Origin: Acarospora socialis
Lineage: Eukaryota; Ascomycota; Lecanoromycetes; Acarosporales; Acarosporaceae
Reading direction: 5' to 3'
Assembly (NCBI GenBank): GCA_025617375.2
Contig: JAMYGW020000011.1
Location: forward strand, 62,001 to 126,000
Length of the DNA: 64,000 nucleotides
The notes beneath the pieces are model-generated. The model was not told the origin of the DNA. It did no database searches and saw only the letters and a program-made list of their open reading frames with translations. This document shows, in pieces, positions 1-64,000 of this stretch (within the stretch, counting starts at the first letter, position 1; each line of letters starts with the position of its first letter). The translations under genes were made by a program, and so were the position numbers.

Positions 1-945
1 TGGTGCGCCAGGGACACCCTTGTGGTCTTCCGCTTCGGCATTATCACTGGCATTGTCGACGTCGTCAGCTTCATTCCCAAAATTCAGTGAGATAAAGTCA
101 TCGTTAGCTGTAAGGGCGTTGCTTGGTGCTATATCCTGTTCTGCGGCGATTCTAGCTTTTCGAATGAGCTTGACCACGTCCTTCCGCTTTCTCTGCGACT
201 CGTCTGGTGGGGGCATCACAGTATAAGGGTCTGGATTAGACCACTTAGGTGCAGAGGCAACCGGTGCACATTCATCCGTGGTCACCTCACTGATTCGCTT
301 CTTGTGGGCCGGTTCGCCCGCCTCTTCGGAAGCTTGACTGTCGACGGGATTTGAAGTCAGTATCGTAGAGTCACTATTGTCTGGTGGTGGTAAAATATCA
401 TCCGGCTCAGACTCTTCCATTCCTTGCTCGTCGCTATCAGAAATGTCATCCGGAGCAATGAATCTCCTGTGACGGCTTTGCTCTAACGTCATACCGGTCA
501 TCTGTTCAGGAGTTGATCCCCGCTTGGACCTCAAGAGAGGGCGTTCAGCAGTTGCATGGAAGCCACGACCACGTCCACGGCCGTATCGGTTGCCGCCATC
601 CTCGTGTCTATTACCTCTGGAGTCTCTATAGGCATTCTGCTGCGACCGTTTGTAATGAGGACCGGTGTCTTGGCGACCGGAGCGGCCGGTAACCCAAATG
701 GAGCTTGAATTGTGCGCCACTCCTTCGGGAAATTGGGTGGCATGACCGCTATTCTGTCGAAATGAGAATTCATTCTGCTCCCGGTACCGCGACTGGGTTT
801 CTCGATCCGGACGGTAAGAATCACCGCCGAAATGGTACATCGAAAGCTGCTCCGCGGGGGGAGGGGGTGGTGGAAGATCATTTGCTGAGAGGTATCTTGT
901 TGATGCACCGTCTTGGGGACGTGGCGGCAGCTCGTGCTGCCCCAT
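1..945 (-). CDS. Trf4/Cid14-like non-canonical poly(A) polymerase, N-terminal part (runs off left edge)
   Basis: One uninterrupted minus-strand frame of 315 codons starts at the ATG at 945-943 and continues past position 1, so only the N-terminal region is present. An in-frame stop lies eight codons upstream, which supports this start. The sequence is disordered: a Pro-run near residue 26, an RG-rich stretch (GRGRGRGF), then ERPLL and SKRG, an acidic DDISDSDEQG block, and a conserved box reading KWSNPDPYT, LPPP-like MPPPDESQRKRKD and VKLIRKAR. In fungal proteins of the Trf4/Cid14 (PAP/25A-associated) family this box precedes the nucleotidyltransferase core, which adds short A-tails to nuclear RNA for exosome decay. 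The catalytic core is outside the window, so the family call rests on the linker motifs from memory. Confidence 0.6.
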   Translation of the reverse strand, partial: MGQHELPPRPQDGASTRYLSANDLPPPPPPAEQLSMYHFGGDSYRPDRETQSRYREQNEFSFRQNSGHATQFPEGVAHNSSSIWVTGRSGRQDTGPHYKRSQQNAYRDSRGNRHEDGGNRYGRGRGRGFHATAERPLLRSKRGSTPEQMTGMTLEQSRHRRFIAPDDISDSDEQGMEESEPDDILPPPDNSDSTILTSNPVDSQASEEAGEPAHKKRISEVTTDECAPVASAPKWSNPDPYTVMPPPDESQRKRKDVVKLIRKARIAAEQDIAPSNALTANDDFISLNFGNEADDVDNASDNAEAEDHKGVPGAP

Positions 946-1909
946 TCTGGACGCCGCTGTATGTCGTGGCTATGCCCTTTACCTTAAAGTGTCATGAGGT
1001 GGGTTAAGATATGCGCTTCGCGGCATTCAGAGTTGCTTTGCTTGACAGAGTATCGTTCAGTTTTCTCTTCTCTTGCTTGTGTTTACTAGATGCGCAAATG
1101 CGGTGGAGCGATAAGCCGCGACGTGCGGTTATGGGTACTCTTGCTATTCCAACAGCCGTCCCGAAGACGTCGTTTTTGTCGGAAGTCCGAATCTTGTGGG
1201 CTCGTGCTTCCAGACACAGATCATGAGAGAAAGAGAGATAGACGGAAAAGTTCTGCAACCTAGTTGGAGAGTGAATGTGTGTTCCGCAAGTCTAACTTCA
1301 ATGATCGGCTTGGTCTCGACGGTTCCGCGCAAAGGATAGGCACCCATGCATTGGTTCAGTCAAGTAGACTATGCGCCACACACTTGCTGGGCCCCCGACC
1401 GAAATCTGTGTCAAGTAACGCGCGTGCCAGGGTAAATACAAAGTAGGTTGTGGGTGAAGAAGATTTGCACTTTGGAGAACTTATCGAGTATACTCGTCAC
1501 ATGGTGGGACATGGTACGCTTAGTCATCCGCTCACAGTACTAAGGTATGTACTTCGTACTCAGATTTTTTCGCTCTGATTCTCTTGATACCCTATCTTAA
1601 AGATCAATTCAGAACTTCCATACTTGAGTCTTGTTGCAGCAAGTGCATGAATTTGTGTGCTCTTCTCAGTATCTTTCTAATGTGTGTAGACAACCACAAG
1701 GGCTTTCAATAATAATATATGCTCCGTAAGGTACTATGTCTGCATGTTAGCTCGGGCCAGGGCATGAAACTGGCCCGATGGCGAGACTATCTTGTCATCT
1801 CCCAACCTTCTCTGATAAACGCTTCAACTAATTTCCTGTGCAGCAAATGTTATGAGCGCAGACAATCAAAGCCCTAGAATCCTACTAAAGCCCTGAAACC
1901 GGCCAGAGC
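946..1909. other. Intergenic, no gene seen
   Basis: This is the shared upstream region of the poly(A)-polymerase-like gene, also lying 3' of the HET gene. Only short frames without coding character occur. It contains one copy of the CTCCGTA motif near 1721 that recurs in gaps of this window. Confidence 0.6.
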
Positions 1910-3601
1910 TTATGAGTGTTTGAATAGATGCTTAAACTTGTCCAAGCCACGAGAAGGAGATAGGTTGTGATGTGGTGGACGGTTATCTGGCTGACCATGT
2001 TGCCCAGGTATGAACTCATTGACCCTATGAATAGGATCAGGTGCCTGGAGAATGGATTCTACAACAATGTCTACCATGTAATACTTGATTCCCGCGTGGA
2101 TCTGCGGTTCTGCGTTGACACGCACCTGATGGTTCCCCGCAACCATGTTTGTGCCTGGTGCTCGTGGATTGAATAACTTTTGGAGCTTCTCGAAGCGCTC
2201 AATATCGGCGAGTTTGACATCAAAGCCGACTCCAAAGTCCGTTGTCGAACCGAGCGAGATGACAAGACTTTCGCCATCAATGTGCTTGAGTAAGATTGCT
2301 CCAGCCAGTTGACCAGTTACCTTGCTGATCTTGAAAGTAAGAGGCATTCTGGCTCCGGTCCATGCTCCTGTCCATGCTCCTGTGTACGCAGACAATTTCA
2401 CCCGTGGTACTAATCTACTCGAGGAAGAAAAGACCTTGATCAGCTCGTAGCCGTCTCCTCGGGCAGGGCCATTTCGAAGCTGAAAAGCATGCACCGGGTA
2501 GATGTCTTCAGGCCCAAGATCCAAGACAGACTTGCGCACGTATACAGTTCCGACGCTGCCTCGCGCAGCAACCTTGCAAAGGGTCTGCGGCTTCACCCTG
2601 GCATACTGCTGTTCTCCGGTCGGGAGGCGTTTCAAGTAGATACCTAAGAATCCTTCGTATTCGGGCGGTACTGTACAATTAAGAGCTGCAACGTAGATGT
2701 CGTCCTTGTAACGACTGAGATGCATTTCAATGCGCAAACCTTTGTTGCTCATTGAAAAGGGAGCGCTAAATTCCCAATCACGGTACGGCACGATATGGCC
2801 GGAATTGACAAACTCTGCAGGTGACTTTGCGAGCAGTCCCTGAAGAGAGTCCGCAGGCGCAGTTAGGTCCCTCCACGCAAGCAGAGACTGATCGTCTGAA
2901 TGTTTCATAATCTCTTCTTGCAGTCTTACAAACGCTTTCTGCCCTTCTCCGTATAGCATCGGCATGTTGACGTCGAAAAGGCCCATGAGACAGTACGCAA
3001 TGTCTTCCGTCCTGGTTACTGCTCTATCGGACGCCCAAGACATTCTCTTCGCCACACTGGCCGATTCAAGACCCTTCACACCGGTAAGGATGCCCACATC
3101 GATGCCGGTGATCTCTGCTAAGGTGTGCTGTAAAGTCGCTTTGGTCCCAATTTGAACCCATTCTTGCGAGAAAAATACCAAGTCTGATGGTCCTATGAGC
3201 TCTTGCAGAGTCCATCCTCGTTTGAACCATCTGCTGTTGGCAAATGCTGAGGTCGACAATTCTGTGTTCACATTCGTGGGTACATCTGCGAGGTAGGCGT
3301 AGCATATCCTGGCTTTCTGGTACCATGAATACATGGAATTGATAGCTTCTGAAAGTTCAGCGCTGCTGCTTTTGTCGATACAACAAGTATCGATCCAGAC
3401 ATAATCCAAGCCATGGAGAGTAGCTTGCTTGCAACAGTATCGAATCTTTTTGTATCCTGGCTTGTCCTTGGCACTGTCTGTATGAATGTCTGCAAAGAGC
3501 ACTTCTTCTTCTCCCCATGTATGGGAAAGGATAGCGTAGACTGGGATTTGGTCGGCGGGAAAATCTTTGAGCTTGAGTGTGGATGAATTCAAAAGGCGCA
3601 T
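1910..3601 (-). CDS. HET-domain protein (heterokaryon incompatibility family)
   Basis: Single-exon frame of 563 aa. The open frame extends upstream to 3730, but its first codon there is GTG; the ATG at 3601 begins MRLLNS, the usual opening of HET proteins. HET motifs are in order: YAILSHTWG (about residue 25), YVWIDTCCID with SMYSWYQ (about 70-95), RGWTLQELI (about 130), and the TEDIAYCLMGLFD plus MPMLYGEG block (about 210-230). The region after about residue 260 has no domain I recognise. The family triggers cell death or growth arrest after fusion of unlike hyphae, but many members have no known partner. No NACHT, WD40 or ankyrin part is present. A short AWTG-type repeat around 2350-2390 comes from a 12-nt unit repeated in the DNA. 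Confidence 0.9.
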   Translation of the reverse strand: MRLLNSSTLKLKDFPADQIPVYAILSHTWGEEEVLFADIHTDSAKDKPGYKKIRYCCKQATLHGLDYVWIDTCCIDKSSSAELSEAINSMYSWYQKARICYAYLADVPTNVNTELSTSAFANSRWFKRGWTLQELIGPSDLVFFSQEWVQIGTKATLQHTLAEITGIDVGILTGVKGLESASVAKRMSWASDRAVTRTEDIAYCLMGLFDVNMPMLYGEGQKAFVRLQEEIMKHSDDQSLLAWRDLTAPADSLQGLLAKSPAEFVNSGHIVPYRDWEFSAPFSMSNKGLRIEMHLSRYKDDIYVAALNCTVPPEYEGFLGIYLKRLPTGEQQYARVKPQTLCKVAARGSVGTVYVRKSVLDLGPEDIYPVHAFQLRNGPARGDGYELIKVFSSSSRLVPRVKLSAYTGAWTGAWTGARMPLTFKISKVTGQLAGAILLKHIDGESLVISLGSTTDFGVGFDVKLADIERFEKLQKLFNPRAPGTNMVAGNHQVRVNAEPQIHAGIKYYMVDIVVESILQAPDPIHRVNEFIPGQHGQPDNRPPHHNLSPSRGLDKFKHLFKHS

Positions 3602-4397
3602 AGTGAGAGAAGAGCACGAGATCTCGCACGAAGACACAACAGAATCTGCTTGCGAATGCACTAGCTTGTCAGAAGCACCTTTGAGGTACGCTGAATTGAT
3701 GAGCAGAGATTCGCTGAGTGCAAGTGTCACGAAACGTGGGTTAGCTCCGTTGTAGGAGGTGACGATGCTCCGCTCACTGCAAGGAAGTTATCGCATCTGG
3801 AGCTCTTGTATCAGCCCGATGGTATTATTACACGGAAGAAGTATTAATCAATATTTGTAGCTCTACTCCGTAGACGCACGACCTTTTAGGTACGAGTAGT
3901 CGGAACATGAGCTGATGGCAGCCAATAACCTTAGGCGGCAGATGTAGAAACGGCACCTGTAGTTGCCATAACTAACTAGAGCAAAAGATCTCTGGAAAGC
4001 GATCTGACGTCGCTTTTCTCTACAGGCACCTATAAACTGGCTACTTCCTACAGAGACCGAATTCAGATGTCTAATTTCCAGATTGATGCCAGGGCACGAC
4101 CGCAGGCGGTGTTGCCAGCGCATTCTATTCAACCCTTAGGTTTGTGAGTTTCGAGTATATCAAGCCTCTACGCTCAGATCAGGGTATATGATGGACACTG
4201 AATCCAGGAAGGACGAGTCCAGATTAGCCCATCAAGGTGCGCCGCCGGAGGATACTGGTGTGATTGTCCCAATCGGAGATCCGCTGTATGTCATGCCATG
4301 GATCGATTGCTTGAAGCGCGGGAAGACATAGACTGCCCCATATTGTCATCAAAGGACGCGACGAAGCCCAAGGACAAACGACTGTTCCCCTCACCCA
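3602..4397. other. Intergenic, no gene seen
   Basis: This is upstream of the HET gene and 3' of the GFA-domain gene. Short frames only. A CTCCGTA motif lies near 3866. Confidence 0.55.
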
Positions 4398-5480
4398 TCA
4401 CGATCGCTCCTCTTTCCCCCAAGTCCTCAACCCCTCCATCAACCCTCGCACAAGCTCCCCATCCCTCGCATCCTCCATAAAACTGATCCTCTCCGTCCAC
4501 CACTCCAACCACTCCTCCGCCCTGGCCCCACTTCCTCCCTCCAGCAAGCCCACACTGACATCAATCAGATCCGGCCTCTTCTCCGACCACCAAAAGACCG
4601 TCGCCCCACAAGTGCCACAGAAATCCCTATACGTGCCTTTAGAGCTCTCATAGCGCCTCAACGACCCCAAGGGCGTGGCGAAATCCAGCGGTTTCCCGGT
4701 ATTGTCTTGCCGGAGGTTGAGCTTTGGGACGAAGACCCAGGCTTGGACGTCGAAGCCCGAGGCGCGTCGGCAGGAGGCGCAGGTGCAGAGGCCGGCGAGG
4801 TATTTGGTCTCGTGGGCGCGCAGCCACCATTTCACGTCGGAGGGGTTGGCGGGGGAGGCGCTGTGGTAGGGGGCGAGGAGGTCGGACCAGGGGGAGGTGG
4901 CGGTCTTGGAATGGTCGTTTGGCGGCGTGAGGTGGAATTGCACGCCGCGGCAGTGGCAGCTTGCGTGGAGTTGCAGGGTGGGGTCATGGTTACCGGGCTT
5001 GGGTGTGGACTTCGAGGTGTGCGGAGACTGGAAGAGTCCGTCGGATTGAGGGCCTTTGTTGTATCGAACCATCTCGTCGCCATAGAGCGTTGGAAGCCAG
5101 GTACTCAGGCCTCCGTCTAGAGTGTCTCCGACCCACGAGTGTTCCCGGAACCTGACCAGCTCCGCACCCCCTTCCAGAACGCCAGTTGCGAGTAGCCATA
5201 GATCCGCAGCCTTCAGATGCGCCAAGACATGTGCCCCACAAGAGCCGCAGAAGAAGCGCGTACAGGTGTTTGAAGTTTCATATTTTAGAAGCTCGCTCAC
5301 AGAACCGGGCGTGGACGGTAAGAGAGCGTAGGATGCGCATAGCACGCCGGAGACATGGCGACAGGTGTTGCAATGACATAAGACGCCCGTTAGTGGGAGA
5401 AAAGAATTGGGGACGGAAAGGGAACGGTGGAAACCCCCGCAGAGGCAAGACACATTGATTGTTGTCACGTCTTCCTTCAT
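4398..5480 (-). CDS. Tandem GFA-domain (Mss4-like fold) protein
   Basis: Intronless, 360 aa, starting at the ATG at 5480. Two GFA/CENP-V-type zinc domains lie in tandem. Domain 1 (about residues 8-125) has CLCGGFH, CHCNTCR..SG and FFCGSCGAH; domain 2 (about 170-335) has CHCRGVQF, CTCASCRRASG and DFCGTCGATVFWW. Each has the three CxC or CxxC zinc-ligand pairs of the family, followed by the usual G(L/V)LEGG turn. The family is named for glutathione-dependent formaldehyde activation, but that activity is doubtful for most members and no substrate can be read here. Fungal proteins with two GFA domains are common. The C-terminus ends in a charged helix. Confidence 0.85.
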   Translation of the reverse strand: MKEDVTTINVSCLCGGFHRSLSVPNSFLPLTGVLCHCNTCRHVSGVLCASYALLPSTPGSVSELLKYETSNTCTRFFCGSCGAHVLAHLKAADLWLLATGVLEGGAELVRFREHSWVGDTLDGGLSTWLPTLYGDEMVRYNKGPQSDGLFQSPHTSKSTPKPGNHDPTLQLHASCHCRGVQFHLTPPNDHSKTATSPWSDLLAPYHSASPANPSDVKWWLRAHETKYLAGLCTCASCRRASGFDVQAWVFVPKLNLRQDNTGKPLDFATPLGSLRRYESSKGTYRDFCGTCGATVFWWSEKRPDLIDVSVGLLEGGSGARAEEWLEWWTERISFMEDARDGELVRGLMEGLRTWGKEERS

Positions 5481-6887
5481 AGGTTCTGGACGTTGAAAAG
5501 TTTAGACGCGAATGGGCTATCCCGGAGGCTTTTCAAAGTTGCTTGTACTAGCCATCGCAGTTTGCGGTTATCGCGGCGGAAGCTCCTTGGTTAGGTCAAG
5601 GGTTGCCCTGAACAAGGACCTTCACAGGTCTTGGCTTGACTTCAGACTACGTCAGAATCTCCGCTCGTCATACAAAACTTGCCCTGAGCATCTAACTTAG
5701 GGCACGTAGAGTATCACCGGTCCAGCTTAACGATGACTGTCATACTAACAACAGAAATCAAGCACTCTGATATAGGCACTACAGAGTTAGCCCAGCAGCT
5801 TAGATGAGTAATTAGGGGGTTCAGCCCCAAGGGCTGTCCGTATAAATGATTATAGTGAGCATATACAGAGTGCTTGACCCTGCTAATTCTTCATTGGGGT
5901 GGCCATTGAGCCATGGACGTATTCATCCAATCACCGACAAACACACTGCCCGTACAGCATACCTAAAAGAGGGAGCAGGCTTCGGATAGGCCTCCCTGTA
6001 CATCCCGAGAAGGAATGAGCAAGATTTGCAGGGTAGATAACAACGCTCGCTGGATCTCCGCAAAAGCAAACAGTGAGAGGCTCTCTGTGATGGGGTTCGG
6101 GACCATGTTCCCAGCGCCGAGCGACAGGAAGGAGTGCAAGAGTGGGTCCATTAGGGAATGAACAACACGACCCTGAACCTGGAGGAAGTAGATTGTTTCA
6201 GTAAATGAAGGGTGAACTGTCATGCTAGGCTGTACAGGATGTCGAAGCGGTACGTAAGTCGTCCACGATGCCCTCTCACCGGTCGAGTCGATCAAAGCGG
6301 TGCCCCATGCGTCAAGTAGAGGTGTCTCTTCATCAGTCAAATAATCTATTCTGGACATGGCCATTGAGACGAAAGAGCCATTCTTGGTCGTCCGGGATCT
6401 GCCTCACCAAGAGATTTGCGTGGGTGAAATCTCGTCCACGTCTTTGCCTGGCTGACCTGTCTTTGCCGTTGCGGCTGCGGTATAGGTTCTGGCTCTGGCG
6501 AGTCAAGCAGTTTCGGCACTGTTCAGGGAGGTAGTCTGACCTTGCAGGCGCGGGCTGATCTCCGTGGCCACTGGGAACTAGGTACCGTCTTACAAAATCC
6601 AGTGAGTAAAGTAGTGATGAATGATAGGTATCCTGTGTAACGGCAGGCGAGTACTTTCGTACAACTTCGTGTATGTCTCGGGTGTAATAAATTCTTTGTC
6701 TCAGATTCACCGTGGGGCAAACCGCGGGGTATTTAAAGGTCGCCGTCCCCCCCACGACATCTATCTTATCTTCCACTTATCACAACTAAACTCACTTGGA
6801 GGAAATCTAGCGTACAAGAATCTACTTTCCACATCAACACACGTATTATTACATCCGTCGACTAAATCGAATCACCTGCTCATCACC
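5481..6887. other. Intergenic with one unresolved minus-strand coding candidate
   Basis: Two overlapping minus-strand frames, 5963-6364 (133 aa, starting near an ATG-rich MAMSRIDYL) and 6333-6776 (147 aa), look mildly protein-like, for instance TDEETPLLDAWG. I recognise no domain and found no splice pair that joins them cleanly. They may be a degenerate gene. The last 160 bases are the presumed promoter of the first metallothionein gene. Confidence 0.3.
6730..6737 (+). promoter_or_regulatory. Possible TATA box of the first metallothionein gene
   Basis: The sequence TATTTAAA lies about 150 nt upstream of the metallothionein ATG, in a suitable place for a TATA element followed by a pyrimidine-rich leader. 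No copper-response element that I could name is evident. Confidence 0.3.
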
Positions 6888-7118
6888 ATGGGTACGTGCT
6901 TCACATCTCATCCACCCCAGAGTCGTCCAAGATGAACTGACACGACCTTCTCGACCCAGGTCCCGGATGCACTTGCAGCTGTGGCAGCTCCTGCTCATGC
7001 CCGACCGGCCAGTGCGACTGTGTAAGTCGGCCTTCTCACCGTGGACGTGGTCTCGGCCGCAACCGGCATACCAGTCAGTACTCATCCAGCTGACCATGAA
7101 TCCACTCGATAGAAATAA
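6888..7118 (+). CDS. Metallothionein 1 (23 aa, three exons)
   Basis: Model: 6888-6891, 6960-7021, 7113-7118. Intron 1 (6892-6959) has donor GTACGT, branch CTGAC and acceptor CCCAG; intron 2 (7022-7112) has donor GTAAGT, branch GCTGAC and acceptor GATAG. The product is 23 residues with 7 Cys spaced CxCxCx3CxCx4CxC, beginning MGPGCTCSCG and ending CDCK. Size, seven cysteines, no aromatics and a terminal Lys match small fungal copper metallothioneins such as that of Neurospora. Role (family knowledge): binding and buffering Cu(I) or other soft metals in the cytosol. The last exon holds only Lys and the stop. The Cys exon is very unlikely to arise by chance; the exact 3' end is inferred. Confidence 0.75.
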
Positions 7119-7897
7119 ATGCTACATCGACTCGATCCCACCCGCACATTTGCTCCTGGGTATAAGGAACAGCCAAGCCGGGCCTGATGACTCGCGTTGA
7201 TGGACAAGGGGGCATGACTTGGCTGAATCGGGTGTGGAAACGGAAGGTGTGGTATCAAGGCTGTGTGTTGTGAACGTGGAGGGCGGTGGTTTTTGCTTCT
7301 TTGAACGGCGGCCGCAAGCGGATCTTCGTGCGTCATTAGAGTAGTCTCTGTTGGTAAGGGTGTCCAGGCAGAAGCACCTCAGAAAGCCGGTCATCCACCA
7401 CCCTCCATTTAGTTGGTTGTGGCTACTTGCAAGACGGCGTGATAGCAATAATAATTCCTTATGTGTGTGCCTAGATGGACCGGCTGCATCGGCCGTATCC
7501 ACTTCGTAATGGTGATTTGTCGACCGCTGGCCTATGAATCATGATAGTGGGGCCTTCTCCCACGCAATAATCACGCGGTGATTGGCCTAGCCATATTCGT
7601 AAGAAGCTTGCGGTGCCCTGATTTGTTGACGTTCCCTTGGGTGAGGGGCAGAGATACGCCAAGGCCTACGACCATTCCTTGCTTGTGGATAGTCCCGTGG
7701 ATGCGGCACGCCCAAGGCAGAAGGCAGAGAGCAATTCTCCCTAGCATGCTTTAGATAAGAAGCCGGTCCATTCCTCGCGTTTTTCTCTTACACTGCAACG
7801 AGCAATAGATACAAGAAGAAACGTTATCGTCAAAGCAACAAAGACACTACATCAACATCGAATTCCTCGGGACAGCATATCGATCTCAGTTATCATC
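7119..7897. other. Spacer between the two metallothionein genes
   Basis: This holds the 3' UTR of the first metallothionein gene and the promoter and leader of the second. Minus-strand frames at 7122-7502 and 7471-7662 have no coding character. The last 100 bases are rich in CAA/ATCA, as in many fungal 5' leaders. Confidence 0.5.
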
Positions 7898-8033
7898 ATG
7901 TCTCCATGTACATGCGCGAGCTGTGGTTGCTCCGGGGACTGTTCCAGCTGTGGTTGTTCGAGCTGTGGAGTATGAAATCCGCTCATCCTTCCCACGGAAG
8001 TCTGTCGTTGCTGACTGGTTCGAACAGCACTAG
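7898..8033 (+). CDS. Metallothionein 2 (25 aa, two exons)
   Basis: Model: 7898-7969 joined to 8028-8033. The ATG is preceded by TATCATC. The protein has 8 Cys in 25 residues (CxCx2CxCx3CxxCxCxxC), beginning MSPCTCASCGC. After codon 24 a donor GTATGA, a branch GCTGAC (8010-8015) and acceptor ACAG predict a 58-nt intron, leaving His plus stop in the last exon. If the intron is not used, the frame reads one Val and stops at TGA (7973-7975), so both forms give 25 residues. The layout mirrors the first metallothionein 1 kb upstream, but the Cys spacing differs enough that a recent duplication is not obvious. Likely a second cytosolic metal-binding peptide. Confidence 0.7.
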
Positions 8034-8826
8034 ACCTCCTTTACGAGTCCTCACCCGGCCGACCGACCAACATTCTTTCAACAAGTACGTGAGTGGGTTA
8101 AGTTGTTGGGCTAGGACGTAGTAAGTGGGTGGGACTGGAGAACATATGGTGGGGTGTTGGAGTAATCGAGGAGACGATGGCGGTGGAGGGAGGACGGTTC
8201 CTTACCTAGTCACTCATTGGAAGTTAAGTTCGACCACATGTCAAGGTACAACAACAAGATGTCCATCATGATTTTGACATTACTTCTGTCCCACCTGCCT
8301 CGGAGTCGAAAGGATAGGATCTTCGGTTGGACCTCTGAAAACGCCATATCCCACAACATTGATATAGCGGACGCCAGTCTCCACTGTCAACCTAACTTCT
8401 TCCACACTATCTCTTGCGTATTGCAGCCTGAGTATCAGCATCGTGGTCTGGATGGGCATCGGAGTGGACCAGTCTCATCCGCATAAGCTCGGACACCGGT
8501 CACTGTTACTGAAGCCTCGAGGTTAGCTGACATGAGGCCCCATATTGCATGCCAAACCATAGACTTGGCCCAGACAGGAATACTGTCATGATCCCTAGAA
8601 TCTGCTGAATCAAAAAACGATACGACCAGGATCTATGCAGATATGGCAGAAGATGATAACCTCAACGGTGTAATGTGAGGTGAGACCCGAGAGAGCCCTT
8701 GTTCGTACCCTCGGTCGTACAACACAAGGTACGAGGTATTATGAAGACGCGAATGCTTGATAGAGTGACCGGGCATCTAAACAAAAACTATAGAGGTCTG
8801 TGTGACGACGAGTCAGACTTAAAGCA
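8034..8826. other. Intergenic, no gene seen
   Basis: Convergent spacer between the second metallothionein and the aldo-keto reductase. The plus frame 8217-8486 has no recognisable features. Confidence 0.55.
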
Positions 8827-10026
8827 TCACAGTCTACTACAATCCCTCTCCTTTTCTGCTCCAACAGTTCTAACGTAGTCGGTTCCAGGACTTGGCCACG
8901 CATAGTCGATCCATGGCCCGAGGATGTCCCGTATGCCAAGTGCAAGCTCCAAGACCTGCCCCTTCCGTTGTACGCTCCACTCGTGATCATAAGAACCCCG
9001 ACCGGACGCGATTGCCGTATCCTGCCCACCGTCCAAGCCATCAAGGATACTCCTCCACACACGCATCGTTTCGTCCAACTCCACGATCGAGCTGACGCCG
9101 ATCACGCTCACTCCAAGTTTCTCACCGCCAACCTCCGCGATGGTTTCACGTTTCCAGGGTATTCCTGACGCTGGATCACCCATCGATCCGACCATGGAGC
9201 CTTCCCGCAACCAGTTCTCAAGCGCGAAACGGAGCGCAACCACCTCTAGCTTGTCGTTTTGCGCGTCACACCACCTGCTCGCGGTCAGGACCGCATCACG
9301 CAGACCCTGTGGAGCGGGATGGAAGTCGCCTTGAGCTCCCACCGGTACACCACCCCGTCGTAGCATCCCCATCCCAAGCGGAGATGCGTTGGGAAGCACT
9401 TCGACCCCAGCGGCCTTCAAGCGCAGTAAAGCCTCCGAGCTTAGCGTTGTGTTCTGCAAGGTGAAATTGGCGTAAGACATGACAGCATCCAATGGCTCGC
9501 CGGTTTCACGTAGCACCAACTCTGCCAGTTCGCATAGCGAACTCACCGGATATCCGGAGATGCCGACATACTTTAACGCGCCAGTCTCGTCGCGTAGCCG
9601 CCGGAGCTCCTTGACTGCTGTTAATACCTCTGCAGGAGAGACAAACTCCACATCGTGACAGTATACGACATCAAGGTAAAGCGTCTTCAACCGCTGAAGG
9701 CTGCGTTGCACGCTATAGCGGACCCACGAGGCCGAATAGTCGAACTCGGACGCACTGATCCGCCCGACCTTGGTCAGAAGGAAGAAGTCTCGGCGAGGGA
9801 AGTTGTCGTGGACGAAGGAGGTATCGAGCGCTCGGCCAAGTAGTTCTTCGGAGGGGCCGTAATAGGGTGAAGTGTCGAAAGCTCGGACGCCAAGGGATAA
9901 GGCGCGGTGGATTATGGCCGTTGTTGGGAGAGCATATGGATCTTGGTTGTATTGTGAGTTGAAGGTTGCGGTCCCGCAGATCAGAGGAGGTAGTAGTGAT
10001 GACAGAGGCGGTGAGGTTTCGCGCAT
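8827..10026 (-). CDS. Aldo-keto reductase, D-arabinose dehydrogenase (Ara2)-like
   Basis: Intronless, 399 aa. The frame is open up to 10080, but the upstream codon there is GTG; the ATG at 10026 (MRETSPPL) is the first true Met and sits just before the first barrel strand. AKR hallmarks: LICGTATFN, AFDTSPYYG (catalytic Asp and Tyr, about residues 50-57), LLTKVG (catalytic Lys), YCHDVEF (His), then GISGYP and NASPLGMG. The set resembles yeast Ara2, an NAD-dependent D-arabinose/L-galactose dehydrogenase family that feeds erythroascorbate synthesis. An insertion (about residues 250-300, containing SMVGSMGDP) lengthens the protein beyond the usual 330-340 aa. Substrate is inferred from family resemblance only. 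Confidence 0.85.
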   Translation of the reverse strand: MRETSPPLSSLLPPLICGTATFNSQYNQDPYALPTTAIIHRALSLGVRAFDTSPYYGPSEELLGRALDTSFVHDNFPRRDFFLLTKVGRISASEFDYSASWVRYSVQRSLQRLKTLYLDVVYCHDVEFVSPAEVLTAVKELRRLRDETGALKYVGISGYPVSSLCELAELVLRETGEPLDAVMSYANFTLQNTTLSSEALLRLKAAGVEVLPNASPLGMGMLRRGGVPVGAQGDFHPAPQGLRDAVLTASRWCDAQNDKLEVVALRFALENWLREGSMVGSMGDPASGIPWKRETIAEVGGEKLGVSVIGVSSIVELDETMRVWRSILDGLDGGQDTAIASGRGSYDHEWSVQRKGQVLELALGIRDILGPWIDYAWPSPGTDYVRTVGAEKERDCSRL

Positions 10027-12482
10027 CGCTGTGAGGGAGGCCTTGTCGTCAACTCCGATACGAAGCTTTGTGAGAAACACGATCTAGATTGAAGAAGAGA
10101 AGGTAAGGTTTTATCTAGGTCGATATCCTCGATGAATATATCTTTAGATGACGTGAAGTGAGTGGAATAAGATTTTGGTTCCTTGAGACCAGGCGTAAGC
10201 CCTGGATGTTATCGATTTAACATCTTCAATGTCATTTCATGCTCCTGCCATTTTCTATGACGTGATGAACAGGCCTAACAGAAGAGCCAAGGGGCATAGG
10301 TAGTGGAGTTGTAGAGTTCCTTACAAATACACTTGCGACAATGACAATAATATTTAATAATGAACAAGCTGTCTCTTATGTGGTCAGTTGATGCGAGGTT
10401 CAAGGGCGTCAAGAACAAAATATACGCTTAATAACAATGGCGGCGATCGGAAGCCCAGACTAACGCACGAATAATTCTTAGCCTCATCTCGAACAAGGGT
10501 TGATACACAATGCAATCCTCTACATATGAAGCTGCAATGGATTTGAAAGCCTCGGTCCTTCTACTACAGATAGGCAAAATGACCTTCAAGATGAAACAAT
10601 TTACAATATGTATGTAGCCATGCATCCGATTGTTGAACGTGCAAGATGACAAAAGCGATCACGGCTACGGAGTATATTATGCACAAAGCCAGTGCAGCAG
10701 TCCAAAAGCTATACATCTGCCCAGGGGCAGTTTGCGATGAGGAGCGCACGCCTTCCACAACTTCAGCCTGTAATACTTTTGATCTCCGTTGTTGTTTTGG
10801 GTAGTCCCAAGACGGTGGCTGGCGAGGAAGGGGAGGGAAGGACCATAGGTTTGAGGGAATAGGATTGTTTTGATACCCGATCTCTAGGGTATGCAGCAAG
10901 ATGAATGTTCTCTTTCAAACATATCAGAATCGCTTTTCGTTGTTCATTCATCGCTACTTCTTCTGCCAAGGCTTCAGAGCCCAGGGCTTGCGGAGCTCAT
11001 CGTCAGCCAAGACATCGCAGTCTGCGTGTCATTTGTGGCAATGTCGTCTACACCTTCGTCAAGAAGCGGAAGGTTGATGGGTCCCCAAGCATGCATGACC
11101 TAATGGTCAGGCCCCCACATATCTCCACTCCAGAAACGCTATGATACCTTGGGAAACCCAAGTCATTCGCCTCACTGGACTTTCACCGTTCGAAAGCGCT
11201 GACCGTTCCCTGTCTGTCGGCAAAAGCACTCAAGCTTCTAAGGCAGGTGATTTCTGTTCTGCCGCAGTCAATATTTGAGTATACTCTGTCGATCAATGTC
11301 GCCTGCGCATCCATTGTCGCGAAGCCGGTTCCTTTATGAATAACCCTATAAGATCACTCCTGCTCTTATGATTAGGGCTGTCTGCCCTACATAATGAATC
11401 GGAGGCAGCGGGCAATGATAGTGGTCCTGCCAGAGGGTCAAGTGGGGATTAGTGATGTCTGCTTTATTTGGTGACTTATCCGCACAAAGCACACAGCCCT
11501 CCAGAGGGAGCGCGGACATGAGGGAGTGAGGATAGAGTTATTAGTGAGAGTTGCCCCTGTACCAGCAAGCATGGCGAGGTGAGACTGAGCGAGGGTTAGT
11601 GCACTGATGTGACGAAGGTGGGTACATAACGGGGCTTATAATCCGGCGGAAAGAGACAAGAGAATGGGGAGTAATTGGGAGGGCGGCTACAAGCTCGAGG
11701 GCTTGATGACTTCGGACAGGTATTCGTACTCAATGTCGATGCGCTTGAGAAGATATTGAATACGCCAAGGTTGCTAGGTCCCGCTCACATGCTTTACCTC
11801 TTGAATTGGCTCCGGTATGGAAAAGTTCCATGGTGTTCAGGTCGATAGTGGCTTTTGCTTCTGCCAGTTATCTTTGATGGGCTGATGTGAGTATATAGAG
11901 CTTTTCGCAGTATCAAAGCATCTACTATGGATTAATGGACAGGGTTGTACATCGCGGAGCCCATATCACATGGCTAGATGTCTTCCCTCTTGACTGCTAC
12001 TCCTCTCCTTGGCTGCCTGCGAAGTTCGTTATCGTTGTGTTGGAAGGTATTACTGCATCCAGGAGGAGTCACCACTTTGTTGTTGGACATGATATGGAAT
12101 GTTGATGACAAAACCCTGTTGGTTATGGATGTTGCGACTGATGCCAAGGACAGAGACACATCAGCTACAGAGGAGGCAGGTACCATAACAGTACTATGTC
12201 GTTAAAACCAACCGTTGGAAGGTCTGGCCCGTGATGGAGTTTTGCAAGATTACCCGCTAGTACATTTTTAGTTTAGCTCTGTTTACATCCACTACATCAG
12301 TCCGCCCAAAATCATCCTTGATGCTTCATACATACCCACTACTCTTCTCTTCGTCCACGAATTAATGAATTCATTTGCACTTTGAACAAACCCAATCCAA
12401 TACCTCACTCTTCTAATTCTTTCAACCTTTCGCAACAGAGTTCTCACACCAATCCCTCAACCCCGTCCAACAATCCGGGACA
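10027..12482. other. Long intergenic region
   Basis: About 2.4 kb between the reductase and the Cut12-domain gene. The only coding-like piece is a minus-strand frame at 10564-10899 (listed separately). From 11150 to 12300 I see only short frames. The bases before 12483 are a CAAT- and pyrimidine-rich leader of the Cut12 gene. Confidence 0.5.
10564..10899 (-). CDS. Hypothetical small single-pass membrane protein (uncertain)
   Basis: Open minus-strand frame of about 110 codons without an ATG at its 5' end, so if real it needs an upstream exon; an acceptor-like CCCTAG lies near its start. It has a Pro-rich part (PPLPRQPPSWDYPK), a polar linker, then one clear hydrophobic helix (ALALCIIYSVAVIAFVILH) and a short tail. 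Not recognised. Composition is more protein-like than the surrounding frames, but it could be chance. Confidence 0.25.
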   Translation of the reverse strand: MLHTLEIGYQNNPIPSNLWSFPPLPRQPPSWDYPKQQRRSKVLQAEVVEGVRSSSQTAPGQMYSFWTAALALCIIYSVAVIAFVILHVQQSDAWLHTYCKLFHLEGHFAYL

Positions 12483-14555
12483 ATGTCGCAACCATTGTCC
12501 CCTCTTTCGCCCTCGAATCAAAACCGCAACACCCCTCCTCCCATCAAACGCGAGACTGATCACGAGAAGTCGCCCCTGGACTCGGTCAGTATCGACAGCT
12601 ATCTCGTCAAGTCTGCAATGAAGTCGAACATGAAGGAAAACGCTCTGCTCAATGGATCGAGCCCGCCTCTTGCGGCCAACATCGGCTTGGAAACCCTGCT
12701 CCCGCGCAAACGCCAGCACAGTCCGAACAAAGAACTCTCTCCGAACAAACCGCCTCCGGCCAAGCGTCACACATCTACCAAGCTGACCGAAGCAGCGTTG
12801 AAGAAAAATGATGAGCTCACCAAAACGATTGCCATCTTCGAAGACGACAGCGGAATCCATTACGATGATGAGAGTCCTACCAAGCCGTTCGACGCACCCG
12901 CTGGCTACGAGAGCAATGATGAATCCTGCTTCAGCGATTTCTCGGCCGTTCCCAACGCGGACATGACAGCCTTTGCGCGCTTGGGCAAGTCTCCAGTCAA
13001 AAGCAACGCCGGCAGCCCGGCCAAGCAGCAACGACAGGCTCAATACCACGACTTAGCTACTCCTCGTCAGGGTGTGAAGACACCCGGCACTGGTCGTCGC
13101 CACGGATACGATGACGCGTCTCCTACCGGTTCTCCGACTCCACGTCACAAGGGTACCATGAACGGTGCGGATACGACGAACCTTCTGATCGACTTTACGG
13201 AACAGTTCAACGCCTTCGCCACCGGCAATCATCGCGGCAAACGCGGGTCCCCAACCAAGTATAACACGCACTCAGAGCTCTCTTCCTACGCGTCCGGACG
13301 TCGAGCTTCTTCGAGACACATGGGTCCTCCAGCCACACCGTCCTACAACCGTACCCATCTGTTGGACTTTGACATTCCGCCTGCACCGACTCCTCGATCC
13401 GTTCCTACCATCTCCGCTCGGGAGATCGAGACTATGAAGTCGGGATACCTGTCCGAGATATCCTCTATGAAAGCGACCCTTAGCGGCAAAGAAGCCGAAG
13501 TCAACTCTCTCAAGCAAGCCGTCGTCGATGCGGAACGACGGGTCGGCGAAGCTCTCGAACAACTCCGCGAAGAGAAAGGCGCGAAGGACGCGTTGGAGGC
13601 GAACAAAGCGGACTGGGAGAAGCGTGGGAAGGACATGGAGAGTGTCCTGCAAACCGTCAAGGAGCAGATGTTACGCCTTGAGACCGAACGCGAAGACCTA
13701 ACTCACAAACTACAAGAGAGCGAGCGGATGAGAGAAGAAGCCGAGACACGCGCCACCACAGCCGAAAGTCGCGTCACACGCACCCGAGCCGGCTCCACCA
13801 ACTCGAACGGATCCGGCGGCGAAGCCCAACTTGGCATGGTTACCGTCGCCGAAAAAGACGCGGCCGTCGTCAACCTCGCGCAAGAACTACACACAGCCTA
13901 CAAGAAGAAACACGAAGAGAAAGTGGCGTCGCTGAAGAAGAGCTACGAAGGACGGTACGAGAAACGAATCCGAGGCCTCGAACGCCAAGTCGTCGAAGGA
14001 CAAAAAGAGAACGAAGAACTACGCGCCCAGAGAGACGCGACGTTCTCCAAGGTCGTTAGCCCACCCGCTCCCGCCACCGTCGCCGCAGCCATCGACGACG
14101 CCCAGCAGCTGGACGTCAAGCACGAACTCACCAACCTCAAGGCGGACAAGATGGTGCTCGCCCACGACCTCGAGCGCGAGCGCCAAGCCAACGCTGCGCT
14201 CGTCGCCACCGTCGAGGAGTTCTTCCGCCTCGAAACGGCCGCTTCGTCCTCGCCTGACGGCGACGAGGGGAGGACGAAGAAGGGGGAGAAGAAGGCGGCT
14301 GGTGGTGCCGTGGCCCGCCCCTCGGGCATCAAGGGGCCGGGCTTCGGCACCACCAGTCGGATCGGGAGAGTGAGCTCGGGGGTCGGGGCGGGCGCCGTGG
14401 CTGGCGCGGGCGCTGGGGGCGTAGGGATGGGGAGGTCCCGGAGTGGGAGCGGCGGGAGCGGGGGGAGTGTTGGGGGGGTGGCCCGTGGTGTGGGCGGGGG
14501 TGTGGGAGGGGGGATTAGGGGGAGTATAGAGAGGATGGGGAGAGGGGGGGCGTAG
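12483..14555 (+). CDS. Spindle pole body Cut12-domain coiled-coil protein
   Basis: Intronless, 690 aa. The N-terminal third is disordered with many SP/TP sites. Conserved boxes of the fungal Cut12 family are visible: NDESCFSDFSAVPNADMT (about residues 148-165), FARLGKSP, and TNLLIDFTEQFNAF (about 235-250). A long coiled coil follows (about 315-465 and 480-590, rich in E/K/Q heptads), and the C-terminus is a Gly/Ser/Arg tail. In fission yeast Cut12 sits at the spindle pole body and activates Plo1/Cdc25 for mitotic entry; fungal homologues are assumed to act at the same site. The last 150 codons are so GC-rich that the minus strand also stays open, which explains the large antisense frames there. 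Confidence 0.75.
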   Translation: MSQPLSPLSPSNQNRNTPPPIKRETDHEKSPLDSVSIDSYLVKSAMKSNMKENALLNGSSPPLAANIGLETLLPRKRQHSPNKELSPNKPPPAKRHTSTKLTEAALKKNDELTKTIAIFEDDSGIHYDDESPTKPFDAPAGYESNDESCFSDFSAVPNADMTAFARLGKSPVKSNAGSPAKQQRQAQYHDLATPRQGVKTPGTGRRHGYDDASPTGSPTPRHKGTMNGADTTNLLIDFTEQFNAFATGNHRGKRGSPTKYNTHSELSSYASGRRASSRHMGPPATPSYNRTHLLDFDIPPAPTPRSVPTISAREIETMKSGYLSEISSMKATLSGKEAEVNSLKQAVVDAERRVGEALEQLREEKGAKDALEANKADWEKRGKDMESVLQTVKEQMLRLETEREDLTHKLQESERMREEAETRATTAESRVTRTRAGSTNSNGSGGEAQLGMVTVAEKDAAVVNLAQELHTAYKKKHEEKVASLKKSYEGRYEKRIRGLERQVVEGQKENEELRAQRDATFSKVVSPPAPATVAAAIDDAQQLDVKHELTNLKADKMVLAHDLERERQANAALVATVEEFFRLETAASSSPDGDEGRTKKGEKKAAGGAVARPSGIKGPGFGTTSRIGRVSSGVGAGAVAGAGAGGVGMGRSRSGSGGSGGSVGGVARGVGGGVGGGIRGSIERMGRGGA

Positions 14556-14877
14556 TGGGGAGGGGGGCCCCAGGTAAGTAGGGGGACTGGGAAGGAGGGG
14601 CCGTATCGTCTGGTATTTTCTTCTGTTTGGGTTGCTTTCTCGGGTGTTTTCTGTGTTTGGGGGGTCCTCTGGTTAGATTGTCGTTCGTTCTTGGGTTTGT
14701 TTTCTTGGCGTTCTTTGTTGTTTGGAGTTGGGTATGTTATTGTAGTGTTATTGTACATAGACTACCGAGGCATCAATCCATGCATATATGAGTAGAGAGT
14801 CCTCCTTGCCCGTACCACCTCACGGAATACCTTACCTTAGCTTACATGACCGCAGAGACCCCCTCCCGCTCTTACGC
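14556..14877. other. Short convergent 3' spacer
   Basis: Between the Cut12-domain gene and the FAD monooxygenase gene, which converge. The first 50 bases continue the G-rich run; the rest is T/G-rich 3' UTR-like sequence. Confidence 0.5.
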
Positions 14878-16392
14878 TCAACCACAAATTACCTTCCTGA
14901 CCTCCTCCCGAACGTCATACCCATACAACCACCTCGACCACGAATTGCCCGTGTACAACTCCCACAACCCGACGACCCAGATGAGAAAATACATAATCCA
15001 TTCCTCCACCACCCCTTTCTCCCGCTTTTGATCGCCCGTTCGCCTCGCGCGCCGCGCGATCAGCTCAACGCGCCCTTTGCGCAGCTGCGTATATTGCGCG
15101 ATTGCCACGCTAACAGCCTTCGCTTCCGCTTGGGCGGTTGGGACGGGAGATGCCGAAGGATTGGCCTGCCGATTGTTGCGGTGATAGAGTTCCTCAAGGT
15201 AGTGGGAACAGAACATTGCTAGGGCCTGTGCGTCCTCGAGGGCCTGCGAGACGCCTTGTCCCGAGCTGGTCGGTAGAGCGTGCGCGGCGTCGCCGATCAG
15301 GACGACGGAGCCGCTGTTTGTGCGGGTGGATTTGAACCAGGTTGGGAGGGGCGGGGTCGTGTAGGTGGGGTAGAAAGAGCTGATTTCTTTTTCCCGTACG
15401 ATGTGGTGGATGATGCGGCAGATGGTGGGATCGGTGTGGTTGGCGTGTCGGGATTGCAGCTGCGTTAGGACGCTAGATTGGTCGATGTCGGCAGGGTTTG
15501 TGGATGAGGGAGGGTTCGGGAGGGAGTAGGTGGACCACCAGATTGCCTGGGGACCGAATGAAGGTGAAGTGGACGGTGCAGGTACAGAGGAGGTGGGGGA
15601 GGAAGTAACGGCGCCGTAACCGAAGAAGCCGTGCCGGCTGAATGTCATTGTCGTGCAATCGAGGTCTTTCTCAGGATTGAGGTAAGAGGAGGGGATGAAG
15701 CCGCCGATGCCGACCAGCCCTCTGTATGAAGAGATTTTCAGACACAGGAGTAGTCTTGATCCGGTGTTGTTGTGGTTCCAGGGTGATACTTACTCGTACA
15801 CCGGCGGGTAGTAGTCGTTTGTCCCGTCTCCGGTCACAGCCCGCTTAACAATGCTCTTGATCCCGTCGGCACCGATGATTAGGTCGGCTTCAATGCTGGA
15901 GCCATCCACGAAGTGTACACGAGGCCGTCCTTCATTGCTGTCGATGGAGACCTTTTTGATACTTTTCTGGATGACTGCCTCGTCTGGAACGCCTTCCCGA
16001 AGGCAGTCCCATACAGCTTGACGGCTACACATGACGGTCTTCTGAGACGGTTTCTCGGGGTCTCTGACGTCGAAGCGGACCAGCGTCCAGCCATAGGCAT
16101 TCTTAAGAATGAAGTGCGACACTTGATAGCCTGATGCGGTGACGGCAGCTGCAATTCGTTGGTCGAGATTCCAGAGCACTCTCATGCCATTGGGAGCTAT
16201 TCCGACAGCTCCACCAACAGGTGAGAATTCGGTGCTCGGTTCGGTGTGTCGGTTGCGCCTAGGCACATTGTGGGATTCGTAAAGGATGACCTCGTGTTGC
16301 GATAGACGTGTAGGATGAGGGGGAAGGAGCCTTTTAAGGAAGTGGTATACGGAGAGTCCGCTGATACCTGCACCAACTATGACTATCTTCAT
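14878..16392 (-). CDS. FAD-dependent monooxygenase (salicylate hydroxylase-like), two exons
   Basis: Exons 15794-16392 and 14878-15721 joined across a 72-nt GTAAGT...ACAG intron (15722-15793), giving 480 aa. The splice restores PPVYEGLVGIGGF without a break. Motifs: N-terminal Rossmann GAGISG (residues 7-12) with Glu at the end of strand 2 (VILYES), the DG motif (GADGIKSIVKRA, about 190) and the GD motif (VLIGDAAHALP plus GQGVSQALEDA, about 355-380). These define class A aromatic hydroxylases, which use NAD(P)H and O2. The hydrophobic C-terminal helix (FLIWVVGLWELY) suggests membrane association. No biosynthetic neighbours are present, so the substrate is unknown. Confidence 0.88.
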
Positions 16393-17095
16393 GGATTCCG
16401 CAATGGGGTGAAAAGGAATTTATCTAGCAGTAAGGACTACGCTTAGTCTTGATAAAGAAACAGAAGGAGGACACTAAACATTCATAGATACGAGGCACCC
16501 CACAGCCACGTACGTTCTATAGTGCGGAAAAGATATGACTCAGAGATCAGCTGCGACGAGCACGCTTGCAAAATGAAAGAAAGTAGAAATATCCTGGCAA
16601 CGTATGATCCGGACCTTTAAGTACAGCTGAATGGCAACAACCAGACCTGGCTTGAATGTCAAAGCACATAAGGCACAAAGGTAGTATCTGAGTCGTTACC
16701 TTATGTCAGCAAACCTGTACGAAGTAATAGCACCCCATTGCGCTGAACTGCATCACGCCCCTGCTCGAGCAAGCTCCTTGGTGATCTTACAGCGGGAATA
16801 TAGCTGTCGAGTACGTAAAGTTATATCAGTAATTGCGTGGTATATTCGATATAGACAAAAATCTGAGGATGTGGAGATAAGAGCTGATGACGCGTTTGTC
16901 AACAAGACTAAGTGAGGCATAGTAATGCTCATTCGTTGACTTCTTATGTTGAAGTTATTTCCCATGTTGTCGGTCGGTAGACCGTCTACCTGCAAGCACC
17001 GTGTTTCTCATTGCTTCAGGACGGAGCCTAGAGATCTGATTCTGCACACAACCAGTCATTTCTCTACCAGGTTGCAGTGAACCCGCCGTTCCCGG
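16393..17095. other. Intergenic, no gene seen
   Basis: Upstream of the FAD monooxygenase and 3' of the BTB gene. Short frames on both strands (16703-16915 plus, 16753-16995 minus) lack features. Confidence 0.5.
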
Positions 17096-18119
17096 TCACT
17101 TGAGGATGCCGCTCAACATGCTCAAGCAGTCCCTGACACATGCTCCTCCGTCTTCCATCAAGTCTAGAAACTCCTCGGAAGGAGCCATCTTATCATATTG
17201 GCACACAACGTATTGCATTACCAGCTCACGAAGTTCATCTCTCGCGTTATCTCGGTGGGGTGTATTTGCATAGACGTATCGTAGCAACACTACAATATCT
17301 CCGACCCTCTCATTGTAGAGATTGAAATCGAGCAGGGTTCGGTGCATCTTCTGCTTACTGAGTTTCCTCAGCGGCTCGATGTGATATTTGTCGGCGAAGA
17401 CGTAAAGACGGGCATGGCATAGAAACACTTCGGTGTAGTCTTCACAGGGCTCAGTGTTGATGCGAGCCCTGTTGTAACTTGAAGCCCGGCTTCCTTCAGG
17501 GCTGAGCTTCTGGAATTCGAGCCAAGCGCTTTTCTTTAAACCCGACAACTCCACAGGCGCTCTATATAAGACTAAGCTCTTGGCCATTGTCGGCATGGAG
17601 AGCAGTAGCTTACGGCTCTTCCGGCTTTTCCGGCTCTTGATTCCATCTAACGCTGCCGTATTTAAGTTTTCGAGGGTATGATACCCAAACATCCGACTCG
17701 GATTCGCGTTCGAAAGGAGCTACCATAGGTACATCATCATAGTTCGGGTCATCAGTTTTCACGTCCGCGTCTGACCGATCCGTTCCAATGATCGAAGAAT
17801 CAAGCAATATCTCCGGCTGCACGGCTGTGTAATCCCCGGTGTAGCCCCATTGAGTGAACCTTGCAAAGGTGCCTGCGTCCACATCCCCCAGTTCTGCCTC
17901 ACCAGTTCTAGCCTCAGACATATTTCCATCGACAAGACTTTCCAAGGTAACAGAGTGGTGAGAGACCATGCCCGAGTGAACGATCATCACCGTCCGCTCC
18001 GGACCCACAAAGAAGGTAAAGGGCCTGGATGTGATGATTCTGGTCCGTTACGATAGACATTAGCCTAATTGCTTGGTAAGGTACAGAGTAAGTAGGGAGT
18101 TGCACTTCTCATAAGACAT
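17096..18119 (-). CDS. BTB/POZ-domain protein, three exons
   Basis: Model: 18085-18119, 17614-18024, 17096-17561, giving 303 aa. Intron 1 (18025-18084, donor GTACCT, branch CTAAT, acceptor CCAG) supplies an ATG to a frame that otherwise lacks one and yields LPFTFFVG, close to the RPFTFxVG opening of fungal BTB proteins. Intron 2 (17562-17613, GTAAGC...ATAG) joins PEEP to APVELSG in frame. The BTB core has MIVHSGMVSHHS, FARFTQWGYTGDY and, after a variable acidic insert, NTEPCEDYTEVFLCHARLYVFADKY with ERVGDIVVLLRYVYANT. BTB folds dimerise and often recruit Cul3, but this fungal group has no known partner. Exon 1 is the least certain part. Confidence 0.8.
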
Positions 18120-18685
18120 AGGACGTGCCATGTCTGACGGCAATAGCGTGTCCAGAGTGAGTTGTTGAGCTTCTAAGCCCTTTGATAGCTCGAACTACTA
18201 CGGAAGAATGAGAGCTATTGAGTTTAGTTAGCTAGGAAGAATCTCAAACTGGATTCATTTTCCTTTGTGTTATTGCGGTAAAGGTATTTATGGCACATGC
18301 TGCACGCCAAGACCGATAATTGCCTCCGCATGGTGTACGAGCATCATTGTCGTCGAAGCCTCACGGTTGCGTACTCTCAACTAACTTGACTTCCCTTTGA
18401 CTTCCCTTCCATGAGTGTAAAGGAGGTAGAGTGTCACAAGTGAGTAAGATACCATACCTAGAGAGTGTGACTACCTTAGCGTCTGCAATAAAGCTCCCGC
18501 CTGATTAGGGTTCAACGTTACCATGTAAGGTAAAGTTCAGCCTTCGTCCAGTCTGGCACAAAGACCACCTACATCCCAATTAACTATCACGAACTGGCTC
18601 ACCACACGTCAACTTATCTTCCTACGCAATTCACAATCCTCAAACTTAAAAGACGCGAACACTCCTTTCCAGCCCAAGACACACC
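18120..18685. other. Intergenic, probable divergent promoter
   Basis: Lies between the BTB gene (minus) and the kelch gene (plus), so it probably carries both promoters. No ORF of note. A CA/AT-rich leader precedes the kelch ATG. Confidence 0.5.
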
Positions 18686-20005
18686 ATGGACCCCGGCATA
18701 GCAGCAGCCGCATACGCCGTCGAAACGGCCGTTGAAGGCGTAGTCGCCGCTGCAATCGGAATCGCCAAATCCACAGTGCCTCTAAAAGCTACCTTCCACC
18801 GCATCCCGACCGACAAGCCACTCCCACGCTCATCCCACTCCCTCTCCATCATCAAGGGACGAGCCTACATCTTCGGAGGCGAGATACGGCCGCGCGAACC
18901 CGTCGACAATGTCATGCACGTCTACACCTTGCCTGCACTCGATACGGCGGAATCGGACTATCAGGACATACCGGCGAAAGCCGGTGAGGGCGGAGAGGTG
19001 CCGGCGCCGAGGGTGGGGCATACCGCAGCTGTGGTGGGCAATCGGATTTATGTGTTCGGAGGCAGGGGAGGGAAAGAGATGACGGCGCTGGAGGAGAAGG
19101 GTAGGGTGTGGGTGTTCGATACGAAGACGAACCAGTGGAGCTTCATAGATCCAGTCCAGGGCTCTCCGTACCCGGAAGCGCGATCTTATCACGCTTCTGT
19201 CGGGAACGAGCATCCTCTTCCGAGTAATACGGATTATACTGAGAACCCGGTGGGATCGCCGGACGACGAAGCGCACGGTACGATCTTTGTTCACGCTGGC
19301 TGTTTGGCGTCAGGCCGCGTATCGGACGTGTGGGCGTTTGACATTGCCTCCCGGATGTGGTCGCCGTATCCCGACGCCCCAGGACCGGCACGGGGAGGCA
19401 CGTGTCTCACATTCACGCAGAATCGGCTATACCGGTACGGAGGGTTTGACGGCAAGAGTGAGTTAGGAGGACAGATCGACTACTTGGACCTAGTGGTCGC
19501 TACATTCGACGACCAGAGTGGGAAGGGTGAATTGGCTCTGTCACCACGCGCTGGGAAATGGGAGACTGTCATGTTTCCTGCGGATAGCTCCGCACCCGGG
19601 AACAGGAGCGTGGCGGGCTTGCAACCCGTCAATACCGGTCAGGGACGCATGTTCCTGCTCCTCTTCCTCGGTGAGCGAGACCCGAGCTCCAGCGGCCATG
19701 AAGCGGCGGGGAAGTTCTGGGACGATGTTTGGTCATATCAGTTGCATCCAGAAGGTATGACGGCTGCCAGCTTCAAGGATGCGACGAGACAGGCTGTTGG
19801 AACGCGCACCGGGGAGGGAGCTTGGTCACAGGTGCGGATCCCAGAGGCGACAGCAGGTGGGGGCGCGCAGTCACATCCGGGGTCCCGAGGCTGGTTTGCT
19901 AGTGGATCAAATATAGACATCGATGCGAGGAGCGCTGTGCTGTGGGGAGGAATTGGCGAGAAGAACGAAAGACTGGGTGATGGGTGGATCTTGACCATTG
20001 AGTAG
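18686..20005 (+). CDS. Kelch-repeat beta-propeller protein
   Basis: Intronless, 439 aa. An Ala-rich N-terminal helix is followed by kelch blades with the SH..., GG and W signatures: PRSSHSLSIIKGRAYIFGGE (about residues 50-70), PRVGHTAAVVGNRIYVFGG (about 110-130) with VWVFDTKTNQW, ARSYHASV with IFVHAGC, SDVWAFDIASRMWSPYP (about 220), CLTFTQNRLYRYGGFDG (about 240), and a closing VLWGGIGE near the end. Six blades are likely. Kelch propellers are protein-binding scaffolds; no enzyme motif is visible. Similar stand-alone kelch proteins are widespread in Pezizomycotina with no assigned role. Confidence 0.85.
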   Translation: MDPGIAAAAYAVETAVEGVVAAAIGIAKSTVPLKATFHRIPTDKPLPRSSHSLSIIKGRAYIFGGEIRPREPVDNVMHVYTLPALDTAESDYQDIPAKAGEGGEVPAPRVGHTAAVVGNRIYVFGGRGGKEMTALEEKGRVWVFDTKTNQWSFIDPVQGSPYPEARSYHASVGNEHPLPSNTDYTENPVGSPDDEAHGTIFVHAGCLASGRVSDVWAFDIASRMWSPYPDAPGPARGGTCLTFTQNRLYRYGGFDGKSELGGQIDYLDLVVATFDDQSGKGELALSPRAGKWETVMFPADSSAPGNRSVAGLQPVNTGQGRMFLLLFLGERDPSSSGHEAAGKFWDDVWSYQLHPEGMTAASFKDATRQAVGTRTGEGAWSQVRIPEATAGGGAQSHPGSRGWFASGSNIDIDARSAVLWGGIGEKNERLGDGWILTIE

Positions 20006-20189
20006 TCTCTCGATAGAGACTGACATCGTACATGGCGAAACGAGATTTACGAATAATGGCGGATTAGATAAAAGAAAAAAATGGCGTAGACCAATCAAGC
20101 CAATCTAAAGTCAAAGCAAGCCCCGACCATCTGGTAACCGTTTCCGCCTCGTCGCCGCCTAAACGCCACACCAGAATCCTCTACCAAGT

Positions 20190-23100
20190 CTAGTATACCT
20201 TGAGCCACTTCGCCAATCTCGAGTCACCTTGACGTTCCGCGTGTTCCCCATCGCCGAACCTCACCCTCTTGCCCAGGCCCTCTTTCTTCCAAGTAGCGAA
20301 TGAGTTCTGCAATCCAGTGTCAGTAAGCTTTCGCGTCAGGTCAGCAACAGCTCCTCCACGATCACCATCCCCCCCTCTCCCTCGACCCCAGCTCTGCCGT
20401 GATTGCCCTCTGGAACCTCTGCCTTGACCTTGTTGACCTCCCCCGCGACCATCCGAGTTGCTGCTTTGACCCTGCTTTTGACCCTGCTTTTGACCCTGCT
20501 TGCCTATTGGTCGAAGTGGAACCACCGGCCGGATTCGACCTTGATGGCCCTCGCCTCGCTGACCTTGATGGCCTTCGTCTCGTTGACCTTGATGGCCTTC
20601 GCCTCGTTGACCTTGTTGACCTCCTTCGCCACCCGTCGAGCCGCTGCTTTGAACCTGCTTTTGAACCTGCTTTTGACCCTGCTTGCCTATTGGTCGAAGT
20701 GGAATCACCGGCCGGATTCGACCTTGGTGGCCTTGACCTCGACCTCCGCGGGCTCCTTTGACAGGTCGTAACGAGTGCCCTCGGCCTTCACCCGGATCCA
20801 TGTCCTCCTCGTCAGGATGCCATTCCTTGGTATTGATGAGGGCCCGGAGCTGTTGCAATACACTATCAGGCTGTCGGCCAGCGTCCGACGGCCTTGCCAC
20901 ATCCCAGGGCGAATAGACTTGCGATTTAAGGCTACCGGGTTTAGTGATATTCAGGTTGTGTTGCCTCCCATCTTGGTCGAACAGGAGATCCGGGCGGTAT
21001 TCGGCTGGCGGTCCTTCCTCAATATCTATTCGATCTATCTCTGCCTGTCGATCTGCAGCCTCTCTTCTAATTCGAGATTCATCATCCCATGCTACAATCG
21101 CCTGGGCAGTGTCACCCCATTGTCCTACTACTCTAGTGGTAGTTTGACGTGGCTCTCCGATATAGCCTGGAGCGCCTTCTCTTCTGGGCAGGATCTCTCC
21201 CGGCTTCAGCTCGTTGCGGAGTTTGAACGCAGCGGCGATTTCCATATGTTTCGCCAGACTCTGGCCAGCCCGGCGATCATATCGAGGTGGAAGAGATAAG
21301 TCGGAGTTCGGCCCTGCAAGGAACCCTCGTGGAGGGAGAGTCTTTCGCGACCTCCGGGAGCGAATGAAATCCAGGAGATCGTCATCATGTGCCTTGGCGG
21401 TCCTAACAATCGCCCTTCTATCCGCGCAGTCCTGGTGATCTGGCGGCGCATCCAAGGTAAAGAGACGTTCAGGAAGGGAAAATTCTGTTGGATCGAAAAT
21501 ATCCAAGTAAGCGTTTCGTATTGCGTTTATCCGGCGCGTCTCGTTTGCTGTGGACGGCGTAGTCTCATTCCACCGTTTAAGAACACAATCAGCCACCTCT
21601 TCGTGTCTCACGTAAGTGTTCCACGCCGTATTAACCGCACTGGTTTCGTAACCCGACGCCATGTTCATCTCACGCGTCAACCGGGCCCGGCGCCATAGTC
21701 GAGGGTTATCTTCTATTTGCGGCATCGTCAGTCCTGTAGACTTATGTTGGACAAGCCTCTGTGGCATGCCAGGTGTCACGTTGCAGAAAGTATGCATGAA
21801 AGCATAGTTGTACAAGCGTGCTGCAAGACTGAACGGGGCCAAGTGCGTTAGCAGATCATCAGCCTGTGCGAACAAAGTACCTGCACTTACAGCAGTCGAT
21901 CATCCGTCGTTGTCAAATATCGCATAATAAGCGCTGTTCCCACAACGTCACCAATGTTGTATCCCATCTTGTTGATATCTGTTTCCATCCCTGGACCTAA
22001 GCTCTGGAAGAAAGTGTTCTTGTCACCGCTGCGAGCAGCGCCTTCTTTCATATGATTGAGAAGTGGGTATAAGCGATCTCGACCCAACAGCCAATCCAGA
22101 AGCTTTGCATAATTGTTGTATGTTTTAGCTAGCCACCACTCTCTCTGCCTTACGCCCGAAGACGCAACGTTGGCCGCAGATGCCAACCCGAGCTGCCGGC
22201 AGATATGGTCGAGGATGGTCGACAAATCCACGTTCCCTAGCCTACACGGACAAGCCATGCCCAGTTCATTCTTGTCCGGAGTATGAAATGGGCATGGGAG
22301 TGATTCCCCGCTGAACGTTAAGTCTGCAGGCCGTTTGCCCTGATAGTAAGCGGATTTGATTTTGAAGAAGGGCTGTACCGGATACGGAGCGCCCCTGTAA
22401 GGGGTTGTCATGTGTCGCGGTCGGGGTGTTCCCTGAAACATGTGCGCAATCGTAGCATCCAGAACGGCAAAATCTTCTCCATAGTTCCACCACACTTTCA
22501 GGTAGTCGCTTTCAAAGAGAAGCTTCTTGAACAGCACAGAAAGCTAGTAACGTTAGCTGGCTATTTGAGATATATGCTGGTTGCTAACGAACCTGTGGCA
22601 CAGTCTGCTCTGTGGGATTATCAAGCATATGCAAGAGATAGAAACTGAAGACTAAGTGACGGTCGACCGCGACCGTCAGAACAGAGCACAAGTTCTCAGG
22701 GTTACCTTTCTCCAGTTCGAATCTGTCTCCAGGTGCGTCGCCAATTTCACCGCTTTTACGTGCAAACTCTGCATCGATCCCAAAGAACCTCCGTAGCAAA
22801 CGCTTGCCCCCCGCCCCGATGGGCAGTTGAGGGTTCACGGGGATCTCTTGCGCAGGTGCTACCTCCAGTGCTTCGTTCAGCAATCTCAACGCGGGCTGGA
22901 TCTGATCTGGGGTTGATACAGAAACCGTGAAGACGGACAAAGAGTCCCGCATGTCATCCAGTCTCGGGGCGGGAGGCGGGTTCTAGTACTGTGCTTAACA
23001 ATGTTCCGCCAGATCGATACCACGCTATTGACGCACCTCTTTATGTTCGTTATACCACCTACAGATAAAATCCCATGAGTCTTCCTAAGTAACAGTCAAT

Positions 23101-23831
23101 CGCAAATATTCAAGGGTGATGGGACGCCGAACCGTATCATAGGCGCCGTCATCCCTTTGCTGAAAGGCGACCCGATTCTTGTCTGTCTGCCACCACCAAC
23201 AGACCTGTCTCAACTGAAGTCCATTATATCGTTTCGTTTGAGTTGCACCCCGCTCCTCCCTGTCCATAGCTTGCTTTTGGGCCTCCAGATAATTCATCAG
23301 CGGAGTGCCGCTCTCGCTCTGTAGCAGGGAGTGAAAACAGAACCCATATCCAGAAACTTCTCCATTTTCTGCATCTAAGGTGACTGATCGCAAAACATGG
23401 TATGTCGGGATGAGCGATTTCCCGAGGGTTGAAACCATCCTCGGACCGCCATCTTCCACTTCCCACGTGATAATACGGATGTTCAGCGCATCGGCAATGA
23501 ATTCCACCACTCGATCGTAAAGAGTGGGGTCAACGCCGTCTGGGCAAGTCAAAGCATTGAAGAACGTCTTCAATGGTCCGCAGTCGAGGTTGTCCAATTC
23601 GTAAATCTGTTGTCGGTCTGGATGGATCGGGTTTGCCCAGATGCGCAAGTAGTGATCAAGGACGGCATTCATGACGTTCACGTGATTCGAGGGGTTTCCG
23701 GTATGTTGACGGGCCAGGGCTCGATAGAGGTTGAGACCGTCGGGAGTTATCAGCCCGTCTTCAACCCCCTCCTGCTCCATCAAGAGCGGGATCAGGCGTC
23801 CGCCGTCTTCTTCATCGTCATTGAAATCCAT
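20190..23831 (-). CDS. OTU-like module fused to a 3'-5' exonuclease-like domain with Gln/Gly-rich tail, five exons
   Basis: Model: 23133-23831, 23037-23084, 22593-22982, 21891-22543, 20190-21828; 1142 aa with every junction in frame. Residues 1-170 resemble the OTU fold (DGLNLYRAL at 31, a conserved helix, FHSLL at 166) but with Asn34 in the catalytic Cys position. Residues about 330-545 look like a DEDD exonuclease: FELE (337-340), SDYLKVWWNYGEDF (Asp403) and YAKLLDWLLGRDRLYPLL (Tyr524/Asp529). The tail carries QG/RG repeats. The last two introns (21829-21890, 22544-22592) are well supported; the two linking introns (22983-23036, 23085-23132) are weaker, one using donor GTTCGG. Otherwise there are two genes, OTU-like 23085-23831 and exonuclease-like starting at 22952. 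Role unknown; RNA processing is a guess. Confidence 0.6.
20440..20726. repeat. Coding tandem repeats in the tail of the exonuclease-like gene
   Basis: An approximately 85-bp block (two or three copies of a GCTTTTGAxCCT unit, then GCTTGCCTATTGGTCGAAG) occurs at about 20460-20543 and again at about 20643-20725, some 180 bp apart. Between them a 24-nt unit beginning GACCTTGATGGCC is repeated three times. All repeats keep the reading frame and encode QGQKQ and QGQRGEGH-type units. Confidence 0.8.
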
Positions 23832-24885
23832 GTCGACTACGTTGAGGCTGAGTGCAGCGATAATCTGATGTTGTGTATATGAGCTTACCTCGTCAACCTT
23901 GAGAATGGTTTCACAGTTCGTGTGTTGCGGGATGGCAAGCTGAGGGCGCAAGTCAGAAGAACTATACGGCAAGTGGGAAGGGTGCAAACCCATTGGAGGT
24001 GATAAACTCCGCTGGACATATACTGTCCTTTGTCGTAATCCGTCCGTTAAGCAATCGGAGGTCTTCTGGCCTTTCATGACGCAAAAGGTGATTGTCCGTT
24101 TGCGGCCTCAGTTGCCCCTACAAATCAAGATAGCTTTGCGGCGAAAAAGAGCCCATTCTCCCCATGAGACGGTTTAAGGAATGAGGCGGATAGAGATCTA
24201 GAGTGTTTCGGAAAGATATCTTGTGGATAGGCTAACTGGGAAGTAACGGAAATACAACGATGGTTTCTAGACCATGAACTCATAATAGATGGGTGTGTCA
24301 TGGAAAATCTAAACATTTGAGCACCTTCTTGAATCAAGTGCTTGAGCCAAATCACTGTGCTAAAGTGCCGCTCCATTGGCTGCACATCCAGAGAACAATG
24401 ATGGGCAAACGGGGATTGCTCGAGTCATTTTTGCAACGACCGGTCTATTAGCTTGATGAATCACCATGCTAGTGCGACAAAGGGATCTTGACGGCAGGAT
24501 AGAACACTTTGACACATTATCACCCTCCAAGGACTTCGTCAGATGCTCCCGGGCATTATTGATACCTTGTAGCTGCCTTACTCCGTACGGTGGTTGATGG
24601 GTCGTCCCGTTTGCGGCAAGCGATTACGTAATACATAGGGTAACCGTTTATCGTCCTATCTGTAAACACCCATATTATTGCTTCATCCTACTTGACTTCG
24701 CAAACCTATTATACTCATTACGCGATTCGTACTGTCCCTTCATATGGTCTTTAATCCTCTGATAGAGTGATAGTTCCTCGTACGAGTCTTCATCCATTTT
24801 ATTCTTCCGCTCGTTCGGTTGTCTGTTTGATTATCTGTTTGCTTATATCTCTAATATACAGTATCAAAGCGCATGCCTGCAGGAA
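23832..24885. other. Intergenic, probable divergent promoter
   Basis: Between the OTU/exonuclease gene (minus) and the orphan gene (plus). The minus-strand frame continues open to 24077, but a donor GTAAGC and acceptor CGTAG just upstream of the ATG at 23831 suggest an intron in the 5' UTR. A CTCCGTACGG motif lies near 24589. Confidence 0.45.
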
Positions 24886-27225
24886 ATGGAAAGTCCGCCA
24901 GGGGTCGAGTTCATTCCACCGGCAGATAACTCAAAAAGCCCTGCGTCAGGCAATCGTAACGAATCTGATTTACAGCTCGGGAGACCTTGTCATACACAGC
25001 CTGCCACCAACCTCGCCTGGTCTTCGTCGCCATTGCCAGCCCATGCAAAATCCATAAATTCAGCCAGCCTTCAGAGCAGCACCAGTACCGGATACCTTAC
25101 TCCGCCCGTTGATGCGTTTCCCGATGATGCACCCTACCTGCCAGCCAAGGACGACCGGGTCAGTTTGAACATGCACAACCCACGGAAGAGGAAGCGGAAG
25201 ACCAAGTGCTGGCGTTCAAATCACGGTGGGACGGAGCGAACCGCGGAGCCGACAAGTTTCTCCCTCGAAAGAGTCCCAGATGTCCAAACTGAGTACGTCA
25301 CCTCGGCGAAGGACTTCGACGGAAAGGTCAATCGGGTTATCTTTCAAAGGTATTCACCAGCCTCGTCAAAATATTCTAGGAGGAAGCATAGACTGCATTC
25401 GCGTTCGAGTAAACAATCGCCCTTGCCACCACATACGGCATTGGTGGAACATGGGTCATGGCAAAGCCAGCATAATTCGACAAAAAAGCAAATCACTTCC
25501 GACAGCCCGAAACCGATCCGTAACAATCTTGCCAGAATCTCTCAGGCACTGGCTGGGAGAGAGTACCGCAGGTGGAGCTCTGTAGAGCCCGGTGCGCTTC
25601 CAGTTCAGACTTACTCTACAGCCATAGCTATTCCAGATTACAGGCCCAAGATTGAACATGAACACCTTTCTGGTCAACATACCGCATGCCACGGGTTGTC
25701 GGAGCAGCTTGGCGTATCCACTCATCCCAAACGAACACCTCGTGCTGGTCACGAGGTTCATCAGCATTCGGATGTGGACTCTAAGAGACCACAAACTAGG
25801 CGTGCCGAAAGCCCAGCAAAAATCACTTTGAGGAGAGCGAGCGAAATCACTGCTCTTGAGGATGCCACAACGGCTGCCAAAGGAGCATCGTGCCAGGCCA
25901 ACTTTGCTCACCCTGCCCCTGTACAAGTCTTGAAGCGGACAGTGACTAGATTAATGCAACAACTGCCATCCTACAGTGTCATTGCGGACAGTGCCATAAC
26001 ATATGCTGATGTGCACGTTGCGCCTCCCATCATGACACGCACGCTTCCATGTGAGGGCCTAGAATCATCCGCGAGCCGGTTACGGCGCACCAGCGTTGTA
26101 CAAGTCCGGGCCCGAAGCAGTGTCCACGAGGTCATTTGGAAGGACAAATGCTCGTCCAGCAGCTCGAGCTCCGCTAGCCAAGAAAGTCCAAGATTGAATC
26201 ATCCACTAACGCGGACACAGACTGAGCCATTGGAAAGAGTCTATTTCACGAACCCTCCCTTAGAAATAGAATGGGACCCGGAAAGAAAATGCAGCTCTAC
26301 CAAAAACGAAATCTGTCCGAAGACATTCTTCGTTGGAGACGAGTCTACCGTGGAGGCCGAAACACCTGTCATCACGCCACCCCATGTATTACAGAAGCTG
26401 TCTGAATGGACCTGGGACCACAACTCAAAGCTAGACCACGGGAATGGTGGAGCCGTGTTGTTTGTCCAATCTCGCCGTACTCATCCGGCAGTACAGCATA
26501 ATGGTAAGCCCATTGTTAATCCACTCTCAGAAGACCAAGGCAAACCCCCCGAGGAAGTTCCTGAGGAACCACCCGCGCGGCCTCCAAGTTGTACGTTTAA
26601 CTCGCGCACTTTCTTGCAACAAGCCTCATGTACTAGTCAGGTAGATCGTACCACGACCGACCAGTTTACGGGAGGGTTGGTTTCTCCGACACAAATTGAT
26701 CGCAGTCGTGCTAGGACGGCCCGGCAACCTACGCTGTCTGTGCTTCCCGAAAGCCACTGGGGCAACAGTGCGAACGAACCCAGGAGAAAGAAGTATGGAC
26801 GGTATAGTACATGTACGCGACCCCGCATAGGAGATAACCTGGTCGCCGGGTCTGCGATCGGTTCAAGCTCACGTATGCGAATATCAACCAGATCGTACCA
26901 GAGAAGCAGTCGCAGACCTAGCGATATATCCCCTAATGATATTGGACGTCTTTGTGCTGGAAACACCTTGCAACGCAGGACTACAGAACCGCCTGCGTCT
27001 CCTGCGAATTGGGTCACCGGTCTCGAACTTCCCTCCAACTCGCCGTCCATCCAAGAGGTCCGGCTTCCCTGTACGAACGATAGCCCTCGTGCTGACAAGC
27101 CTGATGCAATTGGGCCATTGTCTCTCGACTCTATCAAATCGCATGAGATTGGTTCTCTTTGCCAGGCCTGCGCAGCCAAAGTGCCCGATTGCAGCAGGAA
27201 TCCAAGCGTTAACTGGATTGGTTGA
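24886..27225 (+). CDS. Large disordered protein of unknown function
   Basis: Intronless open frame of 779 aa starting at an ATG. I recognise no domain. Composition is Ser/Pro/Arg/Thr-rich and low in hydrophobics, as in intrinsically disordered proteins. Visible features are an opening with GYLTPPVDAFPDDAPYLP, a basic cluster RKRKRKTK (about residue 103) that could be a nuclear localisation signal, a Ser run (SSSSSSAS, about 425), and a C-terminal CQACAAKVPDC. The length without stops on one strand, against shorter antisense frames, supports coding. It is probably lineage-restricted or fast-evolving. Confidence 0.55.
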   Translation: MESPPGVEFIPPADNSKSPASGNRNESDLQLGRPCHTQPATNLAWSSSPLPAHAKSINSASLQSSTSTGYLTPPVDAFPDDAPYLPAKDDRVSLNMHNPRKRKRKTKCWRSNHGGTERTAEPTSFSLERVPDVQTEYVTSAKDFDGKVNRVIFQRYSPASSKYSRRKHRLHSRSSKQSPLPPHTALVEHGSWQSQHNSTKKQITSDSPKPIRNNLARISQALAGREYRRWSSVEPGALPVQTYSTAIAIPDYRPKIEHEHLSGQHTACHGLSEQLGVSTHPKRTPRAGHEVHQHSDVDSKRPQTRRAESPAKITLRRASEITALEDATTAAKGASCQANFAHPAPVQVLKRTVTRLMQQLPSYSVIADSAITYADVHVAPPIMTRTLPCEGLESSASRLRRTSVVQVRARSSVHEVIWKDKCSSSSSSSASQESPRLNHPLTRTQTEPLERVYFTNPPLEIEWDPERKCSSTKNEICPKTFFVGDESTVEAETPVITPPHVLQKLSEWTWDHNSKLDHGNGGAVLFVQSRRTHPAVQHNGKPIVNPLSEDQGKPPEEVPEEPPARPPSCTFNSRTFLQQASCTSQVDRTTTDQFTGGLVSPTQIDRSRARTARQPTLSVLPESHWGNSANEPRRKKYGRYSTCTRPRIGDNLVAGSAIGSSSRMRISTRSYQRSSRRPSDISPNDIGRLCAGNTLQRRTTEPPASPANWVTGLELPSNSPSIQEVRLPCTNDSPRADKPDAIGPLSLDSIKSHEIGSLCQACAAKVPDCSRNPSVNWIG

Positions 27226-27790
27226 ACGCTGCTAGGCCGTCTCGTGGAGGACTCTTCCAGATGGTTTCTCTTGAGATCTTGGCACTATGCTAGGGTTGAT
27301 GCACAGAACAGAGTGCTGCGGAGGATTGAACTCTTCTCTCCTGCTGTTGTTCGTGGAAGAGGCCGAATGACTATTACTTTCAGGTCCAGTTGGACAAGCG
27401 GTGATGATGCTCGTTAAACCTCCGAACTCAAGGCCAATCCGACTTCGTATTTGTGCATATGCCTACTGCTCTTAGCTGCTAATCCTTAGACGTTTCTCAA
27501 GTCGGATTGGAAAAACTGTGGAGCTCTTATAGGATTATGCCTGTTACTCAGACAAGGGATGTAAGGGTTACCGTATTTGCTTCGGCAATTCCCGTGTTAT
27601 ACGGCACCACGTAAGTTGATTTGCTTGAGTAGGTACTCGTCCCAGGTAAGGTAGTCACTCCAGCCGCCCAGCGACATCTATGCTCTTGACACCTCAGGCA
27701 TTCTTCGTGCGAGCCTACCGGACGTTATAACCAGTTTCGAACCCCCCGTATTCCGCTGGTCCCTACGTTATGTACTATTGATCGATACCA
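27226..27790. other. Intergenic, promoter of the RRM-like gene
   Basis: No frame of note. The bases just before 27791 (TACTATTGATCGATACCA) form the leader of the next gene. Confidence 0.5.
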
Positions 27791-29323
27791 ATGTCAGATC
27801 GATTGCGACTACACATAACTCCCTTGAACCCTACTCTACTGGCCGCTCTCATACCACCTGCTACGCTAGAGGCTGCCCACAACATCTCCTACCACACGCT
27901 GAAGACCTTTCCGGAGCGGAATTACGGCTACGTCGAGCTTCCGCGATCCGAGGCCGAAAAGATGAAGAAGAAATACAACGGCTCTATATTGAAAGGTGCG
28001 AAAGTGTACATTGAAGAAGCGCGGGAGAAGAAAAAACGACCGGAAACCGACGACACTCTGCCCGATAGCAATAAGCACAAGCGCAAACGCATCAAAACCG
28101 CTGTCAGGGAAGATGGTGTGCTTCCTGGCTTCGAACTACCTGTGGACCGGCAAGTACAGCGTGGCTGGACTAAGCCGTCATCGCAGAGTAAGCCAGGCAA
28201 AGCGTCTACGGACAAGAACCAGAAGACACAGACTTCAACATTCACTTCGAAGGAGGAGTGTTTGTTCAAGACGACTTTGCCTGCCAATGTCGCTTCAGCC
28301 AATTCCTCGTCAATACTCGATCCGAAGTCGAAATCGGGGAAGCGCAAGCGGAAAGACAAATTCGAGAAGCAGGTTGTTGTTCATGAGTTCTCCAATACGA
28401 CGAAGCAGCCAAGTTTCATCCGAGACAGCTCATCAGGGAAGGTGACTAAAGTTGTTTCCGAGTTCGTCGAGGGGAAGGGCTGGGTAGATGAGGAGGGCAA
28501 CCTGATTGACGATGTGCAAATCATGAAACGGAGAAAGAACGCGGCGTCGCCCCATGCAATTGAAACAATACCTGAACCAGCACATATCCCTAAGTCAGAC
28601 CCTACCAGCAGCTACAGTGGGGAAACGAGCCCAAAAATGCCGGTCGCAGTCGAGCAGCCAGGCGCAAGTATTGAGGATGAAACATCGTCTAGTGGCACCT
28701 CTTCAGGATGCGAATCAAGTGAAGGTGACGAGGAAAGTGTATCCTCCGATGAGAAAGACGGGAGTGTTGCTGGTAGTGCCAGCAGTACATCGAAGGGTGA
28801 AAACATCGTTAAGGAGATTCATCCGCTGGAAGCGATTTTCAAACGGCCGAAGCTGAAATCGTCCCCCGAAACACCAAAGCCTTCTCTGAGAGTCTCCACA
28901 TCATTCAACTTTTTTGAACCCGATACAGAGGACGCAACGGGACCACCGGCTATGCCTCAGACACCTTTTACTCAACAGGACTTCCGAGACCGAAGACAGA
29001 GAAGTGCTGCGCCCACCCCAGATACAGCTGCACCAGGAAGAACTTTCTCCCGTCTTTGGCCGAATGATGATGAGGACGCGGATTTGCCATCGGAAGGATC
29101 CTTCGAGAATGGTGACGAACATGCAGAGGAATCAACGGAGCGTACAAATGGCGAAGCTACTTCAAATACCGGAGAAGCTGCAGAACTACCTCAGAGCGAT
29201 TTTGCCAAGTGGTTCTGGGAGCACCGAGGAGAGACGAATAGGGCTTGGAAGAAACGGCGGCGAGAGGCGGCGAAGGAGAAAAGGCATCGTGAGAACAAGC
29301 GACATGGAAGAAACGTCATTTGA
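27791..29323 (+). CDS. Nucleolar RRM-like protein (Nop8/NOL8-like?)
   Basis: Intronless, 510 aa. The N-terminus (about residues 3-77) looks like a degenerate RRM: RLHITPLN, then ISYHTLKTFPERNYGYVEL (RNP1-like NYGYVEL), EAEKMKKKYNGSIL and KGAKVYIEEAR. The rest is Lys/Ser/Glu-rich with several KRKRK-type basic clusters, acidic blocks (SEGDEESVSSDEKDG) and a strongly basic C-terminal helix (FAKWFWEHRGETNRAWKKRR). This layout, a weak RRM at the front and a basic helix at the end, is typical of fungal pre-rRNA-processing proteins of the Nop8/NOL8 sort. The specific name is a guess; nucleolar location is inferred from the charge pattern. Confidence 0.65.
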   Translation: MSDRLRLHITPLNPTLLAALIPPATLEAAHNISYHTLKTFPERNYGYVELPRSEAEKMKKKYNGSILKGAKVYIEEAREKKKRPETDDTLPDSNKHKRKRIKTAVREDGVLPGFELPVDRQVQRGWTKPSSQSKPGKASTDKNQKTQTSTFTSKEECLFKTTLPANVASANSSSILDPKSKSGKRKRKDKFEKQVVVHEFSNTTKQPSFIRDSSSGKVTKVVSEFVEGKGWVDEEGNLIDDVQIMKRRKNAASPHAIETIPEPAHIPKSDPTSSYSGETSPKMPVAVEQPGASIEDETSSSGTSSGCESSEGDEESVSSDEKDGSVAGSASSTSKGENIVKEIHPLEAIFKRPKLKSSPETPKPSLRVSTSFNFFEPDTEDATGPPAMPQTPFTQQDFRDRRQRSAAPTPDTAAPGRTFSRLWPNDDEDADLPSEGSFENGDEHAEESTERTNGEATSNTGEAAELPQSDFAKWFWEHRGETNRAWKKRRREAAKEKRHRENKRHGRNVI

Positions 29324-29528
29324 ATCGTTCGGTCCCAAGGTTGTTCTGGCAGTACTCAGTCTTCAACTACAGCGGTATTACTGCTACCAAGGCCAAAATC
29401 TGCCCTGTGACTTGAGACACATCAGTCTACCATACATTCTGGCTTATTTACAAGCATGCTTTCCGGTTCTCTGTAGACGCGGTATCTGTCTCCGAATTGG
29501 AGGTGCTCAAAGTACAAACCTCGTCATG

Positions 29529-30995
29529 TTACACCTCCCTCATCTTCTCCTTTCCTTTGATACTTCGGACTGGCGCGGATGTTGACCGTATTAGTCGTTT
29601 TTGCGACGATGACGGTTGTCTAATAGATGAATCTAAAGCCACATCTGTTCTGTGTCTACTCGACTCTTTGCCCGGATTTTGCTTTGCTCGACCACTCGTA
29701 TGTGTCTGCACTGACGTGTTCTTCCGAGACCTCTTCCTAGCTCCTTTACCCACTGAGCGACCGCTGTTGTTGCTCGCGTTTCTGACCTTGGGTGCTTTCG
29801 ACGGCGTCTGAGGATCATTCAACTCTTGCTGAGAAATTTGTTGGCGCCGCCATGGCTCAACTTGCTCCCTACTGCGTCCTCTCCGCCTCTCGGCCATGTA
29901 GGAGTCATCGGACACGGCATCCGAGTCGAGCTGATGTATCTCACGGAAATTCTCATCGCTCTGCATCGAACCTCCTTCTCCATGACCGGCTCGGATAACA
30001 TCGACCTCCTCGTCGGGTGCATTGTCGTGAACAGCTCGCGGGCGAATCTCATCTCTCACAAAGCGATCAAGGGTCGTGGGTCGGTTGTTCGCCATATCAT
30101 CATAGGTCGGGTTCGAACTCGACGCTGTACCCCGGAGAGATGCGATATCCTTTGGCGGAACTGGTGGTAACGGACCGTCATTGTCCTCTTGCAATGTCCC
30201 ACTATCATCTTGTGGCGGTAATTCCTGCCGTGAGCGAGAAGGTCCCGCACCAACGATGTCCCGTACTCCTTCGGGATCTCGGTAAATTTCCTGATAATTC
30301 AGAAATGTGCCTCCCACCCTATCGCTCTCGGCCGGATCAGTGATGCCGCTCTCGCGTTCGCTATGGACCGATCGAGTTCGCACGCTCGCCGCCCGGCTCG
30401 CGCTCCTGTATTCTCGCCCCAGCCGCTTCCCGATGATGCTCGCGCGGTCGGCTTCTTTCTGGCTCTTCTGCATGTCACGCCTGTACTTTTCGATCTCCAG
30501 TTTCGCCCAGCCCTTCTCCTTTCTCCTCCTGTCACGGCGGCGGACGTACAGTACCATCAGCACGGCAGTGCTCACGACGTCGAGAGCAATTGAGAGTAGC
30601 AGCCAGATGAGGTGGCCCGGTACGAGTCCGGAGCCCTTAGCATTCTGGATAGTGATCACAATCGCCGCCACCGTCGAGGCGAACGCAAGTTCTAGCGTGA
30701 CGAGAAATAGCCACCACTGCTTCCGGTGGCGTCTCAACCACCTCTTTTGCACGGCGGACAGGTCCGATATGCTCGAAGGGGCGATGGGGGCTGTCGCCAC
30801 GCCTCTCTCCTTGTCGCGGGCAATCTCGGCGGCAATGAAGTCTTCGAAGTATTGAGGCGTCGCCAGCTGAGCGAAGCTGTCGACTTGAAACTGATTCTGC
30901 TGGCGGGACTGACTCTGCGCTCGCCATCGGTTGAGGGTGGAGTTCTCGGCGCCGAAAGGTAAGTCGTCGGAAACGCGGCCATTTGGTGCAGCCAT
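29529..30995 (-). CDS. Two-TM membrane protein with long cytosolic tail, unknown function
   Basis: Intronless, 488 aa, starting at the ATG at 30995. A soluble N-terminus (about 1-90) is followed by KRWLRRHRKQWW and two hydrophobic segments, LFLVTLELAFASTVAAIVI (about 95-113) and HLIWLLLSIALDVVSTAVLMVLY (about 127-150), then RRRDRRRKEKGW and a long polar tail of about 330 residues. The basic stretches on both sides favour both ends in the cytosol. The tail is rich in Arg/Ser/Asp/Glu, with phospho-site-like runs and a basic C-terminus. Not recognised. It is convergent with the upstream RRM-like gene, with only about 200 bp between the stops. Confidence 0.7.
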   Translation of the reverse strand: MAAPNGRVSDDLPFGAENSTLNRWRAQSQSRQQNQFQVDSFAQLATPQYFEDFIAAEIARDKERGVATAPIAPSSISDLSAVQKRWLRRHRKQWWLFLVTLELAFASTVAAIVITIQNAKGSGLVPGHLIWLLLSIALDVVSTAVLMVLYVRRRDRRRKEKGWAKLEIEKYRRDMQKSQKEADRASIIGKRLGREYRSASRAASVRTRSVHSERESGITDPAESDRVGGTFLNYQEIYRDPEGVRDIVGAGPSRSRQELPPQDDSGTLQEDNDGPLPPVPPKDIASLRGTASSSNPTYDDMANNRPTTLDRFVRDEIRPRAVHDNAPDEEVDVIRAGHGEGGSMQSDENFREIHQLDSDAVSDDSYMAERRRGRSREQVEPWRRQQISQQELNDPQTPSKAPKVRNASNNSGRSVGKGARKRSRKNTSVQTHTSGRAKQNPGKESSRHRTDVALDSSIRQPSSSQKRLIRSTSAPVRSIKGKEKMREV

Positions 30996-32613
30996 ACGGG
31001 ATAATGAGGAACTTGAGTATTACAGGGGATAGTTGAAGAAGGGAGGTAATGACCAGGGGAGCGGTCGACTTTGGCAGGGTGTTAGAGCAGAAGGTGAAGT
31101 GTTGGGCGGAATGAACATGTATCACATGGCCAACGGCTGCTGCATTCACTTTCAGGAACAGTCACATCACATCACCTGTTCAACGGGAAGCTGTTGGCAT
31201 CACTACGATAAATGTTTCCTTATGTGTCTGGTGGGGAAGACACCTTTCTAACCGTAGTATTCCAAGAGCTGTGTTTACAATCTTGGTAGTCACCCTTACG
31301 GATCACAACAAATGCTGTAACTGAAAGACTGTGGACGGAGGGGTGATCCTGAATCAACATGCTGCGTTGTGACAGACATTTTTTCGTCCCAAACACCCCT
31401 CTTTCACTAGCTAAGGGCATAGCCATAGGCCAAAAGGGCCGTTCCTGTGGGGCATCCATTCTCTGGAATATACTGCACACTTGTACGTATGCAGGGATTG
31501 AACAGAACACGGTTACACCTAGCTACATGAACTGCTTTGCCAGCTGCCTTGTTTCCAAGTCATCGGAGAGCTATAGCTGTCGCCGGCGGAGGTAAGGCCT
31601 AAGTTTGGTAAGTCCGCACGGCGTCTCCGGGCTGAAGTCCCTCATATCACATCTGATAGGGGTTTTACAGCCGAGGTTGAGCAGGGAGGAGCAGCTAGAA
31701 TCGCGCCAACAAGACGCCTAAAAGCCAATGGCTTTGGTGCCAGGAGTATACCTTCTGAGTAGCCGAGCTTACAGTGTAGATCACGAGCTGGAAAACAATC
31801 GAGTAAGTACAACGTATCTGTACCTAAGGTAGGTTTGTGGGATTGTGCATCGGTACTCGTACTCCATACACACGTGTACTACCACCTTAGGTATACGTAA
31901 GGCAAGAGAGATAACCGTATTGGATCGCTTCCATGGGTGTATCTCAATTGTGGATTTTGGCGCGTCAAACTGGCGCGTTGCTGGTCCGGTTGGAATTGCT
32001 ACTCGGCTTCGGCACCATCATCTCCGCCGTCCAAACTCCATTCAAGTCTTTGTCCTCGTGCTGGTCGCAGGCGGAGTAATTAGTTCGCCCTTGATTCAGC
32101 CCGGGTGTGAGATCGACGCCCAGTTATGATTAAAGGTCGTACGACTACCTACCTAGGTACTTAAAAATGACCATAGTCTTACTCGTACCTAAGGTACCTA
32201 GGTAATGTAGGCATTGGCAATGGGCTAAGGACGGTGGTTCGAGTGGAGGAGCGAAGGAAGGTATGGATCATATCTCGTTGTCAATCTACTTATATATATG
32301 TAATCTGTGGACCACTCGCGTTGTTCATGTTGCTGTTTCTCGAAAACGTCGCCTCCCACTACCTATTCGGTCCATGAGAAAGACCTCCCCTGCCACGCTC
32401 CCCTTTGCCTCGTCGTGCCCGAACATTCATGTACAACGACCCTAACTTTTCTCTGTAGCTCCCATACGGCCGAAGAGCTTCTAGATACCAACGACTCTCT
32501 CACCGTTTGCAATTTAAGGGAGCAGTACCCCTACAGCGCCAGGCCATATACCATCTTGAGCTGGCTCTCCCACCCTCGAACGCATTCAACGAGTTTGTGG
32601 TCTACAGCTCACC
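30996..32613. other. Intergenic, probable divergent promoter
   Basis: 1.6 kb between the two-TM gene (minus) and the P450 (plus). It holds palindromic ACCTAAGGTACCTAGGT-type sequences around 31830 and 32145-32205, a (TA)n run at 32291-32299 and a pyrimidine-rich leader. No coding candidate. Confidence 0.5.
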
Positions 32614-34255
32614 ATGGCTGAACATCAATTCCCTCCATACTTCAAAACCCTTGCGGGAGGCTTGGTGCTTCTCGCGCTCTACTACCTCTATTACCAGCTC
32701 ACCGTAGGAGCCTCGCGACGGAGGATCATCCGAGAGAATGGCTGCAAGCCACCCGTTAAATACCCTCACGTCGACCCCATCATGGGTGTCGACCTTTTCC
32801 TCACCAACTTGAAGGCGCTACGGGAAAATCGGTTCCTTCCAGCAATGCGCCAGCGTTTCATGACCTACGGCAATACCTTCCAACTCAACTTCATGGGCGC
32901 CAAGGTCATAGCTACCGTCGAGCCGGAGAATTTGAAGACTATCCTCGCCACAAAGTTCAAGGACTTTGGCCTCGGCGAGAGGAGGAGGACTCACCTCTCC
33001 CCTCTCTTGGGCTACGGTATCTTCACAACGGACGGGGCCGCATGGCAGCACTCTCGGGAAATGCTGCGACCGAACTTTACGAGAAATCAGGTTGGAGATC
33101 TGGACACGTTTGAGCGTCACATCAGCCACATGACCCAAGCGATCCCACGGGATGGTTCGACCGTTGATTTATCCGAGCTGTTCTTTCGCTTGACTATCGA
33201 CTCGGCGACTGAGTTTCTTTTTGGAGAGTCAACCAACTCCCTGGCACCTGGATCGAGTATCACGTCTGCAGCTCGGTTTGCAGACGCCTTCAATTATTCC
33301 CAACACGCCGTGGGTCATGGATTCAGGCTCGGGTTCGTGTCCCATTTTATTCCGGACCGGAAGTTCAGCAGGGATGTCAAGTGTGTGCACGACTTCGTGG
33401 ACTCCTATGTCAAGAAGGCGTTAGAATACCGCAGGACGCACGATCTTGAAAAGGCCGACGTGAAGGCTGACGAGCGCTATGTTTTCCTACACGAGTTAGC
33501 CAAACAGACTGATGATCCCATCCAAATTCGAGCAGAGTTGCTGAACATCCTGTTGGCCGGCCGTGACACGACGGCGAGTCTCCTGAGCAATGTCTGGCAC
33601 ACCTTGGCTCGACGGCCTGATATCTGGGCGAAGTTACGAGCCGAAGTCGATGCAATCGGTGGAGAAAGGCCGAGTTTTGCTCAGGTGAAAGACATGAAGT
33701 ATCTCCGCCACGTGTTGAACGAATGTAAGCTTTCATGTTATTTTACTCTCTACGATGGTTTGCCTGAGCCTGACATACCTAGCTCTCCGCTTCTACCCCG
33801 TCGTACCCGGAAACTCACGCACCGCGGTTGTCGACACTGTCGTCCCGCTCGGCGGCGGGCCGGACGGCAAGTCGCCCGTCTTCGTCCCCAAAGGCATGAT
33901 GGTTAGCTACTCCGTCAACATGATGCATCGGCTCAAGCGCTACTACGGAGAGGACGCGGACGAATTCAAGCCCGAGCGCTGGGAGACGTTGAGGCCTGGG
34001 TGGGAGTATCTGCCGTTCAACGGTGGACCGAGGATCTGTCTTGGTCGTAAGTCTGATCTCCATTAAAATCGTTGCAGCGCACTGACGGGTTGGGTCTCAG
34101 AGCAATTTGCACTCACAGAGGCGAGTTATGCGACCATACGATTGATGCAGGAGTTCAAGTCTATCGAGAACCGGGACCCAAGTCCGTGGGCGGAAGCCTT
34201 AACCCTGACATGCACAAGCAAGAATGGTACGAAGGTATCACTGACCCCAGCATGA
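32614..34255 (+). CDS. CYP52-family cytochrome P450 (alkane/fatty-acid omega-hydroxylase type), three exons
   Basis: Model: 32614-33724, 33783-34046, 34101-34255; 509 aa. Introns are 58 nt (GTAAGC...CTAG) and 54 nt (GTAAGT...TCAG). An N-terminal membrane anchor ([13 protein letters not shown], about 14-26) is followed by the I-helix AGRDTT (315-320), the ExxR ESLRFYP whose Glu/Ser codons are split by intron 1 (Glu370, Arg373), the PERW box, and the heme loop [10 protein letters not shown] with Cys456, then [15 protein letters not shown]. The CYP52 family hydroxylates the terminal carbon of n-alkanes and fatty acids in the ER with NADPH-P450 reductase. CYP52 is favoured by the heme-loop context and the [10 protein letters not shown] segment. 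No reductase or fatty alcohol oxidase is adjacent. Confidence 0.9.
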
Positions 34256-37249
34256 TTCAATGTCCCAGGCGTTGGGTTCTATACATTGCGTATCTGGCTT
34301 AGGTTCTAGGAATTGCAGCAACGCCGCTTCAAATATGATATAAATACATCCCGTACCGTGTATGTGCAGGTCTTAAGCGATGTAGCAGAATTCGTTCAGT
34401 ATTTTTAGCCCCTACGGTCGACAGGATTGAGTTTACAGGTTGGCCCATCTCGGGAGACTGCAAGCCAAGACCCCAACAATCAAGACGAACACTGAATGGG
34501 AATGCCCAGCCACTCCACCGCCGTAGCAGAACGAATAAACGCCAATCCAAGCACAACCATATCTGATCGTACGAGTTGACAGCGATACTATCGATCCAAC
34601 ACAGTTCCGTGGAAGTTGACCGCTTTTATCAACTCTTAGCATCCCCACAAGCAACAAGGCAGCCCGAACTCCACCAGCCCTAACCTATTGTCTTTCCCAC
34701 CAACCTCGTCCCAAGTCCAGAACCTCTAGCTCCATCCTCATAACTCCACCAAATTGGCTGCATGAATACCGCTTATCAACCACCATATTACCAACAAGGC
34801 ACCCAGACGCGCAATCCATCCCATCTCTTGATTTTAGCAACAAACGTTTGACCCAAACTAGAAGGAAGCCAGCCGGGATTGAGCTTAGGCGCGCCGGTCC
34901 GGTTCTGCCGTTCTCTCATGAGAATAACAAGAAAAACAAGTCCAGCCACAATGTAGAAACTCCTGCACGGTGGACCATGAATCCTGCACTCCTCGACAGT
35001 TTTGCCATAACAAATAATAGTAGTGGACCCCAGTAAAAGTACTCATGCTTGTCTCTATATTGTTCCCTCATTAAGAGCTGAGCAAATTCTTCCTCCCTTG
35101 CTTCCCTAAAGAAGACGATGGTCATCCCATCATACAATGACGGCATGAGAGATGAATTAGTATGTTGAACCACAGCACGGTGCTGGCATGCGCTCGTCCT
35201 TCTCTCTCTCGCAACCCTTTTCCCACAGGGAGCGATTTACAAGCCCGCCAAAGATAGTAGTTGGATGATGAACACGTTTTGTTAAGGATCTGATTCACCG
35301 TCGCTCGCGGTGGCGTTGGCACTTGATGGTGCAAGGGTTGCGGGCTCTGCGTTTCCGCAACGGATTTGGTTGTCCCTGCTTGGGTTCTCAGATGTCTGGG
35401 TCTGCGGGCCTTCAATCGATTGAATCTTCTTGAGGTGCTCACAGATGATTCATCCAGCATTGACCCAAGGTGGGCATTTGTCGGGTTGAGCGCTTCGCTG
35501 CAACTTTGTCCAGAGATTCTCCATGACCGCGTTCAGCCGTTTCGGGTTTTTTCATCCAGTTTCGCGCGCTTCGACCAGCTCTGGCGTAGGCTTGCTTCTC
35601 CGTATCTTGTTTTCACCACACCTGTATTTTTACTTACGCATCCTTACATAATACTCTCGTCTTCGTGTTTTCGGTCTGGTCTCTCCATTTCTACCGTCAA
35701 ACCACCACAAGGTCAGCAATCAAGCCTGGATTGACGTCCTGGCGAAGCTCTCTGTCCTGACTGTCTTGAGCTGGAACAACGATGTCGAAGTGAGCTCTCT
35801 CGCTTGAGCCAAGGTTTGGTACTGTCAATCGAAGTTCAAGCATATTCTCTCCTTTGAGCTGGGTAAACTCTCCATCTTGAGCTGGACGACGATGTCGAAT
35901 AGATGTTGAGCCGAGGCCAATGGCAGTTCAATGTAAATCATGAGTTTCTTGTGAACAGATTATGGTGTAGAGTGTCAAGTATAAATGCCTTAATTCAATG
36001 GAAGATTTGTTGCCTCCTTCCTAAATGCCTTGTCCAGCTGCTTGTATAAGAACAAAACAAGTCTGAGCCGGTTCAGTTGGAGAAAGTTGAGTGTTGAGTT
36101 TCTGAGTGTGTGCTTGAGCGCTATTGGCTAAGTCAATGAACGATGTGTTTGCTTCCTTCAACACGATCAGATTCAGAGATGAGATATGACTCTATTTTAA
36201 CCTCTACTTGGATCTGTAAATTCGAAGCTCAATCAGTTCTCGGGAGCTATTAGTATAGCCAGACCCTCTTCTGTGCCATGGTTCTCCATCGCGGCAGGGA
36301 TGAAATATGCTCGAGTTCATGCCGAAAAGATGAGTTCTGTACAAAGCATTTCCTGTGCTTGGGACAGCAATGAAGACATCATTGATTGAAGTGCAGAAAT
36401 GACAATAACTTGATCATGATAGTAAAGCTTTTCCATATCTCTTGATCAGTAGCAAGTGAGCATAGAGTAGTGATCCACCACTGAACTCATCCCAAAGTCA
36501 CAAAGCGTCTTTAACTCCGACAAAGGTGAAAGCAAGGTATCTGCCATGTGAGACATATGATATTGCTGAAGTTGTTGCACAAACTTGTTAGTTCTCGGTC
36601 ATTCTTTTAAAGTTGAACGAACACAAGAACGTGTGATCCTGTAGGTCAAGTTCAGCGTATAGAGATTGTAATAGAATAGTTGTCCTTGGGTCATCAGATA
36701 CTCTTTGATATCTGTCCAAATATCAGACAATACCTGGTCATCTTGCTTTACTGCAGATAATGTGACTGTCGTATCGACCGCATTGCTTGATTGTAATGTC
36801 CAGCGCCTACAGAATATTTCAAGTGTATCTTAGGAAACAGATGATGCGTTCAAGATGTCAATGAGGTTGTGCTCAAAATTCGGTCAAAGAGGTATTAGTA
36901 GTGGCTTGCAAAAAAAACCGCGTCGTGGAGCAGGACCTAGCCAAATGAGGCGTTCCAGAGCAGGCTCTAGGCACAGAGTCTTTGTGCGCCACACACCTAG
37001 GTCTCAAATCTCGCTACTTAACAACCATATTTTTCTGTTCCAGGGATCTTAAGATATAAGTCCAGTATTGTCGTTCCTCCCTATACGAGTAATATCGATG
37101 TCTACGGAGTCCCTTGGTAGGCCCGCGATGTACCAACTTAGAAGCGGCATTTTCCGCGATATCGCTAACTACTCTAGGGAACATTCACATTCGTCAGATT
37201 CAGATTCCGAATCTGTCGTCACTCCATTAGGTCTAGGAAAGAATCCTTG
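34256..37249. other. 3-kb gene-poor region
   Basis: No frame longer than about 120 codons and no recognisable protein. From about 35750 to 36850 no frame reaches 60 codons on either strand. A diverged tandem duplication lies near 35764-35930 (separate entry). The last 180 bases carry a short plus frame (37068-37250) that abuts the HET gene and may be its 5' UTR. Confidence 0.5.
35764..35930. repeat. Diverged tandem duplication, about 110-bp period
   Basis: TCTTGAGCTGGAACAACGAT at 35764 recurs as TCTTGAGCTGGACGACGAT at 35875, both followed by GTCGAA; the downstream parts (TTGAGCC..AGG, then CAATGGCAGTTCAA-like) also match with gaps. Non-coding as far as I can tell. Confidence 0.5.
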
Positions 37250-39558
37250 ATGTCGCAAGATCCGGTCACAACTTTTCTTGGAGATGAGAATACAGCTAGG
37301 ATGGCCTTTGATTCTAGTGGATTATTTGACAAGGTAGTTTCTGCCTTGGAGCCCCAAGCCTCAACCTCGGTGGGGAACAGACATCTTTGCGAATGGTGCC
37401 GTGGCTTAACGTTCGGCAAACTCACAGAGGGTCTCCAAGTACACACCAATCTTGCTGAGCTCGCTGTGTGTGTAAACTTCTGTCCTCTCTGCCACGTGTT
37501 TCTTAAGGCATTGGAGCAACCATCAGAGAATTGGTGGGGTGATGAGGAGGCTTTGCTCACTGATGCTGTCAAAGTGAGACTTGTAAGAAATGCTACTGAT
37601 ATGGGCAAGTTTGCGGAAAGGCTGGAGGTCAGCGTATCTCGGCCGAAGGATGTATGGGAGCAATATCTCGAGGAAAATCCCGATAATCCATACAATCTGG
37701 ATCCAGACGCCAGATTCATAAGATATGTCATAGTATGTGTCGATGAAAGTATAACACAAAATATTCTGTCACTCTGGGCGATTGCTAATGTGGGCCAGAA
37801 CACCCCGTCGCTTCCGAACTGAGAATACGTCCCATCAGGAGGCATGCGGACTGCGAAGAGAACATACAGCTTATGATGAGATGGGTTAAGGATTGCGAAA
37901 CAAATCACGAAGAATGTCGACTTCTGACTGAGGACGAGGACCTTCTCAAACTGCCTGCCCGAGTCATAGACGTTGGTCCTTCAGAAGCATTGCAGGAACC
38001 AGTGCTCCTTCAAACAAACGGCGAACACGGCAAATGGGCAGCACTCAGCTACAAGTGGGGCGAGGCAAGTTTTCTGAGGCTCGTGAAGGACAATTTGCAG
38101 CAATTCATGGGTGGTATACCATTGAAGTCTCTACCAAACACGTTTCAAGACGCCGTCAAGCTAACGCGCAAAATGGGTCTGAGATACCTATGGATTGATG
38201 CTCTGTGTATCATACAAGATTCACATGAAGACTGGCAAGAGCAGTCGGCCCAAATGCCGAATATGTATGCTGGAGCATACGTTACTTTCGCGGTTGCAGC
38301 AAAGGATAGTCCGTTGGATGGTTTGTTTGGAGAGAGGACTTGCAATGGCAGTCCTACCGCGCCGGTTCTACTACATTTAGGAGATGAAGGCACGTTGGAA
38401 TTCACCATGAGACAGCCGTATCATTCCCTAGCAGGTCGTAATGAGCAACATCCTTGGACGAAAGATCATCTGTCAGATCGCGCCTGGTGTCTCCAGGAGA
38501 GGATACTGAGTCGCCGCTTCTTCAATTTTCACCCGACTGAGATGAGCTTTACGTGTGGGCGGCAAATCTTATTGGAATCCTACTATGAGCAGAATCCGGA
38601 TTGGCAGGTCAAACAGCAAGGACCTTTTGGAGCGTACTTGCGCAGATACGACGACGGGGATGGGGCATGGCAAAATGACTTCTTCAAAGCCGTTCACGAG
38701 AGCCGTCGGCCTGGAACGTTTCGGAATCTAAACAGAGACAATGTCTTACAGCAAAGGCAGGAAAAGGACGAGAGGGAACCCAGACTACGATTGTACTCTT
38801 ACCAAACTCCGGAGCTATCGAACGAACAAAAGCTTCACGAACGGTGGTACAATATCTTGGCCGATTACACAGGGCGCAGGTTGACATTCGAGAGAGATAA
38901 ATTAGTCGCCATCTCCGGCGTCGCGAACTACATTCTCCACCAAAGTGGTGGGGTTGATGAATACTGTGCTGGAGTCTTCAAAAGTATGCTGCCTCATGCA
39001 CTCATGTGGAAGATCCCGAAACTGGCCTCTCGAAACGAGCCGTGGACGACCACGAGACCAAGGCAATATAGAGCCCCAAGCTGGAGTTGGGCAAGTCTGG
39101 AGGGCGTCCTGGACTTTGACCGGTGCTGGAAATATCTGCATAAAGCGCCAACGTGTGAGATCCTAAGAATGGAGAGCGCACCTGCTTCCAATCATCGCTT
39201 TCGAGATGTGGGACATGCTAGACTTGTGATCAAGGCCAGGTGTTGGCAAGGTTGGATCACTCCTCACAATGATTTCCTCTGTCGTCCCGATTTCTATGAG
39301 AAGGACGGACAGTACGTCGGAGGTGGCTTTGTGCATCTCGATGACAGACCAAACGAGTACAAACGAGTAGCTTGTCTCGAAATACTCGAGAATCAGGGCC
39401 TGTTACTTGTTGCCACGGAAGTAGATGGTGTCTTTGAAAGATTGGGCATTTATTCAATGAGTAAGGCCACAGCCATAACCCTTGACATGAGGTCTAAGCA
39501 ATTATGGTCAAGAAAAGCAGGACTAATAGTGTTACATTGCAGATGGTGGCTTTCGTGA
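37250..39558 (+). CDS. HET-domain protein with N-terminal Cys-rich region, two exons
   Basis: Exons 37250-37748 and 37799-39558, 752 aa. The 50-nt intron has donor GTATAA, branch GCTAAT and acceptor CCAG. It joins VCVDEK to HPVASELRIRP, restoring the segment that normally precedes the HET domain; without it the first frame stops at 37822. The N-terminus has CEWCRG and CPLCHVFL, the zinc-ligand-like pairs common in this HET subgroup. The HET core (about residues 265-370) has WAALSYKWG, LPNTFQDAVKL, GLRYLWIDALCIIQD, NMYAGAYVTFAVAA, and later DRAWCLQERILSRR. A YRAPSWSWAS motif near the C-terminus is also typical. Probably a self/non-self recognition effector; partner unknown. Confidence 0.88.
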
Positions 39559-42500
39559 AGGTGTTGAAAATTTTATGAGAGAAGTCGTGATCATTTAGGT
39601 TCAGCCCAGGCTCTAATTTTCCTCGAAGCCAAGGGAATGCGACCGGACATAAAGTGTGAACACGCCAGAGGCTTGGTGATCCCCGGAATGCGCTCTCTTC
39701 GTTATTAAGTTCCCTTCTTCATCTTCATGTCATTCAAGCAATGGCACCTTTACGCGAAAGCAGTGGTAGTACTCGACGAAATACAGAGCGTATGCCATAT
39801 CAATGTGGTATTCTATAGGCGCGGGTCTGAGGTTGCGTCTTGAGAGGGTATTGAAGAAAGAAATTCAAATTCCAGAAGGCCACCCGCGGTCACCACGGTC
39901 TGACGCGCACCGGAGTATGTGCTTGGTAAGCAGGATTGGATTTGGACCGCATAGCAAGGGCAGTATCAGATCACAGAAGTACTCCAAGGATTCTGTGAAT
40001 CAGTGCTGGAAGATGAATGTGGGTGTAAAGGCACAAGTAGGACGTGAGCCATCCAGGCCATTCAAATGCTGGCTTTCTCTTATGGTCTCAATGAATCTAG
40101 GCTGAGTCAACCCGGCTCAGCCTTCGCCGTGGCAGTAGCGTTGAAGAGTACACTCCACTTCTTGCCATCACGAAAGTGTTAGGTTATGTGCGCATGGTGT
40201 TGGTTATGCTCTGGGTTATGCTGATGTCGACATGGGCCAATCGCTTCACAAGATGCCTTTCCGTTCTGACGGCCGCAACCACACATGTGGTCAGTTCAAA
40301 TGGCGAGACAAATAGATACCTCAATATCTGTTGGATCGATGTTTCGTGGGATTGGGTCAAACTTTTGAACTTCCGCAATATGCAGCATCTTATAGGTGAA
40401 AGAGCGTATGTCAGCAGTGGCTATGAAGAGTTAATGATGCGATGAAGACGCTGAAGGCCTGTTAGGATTGGGGCCGCCTGAGACAGTGTGAGAGGTGAAG
40501 ATACGTAGTGGTCCACAAACACTTTCGAACCGCAGCATAGCTTTTGCATAACTTCGCTCTTGATGAGTGTATAAATACTTATGGTTCGGACTCATGTGAG
40601 GTCTCCGAGTCTGGCTGATAATCTTGAACGGCAATATTCTCAGTCAGCTGCGCATACTCTCGTTTTGCTTTGAAGTATCTGTAAAGTGCAAGGCGTCGAA
40701 TTGCTTTCTTCAACTCATTGTGCAACCGCTCGATCCCAAGAGATACTGTACGATCATACTCCGGATCAATAGGCAGAAACTCGCTGAGACAGATTCCGAA
40801 TTGAGCATGAGAAACAAGAAGATTCTATCGATATTGTATTAGCAACACACCAAATGAGACTCGCAGTGAACAGTAACAACAACTCACAATACCATCTTGG
40901 TCCTTAACGGCCAGTCTAACTCTTGCATCTCATTTCTTAATCTTCAAACTCGCAGGTGATATCTCCCCTACCCACTTGAGTCCCTTGGAAGTAGCCGGGT
41001 CGAGTTCTCCATCCGCGTGAACACCATGTCTTCCGGGGTGGTTGCGAAAGGAGACAAATTTGTTCCAATGGTCTGGCTGCTGTCCGTACCTAGTCCGTGT
41101 ATCACTTTCACTTGGCAGACGATCGAAGAAACCTTTCTTTGATTTTCTCTCTCTGATGATATTATAGGTGTTTATCAGCCAAGGAGTTAGACTTAGGGGA
41201 AAGAAGTAAGATGACGGATGCAGTTGCAGCAGCATCATGCCATGATTGTCCTGGCACTTCAGCAGCGAGAAGATTCACAACAAAGGTGATCTGTATATCT
41301 CGGCACGCCTGAGCAGAGATGTGCAAGGTCCTGTATATTCTCGGAGTTGTTTTGACTTTCTTTTTGCCCATTTCAGGGTAAGAGGTGTCCTCCATAGTTG
41401 GAGGGAACCCGTATTGCATGCGCGATTTGGGCAAGGCCCATGCACGTGTGGATGAAAGGGCATCATCGGCCCTGTAACGTTCAGCATCCCTGAAACCGTC
41501 TACTGGCAGAAGTAGCTCATCTTTTCAGGCGAAAGGGAGGATATAGTGATCTCTTCTCACTGTGAAAACCGCAAGAGGCAACGGCAGCCATATGTCTTTC
41601 TTCTCATAAACTGTCTCTTTAAATCTCGGACATACGATTGCGCATGCCATATACATAATGTAATGGCAATTCCAACTCAGTTGATCATCCTTCTCCAACT
41701 CATAATATCCGATCGTGTTCATAATAGGATTGATCCCAGAGTGTGAATCCTTAGTTTTCATTGCAATAAACGTCTGGGAACTCAGTAACCAAGCGCAAAG
41801 CGAGATGGATAACTTCAATTCGACTTCCAGGTTGTCTTAACGATCGATATTGCTCTTCAGATCATCCTGACAGATTGGCACAAAGGCTCTTCTCATTGGA
41901 GGGGTTAGTGGTGACCTTCATGTGCGCTTCTTGGAAATGTCATGGAGTGGATACCGCCCAATGCTCAAGTCGTCGTGAGTAAACCTAATAAGTGGCTCTA
42001 GAAGGTAGAGTTGACAGCACCCAGTTCTGCTGTTCGCGTAGCTCAGACAACTGAGAGAGAATGGGAAAGAGAAAAGACAAACCCCTCGGGGAAAGGTAGA
42101 TGTTAGGTCGTCGCAGCGCTCTCGTCGCTCCCTTTAGGGTCGTCCTCCGCCGAGGCTAGGTGTTGTTAAGCTCTTCATAATCTCCTACTTGTTTCCCTGT
42201 TATATTTTGATCGCTATTACTTCTTATGCTATCGCCATCCTTCTTGTCATTGTTCTCAAGCTCATTTTATTTCTTGTTGCTATCCTTCACCACACTCCCT
42301 ACTTTATCACCGACAAGCGGGTCTTCACAAATCCGCGCAGTCTGTTCTTTTCGCTTGATCTTCTCTCGTATTACCTTAACATCATTCCTCAACCCAATTG
42401 ACCACGCACAGCACTTCCCGTACTCCCTCATGACAGTCAATTATGCTTCTAAAGTTCAAAACTCCCTTTCTTGCACTTGCACAACTTCAGTGCATTTGAA

Positions 42501-43846
42501 AGTATCTGACTCAAGAGCTTCCAATGATGCGAATACGGCCTGCGTTGCTGCACTAACTTGGCGTTGGCGTATAGAAGAGGACATGACCGCCTTGCCAGCC
42601 GCAAGAAGGACAGTGATGTCACCGAAAGCACTGAGGAGTGATGGTACGAGTATTGTAAGGTCAAAGGTATTGGATAAGGTGAGGTGTGGTCACAGTAGGT
42701 GAGGTGAGATCAGGTAATATGAGAGACTTACTCACTCTCCGTGCTGAATGTCGACATCGACGCTGCCAGTGTAGCTAAATTCAAGGAGTAAGATCAGGTG
42801 AGGTGATTGAGATCATACCAACATTAGAAGCTGATATCAAACATTACTGTAAGCGCCGCATCATGAAGGAGGTATGTACAAGAAAGTATAGATAATGAAT
42901 CTTGCGGTTATTGATGTATAGAAGTGACCTGCGGGTATTGTGATGTGGAAGGAAGAAGTAGTCAGAGGATGGATGTTGAGTGGTTTTAACAACCTGCGCT
43001 TATTCACTTGAACACCGTACGCCCGAGACAATGAAGCTCTACTGCTCTATGGTTGTGTGAACTGACTACTCTCTGAGGTTAAAATCGTTTTGAAAGGGCA
43101 GGCGGTCGACCTTCTTGTAGGGACGCAGTGACTGGCTTGCCCTAATGCATTGCTGCAAGTGTAGGCCCAGTAGCGCGAAAGAGAGAACAACCTCAGCTTG
43201 GGATATTAGGATACAGGCTGAAGCAAGCATCGTTTTATCTACCACATATAGTGCGAAATGCAGATTATTTCGCCTTCGCCATGCAAAGAACTCGGGTCTT
43301 GAGGATACTAGGAATAGCAATTGCAACGATAAGCTTACGAACCCCGAGATTAAAGCTACCACCCTTCTTCAGCAAAATATACCAGACCCTACCATAAGTC
43401 CACATCACGGATCTACTCGTAAGATCGATTAAGAATGAATGCAGTCCTTTGGCTCGTCCTATCCTGCCTGCCATTCATTCCTAGACCCTGACCAGAATCA
43501 AACTCGTAGGCACGTCACCCACCAATGACGTCGTTCGTAGCGCGCCTAACAAGTAAAACATGGTGGGGCAGAAAGAAACTCCTAAATGGAGGGGTAAACG
43601 AAAAGTAAAAGCCTCACCTCACCAAAAACAAATCGCTCTCCCCAACGACACCCCAATCGACAACACCTACCTCAATCCAGCAAAGACTACGCTCAGATCC
43701 ACACCTCAAAAAACCGTGTTCGTGTCCTTCAAAAACACACCCTCTTCCCACCACCCGCCTTCTGACACTCTCCCACAGTTTCCACCCGCTCATCAAACCA
43801 CTCCTCCCAGCACAAACCCCAAACCCCCCAGCCAATATCAACGACA
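39559..43846. other. Gene-poor region with decayed gene
   Basis: 4.3 kb without an intact gene. 40579-42050 holds a decayed minus-strand gene (separate entry). 39600-40570 shows only short frames. At 42670-42810 a short AGGTGAGGTG unit recurs imperfectly. A hydrophobic minus frame at 43066-43362 (98 codons, GTG at its start) has two or three possible membrane helices but no ATG and no recognisable family. Confidence 0.5.
40579..42050 (-). pseudogene. Decayed gene of unknown product
   Basis: One minus-strand reading frame stays protein-like over most of about 1.4 kb but is broken by several in-frame stops and at least one frame change. The intact-looking 3' end is an exon at 40579-40824 (81 codons, with IDPEYDRTVSLGIERLHNEL and a charged tail), preceded by a canonical intron (40825-40887, GTGAGT, branch GCTAAT, GATAG). 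Upstream pieces include NKFVSFRNHPG..GVHADGE and MQYGFPPTMED. I recognise no domain and see no transposase, integrase or reverse transcriptase motif. It sits beside a HET gene in a gene-poor area. Alternative: a real gene whose extra introns I have not resolved. Confidence 0.45.
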
Positions 43847-44086
43847 ATGTCCGACACCAACGCCCCCAACGCCGCGCGCCAGTCGCCACCGCCCGAAACG
43901 CAATCCAAGGACCAGACCTCGACGTCCGGATCGGGCAACATCTCCGGCGACAAGGGCGACAAAGGTGGCAGCAAGAGCACGGTGGAGCAGGAGAGCAGCG
44001 AGGACACGAAGTTGAGCGGTTTGGAGTCGAATCCCGAGGGCCCACTGGAGGGAGCGGCCAAGGAGAAGGTTAGTAAGGAGCATTAG
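43847..44086 (+). CDS. Small conserved fungal protein of unknown function
   Basis: Single exon, 79 aa, starting MSDTNAPNAARQSPPPE and ending in a charged LSGLESNPEGPLEGAAKEKVSK segment. Both ends match, from memory, a short hydrophilic protein conserved across Pezizomycotina; the middle is Gly/Ser/Lys-rich and disordered. No domain, signal peptide or cysteine is present. The long antisense frames at 43614-44176 overlap it and are rejected because of this conserved-looking start and end. It is separated from the Vip1-like gene by about 460 bp. Confidence 0.65.
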   Translation: MSDTNAPNAARQSPPPETQSKDQTSTSGSGNISGDKGDKGGSKSTVEQESSEDTKLSGLESNPEGPLEGAAKEKVSKEH

Positions 44087-44550
44087 GGCGGTTAGGAGGG
44101 TCGAGATGGACGGCGTGGTGGATGGGTAGAGGGAGAGAGGAGTGGGCCGAGCTGGGGCCTTTGTTGCCTTCTTCAAGGCGGGAATGGGAAGGGGAAGGGG
44201 AACGGTGATTGTTGGGGTTGTAGTCTACGAAACGTTTGAGGCTGTGTTTGCTCAGAAATCGTGTTACTATGAATCTAAGACAATGTCTTAAAGTGAATTG
44301 CTTGCTTGCTCAATGGATTGATTAAGTCAATTTCGCCAGTGAGCAAAGTGTGGTATCCTATGCCTTATCTCCACGGATTAAGCTTGTGCGAGCCCGACAA
44401 ATCCTGCATCCCGTTGCTTCTAGCCTCTGAGCATCGTGCATCGTAACCGTAACAACCGACTGTTCTGTATGCTTCGTCCGAACTCAGAACATGTGCTGCC
44501 TGATGTTCGAATGACTGACGAACCACATGGCAGCCCCAAGCGTCATCTTA

Positions 44551-45822
44551 TCAGTATTGACCACTCTTCTCAGGAACAGCACCAATGGTCTGCCCGACCG
44601 GAGCGACGCCGGAGGAAGCGGTAATGTCTGCTGCAGGACCGGTCGCCGAGTGCTCGCCGCTGCTGGTGGCGCTCTTTCCGGGTACGGCGCCGACGATTTG
44701 CCCAATGGGGGCGACATGAGAGGAAGCGGTGATATCGGCCGCTGGGCCAGTCGCCGAGTGCTCGCCGGCTGTTGATGAAGACACGTGCGTGTTAGCAGAT
44801 TTCTGACAACCGCTACACGCACGTTTGCCTGCTTGACATGGGCAGTTGCTACTATCACCACCGCAGGAACAGGTCGTTTTCTCGGTGCCGGGGATTTGTT
44901 GCATGTTGTTATTAATGTTCTTTGCGCAACTCCCGCAAGAACACTCGCCCCCTTTGCATTCACACTTCTCAACGTTGCCGCCGCACTTACATGTGGACTT
45001 CTCTCCGTCTCCACCGCTGCTCTTGCCGCTCTTCATGTCGGCTAGACGGCGTGCCTCCGCGTGCACATCACGGACTTGCTTGTCGCCTTGGGTGTAGAAG
45101 GCATGGAGACGTTGACCCGTGGGGGTGCCAAGGGCTTTCTCGAAGTACGAATTCAGGCCACGCCAACCGGCCTGAACCTTCTCTGTAATACCGTAGTTGG
45201 CATCGACGTTCTTCGCCTTCTCGGACGCCTTGTACTTGTTGTCGAAGTTGGTCAGAGCATTGGTGAAACGATTGGAGACGCCGTGCTTGCTGTCGAGAGC
45301 GAGGGCGCGTTGGATGGCTTGGTCACTGATCACGTAACCCTGAGCCAGATACTCTGCCACAATGCGTGAGCGAGGCTTGTCCTCCTGTGCAATGTCGTCG
45401 CCTTCAGCGGTGCTATCGTCGCCATGGTGAGCTTGTTTACTTCCGGTCAACTCGTCGAAACCAGCAGCGCTGGAGACCTGGACTTGAGAAGATCCAAGCT
45501 GGGTGTTGTCGAGTAGGAGGGCAGTCTTTGCAGCACTGCGAGATGTAAGTGGGATGTTCGTAGACAGAAATGGATGCGTCTTACGTTTCCTTCTCAAAAG
45601 TGACGGTGGCAGACTTGGGAGCATTAGGAGCATCGGAGGTCGGAGTGACGGAGAGAGAGGTGATCTTTCCACTAAGATGGACAGCATCTGTCAGTAACAT
45701 AGTCATCTCTGCCACATCTATGGCTATATCATTTTCACCTACCAGAAGCTGAAGAAGTCCCTTACTTCTTTCTCGCTCGTCTCGTGAGAGATATTCTTTA
45801 CGTGAACGGTGGTCGACGCCAT
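44551..45822 (-). CDS. Vip1-like RRM protein with C-terminal metallothionein-like modules, three exons
   Basis: Exons 45743-45822, 45585-45671, 44551-45535; 383 aa. Introns: 71 nt (GTAGGT...TTAG) and 49 nt (GTAAGA...GCAG). Residues 1-80 are an RRM (VHVKNISHETSEKEVRDFFS, FCGKITSL, SATVTFE), then GFDELTG, EDKPRSRIVAEYLAQGYVISD and an amphipathic region ending EARRLADMK, as in fission yeast Vip1. Instead of ending there, the protein continues with two Cys modules: 238-259 (CxCx6CxCx4CxCx2C, 7 Cys) and 278-299 (CxCx6CxCx6Cx2C, 6 Cys), then two 36-residue repeats (GEHSATGPAADITASS). The fusion lies in one uninterrupted exon, so it is not a splice-model artefact. Vip1 role is poorly known; metal binding by the tail is inferred. 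Confidence 0.85.
44570..44775. repeat. Two-copy 108-bp coding repeat at the end of the Vip1-like gene
   Basis: Two adjacent copies encode GEHSATGPAADITASS(H/G)VAP-type units of about 36 residues ending VGAVPxKS. They are near-identical in protein and in frame, so a recent tandem duplication is likely. Confidence 0.7.
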
Positions 45823-46327
45823 GGCGAGAAGCTCGATGTTGTTACTCAGGGAGTTTGTAGGGTACGATGGTTCTGGTGATACTGTGTTATTAGGTGGAAA
45901 TACTCCGTAGAAGATGGTTTTCGAAAGTTTGTGATCGGTTAGTGGAGGATCTTTTTGATTGTAAGGTATTTGAATGTGGTGGGGTTCAACGTGAAATTGT
46001 TGGCGGGGGGAAGCCACGAGGCACAAGTGGCGGGATCATACGGCATACGTCATAACTAGGTAGGGATCAAACGTTCATCACGTGCAAATCATTGAAAGCC
46101 TTGATTGTACGAGTACTCCGTACTTGAGCAACATAAAGCTGTTTAATGTTCAAAAGGCATTGATAAGTTGTCTATAGTCGCTTTCGCTACCGTGAGGGTG
46201 CCTACACCACAAGCAGGTAATCTGCCATCAGCTTACCCCCACCTTAGCCATAACCAAGGCCAACACCTAGTCAAAGACAACAACATATACTCCATCCCCT
46301 GTACGCCAAAGATACACCAGTCAAAGG
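45823..46327. other. Intergenic, promoter of the Vip1-like gene
   Basis: Promoter of the Vip1-like gene and 3' flank of the Sip5-like gene, which lies upstream on the same strand. Two CTCCGTA motifs lie at about 45903 and 46117. The open minus frame continues above the Vip1 ATG to 46026 but starts without conserved sequence. Confidence 0.5.
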
Positions 46328-49101
46328 CTAGGAAAGTAGTAGTCGATGAGGTAGGTCGGAGCGATCGGCCTCAACCACTCTAATCTCATCCACACCGTGC
46401 GAGATGCTCTTGTCCTGGCAGTGGAATGACGTCTCGGATGGACTTGTAACCATTACGTCCGGAGTGTCTGTCGTACCATTGTCCAAGGATCCTTGCAACG
46501 GCGCTTCTGCTTTAAGGGTAGCGGTGCTTTGTTCGAGCGTAGTACGTTTGTCTCCTTGGCCGACTTCAGGTAACTCATGGCTGGAGCGTTGACCCATATC
46601 ATCCTCATCGAATTTAGCGCCTTGACGATGTATATCTTCTACTTGAATTGACGTGTCCTCCTTCTCCTCGTTGTCGATCATTGCCGCAAGACTTCGAAAG
46701 TTGAACATTGGTTCAGTCCCTGCGCCGCCACTAGGGGTGGCGGATCCGGGAGTGTCGGACACGGTATCACTACGTGGGATATGCAGTCCACTAGTGTTTG
46801 GTGATACATCAAGGGAGGAAGATGAGCCAGCGAGCCCGTTCTTCAGCGAACCCGGCGCAGACTCTGCAAATGATGATGCGGACGAGGAAGCATTGGAGAT
46901 CTGCCGGAGATGAGATGGATTCTGTGGCTCGGACCCAGACGGGGAGCCCGGCGAGTACGCATCGTTGGTCTGCAATTGAGCGCGGATATGGTCAAGGTAG
47001 TTTTGTAGGTTTGCAGGCGTAGGTGCGCTGGTTGGTGATATGGTGGCAGCATCATTGGTCTTGCTGCTAGATGGAAATGATGGTGTTCCGTTCCTTGACC
47101 GATCGACGCCTTTACCCTTATCTTCCAGGTTTGGATTCTCCTCTGGATCGGAAACGACTGTCCCAACCAAGCCCAAGCTGCTAGGATTTGCGCTGTTCGA
47201 GTATAGGATTCCTTTCTTAGCGGCCTTCTCGGCCTTCTTCAATTCTTTTCCCTTTTTCTTCGCCTCCTTCTTCGCTTCTTTGTCTTCTTTCTTCTTCCTC
47301 TCCTCCTCCGATGCCAAGCTCAACCGGATAGCCTCCATCATCATCATGTCTTCGAGGTCTTCGATTCGATTCCTCCTAGAGCTACCGCGTGGTGGTGGGG
47401 CGAACATTGTTGGACCACGTTCACTAAAACTAGTCGTCTCATTCCGCGAACCCGACGCGCCGTGTCCTTCAGCCAGGAGTGCTAGTGCGTTCAGCTGAGT
47501 CGAACTAGCACCGCTTAAGGGACTATCAGCACCACTTGCTCGCCTCATCATCGCTCTTCTACCGAAGCCACCGAAACCACGTGGATCGGTTCCTTGGGCG
47601 CCATTACCTATCAAGTAGGCGGCTGTATGTAACGCTGTGGCAGCGGCAGATCGGCGAGCAGCGTGAGCTCGGGCACCAGATAGCTTCTGCGCCCAATCCG
47701 GCCGGACACGATCAGTTGTGATGACATTTGGAGCAGTAGCAGACACTGAGGTGGTGCGTCGTCGGGCTGGGTGCGTCTGGGAACTAAATCCACCATTACC
47801 CGAGAAGGATGACAGAGACGAGGACGATGACATTGCCGAAGCGGCGTTGACAACTGTTTGAGCGGAGGGGTGATTCACATAGATCAAGCCCCTTCGAAAA
47901 GGAGGAGGGTCGTAAGTGATACCGAACTCAGGTTGAACACAGAAGGGACAAGCTGCTGGTTCAGAAACTAGGGTACTCTCCGCGTCAACTTCGCTTGCTT
48001 GGAAGCCTTCCGCCGTCGTTGGAGAGGTAGGGTCGCCATGGTCTGGAGGGTGTGGATCTGGACGTTTGATCTGTACGAAGCATTCTGAACAGATTGACTG
48101 ATCGCAACAGCGCGTTCGGTTTAAGTGAGGTGGGTAGTAAAGAAAGCAAATGGGACATTCCATTGCGTCTTTGTAAAGATACGCTTCGATGGGCTGACCG
48201 TTGACGCTCGGCTCCTTGGGAAGGTGGAGTTCCAATGGGCTCATGTCCGCGTGGGAGCTGTTCCTTGACGACGTCGTCAAAGATGCTAAGGTCTTTGATC
48301 GTGCTCGTAGTAAGGGCACACCGCCAGTTGATGGAGCAAGCGGCGAAGATGCGGAAGGGAGAGAAAATGTCGGGTAGGATGGGGACAGGTTCGGCGAAGC
48401 ATCGTACGATTGAGACCGAGAGGAAATGGGCGCCATGAGCTGGCGCTGGCTCTGGTCAGCGGGTTTGAGTCCGGACGGCGATGGTGTAGGAACGTGTAAT
48501 TGATCTGCGAGCGGTATCTCGTCGGGAGCTGGTATCGGTAGGCTTCTGACGGCTGCCACCAACTGATGTTCGGTCCAAGAATCTGAGTGATCATTGAGCC
48601 CTTTCCAGAACGGCGCGATCCGCCTCTCGATCTAGCAATACAGTTAGTATCCGCATCCATATTTCTTAGGTATAGCCGAACTACCATCAACTGTCGCACG
48701 ACCACCTTGTTGTAATCTTCTATACCTGTGTAAACACCTTGCGTGACCAGGTATCCACCATCAACGCTTTCGTCGCGCATACTCCGTTCTCGCTCATGTT
48801 CTCGCGCGACCTTTTCGCGTTCAGCCTTCCGAGCTTCCCTCTCTTGCTTCGTTTCTCTCCGGCTTTCGAGCGTCGCGGTGTCTCTTTCGGACCCGCTTCC
48901 AATCCCAAGGAATGATAAGTCCGGCCTGCTCCCTCGTCCATTACGTGAGCTGTAGATTACATGGGCCGAAGGTCGGTCGTTGGGATCGCGAGATGACGAT
49001 GCCGCAAGCTGCGCTGTCAGCATCGAGGTTGTTCGGCGACGAGAGCTGCTCGGTCGTGACTGCGCCAGAGGACGCTGCTCCTTCGTTACAGAGTTGCCCA
49101 T
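46328..49101 (-). CDS. Sip5-like protein (Snf1-interacting, zinc-finger), two exons
   Basis: Exons 48685-49101 and 46328-48631 joined over a 53-nt intron (GTAGTT, branch TACTAAC, GCTAG), 906 aa. The join gives [16 protein letters not shown] in frame. The protein starts MGNSVTKE, a good N-myristoylation signal. Next come a Lys/Arg/Glu helix ([13 protein letters not shown]), [18 protein letters not shown], and a RING-like finger: [30 protein letters not shown] and [11 protein letters not shown], followed by the family box GLIYVNHP. The long remainder is disordered with a Lys-rich coiled segment (about residues 550-600). Yeast Sip5 links the Reg1/Glc7 phosphatase to Snf1 kinase, so glucose signalling at membranes is the likely setting. 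Confidence 0.85.
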
Positions 49102-49835
49102 TATGTGATTTATCAGTCGTGATGAAGTGTCGTAGGCTACGCGCAGCCGTGGGAGGTAACTTAGTCAAGAAGACTACTCCAAGTAAGACGATGTTGATCG
49201 TTCGCTATGCCAGTCTCCAGAGACCGACCACAAGTTGCCTGTGACTAGCAGAATCTCGATTCGTTACAGTCGTAGAGTCGTAATCGTAACAGTACTCCAA
49301 ATGAACTATCTCTGCTGATTACTCCCGTGGTGAGTCAAGTACCCCTTTCGGCAGAGAAGCATCCTCCAGACATGAATGAGCGGGTGTCTGGGTCTTGATC
49401 ATGCCTGACGAAAACTTGCTTACTCTCTCGACCTCCAGGCACGAAGTGGTGGTTCACTTCGGGATGATGCAGCTGCTACATGACTAAGCGAGCTGCGTGG
49501 AAGTCCATCCAAGATCCGATAAGTATGATCAATCTTCTTAACGAATTCATGGGTTTCCTAAATGGTAGATAAGGAACTCAATCAATTGGCGTCATCAGTA
49601 TGACTTGATGAGGTGGTCCCACTCATGTAGTTTAACCGGCTTACAGTCTAGACCTCACCTCACAGTCAGGTCTACAGAGCAATTTTAGGAGGCTTCTGGG
49701 TGCTCAAGAGCCTTAGTTTAAGAAGGGTTCTGTATTCGGCCTATACCAAATCCGACCAGCTATGCCGGCCAGCATATCGACATTCATATACTCGCACCTT
49801 AGCTTTCCTAACCCATTATATACAGATCACAGACT
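49102..49835. other. Intergenic, no gene seen
   Basis: Promoter side of the Sip5-like gene and 3' flank of the Zn2Cys6 regulator gene. Short frames only. Confidence 0.55.
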
Positions 49836-52669
49836 TCAAGCCTGTACTGCCTCTTCGATCATCCTTTCCCCATCCATTAAGTCGACGCCGATCATAGACA
49901 TCCCCTGAAAGTCCTTCATGTCTTTCATCCAGTCCATATCCAGAGTGAAGCCACTGCTCTCGCCGTGCACAGCCATCGGCATGCCGGTAGCCTGTTCCTC
50001 TCCGAAGGTAAATGGATCCGCCGCTTCTTCAAGGTTGAGGAAACAGTCGAAATCAGAATCGTTTGTGCCCGAAGTCTGGAGGTCGTTGTTTGTAGTCAAG
50101 ATCATACTTGCTAGCCTGGCTTTGCTGTTCTCGTGGAACATGAGATCGGCGTCGTGGTCGATAGCATGCTCACTTTCTGCAGAGCTTGGCGGTGTAGATG
50201 CCATGGAACTTTCAAACTTTACGGCAATATCAATATCATGATCGCTGATGTGTTTTGCAACGTGATCATCGGGTGGAGGAGTCAGAGCGGTCGAGCGACT
50301 GGCACCGACCAAACCGGAAATGTTGGGCACACGTCGTTGCTTTTCTGGCGAGACGTGAGGCGACACTTGAATGTCAACTCTCCTGATGGCAGCTTCGAGA
50401 AATTGGGTCGCATAGTCGGCCGATGCGTAACTTTCTCTTAGTTTCTGCATGACCTGCATGCATTGGCAGAAGCCTTGAAGACTTGCCCTACGCATTTCGT
50501 CATTCGATGCCTTGATATCAAGCAAATGAATGATGACTGCAGGCAGAAGAACCGTCACGCCGGTGGTTGGAAGATATTGTACGAGGTTGAGCTGATGCAG
50601 ATCCTGGGCCGTCCGGGTGATCTCGACTGCCGCATGGCGGACTTGCTTGCGGGAGAGTTCATGCAGCTCAGTGCCGCTGTTGCGAGCAGGCCATGCAGCT
50701 GGCGCCGAAGGTAATACTTGTGGACGGTGAAGAGCGCTGACGGTAGTCCAATAGATCATGTTGAGTAGAGCACGATGTACGATGAAAACTTCGTCTTCGT
50801 TGCCAAGCTCTGTAGGGGAAAGTTCGGGATACCGAAGGTTTTCCGGCAAATCGTGTACCCACCTGTTGAGCTCCAAGTCGCAGAGTTCCACTTCGCATGT
50901 TTCAGCATCCTGCTTCTTGGGAAGGAGCATCATTGTTGTAGTCACGTTACCTTCGGCGGTTACACCACCAAGGTTGTTGTTGAGTACGGAATATTGTGCG
51001 GATAGTACGTGGCTGATACAGAGACAAAGCTTTGCTTTTTCAATGCACATGATTGCAATCTGGCGCCGTTTGTCGCTGTCCCAGGCGAGTGAGCAGTCTG
51101 GCGAAACACAGTTCAATCCGTCTGGGAGCGGCTCAAGCTCGAAATCCTCGAGAGTAAGCATCGGCACGTCATAGTCTTCGTTCTTGATCCGGGTTGGTCT
51201 CCTCATACCCAACGCTATCAGTCGATCACGCATGAAGCATGACCACCATATCCTCTTCCATAGACGTTGCCTGTTACAATCCATATTTGACTTCTCCGGG
51301 TTTCGGTGTAGGCCGATCGTATGCGATAAGGAGATGGCCACGCCCATCCAATGCCATGTGTCCTTCTGGTCATCTGGCGTCTCGTACCAGTACGTCATCA
51401 GTAGTAGCGCCTGAACAAGCGATATGCGGTCGAGCTCGTAGTCAAAATCGTACAGCAACTGCGTTCATATCAGAAGTGAATAGGTCGGAGTCTTGGGCGT
51501 AAGGTCATACCCTAGCTTTGAGAAAGAACGCCTTCCTAGCTTCCTTCCGAGTCGCATAGCCGGCATGACGCAAGTGCTTCACGTCAATAAACGCCGTTCC
51601 AGCGAACATAACCGCCTGGAAGAGGAGCAAGCTGATGGGCTTGGTCGAGCCATCCTGTCTTCCCAATGCGCCTAAAAACTCACGCAGATCCAGCAATGGC
51701 ATGTAGCCATGCACGTACTCGATATATGCCCGGAGAAGTTCATTGCGTAGGTTTGTCCCGGGGATCGACAAGGCTCCTTTCTTATCTAGGTACTCGACAT
51801 CGTCCGGAGTGATCCTCGACGGCAGTGGTTTGAAACAATATGGTAGAGGGACGACTGCATGTTTCTTGGGCAGTAGATACGGATTGAACAGCTGGCCCGT
51901 TCCTGTTAGGGGTAGCAATCCGGGGTGCAGTGTTGCACTTAATGAGGCTCGTCTGTTGCGCTCATGTATACTGAGTCGGTGGCCTTGAGTTTGGTCTGCC
52001 AATCGCCCACGTTAGCTTCGGACACAGTCGAACGGCACCAAGATTGAAGCTCACAGATGAGATGAGGCACGTGCTGCTCATGGTCGCGCTCGGAGTCGTG
52101 CGACAGACATGAGGAAGACAGCGGGGAGAGACATTCGGGGCCACCGCCGAGAGCTATATTACTATTGGTCGCAGTTTTGACACCGTCATTTCTGACAGCC
52201 TCGGCAGCTTCTCTGATCTCGGCATGAATTTGCGACGACGATGAAGCCTGGGTGTTGTCGAATTTGCCCCAGAACTTTCTGTGAACGAGGCGCCAATGCG
52301 CGTCAGTTTCTTCGCTCGCCAACGATACATAAGTTACAGCCGAGGCATGATTTGATGTGTAAAGAAAACACAGCGATTGGCGGATTCATGAGTAGATGGG
52401 CGATCCAGTAGATGGCAATGGAGAACGTACTTTCGGCGTTTAGAATCCTGAACAATGCATTCGACATCATCCAGCCGGCAATTGGTGCAGGGCGCGCCAT
52501 GCTCGACTACATTGCATCGAACTTTCCTGGCCCGACAACAGGCACATGCTTTGGACGCTCTTCTCTTCGCCGGTCTGCCAGAAGGGTTGTTGAATCCCGC
52601 GGTGGAGGCATTCCGCTTCGACGACATGTGGTTATTCGTGGATGATGTAATTGCCATCTTGGTAGGCAT
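49836..52669 (-). CDS. Zn2Cys6 transcription factor, cutinase TF1-beta/FarB-like, four exons
   Basis: Exons 52431-52669, 52055-52314, 51511-51995, 49836-51458; 868 aa. Introns are 116, 59, 52 nt, all with GT...AG ends and in-frame joins (LIYQTQGHRLSIHE at the second, KAR-LLYDFDYEL at the third). The binuclear cluster is C42x2C45x6C52x8C61x2C64x6C71, preceded by GRPAKRRASK. The middle region has LPSRITPDDVEYLDKKGAL and LRNELLRAYIEYVHGYMPLL, then the fungal_trans domain (TYWYETPDDQKDTWHWMG, SHTIGLHRNP, RIWWSCFMRDRL). This layout matches cutinase transcription factor 1 beta and FarB, nuclear regulators of cutin and fatty-acid use; the specific target set is inferred. An acidic, Asp/Met-rich C-terminus could activate transcription. 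Confidence 0.82.
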
Positions 52670-54070
52670 CGAGTGAGCTCCCCGATGCTTGCGCTATTGG
52701 TGAGCAAGAGTAAATGCAACAACCCAAACAAAACATGAAGCTTTCGAGGAAAAGACACTAAGGCGTTGCGAATTCCGGGGGTTTGGGACTGTTATATAGA
52801 TCCGGCTGGCCACGAGTCCAGGAATTATAACTTGTGGGATGCACGAGCTCTTCATCACAGCTACCTTACCTACCTACTTACCTACCTTAGTCAGAGCTGT
52901 TTTCTGACTTTTTGCTAGCATGAGTACCTAACACTCAAGACTGAGATTATTGCCTCCACTACTGCAACCCAAGTGGCTCGTCGCCGGATCTTGTCCGCAA
53001 TTGTGGGGATAGTTTCCCACAAGGCGACTTAAGAAGTGCGAGTGCCTTCCTCTATTCCGAAGGTACAGTGGCTGGTCGACGCCATACATGGTTGACGTAA
53101 ACATTGGACCTTCCACTCTAACGTGAACCTACGGTTCTTCATCGTCTGTGGTGGAGCAAGGTGCACCTTCCGGGGCTGACCTATACCGAGAAAGGCTTGA
53201 GATAGTGTGATTGGGGAACGGAGGAGATAAAGATTGGAGGATCAAAGTAGCGCGGAACCAGGCACAAAGGTACTTACCTTACTTAAAAGTCAAGGCGTTG
53301 AAAGATCAAGAAGCTTTGTGCGGAGGAGCCCCCGGCTTCTTTCTCGATCATGGAGAGGAAGTTTATGAAAGTCTGCCATGTGGAGGTTGCGGAATCGATA
53401 AGTCTATTGGCCGCAAAGAATGCGTGGGAAAACTCATATACAGACTTCTGGGGAAGCATCCGATCCAGAAGCACTCCCTTCGTCCATCCTCACACTCCGA
53501 TGACATAGCTCTCTCGTCACAAGAACAGCGTTGTAGGAAATGTAACTACCTTACCACTCGTAAGTAGTCCGCATGTGCTATCTTGATGATTGTTGAACGC
53601 AAAAGCCGAAGGGGAAGAGCCGAGAGCGGAGTAACGAAAGACCGGGCGAAGGGGAAGGTCACGAGCGAAGGGAATGACCTAATTTAAGCTTAAGCGAGCC
53701 CTTCGACCTTCCCTTTGTGGGCCATCAAAACGTGCCGGGCTCCGGGAATCCTTCTCCACTTTGGAGCGGAGGACAGGCCGCTATCTCGACGGTATGACGA
53801 GACAGCAAGCTACTAAGTATTGGACAGTGCTGGTAAAGGTAGAGCGATTTCTCACAGCTCATGTCGAATTGCCAAGGCCCGACTTAGTAATCAGGGTCCC
53901 TGGCCCAAGCGCGGGGGGCCAATGCGCGTAGAGTGAACAGCAGGATGAATTTCTTATGAGAGTTGGGTCATTATGTACATATTAAAGCTTGCGTCCGTAT
54001 GACGTACAATTCATGCTATGCGGATAGTTTCCAGTGCCGCGGCCTTTGATTACATCTCCAAGCTGGCCTT
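52670..54070. other. Intergenic, no gene seen
   Basis: 1.4 kb. It contains ACCTTACCTACCTACTTACC near 52862-52890, a simple CTTACC array seen elsewhere in the window, and a purine-rich stretch with repeated GGCGAAGGGGAAGG-type sequence near 53595-53680. The plus frame 53211-53567 has no recognisable features. Confidence 0.5.
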
Positions 54071-56187
54071 TCAAAAGTACACCCCCGTGCTGCTCGCCTT
54101 GGCAAGACTGGTAGACGAGCCCGTAGACGTGGGTAGGGCGACGAACGTCTCCGTATGGGTCGCATTCGCGGGTCCGTGAGTGCCGTAGGTAGCAATGTTC
54201 TCGGGCGCACCGTCCGCCAGTTGGAGGTTCTCGAGCGTCCTGCGAAACATCTCGAGGGATGCCTCGGGCTGATAGTAGGGCACCTCGTGGCCGGCCTCGT
54301 ACATTCGGAGGAAGGAGAAGTTGCCGAACTGTCGCACTTCGCCGTATTCTTGGCCGTTGACCATGAACGGCTCGTAGCCGGCAGCTCGGAACTCGGTTGC
54401 GTGAGTGTAGTTTAGGGCGAGCGAGACTGCCTCTCCACCAAACCTTCAAAGATAGCTTCGCGTCAGGATCTAAACCGACAGGATGTTTGCATGGGTTGGG
54501 ATTTGACGAACCAGTTGCAGATATAATCTGCGTCCCCATAGGCCAGGGTCACTCTCACGCCATTGGATAAGATCATCTCGAGGTCCAAGAGGAAGTTGGG
54601 GTACACAAAGTCGCCGGTCTGCTGGAAAGCGTAGTAAATCTCGTCGTTCGCGTCTTGCGTATAGTTAAGGTTTACGCCCAGTGCTTGCTGCGTTGAAGGT
54701 AGGTTGAGATACTTTATAAAGTAGGTAGGCGGAGTTGGGTCTTTGTACGGATGGCGGATATCGTACACTCCTCGACCGGAGAACTGATAATATGGTCCCT
54801 CGACATTGTCTCGGCACATGTTCGTGGCTTCTGAGCAGATGGCAAAGTCGGGAACGGATGATCGGTTGGTTTGTCTGCAGTAATCGACTTGGTCGAGGCA
54901 ACCGTTTGGCATGAAGCAGGCGAATTTCATGTAGTTGTATACGGTGTCATTGACGGCCTTGATGCCATAGGTGTTGTGAACGGCAAACTCAGGGTAAAAC
55001 GGAGCCTGTATATATTCGTCGATGATACCTAACAACCTACGTTAGTTTTCAGCCAGAGAGCTCTCATCGGATACCTACCATTGATTATCCCTAAGGTGTC
55101 GAAGTTCAGTTGCGTGCCTTGCATGGTACCGCTGGCGATCAACTGATTCTGTTCGTAGAAGTAGTTGAAGAACTGTACGTTTATAGGTCAGTACAGCGGA
55201 TCCTTTGAGACATGAAGGGTCGCCAATTCAGCTGATTCCTGTTCTTGGGTTTTGGAGATCATTGCACTGAAATAAAGTAACTGGCGACGAATCAAGTAAA
55301 GTAATATTTGAATTGCAGTGAGGAATGGAAGGCGCTTACAGATGGGCCATAGTGTCCGCCATAAGATTCGGTCCACAGATTGAAAGTCTTGGACCCAACC
55401 TTCGAATCGAGTTGGGGAAGACCGCTAAAGAACCCTTGCAGGATATGCCAAGCCGAGATAGCAGCCAGGTCCGTTGTATCGATAGCAGTCGCATTAATGA
55501 CCGGATAGCCTGCGGGAAGGAATAAGGGTTGTGAACCAAAACACAACTATGCAGATGATTTGACAACATAGATCTGCGGCATGAGATTGACTTACGTCCA
55601 GCCACTCCGCCAACTGAAGCATTCTGGAAGACTCCCGTGAAATCGTTGATACTTCCCGGTTCTTCCTGGCTATAGGAGAAGCCGACTCCAACGGGCTGAG
55701 ATAAGAACAGCATGTTCGACACCTCGTTCCATGCATACGGATTAAGCATCGTCGTTAGGTTCTGGGTCACGTTGCAAGGTCCCAGCTCTAATCCGAGGGA
55801 TAATTAGCCCCAAATTCTCCAGCGCCTTTGCGAATAATGCTTGCCTTGAAAGAGTCCAATCAGCGAGTCGCTTCCCGGACCACCATTGAGCCAGAGAGTG
55901 ACTGGAGCATTTGCAGGGTCGTGGCGGGCCTCGAAAAACCAGAAGAAGGCATGAGTGTTCGGATCGAGGTCGATATAACCCGCGTACGAATTGACACCCG
56001 GCGTCGTCTCACAAACACCTTCTGCCCCAGGGTTCTTGAACCTGATGGTTACACCAGTCGGTGATGTCAGTGTCTGCACCCCAGGAGCATCGACTGGTAG
56101 CTGTCTCTGCTTCAAAGTCGCCGAGTTCACAACGGACAGGAAAAGAGTCGCCAGTAACGGCAGACATCTGATTGAACCAAACATCAT
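54071..56187 (-). CDS. Secreted serine carboxypeptidase (S10 family), six exons
   Basis: Exons 55845-56187, 55596-55787, 55340-55509, 55079-55172, 54512-55028, 54071-54443; 562 aa, all joins in frame. A signal peptide ([20 protein letters not shown]) is followed by [11 protein letters not shown] (oxyanion region), QPVGVGFSY, the nucleophile motif [10 protein letters not shown] (Ser227), [13 protein letters not shown] (Asp434) and [12 protein letters not shown] (His491). Intron 1 (55788-55844) has a GC donor (CAAG/GCAAGC) with branch GCTAAT. Intron 3 (55173-55339) is long at 167 nt. Intron 5 has donor GTTCGT. N-glycosylation sites (NVT, NYT, NAT, NFS) are frequent. It removes C-terminal residues from peptides in acidic vacuolar or extracellular space; the Thr/Ser tail suggests secretion. 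Confidence 0.9.
55788..55844 (-). other. GC-AG intron in the carboxypeptidase gene
   Basis: The 57-nt intron starts GCAAGC after an exon end CAAG and finishes with branch GCTAAT and acceptor ATTAG. Only this pair joins GLFQ to ELGPCNVTQ, the expected S10 sequence. GC-AG introns are a small minority class, usually with AG before the donor, as here. Confidence 0.8.
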
Positions 56188-57190
56188 GAATGAGGGCAGA
56201 AATGTTAGAGACCGATGCAGCGCATTCAGAGGGACCGGAGGAAGTCCATTGATTTATGTGTCCGGAGCTCTCGTCGAGATCGAAGAGGGGTACAACATCG
56301 AGGTGCAGCTACCTGCCTAGAAAGTCGGAGCACCGCTGCAAGGGTTACCACAGGGGAAGGTTGTTTACTGGACGCAGACTCGGGATGCTGATCTCGTCCA
56401 GCCAAAGAACGCGTCAGAAGGTTCAGATACGGACGGAACGGCACACGACCGCGGATGTAGCTGCACCGTTCAGCATGGATGATAGGAGAAGCTCTTTTCC
56501 TCACGGATACGGCATGCAACGCAGATAACATGCAGAAGACAGAGGCTGCAGGATAGACTACAAGACGGTGTACCAGCGTGACATACACGATTCCCCATGC
56601 GGAAGGTATTGATGTCCAATCGAGGATCAGGTCCGTTTTGTGTGCACCGGGACAGCAGGAAAGGTGGTACTCCCTTGCCTGAACACCATGTTCCCACTTA
56701 TATGATTACCTTGCCGATATCTTGATTAATTTCTGGAGAGTAAAGACATTGTACCTTGCTCCGTACGAGAGCTATCGTAATAATTTTCTCGCGGCTCGAG
56801 TGCGAGCCCGTAGTCCTCGATCAATCATGGTGTTCAAACAAGCAACACCTAGCTAATCAGCGAAAGACGCCCTTGGCTTGGCGGTCATGATCTCCACTTT
56901 TTCGGAGTTGGCTTACCTGCTTTTCGTTAACTGCATCGAACGCTGCATTAGCGTGCTGTGCCTACAAGCCGTTGCAGGCGGGGAAGACCAAGTAAGGTAA
57001 GGTAGGTAAGGTACTCCGTACTCGCAGTCGTATGAAGGTAGAGGTAAGGTAGCTCCGTAAGGTGGGGTATTCTGCATCTCGGTACAATATTAATTCCTCT
57101 ACGCAAAATCCGGTAGATATAGCAGATTGAGTCAGTCAACGGTTGCCTAGAAATCCAAAATCCACCTAGCAGTGTTGTCAAAGATCAATC
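56188..57190. other. Intergenic, probable divergent promoter
   Basis: Between the carboxypeptidase (minus) and epoxide hydrolase (plus). It contains AAGGTAAGGTAGGTAAGG-like arrays at 56993-57055 and three CTCCGTA motifs (about 56759, 57013, 57052). No coding candidate. Confidence 0.5.
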
Positions 57191-58538
57191 ATGGCGTCAA
57201 TCCAGCCATTCGACATATTCGTGCCGCAGGCCAAACTTGACAGACTAGCTTCCAAGCTCGACAACGCCGACTTCCCGGACGAGTTGGACGACGCGGGGTG
57301 GGATTACGGAGCTCCCCTCGCGGACGTGAAGAGGTTGACGGCCTACTGGAAGGATGGCTTCGACTGGAGGAAACAAGAGGCGAAACTGAACGAGCTGCCA
57401 AATTACAGAACCGCAATTGCCGTTGACGGATTCGAGACTCTCAACATCCATTACGTGCATCAAGGGGCCGATGTGAATGGAGCTATTCCGTTACTGTTTT
57501 GCCATGGCTGTGTGTTTGCTTCTCTCGTGTTCCTGAATGCCGAGTGACACAATTGACGTCGTCTAGGGCCAGGAAGCTTCATAGAAGTAGAAAAGATTCT
57601 GCCTCAGCTCACAAGAGGCGGCGGAGACGGAGCTCCATCCTTCCATGTCGTCGCCCCGTCGCTGCCTAACTTCGGCTTCTCCGAAGGGACGCGGAAGAAA
57701 GGGTTTGGGCTGAAGCAATATGCGGAAGTCTGCCACAAGCTGATGTTGAGACTGGGTTATCAGGAATATGGTAAGGCTACCTATGTTTGACGTAGGAGTA
57801 CATGACTGTTGACAGCTTACTGCAGTCACGCAAGGAGGGGATTGGGGTTACGCCGTGACACGTGCGATGGGTTACCTTTATCCGCAACACTGCAAGGCCT
57901 CGCATTTGAATTTCGCGCGCGCCCAACCCCCGACATGGACCGGCAACCCTCTCCTGGCCCTGCAGCACGCCGTGACACCCTACTCTTCCCGGGAAAAGGA
58001 CGGTCTCAAGCGTTTGGAATGGTTCGCCAACGAGGGCAGCGGGTACAACAAGCAGCAAGGGACGAAGCCACAGACGATCGGATACGCGTTGCAGGACAGC
58101 CCGGTCGCACTGTTGGCGTGGATCTACGAGAAACTCCATGACTGGACCGATAGCTACCCGTGGACGGACGACGAGGTCCTGACTTGGGTGTCGATATACT
58201 ACTTTTCTACCGCCGGGCCTGCCGCGAGTGCCCGGATCTACTACGAGTCCCTCCATTCAAAATTTTTGAATTATGCGATTTTAGCCAAGTGGAGCCCCGG
58301 CGTGAAGCTGGGTTTAGCCTATTTCCCGCGCGAAATCTATCCGGTACCGAGAACGTGGGGCCGGACTTTGGGCCCGGTAGTGTTCGAGAGCGAATACGAT
58401 AGTGGAGGACATTTCGCTGCCCATGAGAGGCCAGAGGCCATTGTCGATGACTTGCGAAAGATGTTTGGCAAGAAAGGCGGTGCGTACGGAGTCATCAAAG
58501 GTAAAGACGGCTACGCCGGCGCCAGCGCGAGGTTGTAA
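57191..58538 (+). CDS. Epoxide hydrolase (microsomal-type, alpha/beta hydrolase), three exons
   Basis: Exons 57191-57509, 57567-57770, 57826-58538; 411 aa. Intron 1 (57 nt, GTGTGT...CTAG) splits the Trp of HGWPGS; intron 2 is 55 nt (GTAAGG...GCAG). The N-terminal EHN domain starts with [19 protein letters not shown], with WKDGFDWR and NELPNY. The oxyanion HGWPG lies at 105-109, the nucleophile in QGGDWGY is Asp180, and the catalytic His is in [12 protein letters not shown] (His370). Epoxide hydrolases add water to epoxides to give diols, in detoxification or fatty-epoxide metabolism. No clear N-terminal membrane anchor is present, so it may be soluble. Its flanks do not form a pathway cluster. 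Confidence 0.9.
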
Positions 58539-58715
58539 TAGCGTTCGTGGACAAGACACATTCGGACATCTCTTAAGCTAGGGGTGGGAGCGATGTGGTT
58601 CTGCTCGATATGACTTTATGGCCCAATGATTGGAAAGGTCTACATAGCTCACTGAATATATCCCTTGATGCAAAACGAGTCGCACAGCTAGATTAACATA
58701 CCGTTCCTAATGCGC

Positions 58716-60750
58716 TCAGTGCGTCAAGCCCGCCTGATTCATCTCGTTGACATACTTCCGGTATCTGCCCACGCTCCTCCGTCTCATCCCTTTTCCCCAT
58801 TTCACAAACACCAAGAACGTCAACACCTGCGCCATGCCCGCAAACGCAGCGACTATAAACGCATTCTGCAGCCCCATGTTCGTCACCCACGGCGTCAAGC
58901 CGTATCCGACGGCAAAGCTCATCGTATTTCGCACCAGAATGACCGTGACTATTGCCTCGCCGCTGAGGTCACGGTATGAGTCGATACAATAGGCGACATT
59001 AGCTTGCACGCCAATGCAGTTGGTGGCGGCGATGAGGCCCATGGCGAACACGAGGCCGAACCAGTGAACGCCGTGGGCGGCACCGACGCCCCAGAGGATG
59101 AGGCTGCCGGGGATGAGGACGAGGGAGGCACAGAAGAGCCAGAGCCGGTGCTCGGGCTCCATGATGCCTTTGTTCCGGCGGGCGAGTTTGACAATCAGCC
59201 AGTCGCCGACGCGGCCGGTATAGGTGGACCTAACGGTACGACAATTTTAGCTGGAGAACTCTAGGTAGAGCTCTGGATGCAATGGAAGCTTACCCGATGA
59301 TGACGCCTATTATAGGAGAGAGATAGGAGAGGCCCACCATGGAAGATGCGAAGTTGTACGGCTTTCGGGATAGGATCAAAGAGGCTGTCCCGTTAAGGAC
59401 GTTGAACCAGACGAGGTTGGATCCGGAAGAGAAACCGACATAGAAAATGATGGGGAAAGTCAAGAAGATGAGCGGTCTGAGCATCATTCCGGCGAGTCGA
59501 TGGGGCTGCCACGGCTGGCCTTTCTCGAACAGCTTCAGCTTGTCCAGATACGTCTTCCGTCGATATGTCCCCTGAAAAGCGACTCCTGTTTCGGCTTCAC
59601 GCATCGTACGACCTGCCATTGCAGCACTCTCCTCAAACTCCGCGGAAGCACTAGCATCTTCGACGGCGGAAGGAGACTCTGTACCATTGCCTGCTTTGGA
59701 TCCGGGCCTACTGCCGACTTGACGACGGTAATTCGTCTCCTCCAGGAAGAAGAGCAGAAAGATGAGTCCTATCGCGCAGAAGATAGCACACCAATACTAT
59801 TATACTTCAGTTTGAGAGACACGCGGTCAGGGGTATCTTACTGACCAGAACCCACTTCCAACCCTGTCCGTCATTGATGAAACCAGCAAGCAGAGGGGCG
59901 AGAAAGTTGCCACCAACCAGGAAAAGAGCATATACGGCCAGGTAAGTACCTCGCTCATGCGTAAAGTACTATCTCGATTGCTTTAATATCATACAAGTTT
60001 GACAGTCTGGGAGGGAATCATCTACGTACAACGTCGGTAACGGAGATTTCGCAGAGAGATTCGATCGGCGCCCCGAAGAAACCTTGCAAGATCTTACTCG
60101 CAATCCATTGACCATTCGTCGTCGTATATGGAGCCCATACCATGATCGCCTTGGAGATTCAGTAGCGCTTGGACATACTTGAATGACTCAAGTTCACGTA
60201 CCATTGTGGCCAACATCGAGAACAGATAAACAGGGCGCTTGCCATATTGCAATGCCAAAGGCTGCCATATCAAGCATCCCCATCCGAAGAATAGGAACTG
60301 GGTCGAGGGTCTCAGAGGGTACGCTTCGACGTCTTCTGAATTGAGAAACAAACCATGTATCCCGTGCCGGCGTTCAGATCGCCCAATGTAAGACCTGTAT
60401 CTTTAGATATAGGTTCGAGCACCGAGTATGTCGCAGCCGATGCGACCCCAACTATCAATGTGTATCTACGAGGCCCATGTTAGCATACCACCCACGTACA
60501 GCGCACTAAACCCCTCCCGACAGACTCACACACAAATACACGTAATTGACAGCAATTTCCGCCTAGGCGACCAGTTCAGAGGGTCATCCGGATCGTTGGA
60601 CGGCGGTGGTACGAGGATGATGTCCTGCTGAGTGCCCAAGGCGTGCTTTGCTCGCAGGGTCCCTTCAATGTCAACCAGGTGAACCGTACCGGGGATGAAC
60701 TCCTCTTCCTCCATGCTATGGTCTGCAGTTTTCTTTTTAGTCTCAAGCAT
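58716..60750 (-). CDS. HOL1-like MFS transporter, seven exons
   Basis: Exons 60530-60750, 60354-60465, 60202-60297, 60030-60149, 59846-59968, 59294-59796, 58716-59229; 562 aa, every join in frame. The six introns are 49-64 nt. The N-terminus has EEEFIPGTVHLVD and PPPSNDPDDPLNW, the family opening; TM helices follow (LIVGVASAATYSV, FLFFGWGCLIWQPLA, YGKRPVYLFSMLATM), then GAPIESLCEISVTDV, a long cytosolic loop between TM6 and TM7 (Ser/Ala/Glu-rich), and ARRNKGIMEPEHRLW before TM9-10. This loop and the NKGIMEPEHRL motif match yeast Hol1 and its fungal relatives, major-facilitator transporters linked to polyamine and cation uptake. Substrate is inferred only. Confidence 0.87.
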
Positions 60751-61573
60751 TGTATGTCAAAGGTCAATTATTTTCTCAATTGAACGTAATCTTTTGGCAA
60801 AGCAGCGAAAGAACAAGCCGCGAAAGAACGGCCAGAGGACGACTGTCCACAGTTCAAGTCGGTCTCACGAAGAGAAAGATAAAAGATCTCTCAAGGAGAG
60901 AGTGATCCAAACAGTCCATTGCGACAATTGCATTCTTCCATGCACACCAACGGTATTCGTTATCGTCGCTGCAAGGCTACGTAGCAGAGTATCTTTGTAC
61001 GACTGTGGTCAAGGATGGGATCTTGCGACATGCAGCTCGATCCGACATCCGATCCTCATCCTACATATCATCTTCAACACCTTTCGTAAAAGTAGCAATC
61101 ACGCGCGAAGAAGAGGAACGAAGTAATTTCAACAGAATCTGGCAACGCCAAACATTGATCCCATAGCGTATACAGGATCAGTCTAAGTCAGAGTGACAGG
61201 TAGTGTTGTGGCACCCGCTCAAGTACAAACCCTCTGTTGGCTGGTTAGAAAGCCCTCGCATCTGTGGATAGTGTTAAACTTTTTCGTTCGCATCAATAAA
61301 AGCTCTTTCCTAGGTAATCATGTAACTGGTGTTTCGTAATGGTATAAATGTATGAAAGTCACTTTCAAGAATTCGGAGTAGAACGGTCCAATAGATACCA
61401 GAATAGGTCCAACCATAACTGGTGTACTATGTAAGTAGGAGGGGCTTGCCCACCCCTAAGGTAATGCTAGGAGAGGAGGCATGCACTAAGCAATCTAATA
61501 GTAGAGATATCGGAATAGTCCCTAGACATTGAGAAAGTGCTCCGCCAGAACGTCCATCGCTGTTGTGCCGTGA
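60751..61573. other. Intergenic, no gene seen
   Basis: Promoter of the MFS gene and 3' flank of the AAA ATPase gene. Only short frames (60695-61126 plus is antisense to the MFS start and then runs into AT-rich sequence). Confidence 0.5.
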
Positions 61574-63168
61574 CTAGTAAGCAACGCTCCGCGCCGCCAT
61601 TCTCATCATGTGTCGGAAATCCATCGGGTCCCCGCCTCCTGGCACTTTCTCATGATTCTGCGCCGTGTTGTCCATTTCACTCTTTAAAGTCTGCACATGG
61701 TCACTGATGATCTTCATCAACAGGTTCGACTTCACATCATCGCTGATGCCGTTCGCGTCGCTTTTATCTCCATTGAAACCATTTACCACTGCAGTTTCGT
61801 CGTTATTGATTTCGGAGCTTGTGTCTTTGCCGTTGACCAGGGTTTCCTGCTCGTTGTCCTGATGACTATCGCCCACAATGACAAGCAACGCCGTGATAAA
61901 CAACTCTTTCAGATACGCAAAGCTAAAGCCGTCGGTAATCTTGGCGATGGCAGGTGAAAGGCTCGGGGGAAAGTCAATGGAAGGGTTCTTGGCAAGTTGG
62001 CCTCTCCAATACTCGCAGTAAGCGGCCCTTTCGGTTTCGGCTGGGAGCTTGAAATGGTACTTTCGATCGAAGCGGCTCGGACGTTTGGAGATGGCGGGAT
62101 CCAGCTTCTCTAAGTGATTGGTACTTCCGATCATCATGATTCCCTCATTCGATTCGAGGCCGTCTACTTCGTTCAGGAAGTAGCTCCGCACCTTTTCCGT
62201 TACCAGGCTATCGATGTCTTCGAATATGAGGAGGCATGGAGCCATGTTTCTAGCGTGTGCGAAGATTGTACGGACAGAGTACTGTAAGCCTTGGCAAGCG
62301 TCGAATGACTTGACGTAAAGCGATGGGACCGGCTCTGAACGTGCCGACAGGGTGTGCATCAAGGCCTTGATGGAAATTGTCTTTCCATTGCCAGGCACTC
62401 CGTGGAAGATTATCCCCCGCTGAGATATGTTAGAAAGTTAATTCATGGTCACATGGTTGGCATGCGAATTACCTTCCAAGGCACAGAAAATTGCTTGTAA
62501 ACGTCCCTACGATCGAAAAACCCCTCGATGTCGTCAATCAACGTTTTCTCCATGGCGCTGTCCAAGATGACTTCGTCCCAAGTCGCCTTCTGCACGCTTT
62601 TCCACAGCCCTTTATTTTTAGTCCACATTCCCGAGTCGAAGACATAGATCTCTTCGTGTACTTCGGTACACCACTCGGAGGCAGCCAAGATAAGCTCGTC
62701 CGCCGCCGATGAACAGCAGCTAGAGGCCTCTGTGCCCGTCCGTGGAGCAAGGACGTAGAAATTACGAATTCTCGCACCAGTCGATGTGGGCCACTCGGCC
62801 AAGTAAATGAGGAAGGACTGATCATTCCAAAGATAGGCATACTTGCCAAAGGTGACGTGATCACTCAGTGTTCCTCGAGTTTCCTCAGAACGACGGGAGG
62901 CTGCTTGGAACATTCGCTGGGCACAAAACCCTTCGCCCTCCGTGTCCAGCTCTGCTCTAGCATTCCCGGCCGCGGCATATGCAAGAAGATCGCACGTGCC
63001 TGCTGCGACGAAGGTGACATAGAAGTCCGGGTGGGTTTGTCGAAGGCTTTGTAAAAAGGTCAAGCCGGTGGCGACCCTGTTCTTGTTGTTGTGCTCTTTG
63101 AAACGGGCAAACACCGCGTCGCCCCCCGGAATACTCTTGTCAATAGTAGGTTGCTCCGAGGTATCCAT
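61574..63168 (-). CDS. AAA ATPase, BCS1-like, two exons
   Basis: Exons 62473-63168 and 61574-62419 with a 53-nt intron (GTAATT, branch CTAAC, TCAG), 513 aa. The join gives VPWK-RGIIFHGVPGNGKT, so the intron lies directly before the Walker A loop (239-246). Walker B is CLLIFEDID (294-302), followed by MMIGSTNHLEKLDPAI (sensor 1), RPSRFDRKYHF (arginine finger region) and a lid helix (FSFAYLKELF). The N-terminal 230 aa resemble the substrate-facing part of fungal AAA proteins often labelled BCS1-like, but no mitochondrial presequence or transmembrane segment is evident. The end of the protein carries an acidic Asn-rich insert and MDFRHMMRMAARS. Probably a protein-remodelling ATPase of unknown target. 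Confidence 0.85.
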
Positions 63169-64000
63169 GTGATCAGTCGTGTCCTCGTAATACCGAGGTA
63201 TTCTTGTATCCCTTCCAAGAAGAAGTTGGATGCCGTCAAAGTGATGAACTCAGGCGAAATTGAAAAGCCCAAGACCGTGGGCTTCTACACGTAGCAGGCA
63301 AAACCGACATGATGTTGAGTGAGGTTCAGGGAGTGTTTATACGGTCTCCAACACCCATGCTCAGTGAATTAAGCAAAATTAAAAGCCTGTAGGCAACCTT
63401 CAGGCAACCGCTTGTCCGCTCACACTGGCATTGGACGAAAGAGCACTGCCCCGAATGTGGGTCGAAGGAGACTACTACCGCACTTATCATGTTCACGGAT
63501 GAGAGGTCGGCACAGTTCGTCGATCAGCGTTCCTCTGCTTCTAACTACCTACATCAGCCTCGTCGGGTGGCCACACAGATGGTTTAGCGAATCGCTCTTG
63601 TGCAAAACGTGCATTGAAGCCTTACTCGTAAAGAGACAGCATTGTACGTTGTAGTTCCAGCGTTTACATCCCTATTCTGGAGCTCTTTTCATGAGACGGT
63701 ACATTGAGTCACAGTACAAGGTATATTGATACATAGCGGAAATCCCTACGACTTCCAAGGTAAAGACAGAGTTGCAGGGCAGTTTTCATCTTCATCGGAT
63801 CTCATATAAGTGTATTATTGGCCCGCGAAGCTTCTGCATAATATGAATACGCAGGGAGCTGGTATCAATACAAAAGTTGGAGCACAGCCCCTCCTGTTAC
63901 CCATTACTCCTTTCAGACATGCCAAACTCTAGCGAGGAATTGATGAATTCTTGCCCTGGATATCGCGTCCATTCTCTTGAAATCATCTGTGATTTCAAAC
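63169..64000. other. Intergenic to the window edge, no gene seen
   Basis: Promoter of the AAA ATPase gene and flanking sequence. Frames at 63091-63294 and 63412-63654 lack coding features. If a gene starts here it lies mostly beyond 64000. Confidence 0.45.

Follow-up and report, generated by a model that had tools for sequence, protein, structure and literature searches.

Two duplicated metallothionein-like cysteine boxes on a presumed Vip1-type RRM protein of Acarospora socialis: a candidate copper-binding tail

Described cysteine boxes and Vip1 proteins

Most metallothionein boxes described from fungi occur as free proteins. Cys boxes that bind copper are also known from copper transcription factors. 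The Neurospora and Agaricus metallothioneins have the pattern CXC-X5-CXC-X3-CXC-X2-C (PMC4755600). Larger members of this group are built from such units: the Cryptococcus proteins CnMT1 and CnMT2 consist of tandem 7-Cys boxes with spacers, formed by duplication, and Tremella TmMT combines 7-Cys boxes with 6-Cys variants, again arisen by duplication (PMC4755600). The same account reports Cu5 clusters for the 7-Cys boxes and assumes that a 6-Cys box takes up four Cu(I). Recombinant fungal boxes take up Zn(II) too, as a mixture of species (PMC4755600). Among the transcription factors, the REP motifs of Mac1 contain five Cys and one His, and REP-I of budding yeast Mac1 acts as a sensor (PMC6354809). 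The Cys-rich motifs of Aspergillus nidulans and A. fumigatus Mac1 are described as dispensable under copper starvation (PMC6354809); a Cys box may thus be present and yet show no obvious function. For Cryptococcus Cuf1, an Ace1-like Cys-rich region is reported to be required for high-copper sensing and the Mac1-like ones are not (PMC13343922).

The boxes described here are carried by a 383-aa protein with an RNA recognition motif (RRM). We provisionally take this protein to be Vip1-type, and no Vip1 model was found among its Pfam or NCBIfam matches. Fission yeast Vip1 and the Pezizomycotina ‘actin cytoskeleton protein VIP1’ have their RRM at the N terminus, a feature in common with the 383-aa protein, and we know of no Cys tail on fission yeast Vip1.

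Fission yeast Vip1 is named in an account of 19 classical RNA-binding proteins that tested negative when poly(A)+ RNA was captured (PMC7397868), and it was found in a screen for telomeric RNA regulators (PMC7397868), so that it may bind RNA other than poly(A). The Histoplasma Vip1 protein is tabled among vesicle proteins put down as RNA-associated (PMC6437275), and Paracoccidioides VIP1 is described as observed in the cell wall and in vesicles (PMC10672198). Fission yeast vip1 is lower in atf1-deleted cells, in a table that also has zym1 (metallothionein), cox17, gpx1 and ctt1 (PMC8960879); this listing fits a stress-linked protein and says nothing about the tail. A term search of the main text of a two-yeast study of copper and iron responses (PMC1929147) gave no mention of vip1. 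The combination of an RRM with such boxes was not encountered in the literature searched, which does not prove that it has never been published. Judged by title, no paper found for metallothionein together with vip1 deals with a Cys-rich tail of an RRM-type Vip1; Vip1 is also the name of an inositol kinase and of a plant protein. Such a tail may be common in related fungi and merely unremarked.

Gene model, RRM and cysteine blocks

The gene occupies the minus strand of the window (the whole stretch of DNA that was analysed, 64 kb) from 45822 to 44551. The splice model joins three exons into 383 codons and a stop in one frame, with two GT..AG introns of 71 and 49 nt. When introns were limited to 40-120 nt and the start was fixed at 45822, this was the single model found to exceed 380 aa.

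45743..45822, minus strand: exon 1 of the RRM gene in the splice model, ATG at 45822-45820
45585..45671, minus strand: exon 2 in the splice model, with a GT..AG intron on either side
44551..45535, minus strand: exon 3 in the splice model, encoding the RRM end, the middle region, the Cys tail and the C-terminal repeats, stop at 44551-44553
45481..45804, minus strand: RRM (Pfam RRM_1), residues 7-74, spanning both introns, with H7, S47 and T49 in place of the canonical aromatics (Pfam and PDB alignment)

The order along the protein is RRM, middle region, 13 Cys in two blocks and a 34-residue repeat present twice, and the middle region and Cys tail both lie inside exon 3. An earlier note, made from the sequence, had placed the RRM and two metallothionein-like Cys blocks in a single reading frame, with the coding link between RRM protein and tail inside one exon. 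The splice model, the Pfam match and the Cys positions confirm the former point and the continuous frame of exon 3 the latter, with the caveat of an intron-like stretch of 54 nt in block 2. A separate adjacent metallothionein gene is disfavoured, because the frame from RRM to tail is continuous in one exon and because the next notable ORF on that side (43766-44086) is on the opposite strand. GC content by codon position was weakly informative (GC3 of 0.55 in the modules, GC of 0.51 in the 3′ flank). The domain combination is real and maintained, and its component parts are already known.

At the N terminus RRM_1 matched residues 7-74 with an E value of 8.4e-10 (Pfam), and the PDB matches of this region include the RRMs of PABP and MIP6. 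Canonical RNA-binding RRMs carry aromatics at RNP2 position 2 and at RNP1 positions 3 and 5. All three are absent here: H7, S47 and T49 align with Y, F and F, the stacking residues in the third RRM of PABP. The ‘normal’ Vip1 RRM of the earlier note is therefore a real RRM which lacks the three canonical RNA-stacking aromatics, and for this reason we regard RNA binding by it as an assumption, and a doubtful one. A Nup35-type RRM also matched the region, below the cut-off (23.8 bits against 27; Pfam).

Thirteen of the 14 Cys in the whole protein fall within residues 238-299, in block 1 (C238, C240, C247, C249, C254, C256 and C259) and block 2 (C278, C280, C287, C289, C296 and C299).

44926..44991, minus strand: metallothionein-like module 1, residues 238-259, CxCx6CxCx4CxCx2C, seven Cys (Cys positions)
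44806..44871, minus strand: metallothionein-like module 2, residues 278-299, CxCx6CxCx6Cx2C, six Cys (Cys positions and module comparison)

The translated gene model thus agrees with the description first given of this tail, 13 Cys in two clusters of which the first is exactly CxCx6CxCx4CxCx2C. Shuffling the 157-aa tail 200,000 times never produced a block of the form C.C(4-6)C.C(2-5)C.C..C, and a six-frame scan of the window (127,996 translated positions) gave only this one. When seven Cys are placed in 22 residues with both ends fixed, the CxC..CxC..CxCxxC form accounts for 11 of 15,504 placements. For comparison, Cys makes up 1.3% over 15 of the 19 long ORFs listed for the window. The tail uses TGC six times and TGT seven times for its Cys, against 51 and 53 in the 15 other long ORFs. 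A chance origin of the Cys block is rejected by the shuffles and by the excess of silent differences set out below.

Duplication of the boxes and comparison with metallothioneins

The two modules were compared with each other by shuffling. None of 10,000 shuffles scored as high as the real pair, and only 8 of 10,000 did so when the Cys were held in place; hence the residues between the Cys agree between the modules too. Both share E-K-x-T-C-x-C-G-G at the start and C-x-x-C-x-K at the end. Judged by this comparison, modules 1 and 2 are homologous to each other. At silent sites the two modules have diverged to saturation or close to it: pS is 0.90 and pN 0.35 (Nei-Gojobori), and differing codons are used for 8 of the 11 identical residues, where full saturation predicts 3-9 from the codon use of the window.

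A second duplication lies 3′ of the Cys boxes, where two copies of a repeat with the consensus GEHSATGPAADITASSxVAPxGQxxGAVPxKS occupy 44557-44766 of the window on the minus strand.

44665..44766, minus strand: C-terminal repeat copy 1, residues 313-346 (GEHSATGPAADITASSHVAPIG...), from the repeat comparison
44557..44658, minus strand: C-terminal repeat copy 2, residues 349-382, identical to copy 1 at 27 of 34 residues

In the 31-codon core of the repeats, 19 of the 25 nucleotide differences are at codon position 3, with pS 0.73, pN 0.09, dS 2.6 and dN 0.10 (Nei-Gojobori; Fisher p 2e-9). Across the full 34 codons dN is 0.14, and pS reaches 0.76, from which no distance can be calculated. Differing codons encode 16 of the 27 identical residues, and complete saturation predicts 14-23 (codon use of the window). 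Since silent sites are saturated while replacement changes are few, both duplications appear to be old with their amino acids kept, and the tail looks to be coding, old and under purifying selection. This reading of age and constraint assumes that the duplications arose within this gene, and it concerns one genome, not the number of species sharing the tail. The saturation of the silent sites predicts that the tail is present in relatives of this fungus as well. The earlier note supposes that most Vip1 relatives end without one.

Module 1 has the same layout as the Neurospora and Agaricus pattern, with one residue more in each of the two long gaps (6 and 4 against 5 and 3). It has the 7-Cys CxC-CxC-CxCxxC layout of a family-8 metallothionein, and module 2 has one Cys fewer. 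The family-8 copper metallothionein of Neurospora crassa (1t2y) likewise consists of three CxC and a final C with small residues and Lys between them; it is, however, a free protein of 26 residues, whereas the boxes here belong to a 383-aa RRM fusion and not to the free-standing short Cys-rich protein typical of family 8. CnMT1, CnMT2 and TmMT resemble the 7-Cys and 6-Cys boxes in being tandem duplicated boxes, and differ in being whole proteins made of boxes with prolines, which the boxes on the RRM protein do not have. In the Tremella box, CXCX3CSCPPGXCXCAXCP, the x4 and x2 gaps equal those of module 1.

The proposal that the first cluster nearly copies the Neurospora spacing thus holds as a statement on layout. 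For the sequences themselves, the shuffles gave no significant similarity over that due to composition: against the Neurospora metallothionein, 641 of 10,000 shuffles of module 1 and 725 of 10,000 of module 2 scored as high, rising to 7,550 and 4,262 with the Cys fixed, and a separate run gave 253 and 638 of 5000. When the profile included the Neurospora row, a search of the PDB returned 1t2y at 5.9e-5. The profile of the two modules alone matched no PDB chain, nor did either module by phmmer, and no metallothionein model in Pfam or NCBIfam matched the tail.

We searched the genome (31.1 Mb in 38 contigs) with parts of the gene. Apart from itself, an 84-aa piece of the tail gave a single weak match (E 0.02, 31%, interrupted by two stop codons) that reads as chance, and module 1 found only itself and module 2. 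The C-terminal repeat returned only its own two copies. Besides the three exons of the gene itself, the RRM with the middle region returned a single match at E 0.1. The Neurospora metallothionein as query gave no match in the genome, yet it also missed both modules that are present, so free metallothioneins are possible. PF00131 matched neither this genome nor any of 14 control genomes and is therefore uninformative. Exon 3 had no confirmed relatives in viral (three queries) or prokaryotic (two queries) records, which says nothing about fungi.

Possible roles of the tail and its genomic setting

We propose, with a probability of about one half, that this is a Vip1-type RRM protein with a permanently attached metal-thiolate tail for Cu(I), derived from an old duplication of a Cys box. 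One metallothionein-like box would have been duplicated long ago to give both boxes of the tail. On the model of the Cryptococcus and Tremella metallothioneins, the 7-Cys box would bind about five Cu(I) and the 6-Cys box about four, so that the whole tail would hold about nine, and filling with metal may fold an otherwise flexible tail. The tail would most likely serve to buffer or sense copper locally, at the partners of the protein, be they an RNP, a membrane or a protein scaffold. The conserved repeat behind the boxes is possibly a protein-docking motif, and metal might govern how far it is exposed. With 13 metal-type Cys in 383 residues, the protein is less likely to serve in bulk copper detoxification. 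The stress-granule behaviour raised in the earlier note is a conjecture. More speculatively, the protein might act as a copper switch at the post-transcriptional or scaffold level, in which Cu(I) clusters would fold the tail and alter binding by the RRM scaffold and the repeats, coupling copper to RNP or stress control independently of a transcription factor, with optional splicing of the 54 nt tuning metal capacity; we hold this extended version to be quite improbable. If the copper proposal is true, a two-box tail on an RRM scaffold represents a metal-responsive element in a different layer of the cell, and the question of its role is not lessened if the tail proves widespread in related fungi.

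The alternatives differ either in the chemistry of the tail or in what the gene produces. The paired Cys in each box would also suit a redox tail, whose CxC and CxxC pairs sense oxidation reversibly with metal binding incidental. The familiar redox domains have fewer and more widely spaced Cys, which argues against this. Among the Atf1-dependent genes tabled with fission yeast vip1 are gpx1 and ctt1 (PMC8960879), which suits a redox role, but repeated CxC with Gly, Ser and Lys between is the layout described for fungal metallothioneins (PMC4755600), and we consider a redox tail unlikely. Zn-thiolate clusters in both boxes, as a structural or buffering element, would be consistent with the Zn(II) uptake of recombinant fungal boxes, although as mixed species, but the layout is that of the Cu-thioneins (PMC4755600) and the 506 bp upstream of the gene contain no zinc response element (consensus scan); zinc in place of copper is accordingly rather doubtful. 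That the tail is a non-functional or drifting linker, a view to which its lack of a family match lends something, is hardly tenable given that silent differences far exceed replacement differences in both duplicated parts. It is on this idea of a non-conserved linker that the silent-site excess, although from one genome, would appear to bear.

Two further readings concern the product of the gene and the following features.

44769..44822, minus strand: intron-like stretch of 54 nt, GTGCGT..CTAAC..CAG, in frame and with no stop (motif reading, chance possible)
45034..45036, minus strand: internal Met223 (GCCGACATGA), candidate start of a short tail-only isoform (sequence context)

Module 2 might be partly an intron, with 44822-44769 spliced always or sometimes. 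Removal would delete C296 and C299 and so reduce the 13 Cys to 11 and the second box to four, perhaps giving isoforms of different metal capacity; the reading is compatible with the copper-tail explanation. The stretch has a GTGCGT donor, a CTAAC branch site that ends 22 nt before the end of the CAG, and a length of 54 nt that keeps the frame; its 3′ end abuts C-terminal repeat 1, and the 15 other long ORFs, 23,232 bases in all, contain one comparable stretch. However, such a stretch arose by chance in 338 of 2000 synonymous recodings of exon 3. It also encodes a C-x-x-C-x-K that aligns with module 1 and differs from it silently in three codons, and it is therefore favoured as exon. We judge splicing at this site to be improbable. 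Far less probable still is a tail-only product, in which a start at Met223 would give a small separate two-box metallothionein and the fusion would be a by-product: Met223 lies directly before the tail in an acceptable context (GCCGACATGA), but the reading frame runs on continuously from the RRM.

In its way of working, the proposed copper tail may be compared with Mac1 and the copper-fist regulators, which also have two C-terminal Cys-rich copper-binding boxes on a nucleic-acid-type protein. Those regulators have a copper fist and REP motifs, whereas the 383-aa protein has neither: the copper-fist PF00649 was absent among its five Pfam matches up to E 10, and its boxes have 7 and 6 Cys and no His in place of five Cys and one His. 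Two copper-fist matches occur elsewhere in the same genome. About 1.2 kb downstream of one of them, on the same strand, lies a Mac1-type motif of five Cys and one His, CNCGSGCECLGCAAH (CxCx3CxCx2Cx2H; L012, base 2753 on the minus strand), in a 529-aa open frame. With two copper-fist matches, one of them accompanied by CxCx3CxCx2Cx2H, the genome has ordinary copper regulators besides the 383-aa protein.

A scan of the 506 bp upstream of the gene with consensus sites gave one degenerate ACE1-like site, one TGACGT and one AGGGG, and no zinc element or Mac1 core. Downstream, the convergent small ORF at 43766-44086 on the plus strand had no Pfam match over its C-terminal 79 residues (MSDTNAPNAARQ...). 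Of the seven neighbour proteins scanned, four were without a Pfam match at E 0.001. Those with Pfam assignments are a HET-domain ORF (37873-39555, plus), a cytochrome P450 (32614-33903, plus) and an ORF with a fungal-specific transcription factor domain (49839-51458, minus). The P450 ORF (32614-33906, plus) contains a stretch of 58 nt with a GTAAGC donor, a CTGAC branch site and a TAG end, possibly a real intron.
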